The notes beneath the pieces were generated by a model, which was given only the letters and a program-made list of their open reading frames with translations, had not been told where the DNA came from and made no database searches. A program made the position numbers and the translations under genes. Below are positions 1-64,000 of a DNA stretch of 64,000 nucleotides, piece after piece. Where the stretch lies: positions 124,001-188,000 of the forward strand of contig JAZDSV010000029.1 of assembly GCA_036784855.1 (NCBI GenBank). The letters run 5' to 3'. Each line of letters starts with the position of its first letter. Positions within the stretch are counted from its first letter, which is position 1. This stretch comes from Aphelidium insulamus. Lineage: Eukaryota > Aphelidiomycota > Aphelidea > Aphelidiaceae.

Positions 1-2108
1 GTGACGGTCACAGAGTATTGGTGGGTGAGCATGTCTTGTGCATACGATTTACGTTAACACTACGATTTCATGTTAACACTAATGCAGCTATTTTCACAAA
101 TGACGGCAATGCTCGACATTCTTCAAGACTATTTGCAGTATCGAGGATATTCATACGAGCGATTAGGTAGCGTTTGACCATGTAGGACTACTAAGAATTC
201 ATGTGACTAGATGGGTCCATCCGCAGTGAGGAGCGCTTCTTGGCGGTAAAGAACTTCACCAATAGCGACTCTGATACTTTTGTTTTTCTACTTAGTACTC
301 GAGCTGGTGGAGTCGGACTCAATTTAGGTAAATACACCTCTTTCGGCACTTATTCTGACGTTGTTCATAGCGCAAGCCGACACCGTCATATTCTATGATA
401 GCGGTATATCCTTAACTCGGTGTTTGTATGTGTTAATAGTTGTAGATTTCAACCCACAAATGGACTTGCAAGCTGCGGTAAGGTCATCGTATGATATACC
501 AATGCCGTGACTGATGAGCAGTCCCGGGCGCATCGCATTGGACAGAGTAAGCCAGTGCTTATTGTGCGACTGGTAGTTCGTGGCACGATGGAAGAACTCA
601 TCATCAAGTTAGTGAGACTAGATGGATTATCATGCTGATGGATATAGGCGTGCCGAACACAAGCTAAAACTAAGCCTTGATGTATTGAAAAGTGGCGCGT
701 TTACTGGCAATGACTCGGTGCTGGGCCCTTCTGTATCTGACAGGCAAAATGACGAATTGCGATTCAAATCCACAAACGAACTGGCCGGTATATTAAAGTA
801 TGGTCTGGGGGATTTGATGGCGGATGACGAGGGAACCATTGAAGATCAAGACCTTGCTCAAATACTGGCGTTGCGTGATGGGGACAATAGCACTGAGTCG
901 AGTGCCGTGAAATTTGATGACGATAAAGACAATGTCCCAGATTCGATCTATACATATGGCGGCGTCGATTACTCCAAAGTCAGTAGCGGCTGATTGCGGC
1001 TAAATTATTGACATTGATTATCGCATAGAAAATTGAGCGCGACTCGGAAGCATTGCAGCGCTTTCAACAATCCATAGTTGCCAGTTCCGATCTCAGTGGT
1101 AGTCGCAAACGTAAAGCAATGAATGATCCCGCAACGGGTGATTACTACGAGCAGTTGGAGCTGCAGGAGCAACTGGCAAAGCAAAAACGCGACGCTGAAC
1201 GCCGCGAGAAATTAGCGATGCTCTGGCTCGAGAATGCCTACGCATCATTGAAGATTGAAGCGGTTAAACCGGATGCTGACGCACCTCCACCGCCGGAGCG
1301 CCGTATCCGCTTTGTCGTCGGAGATGTTTCCAAGCCAGACATGGTTGCTGCAGGCGGGAAACACGCTGTCATAGTGCACTGCGTTGACAATTCTGGCATG
1401 TGGAGTGCCGGAGGCGTTTTTGGTGCACTCGGATGGCTATCTCCGGCCATTGCCCAGTCGTACAGCATGGCACATCGAATGAAGGACTTGGCGATCGGCG
1501 ATTGTCACATGGTCGATGTGCCAAGCGCAGATTACTGTGCTCACACTGCCACATGCGATACGAACGACATTAAGATAAGCGTCGCGCTAATTGTAGCTCA
1601 GCGGCGTTCAAAGTCCGGCAGCGTGTCTGGTATCGACTTTAGTGCACTGGAAAAGGGTCTTTACGCATTGTCGCAGTATTGCGTCGCACATTCTGTATCG
1701 GCACACATGCCTCGCCTCGGCCAGTCCACGCCGGATTTTGACTGGTACCGCACCGAAAAGATTATCGCCAAGACTCTGATCGCGGCTGGTGTACCAGTGT
1801 ATGTGTACTACTTTCGTCGATCCAACAAACCGCGCGGCTGGGCAGATTCGCGGCTTTTGCACTCCGACAGTGACGACAATAACGAGGACACTTCCAACGA
1901 ATCCGAGCAAGATGAGGAAGAGGATAAGGAAACGATGGAGCTGTCGGACGAAGACTCTCGGGAAGATAGCTCTGCGCAAGGCGACGAGGAAAAAATGGAG
2001 GAAACCGAAGACGATATCTCACAGCCGTCTGTCAATGAAGCAATCTCAGCTTTGTCTCATGATTCACATCAGCACGCTGCGGTCAAAACTGAACCTGATA
2101 CCAAATGA
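1..2108 (+). CDS. CHD1L: ALC1/CHD1L-type chromatin remodeler, 5' end outside window
   Basis: Only the 3' part of the gene is present. Joining exons across short introns (167-210, 328-370, 404-445, 478-521, 608-647, 979-1028) gives a SNF2 helicase C-lobe: [35 protein letters not shown] (motif V), [13 protein letters not shown] and RAHRIGQSK (motif VI). A charged helical linker (about 1029-1260) follows, then a macro domain (about 1290-1840) with [22 protein letters not shown] and MPRLGQS, the order typical of ALC1/CHD1L. In that family the macro domain binds poly-ADP-ribose and releases autoinhibition of the nucleosome-sliding motor at DNA breaks, so a PARP pathway is implied. The last 80 residues are very acidic and Ser-rich. 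Stop TGA at 2106-2108; AATAAA at 2228-2233 is a likely poly(A) signal. Confidence 0.93.
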
Positions 2109-2457
2109 TTTATTCTGTTGTTAACCGGAGCCTGGCTTTCTGCTGCGGACAGCTGATCGCGAAGACCGCCTGACGCCCGCAGTCGAGCCGAGGTAGTCTG
2201 ACAACACGACAGCGGCTACATTGCATAAATAAATAATGTCGCACATTAATCTGAAATACAATAAATCGCACCTGTGGTCGTCGAAGACCCCTTCAACGGA
2301 ATTCTTTCTCTGCTGCGCAAATCACTCTCCGTCCACAGGTCGATCTCGTGCCCTTGAGCGCTCCATCGGTGCACAAACAGTTTGTAACAGGACCACAGCA
2401 CGAACCAGGTTTTGCCGGGGCTCAGAACCGCTGCCCAGATACCGTAGCAGAACCTAT

Positions 2458-4777
2458 TTAGTTGGCGATAAGTGCATACATATGAATATTTTTAATACAT
2501 TCATACCCGATGAAGAAAATATTAACGAATTGATAGAAAACAACCACGGCCACCATGAGTCGCACAGACAGACGGCGGTGCAGCGGGTCCTGGCGACGGT
2601 TATGTCGATGCGGAAAATACACCTGATTCTTGGCTGGTTCGGTGGAGGGCCGTGGTGCGTACAACTGTTCCGCTGGAGTGATGCAAAACGACAAGTAGAT
2701 AACCATGGGGCCAAACAGGTAGATCAATTCAAACAGTCCAAACAGCCACGTGTCCACCATTGGGATCCATTTGTGCTCAACGTACACGCCATACAGATAA
2801 AACGATCCAAGAGCGTCCAGCAGAGTGGTGCCGGCAGTCAGACGGTCCAAAGGGATCAATTCGCCAATAAAGTACGGTCCAATGATCACATACAACCCAT
2901 AGGCGTACAGCGGATAGAAAGTGTGCGGCACCGACGCCAATGTGACTAGTCTGAACAGCGTCGCGTGGCAAAAATAGACGAAATCCGCTTGGACTGCCTG
3001 TATCCACAACATGATGCGCTGTACGATTCCAGAAACAGATGCAAGCCGTGGCAGCAATATTAAGAATGAGTTACACTATTCAGCTAATAAAACATAATCA
3101 GCAAACATACACCGCCGTGAAAGCGCGCAGACATGATGTAACCGCCAGCACCAATGTCGAGGTTCATGCGCCGGCCATCGACACGAAATGTACTTTGCTT
3201 ACTGCTCACCAGACCATTGTCATTGGTCACCGTGATTTCAAGTACGTGCGGCCGCCCATCGTTGTACAGCAATGGATTCCAGCGAGTAGCATAGAGCGGC
3301 AGATAGCCGTCCTTGTGTCCTTTTACCCGTCCAACAAACTTTACGGCATTCATGAGCGGCACTCCGTCAATTGACACGGCGGTAGAAGCCACAGGCGTAT
3401 TGCCAAACGCAAGCCACCGGATGTGACTGCTCTTGGCTATGCGGTGCAAAGGTTCGTGGGCAGGCACGGCGTACCGAGCATCTTTCGGGTTGGTGATGAC
3501 GATGAGTGGAGCAGCGCTGTTGTTCACGGAGCCCTCGTTGAATGAGATCAAATCGTGATCAACGGCCACCACTCGGTACTGCCCATTCTCCTTCATATCG
3601 GCCAGTTCCAGTTCGAGAAACTGCTCCGGATGGTGCGCATGCAATACGTTGCCAAGTCCTGTTAAGCACATAAGTGTAATGTATACAACTGAAAGCAATT
3701 AATACGTCAACTATAAGAGCAACTATCAATAGACAGTACATACGTACCACCAGCAAGCTTGTGCAAATGCCCGCAGAGAAACAAACTAAACTGAGACGCA
3801 AGCTGACTGAACCCCACGCCATCACTGGTGTACCCGGTCATGGTTGTGCTGATGGGATAGTGCGACATGACAAAGGTGTGATTGCTGCGCGCGGCATGCT
3901 TGCTAAGCTGCGACTGCAGAAAGTCCATATCCGCCGTATCAAAGTAGCCAAAAAAGTTGAATGGGCGTCCCGGTCCGTAAACGGGGCTACAGTAATATAA
4001 GTGTAGTTCAGTCAGTGAAGAAGAGTCATTAACAAGGGGTGATAAGCAGTACTCGGCACACCAACGTGGAAGCACATGCATAGAAGAGAAATACATAAGC
4101 AACGATAAGACGCACCAGGCATCAACGCCAATGAAAGAGTAGGAGCCGTACGGCCGCTCAAAGACGAAGCCGTACCGATCCTCCTTGGTGGCGGAAAAGT
4201 TGCGAAAGTAGTTCTCGGCGCTGTCCCAGCCAGACACCGCAAAACAGTCATGGTTACCGCGCTGGTCCCACCAGAAGCCGGCCGGCCTATCCAGCACACC
4301 GTACTCGCGCAGAATCGCCTCATAGGCGCGCCACTCGTCCAGGAACTGATGTGAGCCCCAGCGCTTCTTTTCCTTGGCGTCCGTCAGGTCTGCACCGAAT
4401 GTTGATATGCATGTACTGTATATATAGACCCCATATGTACCACCAGTGACCACGACAAACTCGGGCGCCACGGCGGGCAGGATGTCGCGCAGGAAGCGCC
4501 GCAGATTGCCCAGATGGCCGTGCTTGTGGTGGCTGACGTGCAGGTCCGATATCTGGGCAAAGTAAAAGATGTTGTCGGAACCGTCCCCAGGTGGTGCCAG
4601 TGCATCTCGGTGGCTGTCTAGCTGGGCCCGCGGTGTCCCGGTGCCAGCTGCAGCATAGCCGGCAGCCGCTGGCCGCACAGCGTTCAGACTGGCCACGGCG
4701 TCCGGATAGATGCGCAGCGCGGCCCACAGCCAGCACGCCACGGACAGCGGCAGCAGCGCCCACGACAATGTGCCCAT
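2458..4777 (-). CDS. TMEM62: TMEM62-like membrane metallophosphoesterase
   Basis: The predicted protein of about 670 residues has an N-terminal signal-anchor (GTLSWALLPLSVACWLWAAL), then a calcineurin-like phosphoesterase domain with AQISDLHVSHHKHG, VVVTGDLTDA (made by splicing out 4390-4440), QRGNHDCF, FVMSHYPIS and LCGHLHKLAGG. These supply the metal-ligand Asp, Asn and His residues of the fold. A beta-sandwich-like stretch (DHDLISF, VITNPKDARY, HIRWLAF) and several C-terminal membrane helices follow, which is the TMEM62 architecture. Four introns: 4390-4440, 3987-4115, 3659-3747, 3076-3112. The ATG at 4777 is the first in frame after a CT repeat that separates this gene from its divergent neighbour. 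The biological substrate of the family is not established, so enzyme activity is inferred from motifs only. Confidence 0.9.
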
Positions 4778-4786
4778 GCCGTACAA

Positions 4787-4810
4787 CTCTCTCTCTCTCT
4801 CTCTCTCTCT
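4787..4810. repeat. (CT)12 microsatellite in a divergent promoter
   Basis: A perfect CT/GA dinucleotide run lies 10 bp upstream of the TMEM62-like ATG and about 120 bp before the ATG of the gene on the other strand. A second, interrupted CT run (5126-5151) is in the first intron of that gene. Polypyrimidine runs of this kind can act as GAGA-type promoter elements, but here that is only a possibility. Confidence 0.85.
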
Positions 4811-4933
4811 GTATGGCTATAGGGGTGTGCCGAAACAGCAGAGCTGCGGAGAGAGAAAGGGAGCAAATAAGGCACCGAGCGGGCGACCCCTCCAAGGCCC
4901 CCTGGCGCCCCGAATATATATACAACGCTTGAT

Positions 4934-5976
4934 ATGCAGCCAGAGCCGCCCTCGCCGCCGCCGTCGCCGTGTGTGCCACCACCACCGCCACCCGTACACG
5001 ATCTGGACGCGTTGGTGGAGGCGCTGGAACGCGATTTGGACAGCGCCTCGGTGGGCGAGTACTCGGCGCTGACGGTCCGCGTGGATCAGCTGGAATCTCT
5101 GGTGCGTGCGTGCCGCGTGTCTATGCTCTCTCTCTCTCTCTATCTCTCTCTGTGAGTGTGTACTCATCCCGGCTGGCAGCTGTCCGAGTGCACCGTGTCG
5201 CTGAGAACCGTGTCGCCGGCGTGCAGTGCGCCACCCGCCGTGGAAGACGCTGCCCTGCTGCAGATACGCGTCCGCCTACGCAAGCTCCGATTCCGCATTG
5301 TACGTGTACAGAGTGTGCATATGCCGTCTCTTACACCTCCTCAACAACCACACAGGTCGCACTGGCACACCGGCAACACCCGCGGCTGACACCCGCACCG
5401 GCCGGCAGTCCGCAGTACATTGCCGACATGGCACCGTCGCGCACCGATCTCAATGGGTCAGTCACACGGCTCTCGGCATCCGTGGACATGGACGGTGGTG
5501 GTGGTGGAGATTCCCTGCCAGCAGATACGGCTGGCAACTTTAACCACGTATCGCCAGCAATGCCGCCCACACCGCCGCCGCCACCTGCTGCACCGGCGCC
5601 GCCCATCCCGGCCGCTCACGCCGTGTCACTGCTGTCCAAGCACATAGACGCGCGCCCATCACTCTCCTCGCCGGCCAAGGGTGATGCGAGCGATCTCTGC
5701 CACGACATGCTGGCAATGGACACTCTGCCGCAGCGGCACCGCTATCGTCAACAGCAGCAACAGCTACATTTGAATGAGCACCGATATCCCGACGACGACA
5801 ACATAGATCAGCTGTGCCGACCCACGGCTGCCAAGGCCGAAGCCGCACTCAGACATGTAGTGGCCAGGCGGAGACGTATATACTGGTCAATGTTGGCGCT
5901 GGTGGTTGTGGCGGTGCTGGGCACCTGTGCCGTCTGTGTCATCACTGCCGAGGTGGGCAATGGCGGCAAGACTTAA
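4934..5976 (+). CDS. Tail-anchored membrane protein, family not recognised
   Basis: Three exons (4934-5101, 5180-5299, 5356-5976) encode 302 residues. The N-terminus is Pro-rich, followed by a predicted helix (DLDALVEALERDLDSA, then RVDQLESL) that could form a coiled coil. The middle is low complexity (poly-Pro, poly-Gly, poly-Gln). The protein ends with a basic stop-transfer (ARRRRIYW), one hydrophobic helix of about 22 residues and only about ten residues after it, which is the layout of a tail-anchored protein. It could be a divergent SNARE-like or organelle-receptor protein, but no SNARE heptad layer is evident and I do not assign a family. The start is the first ATG downstream of an AT-rich stretch (4914-4933). 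Confidence 0.7.
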
Positions 5977-6094
5977 TAGAGAGGATGGCATAGTAAGTAA
6001 GATCATTAAGCATGAAGTATGTATGCAGCTCGCCAAAAATATATCATAACAAAATGCGACAGTATAGCGGTAATAAACCTCTCCAGCAGAAGAT

Positions 6095-7072
6095 TTAGCA
6101 TAACACGTGTATTACTTGGACTGTCGCGCTATACTTTGGAAACTGGCGATGGAGCTTTGCCGGTACTTGCCATTCGCTTGAAATTGAAGGGAGCAAGTTG
6201 TCGCTCAAGCTACACGCCACCGTTAGCTTCTGTCGTTGCGAACACGTACATACATAGACACACTTACCAGAAATGGCATAATGATGGCGACAGACAGTGA
6301 TAAATAAGCAAGATTAAGAGCTGCGTTGTTAGATGGCGGCACAGGTCGCGAATCCGAAAGATTATAAATTACGCTCAGCAGCAACATGAAGCCAAATACG
6401 ATGAACGAGCCCAGTGTCAAGATAACTGATATCGCGACGACAGCGTCACTATTGTTCGTGTTTCTCTTGCAATGGAGATACTGAAATCCTGCTAGTGCCG
6501 ATGCAAGCCACGGATTTGTATACCACACCACAATGCGCAACCCGTCATTCATGAAGGAAGCTTCCACTGCGATGCAAAATGCCACGGTGGCCGCAAGAAT
6601 CACCACAGCTGCTACCAAGTGGAGCCCAATACCTAGCGATTGCTGTGGTTGATGCTTCAAGAGGTTTTGGCGCAGTGTCGTGCAACCTAGAAGAGGATTA
6701 CTCGAAAGACGTTACAGTTATGTATCCATACACGACACACACACACTGATACATAGAGACACGTGCGCACACAGACATTCATACACAGTGTCACATACGC
6801 TGCACTAGCAAGACCATGGTGACCACCAGGAGCGCACCAGACGCGCACAGAGAATAGGTACGCTCATTCTGAATGCTGCGATCTTCCAGCAGAAACACCA
6901 AGGCAATATTGATTGCTGCCAGGAGCGCTGGGAAGATGATCAAGCCGTCGTCGGCATCGGAAACGCGGCGACAATTTTCTGCCACACGCACAAGTAGAGC
7001 CACCGACAACATCACACATACTGCCGTCGATAAGATGGCAGCTTCACCGAGATTTACAATCCAGTAGGCCAT
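6095..7072 (-). CDS. Seven-helix membrane protein, possibly GPCR-like
   Basis: Three exons (7072-6799, 6686-6268, 6229-6095) encode 275 residues. Hydrophobic segments are visible at AAILSTAVCVMLSVALLV, LIIFPALLAAINIALVFLL, CASGALLVVTMVLLV, LHLVAAVVILAATVAFCIAV, a region around YTNPWLASALAG, ISVILTLGSFIVFGFMLLL and LAYLSLSVAIIMPFL, giving about seven membrane helices and a short hydrophilic tail. That resembles a G-protein-coupled receptor, but I see no diagnostic motif such as DRY or NPxxY, so the class is open. The intron at 6687-6798 is rich in CA repeats. The start ATG at 7072 begins just before the first helix, and there is no cleavable signal peptide. Confidence 0.65.
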
Positions 7073-7147
7073 GGTGTATGAACTGGTGAAACGTGAATCA
7101 ATTTTCTAAGCCACCTGGTTTGGTTCAAAATCCCAATATTCTACCAG

Positions 7148-7896
7148 CGACATCAGGCGGAATTAGCAGCACTCGTGGCAGCTTTGCGTCGCGCTGCTGC
7201 AGAAAAGTGTCATTGACCGGTTGTTATGTGGTGTCAGGATCGAGCTACAGTGCAAAGTCTTTGCCACCTGGCAGTCAGCAAGTCACCACTGGCACACCAG
7301 TTGAATCAGCTGTTGTGCACACTAACACAGGAAGTCACGGTCCACTGGCTTCCTCATATGCCGCACCATGCTACTCCAGCAAATGCTGCTTATGCCGCCG
7401 CCCGGGTAGCAGCCACTGACCACGCAGTGCCGCTTTTTGATCTGCATGAAGGCATCCGACTGAATGATGCCAAGCGTAGTATACAACGCCATGCTTGGCG
7501 GCAACATCAAGCCAAGTTCAGACAGAGGAAAAGCTGAACGAGTCATCGCTGTACTATGATGACATTCTCTCGGCCCCGGCTCTCTTACAGCGTCTGCATG
7601 CTGGCCGCACTAGACGACAGTCGAGCGTTCTTACTCAGCTCCGTTCCGGCTACTACCCAACATTTTCTGTGCTAAAACGACTGCGACTCACAGACTGTGC
7701 CGACTGTCGATAATGTGGTACGCGTGATGACATTGCCCACCGCGTCCGACATTGTCTGTCTCGACAGGCGGAACGTGCTCAACTCCGTGACAACCTGGCT
7801 CAACTCGGCATATTCACGCTGGAGCTGCGTCTGATACTACAACATCCACAAGCGGCAGCAGTACTTGCAAACTTTTTCACGCAGTGCGATGGCTGA
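7148..7896 (+). mobile_element. Decayed 3' end of a non-LTR retrotransposon (RNase H and tail)
   Basis: Three broken reading frames can be stitched into the C-terminal part of a jockey/I-type non-LTR polyprotein. Visible are RHQAELAALVAALRRA (RNase H helix with its Glu), VMWCQDRATVQSL, VTVHWLPHMPHH, a basic linker, then VLTQLRSGYYPTFSVLKRL followed by Cys pairs (CADC, later CG and HCL), the usual zinc-knuckle-like tail after RNase H. Premature stops (TGA near 7211, TAA near 7713) and a frameshift near 7520 show that it is dead. No upstream reverse transcriptase remains, as expected for a 5'-truncated copy. Nothing else is recognised between 7073 and 8542; the flanks carry similar short blocks (CCACCTGG followed by a TTGGT motif) near 7120 and 8228. 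Confidence 0.7.
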
Positions 7897-8542
7897 CCAC
7901 ACCGCTTTACTCCGCATGGAGTCCATCACTGTGAACTGAAGTATATTTTGTATATGTCAACACGCACTCGGGCAACCAACGGTGCAACGTCACGACCGAC
8001 CGGTTAGATACGTGTAATGAATAAATCAAATCAAACTTGGTTTGGTCTGCGCTCTTTGGCGTGCACCACTTGCATTGATAAACCTTCTAATGCATAAGAA
8101 GTGCTGCCGCCGTCATTCCGCATGTTGCCGTCATTCCGATGAACGCGTACTCGGGAACAGGACTCTGTAGCCCAAAGCGTAATCAGTGGGTGATGGGAGT
8201 GAGCTGTGTTTGAAACGAAAGTTCAAACCACCTGGGTTGGTCAAATATTGCATTTCGCTGCAGCATTCGTGCCAGTCGTCCAGCTCTTCTTGTTCATGTA
8301 ATTTATATTAAATATTATATCGCGTGTTATCATTGTCTACACACAGAAGGTATGATCTGGTATGAGCTAAAACGCTATCCATCAGAAGACAGACGGCTAC
8401 CTGCTGGCTAATACATAGTAGGCTAACAGTAGGGACCCAGGCATTTCCTATGTAGATGACGCAAAGCGATTACCATTGTGTTGGAACGTTCTATGCGAGA
8501 GCAGATAAGCGGACCGTATGAATATATGTAAATACCTGTTTC

Positions 8543-9745
8543 ATGCAAATATCCGACGATACCGAGTTTGACGGTGCCACGCCGGCACATCTGCTGAACC
8601 AGGTCGCGCTGGCCCGACAGTTTGTGGAAAAGGTCGCTGCCACGCCCCATCGCCGCCTTGTACTTGTCACGGTATGCATGCGTGCATATGTACACTCTAA
8701 GTGCCTCGCTTCACTAATTGCATCATCCCTATGATAGTCGGGCGGGACTACGGTGCCTCTGGAGCGAAACACGGTACGCTTCCTGGACAACTTTAGCCAG
8801 GGCACCCGGGGAGCGGTGTCGGCCGAGTGCTTTCTGCGTGAGACGGTGGCCGAGTACGCGGTGCTGTTTCTGCATCGTCGCGGCAGTCTGCAGCCCTTCT
8901 CACACCAATTCACGGCTGGTGGCGGCAGCCATGAGCAAGGCGAAGCCCCATGGAGCCTGGACTTTTTGGCTGAATCTAGACTGGTGCCCAGTGACGATTG
9001 TAATGCGGCACTTGATGATTCCTCCAGAGTTGTGGCACCGAGTCGTGCAGACACCACCAGTAAACTGTTGAGGGCCGCGGCAGACATGCGTGAAGCCAGA
9101 CGCAACGATCGCCTGATGATGCTTAGTTTTGTGACGGTGCACGACTATCTGTTCTTGCTGCGGGATATATCATGTGCCATTGGACGCGTGCTGGGCCCTC
9201 GTGCCATGTGGTACCTGGCTGCCGCAGTCTCGGACTTTTACATTCCCGTCTCGGAGCTGGTTCGTTGTAAATATTCTAGATACATAAGTACATACAGACG
9301 CAAAAATGATTATAATAGGCCACGCACAAGATACAATCGTCACAATCACCGCGTTTCCAGCTGAACATGGCACCGGTGCCCAAAATGCTTGGTCGTCTTG
9401 TCCGTGACTGGTCTGCTCGGGGATACGTTGTATCATTCAAGTTGGAAACGGATGAGTCGTTGCTTGCCACCAAAGCTACCACTGCACTACTTAATTATGG
9501 TCACCACATGGTCATTGGCAATTTATTGGATAGCCGCAAGCACACCGTAGTACTATTTCGCCCCATCAATGGTACAGTTGCATTATGTTTAACTTGTAGA
9601 CTTTACTTGTCTAGGCAACGCTGCAGATCAAGTGTCGCAGCAAGTGGTCAAAGTGGACAAGAACCAGATCGACACCCACCCCATAGAAGCCATCATTATA
9701 CATGAGCTGTGCCAGTCGCACTCTAATTGGATAGCCGGTCAATAG
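8543..9745 (+). CDS. PPCS: Phosphopantothenate--cysteine ligase (PPCS)
   Basis: Four exons (8543-8671, 8738-9259, 9319-9571, 9615-9745) encode 344 residues, close to the usual length of eukaryotic PPCS. The enzyme joins cysteine to 4'-phosphopantothenate in coenzyme A synthesis in the cytosol. Family signatures are [64 protein letters not shown], the lysine-containing [19 protein letters not shown] and [11 protein letters not shown]. The splice acceptor after 9318 must be used; using the AG at 9360 instead would delete the KIQSS motif, whose lysine is catalytic in bacterial CoaB. The start is the first ATG in frame with the conserved N-terminus. Confidence 0.95.
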
Positions 9746-9807
9746 ACTGTATAATGTGCAATTAAATTGTTGCAGGTTAAGGATGCTCGATGTATGCGAT
9801 TAATTTT

Positions 9808-9842
9808 TACAATGCAATACAATTTGTACAATGCAATACAAT
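9808..9842. repeat. Two tandem copies of a 16-bp unit, period 19
   Basis: TACAATGCAATACAAT occurs at 9808-9823 and again at 9827-9842 in the 308-bp gap between PPCS and the Atos-like gene. The rest of the gap holds no gene that I can see. It presumably contains the PPCS 3' end and the next promoter. Confidence 0.8.
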
Positions 9843-10053
9843 GCGCCTTGACGGTGCATGTGATTGGGCGATCGGGTGCTGCTAGTTTGTCGCAGTTTGT
9901 CGTTGTTTTCTCTTTCGTAGAGTTGTGATAAAATTGCGCGCGCGCGTAAACCATTCGATTAGCAGCGTCGCTTTTCCGCAGACGTGTTATATATACGCAG
10001 ACAGAGATAACAGAGACGTGTTATACAGTGCGGAGCGCAATATACATACACTA

Positions 10054-12534
10054 ATGCCGTGCATATACCGGCCAGTGTCGCCGCCGCCATCACGGCCATC
10101 ACAGCCAGCGGAGCGGTCACGGTCACAAAATGATGTCGCCAGTGATGATATGGCCATTGACCGGCGACGCTCTCCGTCCCCGCCATCCGCGCTCGCCGCA
10201 GCAACTCTCGGCAGCCGTCCACAATCGTTGCTGAGCACGCTGGCAGCACAGCACATGGACTCGGCTGGCAGCGGGCCTCAAGCTGATGTCGACAATGACA
10301 GTGTTGGACCACCTCTCGGTGATAATATCGGTGGTTGCAAGGCGTCTCGCGCCAGAGACACGTCCGCCAAGCGCCCTGAAGCAGCGATGATGGACTGCGC
10401 GGTGGAGATGCCAATTGGGGACGCGGAATCTGCACTGCCACCACCACCCACCTCGCCCGAACTTTGCAGCCACTATGAAGAGTTTGCACGCACCAGGCGC
10501 ACCGGCTCGCCCATGCCCAGCGGGGCGCTGCACGATCGCGTGCTGGCCATCCACAAGGTCAAGCAGCGGCGGCACTTCAAACGGCGCCAGCTACAAGAAT
10601 ATGGTGCTGCTGGTGATTCTGTTGGGGAAGCTGGCTGCACTATGTCCGCCCCACCGCCTCACATGGACATGGTTGTCACAGCACCGTCTGATTCCACAAT
10701 TGTCACATCTTCAGCGCCATATCGCGTTGGAGATGCTGCGGCAGTTGGTGGCGGTGCTGGGAGCTTGCTATGTCGCTCGCCTCCAAGTGACAGTGTCAGT
10801 TCTCGCGTCTACTTGGCCATGTCTGGTCGGGACGCCGGGTACGCCGTGTCAACATCGTCACTGTCATCTTCTAATGCAGCGGTGATATCGGATGCATCTA
10901 CTTCACGCCCGCATTCTGCTTCCTCCGCGCCACTAACGAAAGAGGGCCGCCGCCGCAAACGCACAGTGTCCAGCCCTGGCCGGTCATTTGCCCCACCTAT
11001 GACGGCCGCGTATGAATGGTCCACCATAACGCCATCGCCTCTGGGCGCCAAGTTTGACACGCTGCCCGACTGGGTGGACAAAATGTCTCTGCAGAATAAT
11101 GACAGTGCCGACGTGGATGATACTTCTATGGAGCCATCGATACGGCGACCCAGCTTGAGCGTGCAAACGGATTTCGGCAGTCATCGCTCCTCGCCATCCA
11201 TCTCGAGCGCCACCGCCATCAACGGCGAACTCTACGGCAGCTTCCTTGGCACCTATGAGGTATGTGCTTCGTATTCTGTTATTTGTACAATCAGCTTAGA
11301 TAAATAGGAATCAATATTGAATGGCCGGCTGTCAACGCCTCCATCACGTCCGCTGTCGTTTGTATGCCAGGTGGGCGTCATTGGCTTGGAGGCCAAGTGT
11401 CCACAGGCATTGAGATGTCCGCCGCACGTAACCATCCCGTTCCAGGCGTCGTTTTACGAGTGGAATCGCAACAGCAGCACCCCAGCTGCCACCGATGCTT
11501 CTGCCACTATCAATATTAATGGCGCCTCCATTCAGTCGCCGCCGATATCACAACAGCAGCCCTCCAGCCAGTCATCGCAGCCTGTTGCCAGTACCGACGC
11601 ACCTGCGGCATCTGTGAAACAGCCATCCACCGAGACCAGTTTCAACATGACTGAGGAGCTGGGCACGCCGTATGTGGGCACCGTGGACCTGGAGTGGGGA
11701 CTGGGGCCGCAAAACAATTACGGTTATGCCAGTGCTGCCGCTTCTTGTTCTGCCGACGACAAATCGCTGTCCTCCACCTCATCATCGTCACTGTCTGGCG
11801 ACGGAGGCAGCCTGTACGGGGCGGGCAATCTACCGAGCTACCGCTCGCTGTCTGACCCGCCGGGGTATCTGCGGCTGCCGCTCAAGGGCCGCCTGCAGCT
11901 CATGATCCGCAACCTGCACCGCGTGGTAGTCAAGATGTTTATGGTGCCCTATGATTTCACCGCGATGCCCGTGCACACGCGCACATTTATCCGACAAAAA
12001 ACATTCCTTCGGCCGGATCAGCAGTCGCTCAGTGATCGCCGGCGCGACAATGGTGTGGGGTCGCTGCGTCATGCAGTCCATCTGTCATTCATTTGCTTGC
12101 CGACGGGAAGCGGGGGACGCTCGCGGGGGCACCGGTCGTCGTACTCTGTCGGCTCTGGTGTGTCATTTGCAAAGTCGTCACGGAGTAGCGGTGGCGATGC
12201 TATTGCTAGTGGCACAACGCCAACGTTAGCACTGTCCAGCTCTGTGGGTGCCGCCGAGGATCAACTGACTGCTGCGATGGCCATGTCGGACAAGCGTCGC
12301 TCCGCACAGCGCCCAGCGCAACAAAAGACACTGCAAAAGGCGCTCTACTTGCACAAATCCATTCGAGTGGTGTTTGGACACCGTGTGGTGGAGGCGGAAA
12401 AAGATCGCGGCGAACGCGTGGAAGTTGTGGCCGAGGGTCCCCATGGCCGGTGGATGAGTGAGTACGCCGATTCGGAGCGCCAACCAACCCCCGAGCAAAT
12501 GTATCCCCGCGCCGTTGGACCTCCAATTAAATAA
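10054..12534 (+). CDS. Atos/FAM214-family protein
   Basis: Two exons (10054-11259, 11308-12534) encode 810 residues. The N-terminal half is low complexity, rich in Ser, Pro and Ala. Around the intron lies GSFLGTYEESILNGRLS, followed by VGVIG, CPPHVTIPFQASFYEWN, GTPYVGTVDLEWG, RLQLMIRNLHRVVVKMFMV, PYDFTAMPVHTRTFIRQKTF, LRHAVHLSFICLP and LYLHKSIRVVF. This succession matches the C-terminal region of Atos (Drosophila) and ATOSA/ATOSB (FAM214A/B) of animals and related fungal proteins. Atos is described as a nuclear transcription regulator in fly macrophages, but the role in a protist is unknown. Two long insertions (about 11470-11640 and 12100-12330) separate the conserved strands. The first true ATG is 10054; the open frame before it lacks one. 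The TAA stop (12532-12534) lies inside AATAAA. Confidence 0.82.
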
Positions 12535-12709
12535 AGTTTTGTCTTGATGCTTTGCACACTCTTCAGTGGTGTATATTATGTGGTGCAGATGGCATATTGC
12601 AACAGTACCTTCGCTATATTGCATACTTCAAGGCAATATGAGATGGCCAGCAGACAAACACATATGTGTATCACCAAGCATCGGTCGACACTTACACCGC
12701 ACAAGTACC

Positions 12710-15700
12710 ATGAACTGGTACCGCGTGCGATGGATGATACGCGTGTTCCGTGTGCGGACCATGCTGCTGTGCGGCGTCTACGGCGCCGTGGCCATGTTTG
12801 TGTTCCACGTGTTCTACGACGGTGGCGCAGCGGTTAATGGACCGCGTGTTCCGCGCAGGCCCGTCTACTATTCGCGTGGTGGTGGCGGCTCGCAGAACAA
12901 CGCACAACAGCCACAGATATCATTCATTGCCGACAGTAGTAGTGGTAGTGGTGGTGGCGGCGGCGGCGGGGCAAACAGTACGCGCAATGGGCGGCGGAGA
13001 TTGTACGCGCGGCAGTACACTTCCACGCTAACATGCAACCTGGGCGAGCGCACTATGATGGTGGAGAACTTGTACATTATTCGGGGCGAGTACCACGCGT
13101 ACGTCGGCGCCGACTACCGGCTACCATCGCAGTGCTGTGCCGGGGGTGTGTGTGGCGCCATCGACCCCGCCACCGGCCACCTGGAGAGTATAACAGTGAC
13201 GCTGGGCATTGGATTCGGCGGCAGCATGGCCGTGCTGGATCTGGCCGAGTTCAGCACTGCCGCCGACGCCGATGTTACGGCCAGACCTCCGACAGACAGC
13301 AGTGCCACCATGCTGTCCAAGGATGAGTTGGCGGATCGCGCGGAAGAGGCTGCCATCAAGAAGAAGGGCGCGCCGACCAACGTGTCTGACATTGCGGAAG
13401 TGGCGCACCGTCTGACTGTCCGTGTCCACGCATCGGACCCACCCGCGCATCTTGTACCGCGGCACAGTGAAGACTACTCCAGAAGCACCTCTGTGCGCTA
13501 CCTGAACGAGCCGACAATATTCTTCTGCACGCTGTGGGACAATTTTTTCCGCACGATTTACGCCGGCGTGGGCGCCTGGTTCACCATGATGAATTACCGC
13601 GTCTTCTTTCCGCATCAGCACCGATTTGTGCTGGTGGCGCCTAGTCCCGCCAAGTTTGACCACTTGCTGCAGATGGTAGCACCGACAGAGCTTGTGCGCG
13701 AACATCAGCTACTCCGCGACACCGACACCACAGTGACTGTGATGAAGGCCGCCGTGTTTGGTATAAGCAAGGATGTTCGGCTGGGTGAAATTGATGCAAG
13801 TACCATATCTATATGTATTGTAGATGTACTTGTATGCATTTACACGCTTCTAAGCAGTGCTCACGTCACAGGTGGAAACAGATCGTGGATGGCGATATAT
13901 TCTGCGCTCATTTGCTCTGCGAAGCTTTTGCGGTACTTGTTGAACTTGTTCCAAGTACCTGCCAGGAATAATGTATGCATGCAGGCAAGATAAAGACTCA
14001 GCTGTTGCAGAGTCGGTATGGCGAAGGTGCTGGCGGCAATTCCATGTTCGTGGCAGCGGACAAGCACTTTGGCGCCGACAACAACAACGACGAGTTTGAC
14101 GAGATCTACAACAAGCTCATCATTGCCATGAACAAGCGGGAGGTGCAAGAGGGACACAGCAGCGAGCAGCACTACTTCATCCAGGTGATGAACGACGCCG
14201 TACTGAGCGCCGACCGACACAAGCTGAACCGTCGCGCCGACCAGCTCAGCATGACGTTCATTATCCGAGAGGGCAGCACACGCAACATACTCAATGCCGA
14301 CGCACTGATCACGGCCATCAAGGAGCGGTACCCGCAGATCAATGTCAAGGCACTCAACTTTGACAAATTTACCTTTGACGAGCAGGTGGAGATCGTCTAC
14401 CAGACCGACATCATGGTTAGCGTGCACGGGGCGGCGCTGGCCCACGCTTTATTCATGCGGCCCGAGACGTACATGATCGAGCTGTTCCCGTTCGGATTCC
14501 GCAAGACAATATACCAGAACCTCGCAAAGAGCATGGGCGTCTACTATTCGTTCTGGGAGAACACACACCCGGAGAACACAAAGTTCTACTGGGACTACGT
14601 GGACAAGCATCGCTTCACGCGCACGCCAAAGTCCGTCATCACTCGCACAGCCACCGACTGGTACAATATGGACTCCAAGAATTATTGGCGCAACCAGGAC
14701 ACCTTGGTGGAGGTGCCGGAATTCATGCACACCTTGGAGAATGTGGTGTGGTTCCATGAGTCGGGGCACAATGGCCGGTTCCTGCTGTACCAGCCGTGGG
14801 AGCAGGTGAACAACCAGCTGATCGGCCTAAAGTCTGCGTGCGCCGTGGCAGCCATGCTCGACCGTGTGCTCATTATTCCCGATGTCGGCCGCGCCGTGAA
14901 GACCAAGAGGAATAAGCGGCAGAAGGCCGGCGCGCAATTCGACCCCGAGTCCTATGCGTGGTCGTCCTTCTTTCGGTACTTTGATTTGCGACAGTTCCTG
15001 GGTGGTGGCGGGCAGGCGCCTTGCCGCTTCACTTCTGTCGACAACTTTATCTCGCTTAACCAGGGCAAGCGGCTGGGCAAGATACGCTACCACCATCTCG
15101 CCGACGAGGCCACCAACGAGAAGCAGCTGGAGAACTATGTGCAGAATGTGCTGGACATGGACCACGACGGGCTGGAGCGCGGACAAGAATTCTACTACCT
15201 CAATGAGGACACTATCAGGCGACTGCACGACGACACACAGCTTTTAGCGACAACTGCCCGGGTGCTTACACTGTCCTCCATGTTCTGGTACTTTGATTTC
15301 GGGGTGGAACCGCCGTATTATATGCCCGGCAGCCGTCGACACCGGGCCGAGTACATTGACTACATCACGGCGTCCAGCCAGTATGCCGGCATCATGCGGG
15401 CAATCGTGCCGCACACTCGCATCCAGAACATCGCCTCCATGACACTGGCGGCACTGAAGCAGAGTCAGGTTCCAGCAACAGCAAAGGGTGGCAAGCCGGC
15501 GGGAGGCAAGCAGGCTGGCGGCAAACACTCGGCACCACAGCCATTCCAAGCACGGGTGGTCACCATACATGTTCGCCGAGGCGACTATTTGAAAAAGTGT
15601 GAAGATCAGTTCCTGCTGCGCCGCGCTGCCACTCCGCCACCGTCATCGCCACTATCGGCATCTGCAGACACCCAGCCACTGCCAGGGTGGTCGACGGACC

Positions 15701-16317
15701 CGGCAGATTTCGCACTGTTTCGCCGCTGCTTCCCCAGCGACCAAGACATTGCCCGGCGCATCAGCCGCATGTACGACGAGCTCTACATCACGGCAGACTC
15801 GGCGCCACCGCCCGACAATTGTGCCGCCGTGTTCTACATCAGCACCAATGATCCGACAGTCAAGCACGATGCCGGCAAAACAACAGCTCCGCCTCCACAG
15901 CAGACTTTGCAGAGCGGTGCCGCAACCGATGTCACTGATGACTACGGCGGACAAGACAGTGGAGAGGATGATGTGGGCGGCGGCGGGGCAGCTGGCGATA
16001 TGGCGGCCCACCTGGGTGACACGTACCAAATTGGGACACTGCGCGGTCTGCTTCCGTCACAGCTACAGCGCTGTGTGCAGTTCAGCGTGGACGTGGTGCC
16101 GCGACTAGACGAGCTGCAGGACCACGACGCGGCACTGGGGCTGAGTGAAGTGGACCGGACGCTGATTGATCAGTGGGTGGGCGTGCAGTCGGACAGGTTC
16201 GTCGGCAACTTGTGGTCGTCGTTCTCACGGCATGTGGTGGAGTGGCGGCAACTGCACTGCAACCGCTGCGATACTGCCCCGCTGCCCATATCCGATGAAA
16301 TAGTCTCGTGGTTATAG
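12710..16317 (+). CDS. Bifunctional glycosyltransferase: GT61 module fused to O-fucosyltransferase module
   Basis: A type II membrane protein of about 1,160 residues. ATG 12710 gives a short basic cytosolic tail and a signal anchor (TMLLCGVYGAVAMFVFHVFY), then a Gly/Ser-rich stem. Module 1 (about 13500-14560) carries IFFCTLWDNFFRTIYAGVGA, MNYRVFFPHQHRF, FDEQVEIVYQTDIMVSVHGA and FMRPETYMIELFPFGF, the pattern of GT61 enzymes such as EOGT and POMGNT2. Module 2 (about 14770-16260) begins NGRFLLYQPWEQVNNQLIGL and has LDRVLIIPDV, VTIHVRRGDYLKKC and AVFYISTND, the pattern of GDP-fucose O-fucosyltransferases. Two introns near 13797-13854 and 13931-13981 fall inside module 1; the second is fixed by the frame VETDRGWRYILRSF...FCGKIKTQLLQ. 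The second module is one uninterrupted exon that continues the first without a stop. Golgi or ER location is inferred. Acceptor substrates are unknown. Confidence 0.85.
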
Positions 16318-17066
16318 TGTATAGTTATCTATGAAGACATGCAAAGTTCTGCCATAGGCGTCGGGTGAGCTATACACGAACCGGGGTCGCTCATTCATCA
16401 TGATTAAGTTGACCGTGCGGTCGACGCAAGTACCATCGAACTGCATCCATGCGGCATTTGTACTGCACCAGCCAGGGAGCATGTCATAGCCAGCAACATA
16501 CCGGGCAGCAAACACGGCGAATGCGGTAACATTACGGAGCCCACCTGAGCAGCGATTTTGAAAAAATGGCCGCATATAACTGCAGCACATGCGCACACTG
16601 CAAGGTCCTCCTCTTGATAATCGCTTTCAGTTACCAGTGGACGCAGACAACAACTGTTGTCATCGTATTGGCGCGTTGTAGTGTACGCGATATCTGCGCC
16701 TAGACATGCGGACAGAACACATGGACCCAGTAGCTGGCCACCTCCCGGAGTAATTGCATCACCAGCCATAGTGGCGAGAAAGTAGCTGGGAACAATGCAG
16801 CAGCCTTGGCGCGCCTGCCGTTGGAGGCGCGCAGAATTATCATTGATGTAGAGTAATTCGCGTCGCATCTGTTCCGCAGTTGGACAGCGCATGGGGTATA
16901 GCTGGACCGGACCATACTGGTTCATAGCATTTACTAGCCCGGCCACTAGCGGTTCAAGGTCGAATCGATTGTCTAATGGCGGTGCGGGTAGTATGCGCGG
17001 CGGCGGCATTCCGCTACTCACGTGCACCCACATGGCCACGGTCACTATCGCGAATATGGCGCGCAT
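16312..17066 (-). CDS. Secreted Cys-rich protein, not recognised
   Basis: ATG 17066 starts a clear signal peptide (MRAIFAIVTVAMWVHVSSG). The mature part is rich in Cys (MRCPTAEQMRRELLYINDNS, RQGCCIVPSYFLATMAGD, GPCVLSACLGAD) and the last exon contains MLPGWCSTNAAWMQFDGTC and ends LHVFIDNYTL. At least one intron joins the two frames in the interval 16550-16690, but the exact splice sites are uncertain because several donors fit. The stop codon (16312-16314) is immediately followed on the other strand by the stop of the glycosyltransferase gene, so the coding regions overlap. No family recognised. It is probably an extracellular or cell-surface protein. Confidence 0.6.
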
Positions 17067-17313
17067 TTTTGGACAACAACCTAGGCCGATCTGTGAGCCT
17101 CTTGTATCGTCAATGCAGAGTGCGTGTCCAATAATCACTTCACCATCGCCCATTGTTCTTTGACACGTCTTGAAACGGCGCTGGCTGTGTAAATTAGCCG
17201 CTATTCTAATATTGAGCGTGCATTTAATATTACATTATTGACATTAGTGACATTATTATCAGCCTGTATTTATCACCTAAATTGTACAGTGCGATCATCT
17301 GCGCCTGTCAGAG

Positions 17314-18622
17314 ATGGCAGACGTCGACCAGACCGCCATGGAGCCCTTCCGTGTTGGAATGCAGGTGTCTTGTAATCCTCTGCACTGTAAACTCTATTGT
17401 CTCTTTGTGGTGGTGGTGGTTGTCGATACTTGACATTTTGCTTTCTCACTCTCCACACAGCATTGGTGCCGGGGTGATGGGTCGTGTTATCATGACGGCG
17501 CTGCTGGACACTGGCATCTGCACCAGTGATCAGCTAACATGTTCTGTGCGCTCTGCCCGTACGTACTATTCACTGTGCTAATGCAATTAAAGAGTTATGA
17601 GTACTGATGCGGCATGCAGAGAGTGAAGCTGAGCTGGTTGAATTGTTTGGTGAGCGCGCAGATGGCGCTTGTCCGCGCATTGAGCGTGGCACCGATGCAA
17701 ATGACCGTCTGGTTGCCCGCTCTGACGTTGTCCTCTTGTGGTAGGTATATATACATTATGTTGTACAATTCATTCGAATTGTCAGCACTCGACCCGACGA
17801 TGCGATAGAGTCCCTCACCTCCATCGCCCCGCATTTATCGGGCAAGACAGTCATTAGCATATGTGCCGGAATTCGTGGCAGTCAGCTGCACAAAGCTTTA
17901 CAAGAGCAGTCGGTCACGGATGTCGGTGCGTCGGTTGCTGTCACTTTAAAGCGTCTACACAAATATCGCAGTAATAATTCGCGCCATGACCAATACAACG
18001 TGCCAGATACGGCAGGGAATGACGGTGCTGGCCCCCGCTAGTGGTGGACGCAGTCAAGATCGCAATCACAGGGCCATGAAGCGTGCTACCTATATATTCA
18101 GCAAGCTGGGTCGGGTGGTGGAGTTGCGCGAAGAGTTCATGGACACTGTTACGGGGTTGGCCGGTTCTGGTCCTGCGTTTGCATAGTAATACCTTGGAAT
18201 CCTTATTCTTCTTGCACGTCTAACATTATAGTGTGATCATTGATGCACTGGCAGACGGTGGCGTTCTAATGGGACTGCCCAGGGATGTGTCGGTAACTAT
18301 TGCGGCGCAGGCAATGGCTGGCAAGTCAACAAAACACTTATCGATATGAAATTGACAATATTTGCCCAGGAGCGGCTCAAATGGTTTTGCAGTCCGGCGA
18401 ACATCCGGCGGTGCTGCGTGACCGTGTGACTACGCCCGGGGGCTGCACTATCGCCGGCTTGATGCGCATGGAGGATGGAAACATTAGGGGTGTGCTTGGC
18501 CGCTCTGTCCAGGTACACTTTTCGTTTGCAACTTGTAAAAGTTGTTAATATTTGTCACGCAGGAAGCGGCGGTTGCTGCGTCACGGCTGGGACAAAAGCG
18601 AAGTGCTTCATATACTTTGTAG
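17314..18622 (+). CDS. PYCR: Pyrroline-5-carboxylate reductase
   Basis: Eight short exons encode about 290 residues. The enzyme reduces pyrroline-5-carboxylate to proline with NAD(P)H. The N-terminal Rossmann motif IGAGVMGRVIM is formed across the first intron. It is followed by SDVVLLCTRPDDAIESL, LSGKTVISICAGI, IIRAMTNTT (MPNTP in most family members), TGLAGSGPAFAYVIIDALAD, GVLMGLPRDVSVTIAAQAM, GAAQMVL and DRVTTPGGCTIAGL. The helix-forming C-terminal dimerisation domain is complete and ends RSASYTL. The intron at 18321-18369 must begin with GC (GCAAGT) to keep the frame GAAQM. The first exon junction (about 17366-17460) is the least certain. The gene is divergent from the secreted Cys-rich gene, with 247 bp between their ATGs. 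Confidence 0.93.
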
Positions 18623-18754
18623 TTCTGACCGAAATATAAATATAAATGTACAACGCGGTCTATTTTCTTGCATGAACCTCAAAACTTCTTCGAACACGGC
18701 GAAAGCATAGTATGTCAGTTTAATTTAAGCTTAAATATCCGGCGGCTGAAATAG

Positions 18755-18943
18755 CATATTTTTTCGTGGACAATCGGAAGAATTATTCACGTAAAAAAAA
18801 CCGGCAAATTCTATGTGGTCGAGGCGGAAGCGTTGCGAGTACCGGCGGACGCACTGCAAGCAACAATATTTGATTTGAAGCTGAAAAAGGCGATGGGGAA
18901 ATCGGATGCCATTGAGCAGGTCAAATTGGATAAATTCGAATAG
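18755..18943 (+). other. Coding-like fragment in a 637-bp intergenic stretch
   Basis: In the gap between PYCR (ends 18622) and the secreted repeat protein (ends 19260), one frame is open for 63 codons after a TAG and reads like protein: KKTGKFYVVEAEALRVPADA, then DLKLKKAMGKSDAIEQVKL, stop at 18941-18943. It has no ATG at its start. It may be a last exon or a gene remnant. An 8-A run near its beginning could hide a frameshift. I do not recognise the family. The remaining DNA of the gap is AT-rich and featureless to me. Confidence 0.3.
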
Positions 18944-19259
18944 TAGAAGTCAAGTTCGAGAATAAAAAAGTAGACTTTTCGACCACCTTAGAAAGCTCAT
19001 AACAATTGTTATGTTGCTTATAAGCAACGTGAAAATGGGTCGCCGAGACGTGGATCTCGCGCAGTGTGTTTATGTGATGTGCGGTGTGAGTTTACAGCTA
19101 TGAAAGATTTAGTTACATGCGGGTGGGGGAGAATGTGATAACGTTTATTGTGGCCTGTACAAACAGAAGAAGTGTAAATTTAAACACTAATGGCGCCTGC
19201 ATTGTCATGATGTTATTCTATTACTGCTCCTCTCCTTGTCAAGTACCATGCTCACAAAC

Positions 19260-20114
19260 TCATCCGAGCAAACCTTCAAACATCGAGTAAGACTCGAGTT
19301 GTTCAATTCTCCTGATGTCTTCTGCATGACTATTCCAACTTAGAATAAAAATATTAATGAAATCCTGATCTTCGACGAAAACAGACACTTCAAGGCCTTG
19401 GCTGGTGATTGCGCGCGCAGAGAATGATGCGTTGTACGTTATGCGCGGCATCATATCGTTGATGTATCCCTGTAATTCATAACTCGATCCAAATGGCTGC
19501 GCGACTTGCAACAAAACAGTAAACTGTGGCGCAACATATACTGGCTGTGGGCCGGGAGTACCCAATACGTGAGCGTTGAAGGTGACATCGAGGTCTTCAA
19601 AATATTGCTGCCGTGCTGCATCGGCTTCCACTATGACGCCGCTACGAAGTGCGCGCGCTGCTGCTATTGCTGTATTTTTGTCAGCTTCCGCTTTGATGCC
19701 GCTACGAAGTGCCTTTGTATCTTTATATACTGTCGTAGAAATGACGCAAACAAAATTAAAGTAGGCACTATGTTGTGGTCCATCGATTTTTGAGCGCTGA
19801 TTGATTCTGGCGCTTTCGCGACAGGTCGAGATACACTTATTGCGTGCCTTAACCTGCTTCTTGTTCGGATAGATCAACTTGCACCGCGCAACAATGGCAT
19901 TTTTCAGAATACGCGCAGCCTTTTCGGTAAAGGTGTCGATTTTTGGACTTTTGCCGCTTAATAGTGCATCAAAAGTGCGCGCGATTACGCGTTCGCCATC
20001 CGTTACTCTGTGGGTCCGTTTGATCTCAAACTGCGGCTTTGCATCCACGTTGTGCGCAACCAAACCAACAGACACCATAAACAATGCACCCAGAACAAAA
20101 AGTCTAACGTTCAT
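19260..20114 (-). CDS. Secreted single-exon protein with an internal 20-residue duplication
   Basis: An intron-free frame of 284 residues. It starts with a signal peptide (RLFVLGALFMVSVGLVAHNV, cleavage likely near VDA-KP). Four Cys occur at CKLIY, CIST, CRES and FVCVI. A 32-bp block is repeated with a 60-bp period (19621-19652 and 19681-19712, 28 of 32 bases equal), giving ALRSGIKAEAD and ALRSGVIVEAD. The C-terminal half is beta-rich (VYVAPQFTVLLQVAQPFG, LEVSVFVEDQDFINIFIL). No family recognised. The region is more AT-rich than neighbouring genes and lacks introns, so a lineage-specific or recently acquired gene is possible. The 295 bp between this gene and DARS form a divergent promoter. 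Confidence 0.65.
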   Translation of the reverse strand: MNVRLFVLGALFMVSVGLVAHNVDAKPQFEIKRTHRVTDGERVIARTFDALLSGKSPKIDTFTEKAARILKNAIVARCKLIYPNKKQVKARNKCISTCRESARINQRSKIDGPQHSAYFNFVCVISTTVYKDTKALRSGIKAEADKNTAIAAARALRSGVIVEADAARQQYFEDLDVTFNAHVLGTPGPQPVYVAPQFTVLLQVAQPFGSSYELQGYINDMMPRITYNASFSARAITSQGLEVSVFVEDQDFINIFILSWNSHAEDIRRIEQLESYSMFEGLLG

Positions 20115-20409
20115 TTCTACTTGAAAATGTTATGGTAGTGCGCAAAAAATTCTCGTTTTGCACAATATTAATGTCGCACAACGGTGTTGTCCAATCGGAT
20201 GAATATTGAGGTGGTTTTCTTGTATATGTACTTGAATCCTTAATCAGTGTCTGCGGTAACGTTGCGCACAGGCTGCACGTTTGGCGACGTTGCAGAAAAT
20301 TCAACAACTTTTTACACGGGTACTACATAACAGTGCAGCGGTTGTCAGTGAGTGTGCCAGGAATTATAAGCTGTGTCCACGCTACTTGACATATGACTGA
20401 CATATATAT

Positions 20410-22260
20410 ATGGCACTGACAATGACAATGCTGACGCGACATTGTATGCGGGCAAACGGCGCGTGGCGATTCGCCTCCACGCTGGCACAAGCATCTGCGT
20501 GGCCCACCGCGCCGACGCCACGAACAAGGCTGGCGCGTCTGAATGCCGCAACCGATATCGGACGTGATGTGGTTGTTAGGGCGCGCGTGCAATCTGTGCG
20601 TGGCCGCGGCAAGCAGTGCTTTATGGTGCTTCGGCAGTCGTCTTGCACTATGCAGGCATATGTGTCGGCTTCTCGGGTCACTGCTCCCGATGAAGTCAGA
20701 TATGAGGTTGATGGTCGCGCGCTGGTCAAGCAGGCCTCCAGGTATAATATATGTTGCGATTTCTGCTATATCTGTTCACATATGGACTCAGCGTCCGACC
20801 AGAGTCTATCGTGGTGCTGCGAGGCACGGTGGCTGCGGCCAAGGTGTTGGCATGCTCCGTGACGGATATGGAGCTCCACGTGCGTGATATGCTGGTGGAA
20901 AGTGCATCTGCCTCGGACAAGCTGCCATTTTCTGTGGAGGATGCGGAGCGGACTGAAGACAGAGATATCAATGAAGGCTCTAATGAAGGTTCTACTGAAG
21001 TTGCTGCCGTGCAGGACGTCCAAGACGCAGCGCTTCCACGAGTCCGCCTGGAAACGCGCTTAAATCACCGTGTTATTGATTTGCGGGTACGCTTAGTCCT
21101 TCCTTGTTTAAAGTACATTAAATTCGCAGACATCGGCCAACCAGGCGATATTTCGCATTCAGGCAGGTGTGGGGCGCGCCTTCCGAGACTTTCTGGACGA
21201 GCGTGGATTTGTCGAGATCCACACGCCCAAATTGATATCTGCCGCGAGTGAGGGCGGTGCAAATGTCTTCAAACTGGACTACTTTAACGGTCATGCTTAT
21301 CTGGCGCAGTCGCCGCAGCTCTACAAGCAAATGCTGATCTGTGGTGACTTTGAGCGTGTCTATGAAATTGGGCCAGGTGAGTCCACTTCATAGATAGTTG
21401 TAGCTTATCCCCCTTAGTATTTCGAGCGGAAAAGTCGCTAACCCACCGACACATGACCGAGTTTACAGGGCTAGATTTTGAAATGGCCATCGACAGGCAT
21501 TATCATGAGGTTGATACATATAAATGGGTGTAACATTATTGCTAACACGACACCACCGTCAGATACTCGACATGATGGACGACATGTTTGTTCACATGTT
21601 TAAAACTCTTCGCGCAAAGTTCACGAATGAATTAAAGGCCATCAAACGCCAATTTCCGTTTGACGAATTCCAGTTCTCGGAGCCGACACTGCGCTTAAAG
21701 TTTTCAGATGCAGTGTCAATGCTGCGGGACAACAATGCAACCATTGGAGACCACGAGGATCTGTCAACTGAGAATGAGCGCCTGCTGGGCAGAATAGTGA
21801 AGCAGAAATTCGGCACTGATTTCTTCATATTGGACAAGTTTCCGACAAAGGTCCGCCCATTCTACACGATGGCCGACGAGAGCTCTCCGGTGCATATCAG
21901 TTGCATTTTACCTATTCGTGTCTAAATATTCCGTAGGAGTACTCCAATTCCTATGATGTGTTTATGCGCGGGGAAGAAATAATGTCTGGTGCGCAGCGGA
22001 TTCACGAACCGGATGTGTTGCATCGCAATGCATTGGCCCACGGGGTAGATTTGCAAAGTCTGGAACCATATTTAAATGCATTTAAGTACGGCTGCGTTCC
22101 TCATGGCGGCGGCGGTATCGGTATGTTTGACCTTGTTTAACTCTTTAAGCTACCAATCTGTCGTATAGGTCTGGAGCGATTTGTAATGCTGTACTTGAAT
22201 CTGAAGAACATTCGGCGCACTTGCCTGTTTCCGCGCGACCCGCGCCGCCTACAGCCATAA
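20410..22260 (+). CDS. DARS1: Aspartyl-tRNA synthetase, cytosolic type, with basic N-terminal extension
   Basis: Seven exons encode a class II aminoacyl-tRNA synthetase that charges tRNA-Asp. The OB-fold anticodon-binding domain has [20 protein letters not shown]. Class II motif 1 is [20 protein letters not shown], followed by [11 protein letters not shown] and [11 protein letters not shown]. Motif 2 lies in [20 protein letters not shown], and motif 3 in [20 protein letters not shown]. The end [10 protein letters not shown] is typical of the eukaryotic cytosolic enzyme. Introns are 44-66 nt, e.g. 20742-20791. The first 40 residues (several ATGs, many Arg, no acidic residue) resemble a mitochondrial presequence, and internal in-frame ATGs would give a shorter form. 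The tRNA-Asp gene at 37612 encodes a cognate substrate. Ends 59 bp from the convergent MFSD1-like gene. Confidence 0.96.
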
Positions 22261-22319
22261 ATTATTGACAAATTCACTGCGCGTTTATTAAAGCGGTCTA
22301 CGTGACTCTCTGCGAAGAA

Positions 22320-24806
22320 TTATCCGCGTAGTGTCGCCGATGGCCGCATCGTCGGTTCATTGGCCATCTCGCGGCGGATTATCCGGTGCACCTTGTACGC
22401 AGCCAGCACACCGCACAGACTGATCAGCGAGAAGAAGCACTCCATGCGAAAGTAGCCGGCGGCATCAGACCGAATCTCACCCTCCTCCTCTTCTTCCGCG
22501 GCATTCGTCACACTGCTACTGCTACCCACAGACGTCACCACTGTGGTGTTGCCCTCATCCACGCTGCCCGCTGACAGCAAATAGGCCACAATCAGGGGAG
22601 TGAGGAAGAAGACTGCGTTCACCAGACATCCAGACAGTCCGTACGCAGACGCCACTCGCCCGTCTTCCTCCTGCGGCTGTGCTGATTGTTGTTGTGCCGC
22701 CTTGTTGTTATCGGAACTGGCAGCTAGCTGTGGCATAGGTGTTGGAGCGGTGCCAGGCGGTGCCACAATCTCGGCCATCAGACTGTACAGCACGGAACCG
22801 TACGCCGAGTATCCGACACCCAGCGTGAGCAGCGGTAGAAGCGGGTGCCACTCGGTGAATGTGAATTCCAAATGCGCGACAAAGATGAACAGGCCGCTGA
22901 GCAGGATCTGCATGGACTTTGTGTGCAGCGAGTGCAGGTTTGCTTGTGATAGTGAGGTGCTCGTTGTGGGGGTGGAGTCAGCGGCGGTGGCGGGCGCCAC
23001 AATAGTCACCGCGGCACTGCTCGTCGAATCCGACGCCGAGTCGACACTGGTGCTGATTATCATTGGTGTCGGCGCCTCGTTGGTGGTCGGCGAAGTTGGT
23101 AAACGGGTGTACGATGATTCTTGCGCCGTCGTGCTTGACGATACTGATTCCCCCTTGCTGTTGCGCCGCCGCTTGCTCAGCCTGTCGGCAACTATTCCCG
23201 CCAGCGGCAACATCACCACGGAAAAGGTGTCGGGAATGGACACAAAACTGGACGCACTGACATAGTCGCCGGGAAAGTATTTCTGCTCCAGGAATGCCGG
23301 TGCCATCGGAATAAATGTTATGGTGGCGGTGGAGTAGCAAATGAGCGAGGCGGTGGTCAGCCAGAATGTGCGCGGAAACTCCAGACAGTGCAACGGCAGT
23401 AGGCGGAATATCCAGCGAAGCGGCCGCGGGAACTTTGCAATCATCAGCTCGATTGCAGCAGCAGTGTGTGCAGGTGCTGCGCCCACTTTCTTGTTTGCCT
23501 CGCAGCGGTCATTGGACGTGGTGCGCTTCATGCCTGTTCGTGGCGGGGAATTCCCGCTGGTAGTGCCAGTGTATGCGGCAGTCGATTGCTGCTGAACCAA
23601 CGGCTCTCTCGCCTCCCTGTCCGGTACTTCACGCAACAGTTCGGCGCTGCTGCGATGTTTGAGCGTGGCAGCTGATGCCACATTGGGCACCGCAATGTTG
23701 TTGTCAGCATTCAGGAACATGTCCCTCACTCCGCCTTGCGTGTCGTCCTGCTGGTCAGGCTCGCAAATAGCAATGACTTCCTCGTCGCCAATGTCGGTGC
23801 CAGACGCCGCCCTCTGCCTGCCAGTATTATACTTGTCCAGCAGGACGGCCAAGATTGCCGCGACCAACGAGAAGGTACACATCCCCACAGCCATCCACGT
23901 GGCATTCGGCACCCCGTACGCGGTGGCCACCTTGGGCATGACAGTATAGTTCATCACCGATGTAAGACGTGACATGGACATTGTAACGGCCAGCGCAAAT
24001 GACAGATCGGCCGAGATAAAGTACTTGGTCACCAAGCTGGACTGCGCAATAGTTAGACTCTCGGAGCCGATTCCTGCCAGCAGGATTAGAGAACGCTGTG
24101 CATTTTCTTATAATTTACATGAATTATATACATAAATAAATATACCTAGAAGTATGCGACCAATGAGCATCCAAGTAAACAACTTGGACGTGACACCGAT
24201 GGCATAGACGAGCACTCCGGCAAACACAAACGAAGTCAGTGTGAGCAGCATGGCCGAGAATCCAATTCTATATCCAGTTAAAGAGTACTTGTGTAATTAC
24301 ATAACAATAGTAAGCAAGTGAAGTAGCTGCAGCGTACCGCTCAATGGCCGAACCGGCAAACACGGGCAGCACAACGTTGGGCAGCGAGTACGCCGAGTAG
24401 AGCATATTAAATTGGTACTGGAACGTGGAGAATGGAACATCCAGCCACTCTTGCAGCATCCTGCACGCTATTTAGTACTGGCTACAAGGTGGACACGCAG
24501 GCAGACAGATAGACACACAGCCAGACAGACAGACAGACAGGCAGACGTGCCTGTTTAGAGTGGACGGGGAATCGTATCCACCGCTTGAGCCAACCTCAAC
24601 GCGCGCGGAACATGTCAGCAGCCGGTATACAGCATGTAGAGCAACCACATACGTACCATGAGGAAGCAAGCTAGTGCCAGTATCACGTAGCGCACATAGT
24701 CACGATAGTATATGGCAACGCGGTCCCGCCGATACTTGAACAGCCAGAACAGAGCCAGCGCGGCCAATAACGCGCAAAACAGCCCCGCCGCCACCGCGTA
24801 CTCCAT
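22320..24806 (-). CDS. MFSD1: MFSD1-like major facilitator transporter, copy A
   Basis: Six or so exons. The first (ATG 24806, MEYAVAAGLFCALLAALALF) opens helix 1; a small exon near 24551-24598 gives GGYDSPSTL, and the next exon begins MLQEWLDVPFSTFQYQF, then MLYSAYSLPNVVLPVFAG. The last exon has SLVTKYFISADLSFALAVTM, the counterpart of the family's FWFKGKELALAFGL, and SRLTSVMNY. Six further helices follow a cytosolic loop of more than 100 residues rich in Ser, Asp and Gln. MFSD1 of animals is a lysosomal dipeptide exporter. That copy B (34721-36980) aligns over the same blocks shows both belong to one family. The intron at 24461-24550 contains a GACA-type microsatellite and seems to start with GC. 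The transcript is divergent from RTF1 (153 bp between ATGs). Confidence 0.82.
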
Positions 24807-24958
24807 CCACGGCAAGTATCCACGGTGTCAGGTGTCTAGTAGACGCGTTGTGCAAGGCTCACGGCGCAGACACAAGGCTCACAGAGAGAGTGGTATGTAT
24901 TATGTACACGGCAAATAGCAACGACAATCCGCAGCCTACATACACAACATTGCACACA

Positions 24959-26929
24959 ATGGACGACGAGCGGCTGCTGGACGAGGAGTTGCTGGACTTG
25001 CTGCAGCCGGCGGCGCCCTCACCCAGCAAGCGCGGCGCCGCCAAAAGTCCTCGCCCAAGAAGCGCAAGACTGTCGCCGCCAAGAAGCCCGGCAAGCGCAA
25101 GGGCCGGTGTGTACTCCACATGCGCGCCTCTGTGCACGTCTAATCCGCGCGCCCCGGCAGCAACTCTGACGACGAGTCGGACGAGTCTTCGGACGCCACG
25201 CTCTCCGATGCCGAGTCCTCCGACTTCTCGTCCATCTTTGGTGACGATGGCGACGACGACGACGATCTGGACGCTGACTCTGACGGCGACGACGACCAGG
25301 AGCAGGACCGGATGGATGAGGAGCTGCTGGGCGAGCTGGACGAGTCGGCGCTGGCCGGACTCACTGAGCTGCAGCGTGAAGCTCTCATTGCCGAGCGGGA
25401 GGAGAAGCGGCAGCAACTGCTGGAGCACCGTGAGATCAAGAAGCGCCTAAAGCAATCGGCGCGTAGCAGCGCGCCCAAGAAGGACCGTAAGTGCGCCGTG
25501 TCTGCTGTATACAGTTTGATATATATCGCTGACTTGTCGCAGGAAAGCTGAGAGACTCTTCCAAGGCCAAAGCACAAAAGGCCAAGAAGCTCCAAGAGCT
25601 GAAGGCGAAGCGAAGTGGCAAAAAATCCAAGCTGGTGTGTTCTTGTATACGTTTTTGTACTTAATAATGTTCCGGCAGGATTACGAGGACAAGGATGTTG
25701 ATGTTGGTGGCAGCGAGGACAACGACGAGGATTATTTGAGCAGAATTAGGTCGTCGTACGCCGCAGATGGCGGCGATTCAAAGCGCGAGGCAAGTATAGA
25801 TGCATACGTATTGTAAGATTATTTTATGTTGCCAGGAGAACTTGATCACGGTGGAGGAGCTGCGTTCCATTCAGATCACACGAGACCAGCTGGAAAAGTG
25901 GGTGTATGCCCCATTCCTGGAAGAGGTGGTTGTTGGTACGCGCAGGCTTTAGCTTCTATCCTCTCGCTCACTGTTAAGGGTTGTTTGTGCGCCTGGGCAT
26001 TGGCATGAACAGCCAAAAGATTCCGCAGTACCGCGTGGCGGAAGTGGTTGGCGTGGTGCCGTACCATCGCATCTACAAGATAAACAGCACACTTGCCAAA
26101 GTGGCGTTGCGCCTCCGACACGGAAAAGCAGAAAAAGTGTTTCTGATGGATGTGCTGTCCAATGCACCGTTTAGCGATGACGAGTTTGCGCGCTGGATAA
26201 AGAGTATGAAGAGCGAAAAACAGCGCACTCCAAGCAAGGTGCTTGTTACCACTCGTTCAAAAAACCTGCAAGCCGCCCTGCACCGCGCTTACACCGAGGT
26301 ATTCCCATCAACGTAGTTCTATATTAGCCAATGAATAATTGACACTGTGACAGAAAGAGGTGTCAGAAATGGTTGCCAGGCGCCAAGAAACATATGCGGT
26401 GCCCACAAACTTGTCACTGCAGCGCGTCAAGCTTCAAGCCGATCTGGACCAAGCTGTGGCGCTCGAGGACACGGAGGCTATTGAACGACTTACCCGCCAA
26501 ATAGCTGATATCACGCATCAAATTGAGAATCCCGACGGCGAGGCCGAGAAGAAAGTGGACGTGTGGGCCAAGCTGAACCAGCGCAATCGGTTGCAGAATC
26601 TGCGGGATGTCAGCCAGGCGGAGCAAATATCACGCCAAGAGCGCATTGGCCAGCTTACTGAAAAGAGTAGGACCAAAAAATCAGCATCAGCAGCCGCGGC
26701 CAAATTTGACCCGTTTGCCCGTATCAAGGCGGCACCGGTCCACGTATACACGGATAATGATGTCGGCGAGAAGGACAGCGGAGAGTCCACGCCCATGGAC
26801 GAGAGGCGACGCAGCTCTCTCCCGTCGCTCACTTCTCCGCTGACGGCGGTTGCGCCACTGTTGGAGCTCGATGACGGCGGAGAAGTAGACGCCTTTGACC
26901 TGCTGAAAACCATTGACATCGGCATTTGA
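24959..26929 (+). CDS. RTF1: RTF1, Paf1-complex subunit with Plus3 domain
   Basis: Begins MDDERLLDEELLDLLQP, like the DEELL box near the start of animal RTF1. Acidic and basic low-complexity stretches follow (NSDDESDESSDATLSDAESS), then coiled-coil helices. The Plus3 domain (about 25830-26310) shows ITVEELRSIQITRDQLEKW, VYAPFLEEVVVGLFVRLGIG, QYRVAEVVGVV, LRLRHGKAEKVF and VLSNAPFSDDEFARW. The C-terminal helices include LNQRNRLQNLRDV. RTF1 couples elongating RNA polymerase II to histone H2B ubiquitination and chromatin marks. Introns at about 25497-25543, 25636-25679, 25798-25838, 25935-25979 and 26300-26355. The reading frame before the first intron changes at an A run (25043-25046); see findings. 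It ends 35 bp from the next, convergent gene. Confidence 0.94.
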
Positions 26930-26964
26930 ATATAAACAGTTGCATATATTTTCTCAAGGTTTAA

Positions 26965-29900
26965 CTATTCCTTTCGCGGCCTGGAAAGGCCCATGATGGA
27001 GTGCACCTGAATGTAGGCTGCAAAGATTGTAACGTTAGTTCCAGTCTGGTAGCAGACACTGCTTACGGTTGTGCAGGAAATCATCCTCAGTGATCTTCAT
27101 GCGCTGGCTAATCTTTTTCACCAGCATTTGGTACTGTGTTGGCTTTTCATGCGACAACTGCTCCACCAGAAACACGCACGCAAGGCTATATCATGAACGT
27201 GACAGGCTGTGAATTTTGTAGCAAACTTACTACGCAATTAGTGGGTCAGCGTCCATGGCGACATCCTTAAAAAATCCCATCCCGCTGCACAGTGTTAGCA
27301 GACATTCTCACTACAATCGTCCTGACCCGATGGAGTCGGCCGAGGAAGCGACACGACATCCTTCCATGATTAGGTGCATCAGCACTGCGCGAATGGGTTC
27401 ACCATCACAGCCAACCAGAGCTTTGAAAAAGTGTTGCAAAAGCTTCATCGATGTCACGGACAGAAAGTCGCGTCGCACCAAATATTTTCCCTGAAGAGCA
27501 CCTTCATATACGGATGAGTATTGAGATTCCATCTCGAAGGGCATTTTCTCTGCCAGTTTAGCCACAAGCTCAAAAACGAAAAAAAAAAGCTTGTGCATAT
27601 ATACCGGCTGCGGGTACAAACATCAGATCCGTGGCCATGATGTCGACAGCTGCCTTGATTATTCGGGGATCACGCTCGTCCACATCAACGAGACGGGAGA
27701 GCATTACGTTGAGCACGTCAAGTAGCGATTCGACATCTCCCTTGCCCTGCGATATCTGCGATGCATGAGACCAGTGTTACGATATAAAGAAATATTGTAC
27801 CAAATATCGACGATGCATGATGATCTTTCGCACAATAACAATGTATCCAAATCGAATAGACACTGATGTCGAGGTCAGCAGGCTTGAGAACAAGTCATTG
27901 CACTCTTCAGCTTTACGCAATCCTCGTGTGTCCATGTCTTCAATAAAGAATCGCGCCAAGCACAACTGTGACGTAAATATACGCGTGAGTAGGATAATAT
28001 TCGTACCTGACCTTGCCGACGTTCTTCCGGATGACTGCTAAACAACAAGCACTTCAATCTGGCAGTTTCTGATGGAATAGACCACGACAGCAGCTCAGGA
28101 GAGAGCTATTACAGTTTAAATAATTAACGATTAAATTAATCCTACGTCACAGAAGGAGTGAGCCAGCTGCTCTAAATCGTATAAGATCGCCACCAAGGCG
28201 GTCTTATCAAGCCTTCCATAAGTTCTAGACCATTCTGGGTCCTTCTTGAGCTCCTCAATGTAAACGTAGCGAACAAAACGTTCCACGAATGACTCTGGTA
28301 CATCGGTGAATATATGTCCGACAAACTGCGAAGTGTCGACGCTGCGCAAAAAGTCCAAGATTAAACCCCGTTGTTCTAAAGTAAATAAAGTTCTCTGGAT
28401 GATTGTTGCAGTGCAAGTACCCGATGTGGCATCAAACACTTTTCTGTCGGCCAGCCGTATGGCAATGTAATCGTAAATTACCAGAAAAAGCGAATTCTTG
28501 GCATCTACAGCTCGAGCGCCGACGTACAAATCAATGACCACATTGATACCACCAATTTTGGCTAGGGCCGGCATATGGAGATCATTGGTACCTTTGGAGT
28601 AGCTAAGTATGGTCAGTAAAAACATTATGTAATAGATACAACTCACAGCGAGTTGACCAAGCAAGCAATTAGTGCCGACTCGAGATCAGTTCTGATGTGC
28701 GGCAGTCGTTGCAGAAAGCCGACATAAACTCGGCTGTCAAGTAGCGCCCTGCAACGTGCTTTAATATTTGATTGTGGCATGATGGAAATTGGCACCTTCG
28801 ACGGTCAATAATTCCGTCAGTGATGGAAAATGTCACAAAGCAAGTCAAGGCGGCATTCCAAGTGGCCTCATCTTCAATGTTGGACAGCGTCAACCACAGA
28901 CACATTTGTTCGAATTTGATCATCAGATCATTTACGACCATTGCCATCATAACTCCTACGAAATGAACACGAAGTGACAAAACCATACGCCGGACCTGGC
29001 TCCTTGTCCGACTCATGGGCAGTGTTTCCAGTGTTGGCCCAAATCTCCTCCAGTAAGTGCGCATGTAGTCCGAGATTCAGCAGTAAGTCAAATGCGTGCC
29101 GTGCTACTTTCACGGACTTGGCTGCTCCTCGTTCAATCATTTCGAGGAAAACAGAGAGCAGTTCTTCCACGGAGACTGGATCGCCGGCACAGTATTGATC
29201 AATACAGATCTTGATAAGAACTTTTGAAGCCGACAGAACATCCTCGGTGTCCGCTGGCACGACTCCCGTAATAACGTCCATTATCTGACTATTTAGTCCT
29301 AAGATGATGCCGCGAAAACGTACTTGTCCAAGTTCTTCTTGCTGGAGCACTAAAGGTTTCTGCTCCGCGTAGTGCTTATATTGGAATAACGGTTGCTCCT
29401 GGGGTTCCGTCTCTGCCTTTTCTGTATCACTGGGAAAGGCTTTAATCTCCTGATCAGTTAGAATTCAGGCAAACTTACTTCTTTCTCGATGCTAGAATCT
29501 CCTCAATAATGTCATTGCCAGGCGGATCCGCGAGCGCGAAACAGTGCTTCAATTCGATTGCTGCCACACAAGTTGGATTAACAAGCACGGCCATGTATAT
29601 CACGTACCTCGCTTTCCGCCGGCGCCAACTATGTGCTGAATATGACCCCCAAACAAGTCGGTCATAAGGAGTGCCGCCATTTTTTCTATCACACATTAGC
29701 CGCATACTAATTCCATATTTCTTACTTTTCTTCTGGCCGGAAATAGAATGTGCGCGCATGGATAGCACATTCTTGAACAGGACAGACTCGGGCAAAACCT
29801 CTGCAATGTTCAAATAAGACGAGTAAACAGTAAGCACCTTCACAACTTGCCACGGACTGTGCTCGTGTGCACCGAGGGAAGACGCTGCGGTGTGGCCGCG

Positions 29901-30582
29901 CTATTCTCGGACTTTGTGTGACAGTATTTGAGTGATATGTGCAGTGAGTGAGATGACACACATACGATATTGCGCGGAGGTGGAGTTGGTGAGGATCGAA
30001 CAGCGGCTTGCGCAGAGCCTGGCCTGGAAGATGACGCGTCGCCGCCAGACTGCACTCCCGTACTGCTGCCAGCGCTATTCTGGCGGTGCTGCAGGGCCTT
30101 GCCGACCGCCAGCTGCAGGTGTCGAAATTGCGACGTCAGTCCCTTGTCGTAGTCGTGACTGTTGCACAGGTCCGCGCAGCACGACTGCAGGTCCACCAGG
30201 AAGTCGGTGTCGGGCGGATACTTGACCATGCGGTTCTTCAGTATCTTTACCACACGCAGGAGAATGCGGTTACGCTTCTGCACGTCGGCTGCTGGCTGTT
30301 GGCCGGCTGCTTGATGGAGTTGGTGGTGGTGTTGAAGGTGCTGGGTGCGCATGCGGTCCAGGAGACACTCGTACACTGGCCGGGCGCATGAGACAGAGGC
30401 CGCACATACTATACAATACCACCAAACTAGCACGCACCCAGAGGACGTCGCGCCGGGTCCTGCAGCATTGCCAGCAGTGCCGTGGAGATGGAGAGTACCG
30501 GCTCCTCGACATCGGTATTGTCCTTGACGCATTGTCTCACTGCCGCCTCCACGCTGCCACCATCGTCTGCTGTATGTGCCAT
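26965..30582 (-). CDS. Large helical (ARM/HEAT-like) protein, not recognised
   Basis: A long multi-exon gene transcribed leftward. ATG 30582 gives MAHTADDGGSVEAAVRQC, and the stop is TAG at 26965-26967 after HSIMGLSRPRKE. Stretches between small introns read as amphipathic helices: RILLRVVKILKNRMVKYPPD, LCNSHDYDKGLTSQFRHLQL, FYFRPEEKKMAALLMTDLFG, ALADPPGNDIIEEILAS, VSVEELLSVFLEMIERG, HAFDLLLNLGLHAHLLEEIW, FVGHIFTDVPESFVERF and YQMLVKKISQRMKITEDDFL. There is no signal peptide or membrane segment. The pattern suggests an alpha-solenoid scaffold. Middle exon borders (27200-28130) are uncertain. I do not recognise the family. Divergent from the SH3 gene, 216 bp between ATGs. Confidence 0.7.
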
Positions 30583-30798
30583 GCGGGACTAGAGTGTTTG
30601 TGCCGTGAGGATATGCCGGCAGCTGTAGCTTGCAGTCAAGGTGTGTGTGTCAGGGAGGCCACAGGGAGTCGACCGTTTGTTGCCTGCACGCCGCGTTGTC
30701 ACGGCTACATACACCGCCATCTCTCACGCAAGCACACGGGCATCCTCGTCTCCTGAGTACACAGCCCTACATACTACGTATACACACACACTCCAGAC

Positions 30799-32988
30799 AT
30801 GGCACCTCCCTCAGCAGCTGGCGGGGCGCAATCAGCTGGCGGCGGCGTGGTAACCACGGCAAACAGCTACTGCATTGCCCTTCACCAGTACCCGTCCTCC
30901 AAGTCCGATGAGCTGAGCCTGGTGCCTGGCGACGTTATCCAGGTGTTGAAGAAGGCAGACGACGGCTGGTGGTACGGTGAGTGCGCCTGAGTGGCCAGTG
31001 GGGACGCCTGAAGTGCCGCTGACCCGCACTGTTGCCTACAGGACGCAAGGTGCAGCCCGCCGAGGACAAGGCCGGCTGGTTCCCGTCCAACTTCAACTAC
31101 GAGCCAGAGAACATTGACCTGAAGAAGCAGGGTGCGTATAGCGACTAATAGTGTCTTCATCCCGGCCTGCTGACCACTTGTGCGATGTAGGGATCACGTA
31201 TGCCCGTGTCGGTGCGTGTCAGACACCCAAATGTTCTCCGAAGTTTCGTGCTCACATTGCACTCTGCAGACTTTGAGTACAAGGCACAGGAGGAGGATGA
31301 GCTGGAGCTGGCGGTGGGGGACATTATTACCGTGATCAACACGGAAGAGGACGATGGTTGGCACCGCGGTATCCTCAATGGCCGCGTCGGCCTCTTTCCC
31401 GCCAATGTGAGTGGCGGTGTCTGTGTATATGCCATGTGCGAGTGTGTCTGATGGCCACGCGTAGTTTGTCAAGATGATGACCAAGGCGGAGTTGGGTGAG
31501 TTGTGATGCACTTTACACTTGTGTGGCTGTGTAACACACTTCTACGCAGACCGCGACAAGCGCAGTGTCAAGAAGGTCGCGGTATGTAGTGCACTTCCTA
31601 TTTACCATAGAATTAGGTGTTGACATCGCAGCCCGGCCTGTCTCCCAGCGAGCGCCGTATCTCTCTGATGCCCAGCAAGTATCAGGAAATGCAGCAGCAA
31701 GAAAGTATGTGCGCTAGACGGTTATACTACAGTGTAGCTCATGGAGTCCAGAGGCCAGCGCCATCGCCGCCCAGGCATCGCCGAAACAATCGCCTGCCAA
31801 AGAACCAAAGATCATGTGCCGCGCACTGGTGACGTTCGAGTATGTCGCTCAGCAGCCCGACGAACTGAACCTCACCAAAGGGATGAAGATTGACGTCATT
31901 GGCAAGGATGACGAGGGGTGCGTACTATGAGGATACAGTGGCACCACTCCAAGTACATGCATCTAACATTTCACAGGTGGTGGACAGGCATTGATCCGTC
32001 GGGGCGGACGGGAGTGTTTCCATACAACTTTGTCAGCGAGATACCTGTCGAAGACAAAATAGCACCGACTGGCTCAACTGCATCCACCGCATCAGCTGAT
32101 AGGAGTCCCGGCCAGTCAAAGTCCAAGCCGTCGATCAACTTAAAGACGAAGCCAGGAAGCAGCAGCAGTCGCCGCAATGACACTGCCGCATCAAGTCCCG
32201 CCACTGAAGTAGCGCGCTCACCACCTCCCATCAAGGCTGCAAAACCGTCTGGAAGCAAAGTGACGGAAGTTATTCAGGCCATGAACAACAAGCCGATAAT
32301 GAAGGTATTGGTGCTATAAAACACATGTGCATTGATGTGTTGTTAACGATGACAGGTCGGCTCAGCTACAGGTCTCAATAGGGAAGCTTCGCAGTCCAAC
32401 CATTCGCTCAACGGCGATGCGGGCGGTGGCCGAAAAGACAAACTGTCATTGTCGGATGAGTCGGCGTCGACGAATGCCGGTGCCGACAGTCCTCCCAAGA
32501 GCCCTCTGAACCACGTCACCCGCGACCGTGTCACGGAGCCAGCATCGGGCAGGCGCCGCCGGCCGCCATCCCAATACATTGATCCGCGCAACCAGCCGGC
32601 GGACCTGGTTCCACAATCGGACTCGGAGGCCACTGATCCGGACGACGGAATCAGTCCACTGTCACCGCCGCCACCGGAGCCGGCACATATGGGCCAGCGG
32701 TCAGGCGCGTCCACCTCCAACCACTCGCTGAACCGCGCTACCGGGCCAGCGTCTCCCGAAGAGTTCAGCCCACCGCCACAAACCCCGCAGTATGCCACGA
32801 AGCATCAGGCGCCGGGCGGCAAATCTGGATCATCCGTGGATACGGCTGTGGAAATTGGCCAGCTGCGGGACGAGCTGCACCAGTGGATGCATGACGAGCG
32901 TAAATCCCGTGAGGCGATGGCGCATGAACTGGCCTACATTCGCAAAGCCGTCGACCGCCTCCTGCACGCCGAAAAGAGTCGGCGATAG
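30799..32988 (+). CDS. Three-SH3 adaptor, CD2AP/CIN85-like
   Basis: Many small exons encode about 560 residues. SH3-1: [39 protein letters not shown]3-2 (31268-31480): [36 protein letters not shown]3-3 (31813-32040): [38 protein letters not shown]. Then about 250 residues rich in Ser and Pro with PPxxP-like pieces ([21 protein letters not shown]), and a C-terminal coiled coil ([20 protein letters not shown]). Three SH3 domains, Pro-rich linker and terminal coiled coil is the CD2AP/CIN85 (SH3KBP1) plan. These adaptors link receptors, Cbl, endocytosis and actin in animals. Several Asn-His-Ser-Leu-Asn copies ([16 protein letters not shown]) mark a small internal repeat. Confidence 0.85.
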
Positions 32989-33061
32989 TTCTGATACAAG
33001 TACTTACTCATATTAGATGGCGAGATATATACGTAGTTATGTGTACCTGTATGATATAGCT

Positions 33062-34324
33062 TCACAGTTCATAATCTATTTTGGATGTTGCGGGCACAGG
33101 CGCCGAAGTCAGGCTGGCATGCGGAGACAGGTTCACCACGGAGAGCCGCTTGTTGGCGCGCTTGACCAGTTTGGTGAGAGCCAGGAGCTCCTTGCGAGTG
33201 CTGACAAGCACTTTACGCACACGCATAAAGCCGGCGGATGCACGCGGCTCCTCCACCACATCAACCACCACTTCCTTGGCGGCAGCGGCACTGGCACAGT
33301 CCGCGCCTAGCATATGCTGCTGCTGTTTGGCCAGTCGGTATCGCTTGGCGTCAATATCGGTGACAGCGGCATGACGTGCCGCCTCACAGTGAGCCAGCCG
33401 CGTCTCCCGGGCGTAGAATGCATTCAGAAGCGGCTGCACACTGGCCCGCCACACGGTCTGTGACACGGCGGCACTGAGCAGGGCAGTGTTGCGCGACTGT
33501 ACCATGTACACGTCCAGCGGGAGACACCGTTTCGGCAAATGCTCCCACACGAATCGCTGGAACAGTTCGAAGGAGATGTGTGGGTTGGCGCGGTGCAGGT
33601 TCATTGCCAGCCGGCCGAGCAGGTGGTAGTAGCGCCGCGGTGTGCGCTTTCGGCTACTGCCTCGTGACGCAGCCGTGCGTGCACACTTGAGATCGCCTCC
33701 GCCCTTGGGATCCACGTCCATCGCATCTCCACCGCGCACATCGATGGCACTATCCGCGGTGGCATCATCGTCAGCGTCCTCGCCCTCAGACGACTCGGCG
33801 CTCATGTCGTTGATTATTGTGCCGATGGAGGTGGAGACGGTTCGCGCGGACGACGCGCGGGTCTGTCTGGACGCAGACCGACTGCAGCCACGCGACAAAC
33901 CATCGCCAGCATCGCCGTGATCGCCATGCGCGGCACTGAATGAAGACGTAGACTCCAGCGCGGGGAACGTCGACGGTGAACGGCGGCGCACACGGCTGCA
34001 TGACCTGTCGGCCGCGGTAATGACGCGCTGCGTGGCGAGAAAGTCGATGGCGCCGCCGCCTGCCGCAACTTTCTCCTCCCAGCCGCCGTTCATTAGTTCT
34101 TGCTGCTGTATGAACTGTGAGTGTTGCAAGTGTTCTTGCGGCTGTTGAACCTGTTTGAACCTGTTTGACAGCTCTGTCTGCACATTTGGCTCCTTGACAG
34201 AGTCTATGGCTTGCATAAGTTCATCGCGTAAGATTCTGCGCATGATTAACGCGCCACCGTTCTTGGGTAACATTGCATGATGTATATATGAAGGTATATG
34301 TAAGCATGACACGTTGAATGCCAT
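33062..34324 (-). CDS. Predicted nuclear protein, not recognised
   Basis: Intron-free frame of 420 residues from ATG 34324. Parts: a Gln-rich helix (QVQQPQEHLQHSQFIQQQEL), a Ser/Arg-rich region (SCSRVRRRSPSTF), an acidic patch (SSEGEDADDDATADSA), a basic stretch resembling a nuclear localisation signal (SSRKRTPRRYY), then a compact C-terminal domain with HLLGRLAMNLHRANPHISF, ELFQRFVWEHLPKRCLPLD and two long helices (LNAFYARETRLAHCEAARHA; RVRKVLVSTRKELLALTKLV). The composition suggests a chromatin or transcription protein. I cannot name a family. Divergent from MFSD1-like B across a 396-bp gap that contains a palindromic repeat. Confidence 0.6.
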   Translation of the reverse strand: MAFNVSCLHIPSYIHHAMLPKNGGALIMRRILRDELMQAIDSVKEPNVQTELSNRFKQVQQPQEHLQHSQFIQQQELMNGGWEEKVAAGGGAIDFLATQRVITAADRSCSRVRRRSPSTFPALESTSSFSAAHGDHGDAGDGLSRGCSRSASRQTRASSARTVSTSIGTIINDMSAESSEGEDADDDATADSAIDVRGGDAMDVDPKGGGDLKCARTAASRGSSRKRTPRRYYHLLGRLAMNLHRANPHISFELFQRFVWEHLPKRCLPLDVYMVQSRNTALLSAAVSQTVWRASVQPLLNAFYARETRLAHCEAARHAAVTDIDAKRYRLAKQQQHMLGADCASAAAAKEVVVDVVEEPRASAGFMRVRKVLVSTRKELLALTKLVKRANKRLSVVNLSPHASLTSAPVPATSKIDYEL

Positions 34325-34456
34325 TTAAAGCAGTGAATGTGTACAGATGCCCGTTTAGTGCAAATAAAGTCAGTCAGCTTTGAATAAGCAGACGTCAAAG
34401 CACATATCTATATCTTAACATCGCTAATGCCACATCACACTCACCACAAGAACGAA

Positions 34457-34593
34457 ATCAGGATTAGGGCTCGGCGTGGGTCGGGTCGAGTCGGGTTAGG
34501 GCCTATCTTCAACCCGACCCATGGTCAACCCGACCCACCAACTTGCGCGTTGAAACCCGACCCGCGCCGAGCATATATATATTATATCCTGAT
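34457..34593. repeat. 137-bp imperfect palindrome
   Basis: Outer arms ATCAGGAT (34457-34464) and ATCCTGAT (34586-34593), inner arms GCTCGGCGTGGGTCGGG (34469-34485) and its reverse complement with one mismatch (34556-34572). The loop has two copies of CAACCCGACCCA (34510-34521 and 34526-34537) that can also pair with CGGGT runs in the left arm. It lies in the shared promoter of two divergent genes. This could be a MITE-like element or a cruciform/hairpin signal. Confidence 0.7.
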
Positions 34594-34720
34594 TCAGTAT
34601 ATAATCTAAAGTATATTAAGGCAGTCGCAATTGATCGATGGTTTTAATGAAACAGTATTTAACCAGGGTTAGGGGAGCCTAAATAGAGCTGCGACAATTC
34701 TTTCGTTCTTCCTCAAGTTA

Positions 34721-36980
34721 ATGATGGACACCGACGACGGCGAGGATGATAATGCTTCCGACAGTGCCGACACAGAGCGTCGTGCATGGCCCCCTTCCGC
34801 AAAGAGGTGCTGCCATGGAGCCGAGACGCGATGGCTGGTCCTGCTGCTCAACTGCTTCCTACTGATGGGCAACTACTACGCCTACGACAACCCGGCCGCC
34901 ATGTCCACGCTGCTGGAAACGTATCTCGACCTGCCAAAGTCACAGTTTGACTATGTGCTCGGCCTCTTTTACTCTGTGTACTCGTTTCCCAACATTATCC
35001 TGTGAGTCGCTTGCCACACGCAAGCATTGCCACTAATTCTGTGGGGTGCATGCAGACCATTCTTCTCTGGGTTCTGCATCGATCGTTTCGGGCCAAAGTA
35101 CGTCCTACTCTTCCTGTCGGGGTGCGTATGCATTGGCCAGATGATCTTTGCTCTGGGTGCTACGGTGCGCAACGTGCCGACAATGCTCATTGGCCGCATA
35201 GTGTTTGGCATCGGTGGGGAGAGCGTGAGCGTAGCCCAGGTCAGTGTCAGTGCAAGCCAGAATGTTCCGCAGCCAACCGCCATTTGCATAGAGCTGCGTC
35301 ACCACCAAGTGGTTCATGAATAAGGAGCTGGCGTTTGCTCTGGGGCTTAATTTGGCCGTGCCGCGCGTTGGCAGCGTTCTCAACGCCGTCATAAGTCCGG
35401 CGATAGCAATTGCGTGGAACAAGCGATTTCCCGGCAGCGACACTATCGACAATGACGGTGACAATAGGTCTCATCTGGTGGGTAATGGGGTAGTTGTGGC
35501 GCTCTGGGTCGGCTTTGGAATGTGCCTGCTATCCATGCTGAGTGCTATTACGCTGGTGTTTGTGGTTGGCACAGAGCCGCCTTCCACCGACGAACTTGTT
35601 GACGACTCCATACCGGGTGATATCGGTGGTGGCAGACTGCCCCCCGTTCTTCCCCCGCCCCTGTTGTACATATCACACTCTACCGAGGCTTCGCCGCTGC
35701 TTGCTCGTGCTCAATCACTTGGACGGCGGCGCGAAAACGTTAAGTCTCTTACAGTTGTTCAGCCTCCGGCACTACTCACTACATCCTCCTCGTCGACATC
35801 GCCGCCACCAGTACCGCCGCTGCTTTCTGCACAGCAACCGTCTGTTTGTAACTCGTCGCCAAAGTTTTCAGACACTATGCGAGACTTTGCGCGCTCCAAT
35901 ATTATGATATTCCGTTCGTTTCCCGTGGAGTTCTGGCTGCTCTGCCTTATTGTAATGCTCGTGTACGGCACCATAATCCCCTTCAACAACATAATTAGCG
36001 AGTTCCTACAAGCAAAATGGTATGGTGATGATCCGGCCACCGCCGGCCAAATTATGGGCATTCCCGACACCATCTGCGCATTTCTGGTACCGTTCTGCGG
36101 GTACGCCATCGATCGATACGGAAGGCGAGCGACTGCACTGATTGCGTGCTGTATGTCGATAGCTGCTGTCCATCTGACACTGGCGCTCACGCCACCCAAC
36201 GCTGTCGGCACGTGGGTGATACCAGTGCTGCCTCTTATCCTTCTCGGCCTGTCGTACTCTGTGTACGGCGTGGCGTTCTGGAGCGCCATTGCTTGTGTGT
36301 TTGGCGTGCAGGAAACTATGCACGACGAACATAACCCCAGCCAACAATGCACTGTATCCGATATTGCACCACTACTGCCAGCTACTGCATCACCGCTTGT
36401 GCTCCGACGCCAATTCTCGCGCATTGCCACCAGCAGCACACAGTCCCTAAATCGGCTCAGCACCACATCGCTGCCACTACTGGCGGCATCGCGCGCCATT
36501 CCATCAGCATTGACCGCATCTCGAACATTCACACTTGCCGCTTCAACGCTGCGCGTGGCCACCATCGGAGAAGACGAAGAGCGGAATACAAGCACGCCGA
36601 TTTTCAACGTCGACTCATGTACACCGCCACCAGTAACTCTAGTACATGCAGAAGAAGGATTGAACACAGAAACGGTAGAGGTAGAGTTTGTCGGCACAGA
36701 CCATCTTGCAGTAGCGTATGGCCTCTCCACCTCGGCACTCAACCTCTCACTGACATTCGTACCCGTCCTCACCGCCCTGATAAGGGAAAGCTATGGCAAC
36801 AATGTGGATGATCGAACAGACATTGATAGACCGGCAGCGCGTGGCTATGCGCCCTTTGTGCCGGTGGAAATGTTTTTCGCCGGCGAAGCCACGGTCGCCG
36901 CCCTAGCCAGCTGCATAATATTGTGGCTTGACTGGCGGTATCACAGCGGGCGCAACCTGGAGCTAGTGCGACTGGAATAG
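34721..36980 (+). CDS. MFSD1: MFSD1-like major facilitator transporter, copy B
   Basis: Three exons (introns about 35001-35055 and 35240-35290) encode about 710 residues. After an acidic N-terminus come TRWLVLLLNCFLLMGNYYAY, DNPAAMSTLLETYLDLPKSQ, YSVYSFPNIIL, PFFSGFCIDRFGPKYVLLF (the D-R-G loop motif of MFS), GRIVFGIGGESVSVAQ, and TKWFMNKELAFALGLNLAV-PRVGSVLNAV, which match MFSD1. A long Ser/Thr/Pro-rich loop separates the two six-helix halves. Another long insertion (about 36310-36690) lies between helices 10 and 11, before the helix AYGLSTSALNLSLTFVPVL. Animal MFSD1 sits in lysosomes with the partner GLMP; no such partner is visible here. The N-terminus does not show an obvious dileucine sorting signal apart from Leu-rich helix 1. 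Confidence 0.88.
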
Positions 36981-37098
36981 AGTGATATAACGCGAATGAT
37001 TAATGCATGCTGAACGCAGCACAACGCGCATCTAAATAGGTCAATTGTATATTTGGAAAGTGCGCATCCAGGTCGCCAGCAGCTCTATATTTATGTAG

Positions 37099-37501
37099 CT
37101 AGTGCATGGCCGACTCTCGCTGAAGTCGTGCGTTGAAGGCGCGCGACACAATATTCCACGAGTCCATGTACCGATCCATGCACTTGGCCAGACAAGTCTG
37201 AGCGTTCCCTTGTCAGCACAGATACGCATATCGGTGAATTACGTAAATAAATACCTGCTCGCTGCTGTCCAGACGCGAACCGGGCTTGGAAATACACTTG
37301 ACAAAGCACTTTTCATTCATTTTCTACACAACGCGGCGCGTCAGCATATTCACATCCAGAGCGTGTATGCAGTTGTACCGTCAGCAGTTCCTGCGCGTTG
37401 GCCATGGCGACCTGTTGGCGCAGTTCTTGTTTAATCTGCTCCTTCTGGCCAGAGAATGAGCCGGTGTTGCTGCTGCCATCGTCATTGTCGTAGCTGTCCA
37501 T
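37099..37501 (-). CDS. TIMM13: Mitochondrial import chaperone TIM13
   Basis: Three exons give 96 residues. [20 protein letters not shown] leads into the twin CX3C motif, CFVKC and CLAKC, separated by [14 protein letters not shown], and it ends [20 protein letters not shown]. This is the TIMM13/Tim13 signature; with TIMM8 it forms a hexameric chaperone in the intermembrane space that carries membrane precursors to the inner membrane. The four Cys form two disulfides through the MIA40 pathway. Start ATG 37501. A partner Tim8 gene is not in the window. Confidence 0.95.
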
Positions 37502-37611
37502 CTTATTGCGCGTGTTGTTTAGAGTAGAATAATCTGCGCGTGTGTGTGTTGATGAAATTCGGATTCAGAATACCTGCAAATGTAAATAAATAAAGCTCAG
37601 TCCAAGCACAA

Positions 37612-37683
37612 TCTCAGTTAGTATAGTGGTTAGTATTCCCGCCTGTCACGCGGGTGACCAGGGTTCGATTCCCTGACTGAGAG
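37612..37683 (+). tRNA. tRNA-Asp (anticodon GTC)
   Basis: A 72-nt intron-less cloverleaf. Acceptor arm TCTCAGT (37612-37618) pairs with ACTGAGA (37676-37682), with G37683 as discriminator, the identity base for Asp. The D arm reads TAGTATAGTGGTTAGTA (A-box), the anticodon loop CTGTCAC has GTC at 37645-37647, and the T arm GGGTTCGATTCCC is a canonical B-box. T runs downstream (37689-37693 and 37697-37702) can terminate RNA polymerase III. It lies between TIMM13 and mLST8. Confidence 0.97.
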
Positions 37684-37913
37684 CTCTTCATTTTTCACTT
37701 TTTTGCTTTGCTGCACTGCCTCTCTAGGCTCAGTCCTATCTACAAAGCTATATGCTGCATTCATTATACCCTACCTTGCGCGGATGCCGCATACGCGCAG
37801 ACATACGTTCGCGTAACGATTAATTGCTTCTTTATGTAACATTTATGTAACATGCGTTGCACCTTTGGTTACCTGAGTGTGTTGACATACACAAAATATA
37901 GTTCAGTTCAGTA

Positions 37914-39413
37914 ATGGACTCCATATGGAGTAACGTGGAATGGTCAGCCGTCGCACTGCGTGAAATGTTTGTAAGTACCGCGGATGTCACTATGAATGAC
38001 GAATTGAAGGCAAACTATTATTTAACAAGTCACAGCGAGGCAAGACGCAGCGGCTACGGCCGTCTACTTGTGCACAGGCTCCTATGACCGCACTATACGC
38101 TTCTGGGAGGCGCTTAGCGGCATATGCAACCGGACGCTGCAACACCCCGACAGTGTACGGATACCCTTGCAAACCATCCTGTTCGCCCGACTGCCTCCAT
38201 GTAGCAAGTGAACCGCCTGGCGCTCTCGGCGGACAAACGGTACCTGGCAGCAGCAGGCAATCCGCACACTCGCATCTATGAGGCGTCTACCGCCAACCCG
38301 GGTCATGTACGTAAATGTGCACATGAGGGTCTGATATGATGGGTCAAGATCGCCTCGCTGGAAGGACACACTGCCAATGTGACTAGCGTGGCATTTCATC
38401 ATACGTGCAAGTGGGTGGTGACTGGTTCAGAGGATGGCACGCTAAAGATATGGGACATGAGGCATGGATGCAGTCAGCGGTGTCACCGATAACTCACGTC
38501 CATCAGGGCGCGCGGTCCGCAGCGAGACTACACGCACAAGTGTCCCGTCAGCGATGTCGCCATCCACCCCAACCAGGGCGAATTGATATCCTGCGATCAG
38601 AATGGCTCCGTGAAGATCTGGGACCTGGGCGGCAATCAGTGCACGCACGAGCTGGTCTGTTGTACAAGAGCATATTTGACAATCTACTCAACTAGTGCGT
38701 ACTCAGGTCCCCGAAGAGGATGCACCAATGCGGTCAGTGTCTATTGCTACTGACGGCTCGCTGCTTTGTGCGGGAAACAATCGCGGCAACGTGTACATTT
38801 GGCGCATGCTCCCGACTCAGCAGACGCAGTTGTACAGCAAGCAAACTCTTCCGACTTCAGCCGTGTCCGAATCCTCCTCATCCACCTCAACCGCTGCCAC
38901 GCACACCGACGATGAATTGACGTGGGATCTGCGCCCTGTCACAAAGATCCAAGCCCACTCCAAGTATTTGTTGCGGTGCATGCTGTCCCCAGACGTGCGG
39001 CAAGTTATTAGTGGTATAAAGGTTTACAATCTCAATCCAGTGCAGAACTCTGGCAACGTGCTCCGCCGACTCCACGATTAAGCTGTGGTCGATACAGAGT
39101 GGCGCAGCGGTGCCGGGAGTTACAACACGGCATCAGGCAGACCCCGGCAATCTGGATGTGAACGCAATGAAGTTTTCTCTGGCCCGCACCTTGACTGGCC
39201 ACCAGCGCTGGGTGTGGGACTGCGCATTCTCTGCCGATAGTGAATATCTTGTATCTGGTAGGCATTCAATGAAATTATCATTTAGCTTATTGTGCAGCCG
39301 CATCAGATCACACCGCCCGGCTCTGGGACCTGAGTAGCGGGGAGACAATACGCCAGTATCAAGGACACCACAAGGCGGCTGTTTGCGTCGCCCTCAACGA
39401 TTATAGTCTGTAG
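37914..39413 (+). CDS. MLST8: mLST8/Lst8, WD40 subunit of TOR complexes
   Basis: Seven WD40 blades across small exons: [62 protein letters not shown] and [25 protein letters not shown] and [59 protein letters not shown], and the final [20 protein letters not shown] with [13 protein letters not shown]. Order and spacing match mLST8, which stabilises the TOR kinase domain. The intron 38462-38506 appears to start with GC. The intron at about 37975-38030 is not solved in frame: exon 1 from ATG 37914 ends in phase 0 while the next exon needs phase 1 or 2, so the first exon or start is uncertain. AATAAA at 39424-39429 is 10 nt after the stop. Confidence 0.9.
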
Positions 39414-39478
39414 TTATTGTTCAATAAACACGGCGTTGCATACATAGTATTACACGCTACAAAAGGAATACTTTCGCA

Positions 39479-40283
39479 TGACCACCGAGACCGAGGAGCG
39501 CGCCGCACGCGAGAGGGAAGCCGCAGAGCAAGCAGGTATTGCACGCACACGCAAGTGGTGCATAGAATACTGACTAATTTGTCGGGGGCAGCGCTGCCGT
39601 ACCGCTGGAAGCAGACGCTAAGCGAGGTGGACGTGAATGTGCCCGTGCTGGCCGGAACGCGCTCCAAGCAGCTACTGGTTGAGATCAAGCGCAACTCTCT
39701 CCGTGTAGGCCTCAAAGGTGAACCTCCCATCATAGAGGTAGACATATGCATTGGTCAGCTCGTGTAGCTTGAGCGCATAAACCGTGCAGGGCGAACTTGC
39801 CAAGCCTGTCAAGACGGACGACTCCACCTGGCTTCTTGATCAGAATGAGGTCTGCATTCACCTGGAGAAGTGCAATGGCATGGAGGTGCGTGTGGGCCTG
39901 CAGTCTGATGCACACCTTTACATAGGTTTTTCATCAACCCGGTAGTGGTGGCCGAATGTCATTGCGAGCCATCCAAAAATTGACACCACAAAGATTGAGC
40001 CATCCAATAGCAAGCTGAGCGACTTGGACGGGGAGACGCGCTCCATGGTTGAGAAAATGATGGTATGACCATGATTTCATTATAATTCATCACTACAAGC
40101 TTCGTGCTCCAGTTTGACCAGCGTCAAAAGGCTGCTGGCCTCCCATCCAGCGATGATATGAAGAAGGCTGAAATGATGAAGAAATTTCAGCAGCAGCATC
40201 CGGAGCTTGATGTTAGTCGCGCAATACTTTTTTCCATTGTATGAGTGCTAACATCTCAGTTTTCCAATGCCAAGATGTCCTAG
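39479..40283 (+). CDS. NUDC: NudC-type CS-domain co-chaperone, short form
   Basis: Six exons encode about 190 residues. A charged helix ([19 protein letters not shown]) leads straight into the p23/CS domain: [57 protein letters not shown], then [45 protein letters not shown] and [17 protein letters not shown]. The C-terminal half is a close match to animal NUDC, a dynein/LIS1-linked Hsp90 co-chaperone. The animal protein has about 150 extra N-terminal residues with a dimerisation coiled coil. Here only a short helix is left. Only 65 bp separate it from the mLST8 stop, so its promoter must be very small or overlap mLST8. AATAAA at 40304-40309. Confidence 0.93.
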
Positions 40284-40506
40284 CCTGAAAGGTAGCACGG
40301 TTTAATAAATTGCAATAAGGTCATATAGATGGAAATTATGATGTGTCACGGCTCGATCCACGTGAAATTATGTACATTGGCTGGCTTACGGGGCAGCTGT
40401 GGGCGACAGTATTTAAACACTTGCACAAAAAGCAGAAAAATGTTGATAATCGTGGGAGAACGCCGTGTGAATTTCGCAGGCCGAAACACAATTTTCACGC
40501 GCCCCA

Positions 40507-40518
40507 GGTCACGTGACC
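40507..40518. promoter_or_regulatory. Palindromic E-box GGTCACGTGACC upstream of CSL
   Basis: A perfect 12-bp palindrome with a CACGTG core in the 457-bp gap between NudC and CSL. The inner 10 bp GTCACGTGAC equal the CLEAR element bound by TFEB/MITF-type bHLH-leucine-zipper factors in animals. Another CACGTG is at 40359-40364. Binding by such a factor here is inference. Confidence 0.4.
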
Positions 40519-40568
40519 CATCGATTAGATCGCGATAAGGGCCCCGCATGCCGTTCACAGTAAAAATG

Positions 40569-40576
40569 TTCCCACG
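40569..40576 (-). promoter_or_regulatory. Consensus CSL binding site in the CSL gene's own upstream region
   Basis: TTCCCACG on the plus strand is CGTGGGAA on the minus strand, an exact match to the high-affinity Su(H)/CSL consensus. It is 165 bp upstream of the CSL ATG. A one-mismatch copy (CGTGGGAG) is at 40451-40458. Chance of an exact match on either strand within 457 bp is roughly 1 to 2 percent. Confidence 0.4.
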
Positions 40577-40740
40577 CGCCCACTCTGTTGTTGCCCGTCA
40601 GATTGCGTTCAACTCGCCATCAGAATCTTTGCAAACCGATTCACTCTCCTCCGTATCCCCAGCAACCCTTATGTACGTAGCGCTTTTGCTGCATCGGTGT
40701 ATACACTTTGCTTACATTGTGTCCAGAAACATTCCTGTAT

Positions 40741-42119
40741 ATGACTCTTGATTGCGAGCCATCGCTGTACCAACCTGGAAGCACTGCGGGCGGGTTTTCC
40801 GCGACTTCGTCGTGGCCTGCACTTGAAAAAAGTATTGTCGAGTCATGTGATGGTCGTGTTCTGTCGCGACTCGAAACTCTGCTCCAAGTAATAGAAGCCG
40901 TCGGCCATATCAAGGAATCTGGCGCGTCGATTGTGTCGGACACTTGTGAAAAATCATGCACTGAATCGTTACCGTACCGCAATCACATCCGTATTAATGA
41001 TTTGCTCGACGATCGTGACGATGAAGAGCAACCCGCCAGCTCCGAGTCTTGGTCGCGAACATCAGTTGGCTCTTCGTCTCCTTCACCGTCGCTTATTCAT
41101 TGTCCTACCGAACACTCATGTCACACGCTTCCGACACTGGCGATTTCGCCCCGATCCACTTTACCGTCATACCGAGAATCCTTTCCCGGAGCTCAACTGG
41201 TCACGATAACCGGTTACCATGGCAAGGTGGCACAAAAGTCGTACGGCAAGGAGAAGCGATACCTGAGCCCGCCGCCGCAAATACGGATACAATGTAGACA
41301 AATGGACACCCTCTCTGCTCGTCTGCACGTCATCACTGAAAGCGGAGAAAAAATTGTCAGTCAGATGCTTCAACCCGCCGATGAGAACGTGATTGTCCTG
41401 CGGCAACTCGCCATCCCAGGTCGCGCCGACATCAAATCATTCAAACTCCTTGTTGAGGTGAGTTTCCTTTCGTTACAGCCTATGTACAGCGGTTAAACTA
41501 GCAGGTCAAAGATAAATTAAGCGGTGCCACGTTCAATGTCAGCTCCAATTCCTTATCAATGATCAGCAAGCCGTCGCGGAAAACTGTCAAGGCTCGATGC
41601 AGCGATCATTCGTTGCGAGAGAATGAGCAGATTGCTCTTTTCAGTCGGATTAACGCGCAGACTGTGCGCACGCGATACATTTCCCACCACCCCAGCGGTC
41701 ATTTCTTGACCCACTGTAACTCATGGTCGCCGCTCGTTCTGCGCGTAATGGAAAAAGCGGAACGCCTAAGCTCCCGAATAGTGCTCTACAACTCGGTAGT
41801 GGTGCTGGAAGATGTGGAGTCTGGCTCCCAGAGTCCTTGGCTGCGCGTGTGCAAGGTGGAGAAGAATCGACTTGTGCGCGATATCAGCAGCCCCGTCAGC
41901 CAGATGCACAAGATTGCTCTCGAGTGCATAAAGACCGGTCTGTTTTGGAGTGCCAAAGCGGGATTCGCGCCACTATCTTACGTGGAGACTGTTGGCGGCG
42001 ACTGCGACGATGAGATGAAGTTGGACTTTCTGCCGGCGGATGCGGACGGCCTGCTAACCGACCATATGTGCTGGACCGTAGCCGGTACCGACTCATTTCA
42101 GTGCCGGTTAGAGCAATAA
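40741..42119 (+). CDS. RBPJ: CSL (CBF1/Su(H)/RBP-J) DNA-binding factor without C-terminal TIG domain
   Basis: Two exons (40741-41457, 41505-42119) encode 443 residues. After about 150 low-complexity residues, the N-terminal DNA-binding domain shows VTITGYHGKVAQKSYGKEKR and YLSPPPQ, the family's base-contact segment. The beta-trefoil domain has MISKPSRKTVK, IALFSRINAQTVRTRYISHH, SPLVLRVM, LRVCKVEKNRLVRDISSPVS with QMHKIALECI, and ends CWTVAGTDSFQCRLEQ. Animal RBP-J continues after the matching WTIISTDKAEYTF with a third (TIG/RHR-C) domain; here a TAA stops the frame (42117-42119) inside AATAAA. CSL proteins bind CGTGGGAA and act as repressors, and in animals as Notch effectors. No Notch is visible. 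The ATG at 40741 is used because splicing from the upstream open frame creates stops. The 457-bp gap before it holds only the regulatory candidates listed. Confidence 0.92.
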
Positions 42120-42203
42120 ACGTCTCTTTGTTCAACGTGGCATGCTTTATTACGGAGATGTAAATGTCAGAAAACTATGCAATGACAACCATGCGATGCA
42201 GTG

Positions 42204-43786
42204 TTACTCCAGTGATATGGGACTCATTCTGCAGGCATTTTCCAGTATCATTGATGCACAAGACGCAATCGCATACCTTGTGGGAGCTTCTACGCCGCCA
42301 TCATCCGCAGCAAATTTCCGTTTCTCCCCGTGGCCCGCGGTACTTATAGTGGCGGCGAAGCCAGTCATGCTGCTCCCGACACCAACCACAGATGATATAG
42401 GTGCATTGGTGGGCGAAGGTGACACAGATTGCGAAACGGATACCGACCGATTATTATCCTCTTCATCGTCGTCCTGCCACTTTTCGGCATCCTCAGCAAG
42501 GCTCTCAGAATCACGGTACTCTCCGCTAACGGACTCGGACGCCTCGGCCCAACTGATACGGAGTTGAGAACACGGTAATGAAAATCTACAACAACTCACC
42601 TAGTGGCACGAACGGTGAAAAACACGAGCCGCTTGTAGCGACTGTTGTAGAAAAAGTAGTGAAAGCTCCATATTGACCCAAGCCCATTGGCCTCATCGTC
42701 GTACGGATCGCCGGCACCGGTTGTATCATCCGGTTCGTAGCTGTAAACCTCAACTGCGTCGTCCCAGTCGTCCTGACTGGATGGCGCTTGGTTTATTGTC
42801 GCCGTCACAGCAGCGTCGCTTGATAGCTTAGTTGCCTTTGCAGTTTTTGCTTTTGTCTTATTCAGCGATTTCGTGGATGGAATACTACTCCGTTTCCCAG
42901 TTGGCTGATTACCGGATTGCTGCTCCTCTTGCGGTGGCGGAGAAGGTGCTGTCGCAATTTGTTCAGTTGCGCGTGGACCAACCAGAGCACCGAGCGCAGA
43001 CCAGAGCTGTGAGGCGGAAATGTCGGTAATTGTCGTGCAATTATCGCCAGCGGTATGCGATCGCGCTGCACGGCCGTCACTCATGACACTGATGGTATCG
43101 TCGCCAGCAGGAGCGAAAACCGCATTGATCTCCTTCATGACGTGAGCCACAGAGTGGCGATGAAAGTGCTCCGTCTTGACCGAGCTGCATACATACACAG
43201 GTCAGCACCACGTAAACTAGCTACATACATATCGGCAAAGCAACCTGAAGTCGTAGTCGGGGAAGGCGGCGTTAAGCGCACTGATAAAGTAAAAGAGCCT
43301 CTTCTTACTAAGCGTCGGCACCTGGTCACCAATACTTATCTGGCCGCCGTCTGTGGCAGATGTGGCAGCGGCATCGCCGCTTCTAGCCACTCCATCCTCG
43401 AGCGGCAAGTCGCTATCAGATGCCGAGGAGCTGTCTCCAGCTGCAAGCAAGGAACTTCTGCGGGGTCGTCGCCGTCCGTCTGACGCCGCCAACAGCTCCA
43501 CCGATGCTGCACCGCCTATGGCATTCTGCCGCTGCTGTGCCCGTTCCATCGCCTCATTGTCGTCGTTGAAGCGCTGCTCCAGCTGGCGCAGTAGTTTGCG
43601 GCCACCGCTCCTCACCGATTTGCCTGACAGGGTGAAGTCAGCATATGTGACGTGAGGACCACGTGTCCAGCGGGACCACGCACATGAGTACAGTTCCAGA
43701 CGGCCGCTAATGCGGCAGTCACTGCGCTCTATCGATGCCAGCGACGCGTTCAGCTGGTCCAGCGTGGTGTTGGGCAGGTAAAGCAT
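42204..43786 (-). CDS. MAF1: MAF1, repressor of RNA polymerase III
   Basis: Three exons encode about 480 residues, longer than animal MAF1 because of Ser- and Asp-rich insertions. Box [37 protein letters not shown]. Then [42 protein letters not shown], box [35 protein letters not shown]. The tail is acidic and Ser-rich ([19 protein letters not shown]), the type of sequence phosphorylated by TORC1 or casein kinase 2 in yeast and animals. Unphosphorylated MAF1 binds Pol III and blocks tRNA transcription on nutrient stress. A CACGTG box lies at 43841-43846, 55 bp upstream of the ATG. Convergent with CSL with 84 bp between stops. Confidence 0.95.
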
Positions 43787-44014
43787 TGTGAAGCGTCGGA
43801 AAGGTGCCGATCAGGAGCTGCTGCGCCACATTACCGACTGCACGTGACGGACGTGCCGCCGCTTGCTCTTTAACAGTCACGCACGCAATGCTTATCCCGT
43901 GTGCATTCGGATAGGTTATATGGCCGTGAAATCAAGAGTCTGAGCAATGTGTCTTTGATCATTAAGCCGAGCCAAGTAATTTAGCCAGCACGATGGCAAA
44001 AGAGTGACATCACG

Positions 44015-44383
44015 ATGGGAGATACGACATCCTTTGACCTGGACCTAAAACGATGTATGTTCTCTGGAGCTCCGTATCGATACTCCGCGCATGTTCTGTA
44101 TCTAGAATGTCGGCACTGGTAGGGAGTGAAATTAATGTCCATTCCCGTTGGTATGATTTCATTTTCCAGTCGCATCAATTCCAAACCTCCGTATGCAAAT
44201 TACTTGTCTCCCGCGGTAGCAAAACAATGGGAGTCACGACTTGCCGGTGGTGCCGCCCGCGCCAGCACCCGTAAACACGCTCTTCTGATTGTAAGCTTTG
44301 AGCCGCTTATCCACGCAGCCGTGATTTTGACGTATGATATGACGGCGGACAGGCCGCGACCATTTTTCAAGCTCGGTTGTTAG
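44015..44383 (+). CDS. Possible small two-exon gene, not recognised
   Basis: ATG 44015 gives MGDTTSFDLDLKRCMFSGAP and YRYSAHVLYLEC; a 51-nt intron (44119-44169, GTAGGG to TTCCAG) joins it to RINSKPPYANYLSPAVAKQW, ESRLAGGAARAS, KHALLIVSFEPLIHAAVILT and a stop at 44381-44383, about 105 residues. The intron length and splice signals are like those of confirmed neighbours. Homology is not recognised, and the product could be a short cytosolic protein. The remaining 528 bp to PPT1 (44384-44911) show no gene; a short TACA repeat lies near 44881. Confidence 0.4.
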
Positions 44384-44911
44384 AATATTTTACCTCGCCA
44401 ACAGCGGTAACAACAACCACTTATCTATGAATTTCTTTGTCCTTAGATTTTAATTAGACCGTGATGCTAAACTAGCTTCACACAGTATTCGACAGGCCAA
44501 TGCAGCGTGCAAAGCATTTGATGATATAATGGGGGTTTATTTCGCTTAGATAGTAGTTACTGGTCCCGTACTCCTTATCCGACCAGATCCAGTAGCCTGA
44601 GACCGTCGACTTGAGCAGGCAGGACAGACCGCAGATATCGCATCAGGCTTGTTCACAAGTACCAAAGCTGAAAGAAGACTACACATACTAGCACCCTCCT
44701 CCACGGCAAGACAAGCAACAAAAGCAACGTGTGTAGATTTGGGTGGTTGTGGTGCGTTTTTTGGTGTATGTTCTTTCTCCTCGTCGATATGAACCAGCTA
44801 TTGTTGTAGTTGGTGGCATTTGATTGGACAATCTAATCACCGCTGACTGATTGACACATGCAAGCCACTTCACCGCTATTTACATACATACATACGTTCG
44901 ACAACGCCGCA

Positions 44912-46053
44912 ATGCTGCCCCGACTATTGACGGCCGCACTGTGCGCCAACGGTGCCTGCAATGTGCTTGCATCTTCTTCTCCATCAACCGCATACCGACC
45001 CATTGTGTTATGGCACGGCATGGGCGACAGTTGCTGTGACCCGCGCAGCATGGGCAAAGTGATGGCCAGCCTGTCACAAACTCTGCCAGGCGTCTACCTG
45101 CACTCGGTGCACGTGGGCGGCACCAGTGCCGATGAAGAGAAGCGCGCCTCATTCTTTGGCACTGTTAATGTCCAGGTAGATAATACGTTGTTTAGTAGTG
45201 TTGCCGCGGTGGCTGACGCGTCATGCCACAGGTGGACCAAGTGTGCCAGCATTTGAAGGCCGACGAGAAGCTGGCTGGAGGCTTCAATGCCATTGGATTC
45301 TCGCAGGGCGGTCAATTTCTGCGCGCCTATGTGGAGCGGTGCAACGATCCTCCCGTGCACCGGTTGGTGACATTTGGCTCGCAGCATGGCGGAGTGTCTG
45401 ACGTGCCAAACTGCGCAAACCGCAATGACTTCACGTGTCGTGCCGCCCGATCCGCCGTACGCAGCGGTGCTTACCTGCCCGCGGTTCAGAGTCGCATTGT
45501 GCAGGCGCAGTACTACAAGGTGAGATTATACATTCTTTAAACACAAGAATGCGAATTGAGTAAATTTATGTGAACAGGACCCGCAAAATGTGGCCAAGTA
45601 TCTGCAGAGCAGTCTGTTCCTTGCAGATATTAATAATGAGCGTGAGGTCAAGAATGTGGAATATGCGCGTCGTCTGGCCACGCTCGACAAGTTTATAATG
45701 GTACGATTCACGGACGACAAGATGGTCACACCAAAGGAAACTGCTTGGTTCTGGTTCTATGACGCCCAGATGAACCTGGTGCCACTGCACAATCAGACCC
45801 TATACACCGAGGCAAGTCGTGCATGTAATTACAGAACATTGATGTAATTGATGTATATGGGTTGCAGGACTGGATCGGCCTGCGTGAGTTGGACCAGCGG
45901 GGTGCTCTTCACTTCCTGGACAGTCCCGGAGAACATATGCAAATATCGCTGGACTACTTGGCCAACAAGATCGTGCTGCCTTACTTGTCAGATCCCGTCA
46001 TGGGTGCTGACAGCAGTTCTGCGCGCTCCCCGCCACTGGTCATTCAAGCATAA
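44912..46053 (+). CDS. PPT1: Palmitoyl-protein thioesterase 1
   Basis: Four exons encode about 320 residues. The N-terminus (MLPRLLTAALCANGACNVLA) is a signal peptide for entry to the lysosome. PIVLWHGMGDSCCDPRSMG is the family start, the nucleophile elbow is GFSQGGQF, the conserved VTFGSQHGGVSDVPNC follows, and the catalytic His is in DSPGEHMQISLDY (GDHLQLS in human). The likely acid is in RFTDDKMVTP. Other matches are QYYKDPQN, YLQSSLFLADINNE and DWIGLRELDQRG. The enzyme removes thioester-linked fatty acyl groups from proteins during lysosomal breakdown. Introns are at about 45176-45232, 45520-45577 and 45812-45869. Length is close to human PPT1. Confidence 0.95.
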
Positions 46054-46100
46054 CTGGTTCGGTAAACCTGTAATCTGACAGTATCTGACTGTCTGAGTTA

Positions 46101-46121
46101 ATATATATATATATATATATA
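46101..46121. repeat. (TA)n microsatellite
   Basis: A run of about ten TA dinucleotides in the 147-bp gap between the PPT1 stop and the WDR59 ATG. It may serve as an AT-rich promoter or 3' end element. Confidence 0.85.
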
Positions 46122-46200
46122 GTATTTACAATGTAGCAAGCATTACCGCATTGTACAGACCGTTAAACATACATAATACATTGAACAGACAACCGCGTGC

Positions 46201-49200
46201 ATGTTGGAGCAGTCGCTGGTGCGCCATTTTAGCTCCGTGGCCGCCACCGGCAAGATATCCGTGTCCCCGCGCGGCAATGCCGTGGCCATATCATCGTAGG
46301 TGTCGCGGGTGCTGAGATCAAACCACACCGCCTATGTACTCATACCCATGGTGTAGCCGCGACAGCTTGGTCATCGCGTCCCTGTCGGATGGAGAGGCTT
46401 GCCATGCACAACTCCCTCCGCCAACGTCGTATGGTCACGGACTGCTATCTGCTGGTGGTCGTGTGCACGCCGACGTGTGCTGCCACTGGAATCCACACGC
46501 CTCGTGTCAGACACTTGTGGCCACCACGGTTAGCAAGCACCGGTTCGTATCTGTACGCACATCCACTCATGCATGCATGCCCGCAGTGCAATACACGGGC
46601 CGCGGTGTGGGATGTCGAGGCGGCAGCCGGCATTGAGCTGTTTGAAGCGGTTCCCAAGCGCTTGTTCATAGACGCACACCGCCGTATTGTCATGGACCTG
46701 CACTGGTCCTTGTTCCATCCGATGCAGATAGCCACCTGCTCCCTGGATGCATATGTGCGTCTGTGGGATGTGCGGTCGCGACGGAAACCCACTGCTGAAT
46801 TTGGTGGCTGGAAAGGTTGCAACTCAGCTCGACATGTATATCACATATCTCTGATCTCCTCGTGCAGCCGGTGCCACGCAAGTGCAGTGGAATCGATTCA
46901 ATGAACACGTACTGGCGTCGGCGCACAAGAATGCAATCTACATCTGGGACACCAGAGTGAGTACTATGCGGAATCCAGCCGCCACTTGCTAAAGTTCTCT
47001 TGTAGAATGGGGCCACGCCCGTTCGCACCCTGATGGATAGCGACGGCTCTCGTATATCCGGACTTGACTGGAGTAGATGCGATGCGAATACTTTGTGTGG
47101 CTACGGCGACGATAGCAGCTTAAAGGTTTGACTGATATGGCATTGTTGCTTTACATCATGCTCCAGATTTGGCAAGTGGAGCAAGCTTCATCGAGAACTG
47201 TGGCGCTCTCGGCGCAGCCATTCAAGGCTCGCTACACGGTATGTGAACGGACGGTACTGTAATTACTTGCATATATATATTTACCTTTCAGCCGTATGGA
47301 GACTCGCTACTTATAGTACTCGATGATCCATACGTCCGGCTGCAACTGATTTCTCTGTCTGCGGACAGCGATCAGAGCTGGCACTATTCCACAAATGCTC
47401 TTGACAGGTTTCGGGACTACGAATGGTTTGCCGGAGGTAAGTGATGATGAATGAACTGAACTGAATGAAATGAATCATTCCACCATGTAGAAGGAAGTGC
47501 ATTATCGCTACTCAGTTGGGGTTCCGATAGTAAACTGTGGACATGGACGTTGGATACAGCAGTCCAAGCCGTAAGTTCAATCTGCCGATTCTTTGGATCA
47601 CTCTTTACTGCTAGGTTTTCGCGGATGGATCTATCAACAGAGTGAGTGCGCTGGTTCCGTCAGACAAAGTAGAAGAAGTGAAGTTCGAATACGAGAAGAT
47701 GGATACTTTTGAGTTTCATTCATTGGCGAGCAATTGCGCGACCTCCTCTGCTTTCGTGGAAGAATTGGCACACGCTCGGGAAGTGTATCCCGGATTTATT
47801 TACGCTTATGACGAGGTATACTCGTTCATCTCTAGCGGAACATTCTAAACTCCTAGTGTGTCGATCAAGCGTTGTCCATTGCTGTGCCTATGCACGGTAC
47901 AAATGGGCGGCGTAGCTTTGTCACCGTACTCGTAGATCACATCAAACATTATCCATTGTCCCAATTAAAGTTTTGTCTCGAAAGCGGCGGCGCACAAGGA
48001 GACTTGACTCGATTGCAGAGCACGCTCACGGAACTAAACGAAATGTTGGCCAATCCTGCGCTCAAAGGAAAGGCGGTCCTCGTCCACGCACTTCGATTTC
48101 TACATCTGTCGCTGCGCGAGATCGGAGCACAAAGCTCTTCCGGTGCAGCTTCAAAAGTGCCTTGGAACGATCAGCCACATCGGGCCGAGAGAGTCAGCAG
48201 CATAAATAGCACTGTTTCTTCTGAAGTTACGACAGACTTTGACGACGACTTGGAGGTATCGCGTACACGCAACTTTGACGAACGTATCCCCTACCCCAGA
48301 CTGTGCGGTGCTACATTCACTCCTCTTGGTCAGCTGGTGGCATTCTTTCCATCACGGTCTGGTCATTCTAACGACGAACCGGTATCACTGTTCCCCACCA
48401 TTCCAAAGAGTGTCGATCACTTCTACGTTACACCTAGCGGAGCATCGGAGAGCCGAAAATTGCACGCTCGCTCCCTCGAGGCCATGATTAGCAGCCAGCA
48501 GGACTTGATGGAATGTTTACTACAACATGTTGTTGACATTGATACATTGTTAACATTACGTAGGATGACGATTCGACGCTGACGGCTGTACTTGATACCC
48601 ATGTATCAAAGTATCGAAGAAACCGTGATGAAGTTGCCGTTACTGACGACGCTGGACATGACTTGACTCGCCAATGTCGCCTCGTTTTCATAATATCTGT
48701 AAAGCCACATTGGCCAATTAATCGGCAGTTGGCACTTGAATATGTATCATTTGGTGATGACGTGGCAAATATGTGCGCATCGAATTTCGATGCGGCCATT
48801 AAATTCGGGCGCCTGAGCTCGCAAGTCGCATGGAAGTTGTTGAAAATACTACTGACACCTCCATTGCTCTCATCCACTGTCCGCTCTATATCAACATCCG
48901 AGTGCCTGCGCAACCTGTTGTCGTCATTAGTGCACTACTATACGCGTATTGGGGACTTTCAAACTGTCGGCGTAGTGTGCTCAGTGCTGTCATCGTGTAT
49001 TTCTCATGCACCAAAAGTATGTGAGAGATTGACGATCTAAATTTAATGTCATAGCAGCGTGCTCTAAATCCGAGGAAATCCTCACTTCGAGGCTTATCAA
49101 CATTGATGGTTTCACAGTTATCGTTATCAAAATCGTCGGCCACAGTGCAGAAAGCTGCGCCACTGCTCCACTCAAAACGTTCGATACCCTCGATTTCCGG

Positions 49201-49861
49201 TAAGATCCTTGCCAGCGGCGATATCGATGTTGAGCAATCTGAGATCGCACTCAGTAAGATGGCTGGCAACTTAAAGTATGTGCGCTCGTTGAAGAAGAAA
49301 GTTCTCGCAAGCTGGGGATGGTACACGAGCGAGTCTACGTAAGGCGATTGCGTGCTTTGATAATATTGACGCGACGTAGCTATCCGCTTCTGAACCCCTC
49401 GGATGCGGCCTTGCATAACTGCTGCAAAGAAAGGTACAGCGATTATTTGCGACGAAACAGCATGCCAGTGAAAAGTATCGAAATATTGAAAGGAACGCAG
49501 CGCACTGTAATTATTGGAGATGCTACCGAGATCTGTAAGAATGCATTAGTGTGGCAACAATTAATCCGCATAGGCTGTGAAAAGTGCTCGCTTCCGGTTA
49601 GCAAGTGTTTATGTGCGCGCCGTAGAGAGTTGTGTTCACTATGTCACGCGCCTGTCAAAGGTGGGAATTCGTAACGAGATGTTGTTATTCCATTATAAAC
49701 GCGTCGTAGGGGCTGCGCTATTCTGCCTAATATGCGGTCACGGTGGACATTCAGCACACATGAAAAACTGGTTCGAGGGAGTCGACGGGCAGAACGAGTG
49801 CCCGGCAGGATGTGGCTGCTTTTGCTATCGCCAATATTGTACCGCACCTCAATGGTCATGA
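46201..49861 (+). CDS. WDR59: WDR59, GATOR2 subunit
   Basis: A many-exon gene starting MLEQSLVRHFSSVAATGKIS. The WD40 propeller includes RRIVMDLHWSLFHPMQIATC, AYVRLWDVRSRRKPTAEFGG, VQWNRFNEHVLASAHKNAIY, ISGLDWSRCDANTLCGYGDD, LKIWQV and FKARYTPYGDSLLIV. The RWD-type middle follows (47640-48120). Then come IPYPRLCGATFTPLGQLVAF, LRNLLSSLVHYYTRIGDFQT, YSDYLRRNSMPVKSIEIL, and a C-terminal zinc module with CEKCSLPVSKCLC, CSLCHAPVKG, CLICGHGGHSAHM and CPAGCGCFC. Order and motifs match WDR59, which with MIOS, WDR24, SEH1 and SEC13 inhibits GATOR1 and so activates TORC1 on amino acid supply. Stop TGA 49859-49861 overlaps the convergent tyrosinase gene. Confidence 0.93.
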
Positions 49862-51422
49862 ATACTGGTATATTGAGCCTTCAAAGGCTGTATCAGTGAC
49901 ATCGATGGCGCGGATTTCCCATGGCCACAGTTTGTCGTACAGGTGCTGTCCTGGCAACCGCCATTCATCGCCATCAAGCACGGCCTGGGGGACTGCAACC
50001 TTGATGAGAATCTCGTTAAAGAATGGTCGGTAACATTCTTGGTAGCAGCTACGTAGTCGTTGCCACACGGTCCACAGTTTATCGATAAATGCTGATGGTT
50101 AAACTCTAAAATATGGATCCACTACTGAGAGTCGTCACCTACAGTGATGAAGGAAAAACACGGGATCGTTCGGGCTAGTAAAGTACGTCATGGAACCGCC
50201 GATAAACATGTGCACACTATTGTGGGCATCTCCTTGCCAACCCTCGATTGCAGCTCGAAACCCGGTCGATGCATTGTTGTACGGGGGTGCATCATACTCC
50301 GTTTTTAGCATAATGCTGTTGACAGAGTCCGAGTCTGGTAGCCGGGGCATGTTGTATGCTAATTGGCGCTTGAGCCACGGACCATCCAAGTTATACTTCA
50401 AATTCCACAGTCCTTGACACGTCGACGACTTTCGACCACAAAACGGCCCGCTCTCAACTTCCAGCGTCCACTGATTACCTGTCGGGCCCAGATAGTCATC
50501 GGTCCAGAGCGGGGACGATAGCGGGCCATCCGGTAGCGATGCATCAATTGTCCAGTTCCAGTACGGAATGCGCAATGTCCGATCACCGCTAAAGTCTTGC
50601 AGTGCCACTTCCAAAACTGCGATAAATGCGCGATGCCTTCCTGCGTTAGTTTGCGTTAACTGGTATGATGAATATGACGAACCACGGGAGAAAGGCCGGA
50701 CCGCCGTGTGAGACGCTTGACTGCGGATAGCGTTTGTCGTACACCTTCTTCATACTTTCCCGGTGAACTGCAACAATCAGTTAAGCGATCCAGCACTTGG
50801 TTCAAGTACCTGCAGTAAGCAAATCGTATACTCCTAGTTGCTTCACGGTGTACAGAGCTTGCACAAATGCTCTCCACTCTGCCCTATTAAGTTCACGGAA
50901 CTCTCGCCGTTGTGCCACAGGGCGAGATGGGGTCTGGTTGATCAGCCGTTTATGACTTCATCGTTGCGGATGCTTACCGACAAAACAGAGAATGTTTTTC
51001 TAGCCACGATGGTGGTATCATCACGTCCAGTGTATTGGAGTCGGACGGTATACACGCCAGCGCGGTCAAATGATTTGGCCACCACATTGCCAATACACTT
51101 GCCGTAGAATTTGGCGCCAGTCTTGACTACGCAGCCTGGCGACAACGGCACAAGTGAGGAAAATCGACCTCCGTCAGTACTATTTGTAATTACTACTTCA
51201 TCCATGCTGCAGTGTCAACACGTACGACGAGTTGGAGGTGGCCGAAAACAGTTGGGAAAAGGACCACTGAAATGTTCCGCCGGGCAGAAATCCGTCGGTC
51301 CCGTTCAGCGGCGCTACAAAGAACACTGGCCACTTTGGCATATTCGAGTTTTGCACCAGAATGTCTGGCTGCGCGAACGCTGAACCAGCTACCAGGAACA
51401 GCCAGGCTACCAGACGCAGCAT
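49856..51422 (-). CDS. Secreted tyrosinase-type copper oxidase
   Basis: Signal peptide MLRLVAWLFLVAGSAFA, then a beta-rich N-terminal domain of about 150 residues (FSATSNSSYVLTLQ, FYGKCIGNVVAKSFDRAGVY, TVRLQYTG), followed by the type-3 copper domain: ELNRAEWRAFVQALYTVKQL, SVSHGGPAFLPWHRAFIAVL (copper A His residues), TLRIPYWNWTID, GDAHNSVHMFIGG (copper B HxxxH), NDPVFFLHHSFIDKLW (last copper B His). The junctions PWHRAF and HHSFIDKLW are made by splicing. Such enzymes hydroxylate phenols and oxidise diphenols, as in melanin formation. The first domain changes frame near 51207-51225. No C-terminal membrane anchor is seen. Its stop overlaps that of WDR59. Confidence 0.87.
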
Positions 51423-51532
51423 TGTCTCTGCTAGTTAAAACTGTGTGGCGTTGTGCATGGCAACAGTGTTTCTGCACACGTTTCAGATAACTACGCGTCG
51501 CGTCACCAATTCTCGCGCGAGCACACACGTAA

Positions 51533-53859
51533 ATGACGCCGCCTGTTGATACCGCCGTGGACCGCAACGTTGCAGATTGCGGCGTCGACACCGATTTCAA
51601 AGTAACGCAGTTCACCATTGTGAGGTTTGGATTGTACGCCGCGTGCATACTGTTCTTTTCGCTCGGTTGGATTCTGGTCGACATTTTACTGACGTTCGTG
51701 TCACCGTTCAGCGACAACGACAAGAATGGCTTGCAGTGAGTTTATCATATGTGTACACCATTAATATTCAACGTCTGATACTATCAGACTGGTTACGTGG
51801 GGCATGCTGAACATTGCCCTCATATTCGGATTCAAGTGCATGCTGTGCTTCAAGCTATATGATGGAATGATCCCGCTCAACATTCAGGCCTTGATTGTGG
51901 TGGTCGGATGCTGCTTGAGAATTGCGATTGCCACGTTTGTCCGCGTGCCGATGTACCTACAGTTCAGGCTGTTTTATGACATGACGCCGGAGGAACAGTT
52001 CTCCTACTGGTTTGATGAGGTTGATAGCGCGGGAACAGTTGCTGCAACTGTGCTCACATTGGTTTTGCGTAATATCTTGGACTATTGGGCACTGCCGCTA
52101 TGCATCCACTACTTTGTGCAGCGCAGTCTGAACTCGGACAAGTCCACGGTGGACATAGTAAGTTGGCATCAATTTCACCGACAACACTTATAAATGCTGA
52201 CATGCTCACAGATCAGAAAGAAAACGTTGGCCAGTCATTCCAGTAGTGTGGTGGCAGTTGTGGCGTGCTGGATATGCGCTTGGTGTCTGTTTGGAATAAT
52301 TGGGATTTTTTACACGTCGACACAGCCCGTGCTCTTTGTCGTTGTTTGGATGCCACTGTTAGTCACGATGTATGTGGTCTACAAAGATAGGCTGGGTCAG
52401 CAAACGAGACCAGTGGCTGAGAAACTCTACTACTCCGTCGGTTACCTGACGCTTTATCTATGGCTGTTGGATATGATTCCAGAGTATGGTCCATTGTCAC
52501 TATGTTTTGCATTGCGTTTAATTAACAGATTTTGCGGAAATATCTTGAACGCCTTTCAAGATCTGAGCGGAGAGTTTTCTCGCTTTTTGGCGTCTGGCGC
52601 CTACCTGCTGATCATGCTTTTACTTATCGAGATATCAAAGGGAGTTTTGAATTTTGCTGGCAAGCCTCGGCACAACAACATCCAGGTGTGTACAAGTTTG
52701 TGATACGACGATCAATTTGCTATATTACTTACCCTTCAAGTTGCTGGCACCAGTGCAATTTATCAAGACATTTTTCGACTTGCTTTTCTTCATCTCGATC
52801 CGCCTGAATGATCCCGTATTCTTTCCGATATTGTTTTTGCAAATGCTGGCATTGGTCATTGAAAATGCATTCGGAGCTGCCACTATATTTAATTATATTT
52901 TGAGTTCTGCCAAGAAGCCCGTCGCGCCATCAGCAAAAGATTCACAACTGTCAGAGACGGAGGTTCGTGCGAAGATGGCGCAATCACTGCAACATGAGCG
53001 CATTCTGCGCCAAATCAAACTGCAAGAAGTGCTCCAAAAAATCATCATCGATACCGTGGCAATCTCGTTGCTGGTGGTAGGGTATTACAGCTATATGTCA
53101 TATTATCGTGCCTCGGCTGGTGATACAGGTGGGTTTAGTGACCAGGTGATTTATTCACTATATGTTTGCAGCTGCATTGATCAACAGCTATTTCTACGGC
53201 ATCAAGACGATTCAAGAACTGGACTCACTCGTGCTACTGGAGCAATTTGCACTCATATTGTCAGTCCGTTTGGTCACATACTGCATTCCCGTCTACTACT
53301 TGCACCGAAAATTGCTGGAATTCAATGATAGGCTCTCCGCCAGTTCCGACAATATACTTCAAGTGCAAACATCCCTCAAATCTGCGCATGGCACTGATAT
53401 GCACAAGTCATCATCACTGGACAAGCTGACACCGTTGGATATGGTACGCACTTGATTCATTAGATCATCTTCATCTGACGACGCAGTGGACTATATTTTT
53501 CCGCCACCTGGACCACGGGTGGTGGGCATTCTTTGGTATCGTTCATCGCGGGCAATCGAGTGTGTCTGATGATTCGGAATGTGCTGCTCAATTCAAACGA
53601 CCGCGTCCTGCTTGAGATTGCGAGGCAATTAGTTGAGTCCCATAATATGCCAACGATAGCGTCCTATCCAAGGTCACTTACTGGTCCATAAGTCTTGTTC
53701 GCCGAGTCCTCATTGGATAACAGCACGGATAGTATTCACAACTACCTAATAGAGTCCATCGTGGCTGCATATTATGGGACTCATTCACTTCAAGATTCAA
53801 CAAAACGATTATATTCAGGGAAATTTATCGAGAAGCAACGATCGACTGGCCACGCATAA
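51533..53859 (+). CDS. Multi-pass membrane protein, not recognised
   Basis: ATG 51533 leads after 40 hydrophilic residues to helices such as FGLYAACILFFSLGWILVDI, LNIALIFGFKCMLCF, NIQALIVVVGCCLRIAIATF, VVAVVACWICAWCLFGIIGI, VLFVVVWMPLLVTMYVVY, YLLIMLLLIEISKGVL, PILFLQMLALVIENAFGAAT, DTVAISLLVVGYYSYM and SVRLVTYCIPVYYLH, ten or more in total. A cytosolic helix-rich loop (AQSLQHERILRQIKLQEVLQ) lies between the late helices. Introns at about 51737-51790, 52160-52212, 52686-52740, 53129-53171. The 3' end is best read in the frame GHSLVSFIAGNRVCLMIRNV, with a 51-nt intron (53675-53725) removing a TAA, ending at 53857-53859. Family and transport function unknown. Confidence 0.7.
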
Positions 53860-53884
53860 TCGCTAGCCAGAACCACGACAATTA

Positions 53885-55003
53885 TCACGGTTTCAGATCC
53901 ACTAATTGCCTCGCGCCGTGACGCAACAATACCACCACCGCGGCACGATTACCACAATTAGCTGCAATATGCAACGGAGTGTTGTTGCTGGAATCAAACG
54001 ATTTGACGTTTATCTTGAGTCGCATCTCGTCAAGTAGCCAGATCATTACGTCGGGGTACACCGTGTTCCGTGCAGCCAAGTGCAACACAGACCGACCGTC
54101 AGGACTATATAGGAGTGCATCGGGGCTCCACAGCAGTTGAACCACGGCAGATGATGCATATCTGCAAGCGTACAGAAAGGGCGTCCACTGCGAGTTGTCC
54201 ATTTCGTGCAAGTTGGCACCAGGAACAGCGACCAGTGTACTTGCAACTTGCCAACTTGAGCCAGTAATGCCGACATAGTGCACTGCAGTCCGTCCCTGAG
54301 AGTCTTTGACGTTCACCAGTGCGGCATGTCGATCTTCCGGAACATGCTCAAAAAACAACTGCACTTCCGTCAGGGTGCCGCGCATAACCGCCAGATGTAG
54401 CGGGGTTCGGCCGAAAATATTTTGTTGAAATACATTTCCGCCGTGCTGAAGCAATAGCAGCACAATTTTTTCACGCTTTGGCAGTGAATCCGGACGGCTA
54501 TAGTCATGGTAGCTTTGCACTTGTCGTGCGGGGAGTAGAGCGTAGTGAAGCGGACTGGCGTGCCAGACATCTAGCGCGTTCACCGAAGCGGGGTTGTATT
54601 GCAAAAAGATCGCTGCGAGTACGAAATAATTATGCTCACATGCGTAGTGAAGTGCGATCCGACCAGATAGATCTGTGTGTGCCATGAAGTCCTGGCCTGC
54701 CTGTGACGAGAGCAGCCTCATCGCCAGTTGGGGTTGTCCCATTTGAATAGCGGCAACCAGCGGATTAGGATTTCGTACGAAATACTCGGGTATTTTTGCG
54801 TTACACGAGGGACAACTCGGCTCCTGACATCGCGGGAAGTAGATGTGTTGGGCAATGCACTCGCGGTGAAATAGGTGCCCACATGGCAACCGCACAGCTT
54901 CTTCATCGTCCGACACGCCATTCAGGCAAATAGCGCATTCCATGCTCGCAGCACCAAGCTCGATCAGAAGTGCCGCGACCAACAATGCCACGTGCACGCG
55001 CAT
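53885..55003 (-). CDS. RING finger-ankyrin repeat protein with signal peptide
   Basis: Intron-free frame, 372 residues from ATG 55003. The N-terminus (MRVHVALLVAALLIELGAAS) is a textbook signal peptide or signal anchor. Immediately after it lies a complete RING-H2: CAIC, then CGHLFHREC and CPSC (C3H2C3-like spacing, with an extra RCQEPSC). About seven ankyrin repeats follow, for example GRIALHYACEHNYFVLAAIF, GRTPLHLAVMRGTLTEVQLF, GRSVLHLAARNTVYPDVMIW, NNTPLHIAANCGNRAAVVVL. RING-ankyrin proteins are normally cytosolic E3 ubiquitin ligases, so the signal peptide is odd. No other transmembrane segment is visible. Stop at 53885 is 25 bp from the end of the convergent membrane-protein gene. Confidence 0.85.
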   Translation of the reverse strand: MRVHVALLVAALLIELGAASMECAICLNGVSDDEEAVRLPCGHLFHRECIAQHIYFPRCQEPSCPSCNAKIPEYFVRNPNPLVAAIQMGQPQLAMRLLSSQAGQDFMAHTDLSGRIALHYACEHNYFVLAAIFLQYNPASVNALDVWHASPLHYALLPARQVQSYHDYSRPDSLPKREKIVLLLLQHGGNVFQQNIFGRTPLHLAVMRGTLTEVQLFFEHVPEDRHAALVNVKDSQGRTAVHYVGITGSSWQVASTLVAVPGANLHEMDNSQWTPFLYACRYASSAVVQLLWSPDALLYSPDGRSVLHLAARNTVYPDVMIWLLDEMRLKINVKSFDSSNNTPLHIAANCGNRAAVVVLLRHGARQLVDLKP

Positions 55004-55210
55004 ACGGCAAATGGACAAAGACGAAGCACAACGAAAAAGATGAAGGGCGCGAGCACGGGGTGATTAATGCAGGCAAGGGGCAAGCTGAACCTCGGGCGAA
55101 AAAACAACAACAACGAAATAAGTACGGAGCAGTGAAGAAGGTGCAATTCTAGGAAAATCCGGAGCAAGTTGTAGGAATTCGAAATTCGAATGCTTGATGC
55201 AAAATATAAA

Positions 55211-57468
55211 TCAGTTCCGTCCGCGCTGTCGCTCATCCACATTATTGCGTTGAATAATCGTGCGAGCCTCTGCAAACAGTCTTTGAAGCGTGTCGACGCT
55301 GACCGGTTTGGGGACAAATGCATAGGCGCCAAGTCCGAGACACGCTTCCTGTTCCGACAACATCGCATTGCCTGTAATGACAATAACGACAGGTAGGACT
55401 AGCTTCACGGCGTCCACGCCGGTGACACTGCTAGAAAACCGTCGTTTGACTGGCAGAAGCTCTTTCAGAAACGTAATGCCGTCCATTTCCGGCATCTGCA
55501 AGTCCAATAGCACAATGTCGGTGCACATTGGGACTGGCAGCGAGCTACTTCTCGGTGACACAGTGCAGGCACTGATAGCAGCAAGTGCTGGTGCGGCAGA
55601 ACTAAACTGCGTAACCACGCAGCCCATTCGAGACAATATTCTACCCATTATCATTCGAATAGTTTCATTGTCGTCAACCACAAATACTCGAAGTGGTCTC
55701 GATTTTCCTTCTTGCGTTGCGCTTTTTGCCCACTCGGCATCAGTTGCGCCAACGGTAGCTATCGTCGACTCCACTGCGATGGCAGCACATTGAGATAGAG
55801 AACGCTGTGCAACGGCAGCTTCAGCTGGTTGTTTGCTTCTCGATATTACGGGATTCTTTGTGGCATTAATTGACTTTAGAGGCAGCCTGACCAGAAATTC
55901 GCAACCGCTCTTGTTGGCCGGCTGTCTCACATATTGCATCGAACCACCCATGAGCTGCGTGAGTTGATAACTAATAAAAAGGCCAAGTCCCGAGCCGCCG
56001 TACGATCGAGTTATTCCCGCGTCCTGCTGGCTAAACTTACGAAAGAGCCGATGCTCAAACTCTGACGTAATTCCAATCCCCTCATCATTGACGCGAATCT
56101 CCAAAGTTCGAGCACCGACAACGGCTGCGTTCACGCTAATGGTACCGGTCGAGGTAAACTGTGGCGATCAGTCTAAATATCACTAAAAGTGAGGATCTCA
56201 CCTTAACGGCATTGGAAAGCAAGTTGTTGACAATCTGAAGCAGTCGCATCTCGTCCATCAGCGTCATGGATGGGACCGATGCGTCTATGGTGCATTCGAG
56301 ACCAAGATTTTTCGCCTGGCACGACATCCGATACATGTTTACGCAGCGCTTGATCGTGGCCGGCACATCGCACGGCACAGTGCAAATGTCGATTTTGCCA
56401 CTGGAGATCTTGGAAGCGTCCAGTACATTGCCGACTATTGTGGTGAGCAGATGTGTGCAGTCCAGAGCCGTCTCAATTAGATCGGCCGAGATCTGTCGGC
56501 CATGACTAACATTCTCCTTCATTAAATAGTTAACGCCTGCAAGTGCCTGAATAGGATTGCTGCCAGTTACAAATCAGTTGAAATCAATATAATAACCGTT
56601 CAGCAACTAGATACCGCAGTTCATGCGACACACAGGCCAAAAAATTGTCTTTTGCAGCGTTCGCATCTTCGGCGCGGGAAAAGAGCCCAAATATCTTGCT
56701 GATGTAGTTCTCGCTCGAAGTGTGCAGCTCGTACGACAGCAACACGACAAAGATGGAGTGGCCAAACCCCAGAGTGGACCAGTACCAAAACATCTTTCGC
56801 ATCATCTCATAGTCGATCCGCGGCTCCGCGATCCAGTACATCAGCATGGCGTGTGCCGCAAACATGGTGGCAAATGAGTATATAATCGCGCGGTGAGACA
56901 CCGAGAGCAGATTGCATATCAGTGGTATGTTGGTCACGAACAGGATGCACATTATCGCGTCTTCTGGCCGCAGCATGACGCTGATTATGCAGCTGACGGC
57001 AAAGTTTGTCGTGAATATCATCACGCAGCCGTCCAGTAGCCGCCGCACTTCATCTCGGTACGCCTCTGCTTCACACAGTTTGGGCCACCATCGCTCCAGC
57101 AGGCTCTCCAGGGGTTGATTGCGGAACCAGCAGGTTATCCGCGTCAGTCGAGCGCCAAGTGTCGCCGGGGTGCTGCCGCCAGACTCCTTATCACTCTCGC
57201 TCGGTGCAGTTACCATGGCCGTCTGTTCACCTTGCCTCTTATTGTAAATGACGAGGAGCGACGTGACCAGCGAGAGCACGAGTGCATGTCCCAGCATCGT
57301 GAGCGACTGCGTCAGAGCCACGCGGTACTCGCGCAAGTACAAAGCGGTCACACCGCCACTCAGCGTGAAGAAGGCTGATATCAGTGTGACCAGCTGGATG
57401 CGCGAGCCGCTCTGCGCCGTCTGGCTGGCGTAGAATGAGCGTCGCAGTCCGAGCGGATCGGCCATCAT
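55211..57468 (-). CDS. Membrane hybrid histidine kinase with receiver domain
   Basis: About 730 residues in four exons. The N-terminal third has six or more membrane helices (LVTLISAFFTLSGGVTALYL, LGHALVLSLVTSLLVIY, FTTNFAVSCIISVML, IMCILFVTNIPLICNLLSV, MFAAHAMLMYWIA, LGFGHSIFVVLLSYEL). After splicing, the H-box is NFLACVSHELRNPIQAL with the phospho-acceptor His. The ATPase domain shows NNLLSNAVK (N-box), NDEGIGI (G1), FRKFSQQDAGITRSYGGSGL and GLGLFISYQL (G2). The receiver domain has FVVDDNETIRM, the acceptor Asp in DIVLLDLQMPEMDG and the Lys in AFVPKPV. Hybrid kinases pass phosphate through an HPt protein to a response regulator; neither is seen here. Animals lack this family. Confidence 0.94.
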
Positions 57469-58231
57469 TGCGGATTATTTAGCTACGGTTACTCCATCAC
57501 ATTTCGGCCCCCATTCCATACGCGCACCAGCCACATGTGAAAAAATTCAAGTTGAATAACGCGCCCACACGTCGCACGGATGACTTTAGTTGTCTACGAC
57601 GTAGATTTTGTTCATGGTAGAACACGCGGTGAGATGTTGTCGCTTTCTACAACGCAATAGTTATATGTATTTACATAGGAATGTGTGTTGTTTTTTTTTA
57701 ACAATAAGGTACATAGGAATGTGTTCAGCTCGTAGAGTTTCTCGCTTAAACTCCGTCCGATTATTACCTATCTTAATGACGGCATGTCACTCTCCCTTTT
57801 ATTCAAGTTTTATAATCGCCTTCTTCGGTGCAGAAGTACATCAATGGGCGCGCTGTGTCTTGGCTGCAGTCTGCCAAGATTATAGCGGCGCTTATGAGCG
57901 CATCAATATCAGCCCGAGTGTCGAGAAGCGGTACGGCGCTATCCTGGTCGCCAATGTAATATGTATAGACTAGCACATATTAACATACTATAATATACTA
58001 ATATAATATACATAATATAATAGCACATATTAAGGTTAAATGTAGTTCAGCCGTTGAGCGGCGGGGTGTTAACGTGGCAGATATATAGGAACATCAGGTC
58101 TATCGTGGTGTTCATTATAAAAACCAAGTTGTCATCAATATACAGCTCATTGTACGCACCGGCTTTATTCTACAATATTCCGCAGTAGTGGTTAGCAGGC
58201 AATGATTAAGGACGTTGCCTGTTGATTTCCA
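57469..58231. other. 763-bp intergenic stretch with two pairs of direct repeats
   Basis: Promoter side of two divergent genes. TACATAGGAATGTGT occurs at 57672-57686 and 57710-57724 around a T-rich 23-bp spacer. TAGCACATATTAA occurs at 57971-57983 and 58021-58033 around a 37-bp AT-only-like segment. A weak open frame (57608-57973) does not look like a real gene. I see no other feature. Confidence 0.6.
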
Positions 58232-60385
58232 ATGGCGGATCATGAAGAGAGCGGCGGCGGCGAAGAAGTGGCCCTGTCCGCGGAGGAGACAAAGTACTGC
58301 CTCTGCACACACATACACACATACATGATGCTAACCATCGATACTAATGCCGCATACACATAGTCGCCTCCGCGCAAAGTTGGGTCTGAAGCCACTATCC
58401 ACGGAGGACGCGAGCAGTGGCGCCAAGCAGGCCGTCGACAACTATGCCGCGCTGCAGGCAGAGAAAAAGGCCAAAGTAGACAGTGAGGCGGTGGCAGCGC
58501 GTCTTGAACGGTATGCACTCACTTTATGGTGTATAGTGCGTGCGTGCCGGCGCTGACATTGCCGCGTGACAGGGCGCTTGCATAAGCGTCTGGCCAACCA
58601 GAAGCTGACTGGCCAGAGTCTGGGCGAACGGGCCGAGGATGATCTGGACGACTCGGCAAAGTGGATAGAGCGTAGTCGGAGGCGGCAAGTGGAAGTCGCG
58701 GCGGAACTGGCTGCTGCAAAGAGCGCGACCGACGGGGACAAGCGCCGCGCCGACTACACCGCCCAAGATCTGCGTGGCTTGCGTGTGGGCCACGCGCAAG
58801 ATAGCTTTGAGGCTGGCGAGGAACACATTCTGGTACTCAAGCGACAGCACAATACTGGACAATGAGGTGGAGGGCGACGAGCTGGTCAGCATCCAGCCAA
58901 TTAGCAAGCAAGCACACAATGCGCCCAGCAAGGCTACGTTAATGAACGAGCAGCACGGCGACGATTTATCACAGTCGATACTGGCGCAATACAACGACGA
59001 ACCAGAGGAGGAGGTGAGCGATGAACGTCTTGTCAGTATGTCTTTGTGCTAACGTTGGCGTAGTCCTTCTCGTTGGGATCGTCGCTGAAGCGCAAAAAGG
59101 CCCCGAAAGCGCGCGGGGGTGGTGGCGCTGACGCGGCGCCCGCACAGTCACTTGATTATGCCTTTGCACCGCTCACGGATTACAGTGCCGAGCCTGACAT
59201 AACCGCAGCACCGCCGCCAGAAACCTTCAAAAAACCCTCAGCCAAGAGCAAAAAGTCCAAAAAGAGCCGGCGTCAGTTCACGGCGTCCGACGATATAAAT
59301 GTCAATATTGCACTAGCGTCCTCTGCCCCGATATCAAAGGTGCTCACTGCGGGCGAGGACGACGACGAGCTTCAGGAGATGCTGGCCCTCGGTCGTCGTG
59401 CTGCGTTAAAGTCGAGAACATCTGAAATACTGGAGCAAGTATGTGCGCCCGAAGCACCCACTACCACCAATAGCAGCAGCAGCGTCAATGCATCGTCAAT
59501 TGTGCTGTCCGAGACGTCAGAGTTTGTGCGCAACTTGGCTGCCGTGTCAGCGTCGGCGAGCAGCGGCAGCGCTCCCAGCCAATGGTTCGGTTCTCTCAGT
59601 CTGCTACTGCCGCCGCCACCGCTGGCACTGATACTAAGGTGGCCATGGATGAAGATGTGCGCGATAATGATGATGTCGATGCAATAGAGGACGACAGCCA
59701 AACTGGCAACGACAACGAAGAGCTGGAGCGTGTCCAACTGCTGGAAGAACCAACGCTCAACAAGGGAATCGGTTCGGCGATGGAGTTGATGCGGCAGAAG
59801 GGATTAATTGAACTGGCAAGCCGCGATGATTTGGTGCGCGATGAAAAAATGGCCGAGCAGCAAAAGTGGGAACTGAAGCGGCGCCTGGACGAGGAACGGC
59901 TGCAAAAACAGGTGCCACCCTCAAGAAGCGTGAGTATGAAGAGCTACGCCTGCGCCAGAGTATGGAGCGCTACAAAGACTACAACCCCGAGGTCAATCTG
60001 CACTACGCCGACGAGTTCGGGCGCACACTCTCCACCAAGGAGGCATGGAAACAGCTGTGTCATCGGTTTCACGGCAATGACTCGGGCAAGCGCAAAACCG
60101 AGAAACGTCTCAAAAAGATTGCCGAGGAGCAGAAGGCCATGAAAATTGGCGGCTCGGAGCGACAGTTGGGCTTTGTATCGACCGTGGTGGAGCAGCAAAA
60201 GCAGCTCGGTGTTTCGCACATTGTTCTCACTGGCAGTCACAAGAGGTATTGGTTGTAGCATATGTGCGCAGCATTTGATATGGCTCACAACTGTGCGCAG
60301 TCAATTGGTTGCTCCCACAGCCGCAGCCGCTTCATCGAGCACGAAAAACAATCTTGCCAAGAAAATAAAATCAATAAATAAATAA
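58232..60385 (+). CDS. SART1: SART1/Snu66, U4/U6.U5 tri-snRNP protein
   Basis: Starts MADHEESGGGEEVALSAEET, then LRAKLGLKPL, VDNYAALQAEKKAKVDSEAV, RLANQKLTGQSLGERAEDDL, DSAKWIERSRRRQVEVA, YTAQDLRGLRVGHAQDSF, and ILVLKDSTILDNEVEGDELV after a splice. A Lys-rich middle (AKSKKSKKSRRQF) is followed by ELQEMLALGRRAALKSR. The C-terminus has LNKGIGSAMELMRQKGLIEL, MERYKDYNPEVNLHYADEFG, KEAWKQLCHRFHGNDSGKRK, TEKRLKKIAEEQKAMK and VSHIVLTGSHKS. This is the SART1/Snu66 pattern, an essential spliceosome component that joins the tri-snRNP to the pre-mRNA-bound complex. An intron near 59546-59601 restores frame to SATAAATAGTDTKVAMDED. One frame break lies at an A run (59904-59908). Its stop is 24 bp from the convergent DDB1 stop. 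Confidence 0.93.
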
Positions 60386-60409
60386 TAAAATAAATGCAAA
60401 TCTTTGTAT

Positions 60410-63400
60410 TTATACATTATGAGGTGCAATTGCGCAAATCTGCTGCACAATGTCTGTCAGTTCTGGCAGCGGGCAGCGGGACGGTTCTGGCATCGTTGCC
60501 AAAAGCTTTTCCCGCACGTTGCTGTCCAGCAACAAAAATGTCGAGATGAAATCGGCGTCCACAAAGCCGTGCGCCTCCCCGGCACGGCCATACTGCGAGT
60601 GCAGTGCCCGGTGTTCTCGATGTGGCGAGTCGCACTCCTCGCCCATGTGCAGACGTTCCATCGCTGCTTCCAACTGCTGCAGCGCCGCGTATTGGTGTGC
60701 CCTTATTCTACGCACGCACCGCACGGCGCCCGACACCCGACGTACACCAGTCGCCGCTGTCCCACTGTGCAGAGTATTACTGGCACGTATATAACTGTCA
60801 ATTCAAGTACTTGCCACGCTGAATACGATTGATAAAGTCGGCCGAGTGGAATGCGGCCGAGTGCTTCAGTCTCATGCCGCACAGTGCCGCCCCTTTCTGC
60901 CGGTAGCGCCACGGGACGGTACACATACAGATTGCCGTCCTGTTCGGCGCCAACAAAACATTGATTGCCATTGTGGCCGAAGCAGCAGACCGCCGTCATC
61001 CAATTTGGCGCCACGTCCTGTGCCACACGGCGCAGCTCGTTTGTGGCTCGATCAAAGAGCAGCAAACTAACCGATTTCATCACATCGCCCACCAGAACCT
61101 GATCATTGCCGCAAACATCCAGCTGCAGCGCCACAACTTGGCCAGAGTGTGCACAGATGGGTTTAAACACCATCTTTGATGTATGATTGTCGGTCAGATC
61201 CGGCGCGCACGAAAACACCACAACCTTGTTATTTATCGCGCACACAACTTTGTCGGCCAGTTGGCGGATGCAGTATGCGGCGCCTTTGATGACGACCTCG
61301 CCGCAGAGTCGCAGCGAGCTTGCGTCGGCGGAGAACATCAGCAACCGACCACGCTCGCAGTCCTCCTCGCCGGGCAGAGTGTACGCTGTGCCCACAATAA
61401 AAAACGGTGCGTCCGAGCAAGGGAACGCCACAGATTCCAACGACTGTGCGCGTTCATTCTTGTCTCAGCTCAAACTTGTGCATCACTGTAGATTTAATCC
61501 AATAGCCGAAAGAACTTAGTAGCACCTACAAGAGAATGAACGATCGTCCAGGACCTTGAGAAAACACGTTTCGGTGGCGTCGTGCTGATTGTACGCAGTG
61601 GAGCAAGTAATTACACCAACCAGCCTGTTGCTTGGCTGATGCACGATTCGGCGTACCTGCTCGCCCATCGGTATAGTCTGCACTTGCAAACGCTGCCCAC
61701 CTGTCGACTCCATCGAGGCGAAATAGAGTGAATTGTCCTGGACGAGAGCGTAGTGCATCAGCCAGTCTTGCCCCACAGTTTTCAAGGCGGTTATACCACG
61801 GCAATTTGTGATGTTGATGTGCAGAATCGCAGAGCAGCGCCATCACTTCTGATCACAGTCATCTTGTCACAGCAGGCTAGAACAATTGCCAGGTCGTGTG
61901 TATGCAACATAAGCGGCGTGCTGCCCAACCGCGCCTCCTTCACCTGGCCACTGACGGCTCCATCAATAATTGCGGCATATAATAGGCGACCGTCTCCTGT
62001 ACATCAATGCATGTCAGTGAAAGTTTAACGAGGCAGGAGTATTGAATTTCAATTAATAATCGTACGCACCTGAGCCGACCAACAGATGCCGACTGGCCAG
62101 GCCGCTTGAACTCGTGTCAGTGCCGCTAATGAAGGCCAATGATCGCGGAATGCAATCAAGTACAAGCTTCATATCAGCTCTGCCGTCGTCCGCCATGCCG
62201 CATCGCCTGCGGACAACAGTTCCATCCCACAGGCCGATCCAGCATGTTTCAGGGTCGCCAGGTATAAACGCCAAGCACGATACCGCGCCAGACATTGCAC
62301 ATTTTCCCGCCACGGAAAAGCCACCAGACTTGTCCGCGGGCAGCCTCCAGCCGGTATACACAGTGAACATCATTTTCCGCCACCGCGACCGCCAAAATGC
62401 CATCCTGGTAACTAGCGCAAGTTATCACTGAAGATGCTCGCTCTGGCGTCCACTGTATTGACGGTGTAGCCACACTTTCAGAAACAAATGTGGTGCAGTC
62501 AACCGCAAGCACGGCCTTCTGCGTCACCTGCAGTAGCAGCTGCGAGCACGGTGTGGCGGCCATCAGCAGCGTTTTGGCCGTGTGATCAATAGCGCTGCGG
62601 CAAAACACCTGCTGCACTGTCGTCACCTGGCATGCCACATCAAACGTACAGCGCAACAACACCGGGCCAAACACAGTTGCAACAGCAAGTCATGGCCATG
62701 TCGGCCGAATATTTCATTGGCGTCGCATTCCACACGGCGCATAAGGGCGGTGCATTTCTTGGCAGTTGCAGCTTCAGCGCTCCGCTACAGAAACTCCGTC
62801 GCTTATTATCCGCAAACTTCCATCGCCAAACCCGCCCGAGCATGTAACGAGTCGGGAAAAGCCTCTGGCCGACAAATCGTAATCAGCGCCGAGCGCCACA
62901 AAGTCCGTGATGGGCGCCAGATTCGTCAGCGAGTCCAGGACGGACACCTGCACAAGAGGCGAGGCATCCGTGGTTGCCGGCACTCTACCCGAGACTTCAC
63001 GACGACAGGACCATCGCATCAGCTGCGAGTCTCCAAAATGTGATCCCACCATCAATGTGTCGACGCTGACAAACTGGAGACAGGACGGAATGGAGACGCG
63101 GCCTTCCACGCGATAAATTGACAATTCGGGCAACGCTCTTCCCGGAACCAACTGCAGCAAGTACAACGCGCCCAAATTATCGCCGAGGGCAAATTGGGTA
63201 CCACCAGACGCAAGTACCGGACACGCAGCCAGCATGATTGTTGGCGGGTCAAGTGTCAGCGTCGACGGCGGATGAGCGCCGGATATTAGCATGATCTTGT
63301 GGTCCGACACCACAAGGACCGCGCAGTTGGACAACCTCGACACTGCATCATCACCACCGGACTGAAACATTACCGGCAGAATGAGGCGTGCTGTCGCCCC

Positions 63401-64000
63401 GACATTCTCCGCGCTGAACGGGCCTGTGTGCAAAGTTACAGCGCGCTGTTTGTGGCTGTGAGTAGTGATGTGGCGCTGGCCATTAGCGTCCTGGTGCAGA
63501 ATAGCAAACGGGGCACCGCTCTGTTCAGAATGCCGTGTCAGCGCTGTTTCCGACTTGTCCATCGAGGCCGGCAAGAAGGCCAGAGCAATCACCGCCAGTT
63601 CCGACAGTCTGCCACGCGTGCTTAGACAATGCAACAAAATCCTTCAGTGAGCGGTGGACGCACCGCAAGCTGTCCACTGCGGGCGCCTTATCGCCACCTG
63701 TCCGCACAACAACCCTCTTGAGTACACCTTGATGCGCATGCACCAGCACAGTTATGCACCCGCCAAGCGCCGATGCGCTCATAAGCATGCCAGCGCCGCC
63801 CGCCGAGTCTGCTGCCACGCGGTACATGTCATCACGCAGAGACACGGTGCAGTGCACGACCAGGTCACACCGGTCCGCATGCCATACAAGGCACCACAAG
63901 GTGGAGCGGTCCGTGAGCACCAGCAGCACGCGATCAGAGCCATCGCCGTCACCCTGCCCGTTGTCCGTCACGCCACACATGGCCGCTATGCGACCGTATA
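60410..64000 (-). CDS. DDB1: DDB1-family triple beta-propeller protein, 5' end outside window
   Basis: Only the C-terminal part is in the window; the gene runs off the right edge. Visible blocks: GAPFAILHQDANGQRHITTH, GTQFALGDNLGALYLLQLV, LMVGSHFGDSQLMRWSC, LTNLAPITDFVALG, RLVTCSGGFGDGSLRIISDG (VTCSGAFKEGSLRIIRNG in human), GRLLMFSADASSL, VIKGAAYCIRQLADKVVCAI, QVLVGDVMKSVSLLLFDRAT, VAPNWMTAVCCFGHNGNQCF, RAHQYAALQQLEAAMERLHM and HGFVDADFISTFLLLD. The sequence and the order identify DDB1, the adaptor of CUL4 ubiquitin ligases, rather than its relatives CPSF1 and SF3B3. Several introns lie at 60737-60830, 61441-61525, 61786-61850, 61995-62070 and 62402-62450. Many of its loops are longer or shorter than in animals. 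Confidence 0.9.

What the first reader, a model, noticed from the sequence alone, without database searches (positions are those of the whole stretch)
12710..16317. Natural fusion of a GT61 glycosyltransferase with an O-fucosyltransferase
One continuous gene encodes a signal anchor, a GT61 (EOGT/POMGNT2-like) catalytic module and then an O-FucT module with VTIHVRRGDYLKKC. I know these families only as separate proteins; a single Golgi enzyme could add two sugars in sequence or one to each of two neighbouring residues. The splice junctions inside module 1 are solved in frame and the second module is in one open exon, so the fusion is not an artefact of adjacent genes unless an assembly error joins them.
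Basis: partly seen in the sequence, partly recalled or inferred. Interest (0 to 1): 0.82.

Follow-up and report, generated by a model that had tools for sequence, protein, structure and literature searches.

The report
Two sugar-adding enzymes in one protein
A chytrid-like fungus encodes one membrane protein that joins a relative of a GlcNAc-adding enzyme (GT61) to a relative of a fucose-adding enzyme (POFUT); predicted relatives with the same join occur in other chytrid fungi and a green alga, and the sugars it adds are still unknown.

The parts
12710..13799 (+). Exon 1: cytosolic tail, signal anchor, stem, N-terminal half of the GT61 module
   Evidence: Open frame from ATG 12710; homology to P0002-P0004
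12758..12814 (+). Signal anchor / transmembrane helix, residues 17-35
   Evidence: Most hydrophobic 19-mer of the first 100 windows, mean Kyte-Doolittle 1.93
13541..13552 (+). N278-x-x-R281: Asn of the N-R-R UDP-binding triad, and Arg at the position of the His (POMGNT2 H166 / EOGT H248) proposed as catalytic residue
   Evidence: Alignment of P0004 to 7e9j, moderate posterior confidence there; Arg in 22 of 22 aligned rows
13800..13881 (+). Intron 1 (82 nt, GT..AG, phase 1)
   Evidence: Needed to join homologous frames; exon 2 matches P0002
13882..13932 (+). Exon 2 (51 nt)
   Evidence: RG--WRYILRSFALRSFCG aligns to P0002 RGKEWRFALRQKALTLFCA
13933..13984 (+). Intron 2 (52 nt, GT..AG, phase 1)
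13985..16317 (+). Exon 3: C-terminal half of the GT61 module and the whole O-FucT module, with stop
   Evidence: 781-codon open frame; AlphaFold2 model pLDDT 74.0, pTM 0.79
14266..14283 (+). R475 and R480: the two Arg of the GT61 N-R-R constellation
   Evidence: 22 of 22 rows; constellation defined in PMC13123520 (passages)
14425..14436 (+). HGAA motif of GT61 (residues 528-531)
14656..14703 (+). Junction helix DWYNMDSKNYWRNQDT (residues 605-620), near the end of the GT61 module, equivalent to POMGNT2 EWLFRIYQDT
   Evidence: Profile alignment to POMGNT2
14779..16314 (+). O-FucT (POFUT1/POFUT2-like) module, residues 646-1157
14794..14817 (+). PWEQVNNQ: donor/catalytic loop (equivalent of POFUT1 CMGRFGNQ and, by recalled alignment, of POFUT2 P53-E54)
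   Evidence: Low-scoring alignment to POFUT1 (4.2-10.1 bits for this stretch); E in 17 of 22 rows
15568..15585 (+). HVRRGD motif with the Arg equivalent to POFUT2 R294 (numbering recalled)
   Evidence: Alignment to POFUT1 HLRIGSD and POFUT2 HLRRKD
16168..16224 (+). DQWVGVQSDRFVGNLWSSF: GDP-fucose-binding end motif
   Evidence: Alignment to POFUT2 DQWICAHARFFIGTSVSTF

Best explanation
The gene encodes one type II membrane protein of the ER/Golgi of a chytrid-like fungus, with two GT-B glycosyltransferase modules in tandem. Shown by sequence and model: an N-terminal anchor, a POMGNT2/EOGT-like GT61 module with a complete N-R-R UDP-binding triad, then, about 25 residues after the conserved junction helix, a POFUT-like module with intact GDP-fucose and catalytic motifs. 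Inferred: the GT61 module transfers a sugar from a UDP-sugar (UDP-GlcNAc most likely, UDP-xylose possible) and the POFUT module transfers fucose from GDP-fucose, the short connection holding both sites over one acceptor glycoprotein, so that both sugars go on the same or neighbouring positions without release. Also inferred: since the usual GT61 acceptor-side His is an invariant Arg here, the GT61 module uses a different base or a different acceptor from POMGNT2 and EOGT.
Against: No activity, transcript or acceptor evidence. The proposed catalytic His of GT61 is Arg in every family member that contains the region (29 of 29). Five of 22 aligned relatives lost O-FucT catalytic residues, so at least in those the protein is unlikely to work with two active sites. 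EGF and TSP1 domains, the known POFUT acceptors, were not found, but those searches had no positive control. The window's O-FucT Pfam score is below the curated cut-off, and the module carries long low-complexity insertions, partly of low confidence.
Confidence: 0.55

Rival explanations
1. Only the O-FucT module is catalytic; the GT61 module, lacking the His, is a pseudo-enzyme that binds a UDP-sugar or the acceptor glycan and presents it for fucosylation.
For: Invariant His-to-Arg change in 29 of 29 family members with the region, against N-x-x-H motifs in three stand-alone GT61s of the same genome (read by motif). Mutating EOGT H248 to Ala markedly lowers activity (PMC13123520, passages).
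Against: N-R-R, the UDP-binding triad, is kept in 22 of 22 rows, and the GT61 part holds 24 of the 32 invariant columns. The O-FucT catalytic residues, not the GT61 ones, are lost in some relatives. A new invariant acidic residue (E360) could act as base.
Confidence: 0.18
2. The GT61 module is the constant activity and the O-FucT module an accessory, acceptor-binding domain that replaced the FnIII domain of POMGNT2 and is drifting towards non-catalytic in several lineages.
For: O-FucT E or HxR lost in P0018, P0019, P0020, P0021 and P0023 (5 of 22); O-FucT motifs also not found in P0016 and P0017. The module sits where the match to POMGNT2 ends, near its residue 475.
Against: 17 of 22 rows, the window included, keep both E and R. 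The genome has GDP-fucose synthesis genes. A stand-alone relative with intact motifs exists (L002).
Confidence: 0.17
3. The C-terminal module is an active transferase that uses another GDP- or UDP-sugar, or fucosylates a glycan instead of a protein.
For: PF10250 also covers plant enzymes of other specificity such as GT106 rhamnosyltransferases (coverage recalled; PMC7343896 seen as search listing only). P0004 has a weak GT11 match below its cut-off.
Confidence: 0.08
4. Artefact: two neighbouring genes read as one through an assembly or base error.
For: No cDNA is available.
Against: The same fusion is predicted in other assemblies (Chytriomyces, Irineochytrium, Lobulomyces, Picochlorum on a 2.29 Mb contig, several metagenome contigs). 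Open frame across the junction; none of four polyadenylation-like hexamers inside the gene.
Confidence: 0.02

Closest known systems
POMGNT2 (GT61; protein O-mannose beta-1,4-GlcNAc-transferase)
   Same: GT61 GT-B catalytic module, N-R-R triad, helix ending in QDT
   Different: Proposed catalytic His is Arg; the module after it is a POFUT instead of the FnIII domain (FnIII recalled)
EOGT (GT61; EGF-specific O-GlcNAc transferase)
   Same: N-R-R triad, HGAG motif, similarity of the C-lobe
   Different: His248 is Arg; no second catalytic module in EOGT (recalled)
POFUT1 (GT65) and POFUT2 (GT68)
   Same: Fold and catalytic/GDP-fucose motifs of the C-terminal module
   Different: Known POFUTs are single-module ER proteins (recalled); here the module is fused behind a GT61 and carries long insertions
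PgtA of Dictyostelium and Toxoplasma (GT2 + GT74)
   Same: Two glycosyltransferase modules, one a fucosyltransferase, in one protein that adds two successive sugars (PMC6939170, passages)
   Different: Other GT families; acts on the Skp1 hydroxyproline glycan; cytosolic (recalled)
Diatom Man II/GnT II fusion
   Same: Type II membrane protein with two glyco-enzyme domains (PMC12507850, passages)
   Different: A glycosidase plus a GlcNAc-transferase of the N-glycan pathway

Membership tests
CAZy GT61 (N-terminal module) | Pfam Glyco_transf_61 above the curated cut-off | tested here: met
   66.3 bits against 27
CAZy GT61 (N-terminal module) | GT-B catalytic fold as in POMGNT2 | tested here: met
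CAZy GT61 (N-terminal module) | N-R-R constellation for UDP (hallmark proposed in PMC13123520) | tested here: met
   N278, R475, R480; 22 of 22 rows
POMGNT2 orthologue | His at the POMGNT2 H166 position (proposed catalytic base) | tested here: not met
   Arg281; Arg in 29 of 29 proteins that contain the region
POMGNT2 orthologue | C-terminal FnIII domain after the GT61 domain | tested here: not met
   A POFUT-like module follows instead; that POMGNT2 has FnIII is recalled
Protein O-fucosyltransferase (POFUT1/POFUT2 type, C-terminal module) | Pfam O-FucT above the curated cut-off | tested here: inconclusive
   Window 27.1 bits, cut-off 31.5. Of 16 relatives scanned, 10 pass (P0002 66.1, P0004 68.1, P0009 41.9, P0016 35.7, P0017 34.6, P0022 63.8, P0026 58.8, P0029 51.4, P0031 53.6 and P0033 37.1 among them) besides P0032, P0034 and P0035; P0003, P0020 and P0027 fall short, and P0021, P0024, P0025 and P0028 show none
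Protein O-fucosyltransferase (POFUT1/POFUT2 type, C-terminal module) | POFUT fold | tested here: met
Protein O-fucosyltransferase (POFUT1/POFUT2 type, C-terminal module) | Catalytic and GDP-fucose residues (E54, R294, D371, S387/F389 of POFUT2) | tested here: met
   PWE, HVRR, DQW, SSF in the window; the E54 match is by motif, the others by profile alignment; residue numbers from PMC10481521, their place in the motifs recalled
Protein O-fucosyltransferase (POFUT1/POFUT2 type, C-terminal module) | Orthology to POFUT1 or to POFUT2 | tested here: inconclusive
Protein O-fucosyltransferase (POFUT1/POFUT2 type, C-terminal module) | Transfer of fucose to Ser/Thr of EGF or TSR domains | not testable with these tools
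   No EGF/TSP1 match in the genome, but no positive control
Bifunctional type II glycosyltransferase | Single membrane anchor followed by two catalytic modules in one protein | tested here: met
   Anchor 17-35, modules in order; luminal placing is inferred
Bifunctional type II glycosyltransferase | Two demonstrated activities | not testable with these tools
   needs enzyme assays

The most novel reading that the evidence does not exclude
An old, undescribed class of bifunctional glycosyltransferase, shared by chytrid fungi and a green alga, builds a so far unknown two-sugar unit (UDP-sugar-derived residue plus fucose) on secretory glycoproteins in one binding event, with a GT61 module that has exchanged the family's proposed catalytic His for an invariant Arg and so works by a different base or on a different acceptor.
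Probability: 0.35. Interest if true: 0.8.

Novelty: new variant of a known kind. Interest (0 to 1): 0.62.

Why it matters
Two-module glycosyltransferases often reveal which sugars are added one after another, so this fusion predicts a physical link between a POMGNT2/EOGT-type and a POFUT-type reaction, which act on separate proteins in animals. It gives chytrid fungi, whose fucose-containing glycoproteins are little known, a testable enzyme. The invariant His-to-Arg change beside an intact UDP site offers a natural test of what the GT61 catalytic residue does.

Tried and rejected
Single-intron model 13800-13984: used, then replaced, because comparison with P0002 showed a 51-nt exon inside it. 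The two Pfam domains lie outside the changed stretch; residue numbers are those of the old model.

Idea that the 320 residues before the O-FucT of L002 are a decayed GT61 module: rejected. hhalign of the GT61 profile scored 13.2, inside the range of 20 shuffles (9.5-22.7).

EGF and TSP1 domains as acceptors in the own genome: none found, but nothing rang in the 14 control genomes either, so no conclusion.

Co-evolution of the two modules: Mantel r 0.35 over 22 rows, 24 of 2000 permutations as high. This is modest, and includes rows with a degraded O-FucT module.

GT61 tree with the three stand-alone paralogues: long branches, backbone unresolved, so a single origin of the fusion is not shown by phylogeny. 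The O-FucT tree groups the stand-alone L002 and P0035 with the fused P0004 and P0022 (97/98; P0022 is a long branch), which suggests but does not prove later loss of the GT61 module or more than one origin.

Rows dropped before the 22-row counts: 13 of 35 (P0003, P0012, P0013, P0015, P0016, P0017, P0024, P0025, P0027, P0028, P0032, P0034, P0035), as truncated, single-module or very long. The count 29 of 29 for Arg uses all of the 35 that contain the region (the pattern allowed Arg or His); six lack it (P0012, P0013, P0015, P0025, P0032, P0035).

In one search the rows labelled S1126 and F1128 read wrong columns (first match of a repeated string) and are not used; the motif is read. Each protein search scored only about 8,000 candidates, so the list of relatives is a lower bound. 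Paper search was badly chosen and gave nothing.

Full report
What is there. The window is part of an 18.0 Mb, 169-contig assembly (G000:C96:124001-188000). Strong chitin synthase matches (20 exon-level matches to PF03142, best 782 bits), PMT O-mannosyltransferases and the nearest relatives of this gene (chytrids) point to a chytrid-like fungus; the species is unknown. From 12710 to 16317 on the + strand lies one gene. Its three exons (12710-13799, 13882-13932, 13985-16317) are joined by two GT..AG introns of 82 and 52 nt, both phase 1. The middle exon was found by comparison with the Chytriomyces protein: the window's RG--WRYILRSFALRSFCG lines up with RGKEWRFALRQKALTLFCA. The product has 1157 residues.

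Is it one gene? Exon 3 contains the C-terminal half of the GT61 module, the junction and the whole O-FucT module in a 781-codon open frame; the other forward frames over that stretch hold 21 and 20 stops. GC3 is 0.56-0.84 per 100 codons across both modules, and none of four polyadenylation-like hexamers lies inside the gene. The strongest evidence is comparative. Three protein searches gave 34 distinct homologues, each search scoring only about 8,000 candidates. In their precomputed annotation 24 have both Pfam domains, 8 only GT61 and 2 only O-FucT. Of the 8, P0003, P0020 and P0027 have sub-threshold O-FucT matches, P0028 ends shortly after PWEQFNNQ, and P0025 shows a PWEQLGAQ stretch; P0021, P0023 and P0024 show no recognisable O-FucT motif. 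Of the 2, P0032 still carries the GT61 junction and P0035 begins with its own hydrophobic stretch. Named holders of both domains are Chytriomyces hyalinus and Irineochytrium annulatum (Chytridiales), Clydaea vesicula (Lobulomycetales), Lobulomyces angularis, and the green alga Picochlorum BPE23, whose protein lies on a 2.29 Mb contig. Podochytrium, Siphonaria, Cladochytrium and Quaeritorhiza are represented by proteins annotated with GT61 only, most with part of the O-FucT module. Lineages looked up.

Active sites. PMC13123520 (passages read) defines the N-R-R constellation for UDP (EOGT N245, R372, R377; POMGNT2 N163, R294, R298) and names POMGNT2 H166 / EOGT H248, three residues after the Asn, as proposed catalytic residue. 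In the window these are N278, R475 and R480, and the His position is R281. N-R-R is kept in 22 of 22 aligned rows; the Arg is present in 29 of the 29 proteins (of 35, window included) that contain the region. The alignment to POMGNT2 at this place comes from phmmer and has moderate posterior confidence there. Three stand-alone GT61s in the same genome show N-x-x-H (NIMH at C139, NPYH at C108, NYYH at C64), read by motif. For the POFUT module, the window keeps PWE, HVRR, DQW and SSF, matching residues listed as catalytic or GDP-fucose-binding for POFUT2 (PMC10481521, section 8 read). In 5 of 22 rows (P0018-P0021, P0023) E or R is lost; P0020, P0021 and P0023 form one clade (100/100). The GT61 part holds 24 of the 32 invariant columns.

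Supply of donors. Four GMD-like exon pieces lie at C1:356301-357532 (none alone over the model's cut-off); a GDP-L-fucose synthase exon lies at C152 (E 5.6e-44 to the solved enzyme); a UDP-xylose-synthase-like gene was read at C1 (by eye). UDP-GlcNAc is assumed from the chitin synthases.

How it most likely works. One membrane-anchored ER/Golgi enzyme carries two active sites close together. The GT61 module would donate a sugar from a UDP-sugar, the POFUT module fucose from GDP-fucose, to the same acceptor. The order of addition, the acceptor and the first sugar are not known. Two rivals remain serious: GT61 as a non-catalytic binder (His lost), and POFUT as an accessory domain (degraded in some relatives). 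Since N-R-R is never lost in the 22 rows and the window keeps the POFUT motifs, the bifunctional reading is preferred at about 0.55.

What is known. A 2023 survey of fungal fucose genes (PMC10481521, section 8 in full and passages) lists eight O-FucT subfamilies; neither 'fusion' nor 'GT61' occurs in its text. The EOGT structure paper (passages) holds neither 'fungi' nor 'fungal'. Six paper searches aimed at the fusion or its parts in fungi and three others listed no paper on it; several lists were capped (20 of 56, 20 of 28, 10 of 39), and the library holds open-licence papers only. One search, for both Pfam accessions, found three papers that by their titles do not treat it (search listing only). 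Tandem glycosyltransferases as such are known (PgtA; a diatom Man II/GnT II fusion). Hence: a new variant of a known kind.

Noticed in passing
L002:544-2718 (G000:C102:21 kb): A stand-alone type II O-FucT of the same subfamily in the same genome; its O-FucT groups with fused P0004 and P0022 and with stand-alone P0035, perhaps after loss of a GT61 module.
   Followed up: partly
L003, L016, L018 (G000:C139, C108, C64): Three separate GT61 genes with N-x-x-H motifs; the C139 one looks POMGNT2-like by eye (QDT helix, HGS).
   Followed up: partly
P0016 and P0017: Lobulomyces and Clydaea proteins of 1925 and 1789 aa, nearly identical in the GT61 part, with the GT61 domain starting only after residue 650-800 and no recognisable O-FucT catalytic motifs.
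   Followed up: no
window 15478-15549, 15610-15696, 15862-16017: Low-complexity insertions inside the O-FucT module, absent from P0002 and P0004; most of the third is predicted with pLDDT under 50, the others only in part.
   Followed up: no
window 11308-12534: Upstream neighbour on the same strand with DUF4210 and Chromosome_seg domains, ending 175 nt before the fusion gene.
   Followed up: no
window 22320-24107 (-), 35292-36980 (+): Two MFS transporter-like open frames.
   Followed up: no
window 53885-55063 (-): Open frame with a RING finger and ankyrin repeats.
   Followed up: no
L029 (G000:C1:199-202 kb): UDP-xylose-synthase-like gene (read by eye) with an N-terminal hydrophobic stretch, so UDP-xylose may be made in this fungus.
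   Followed up: no
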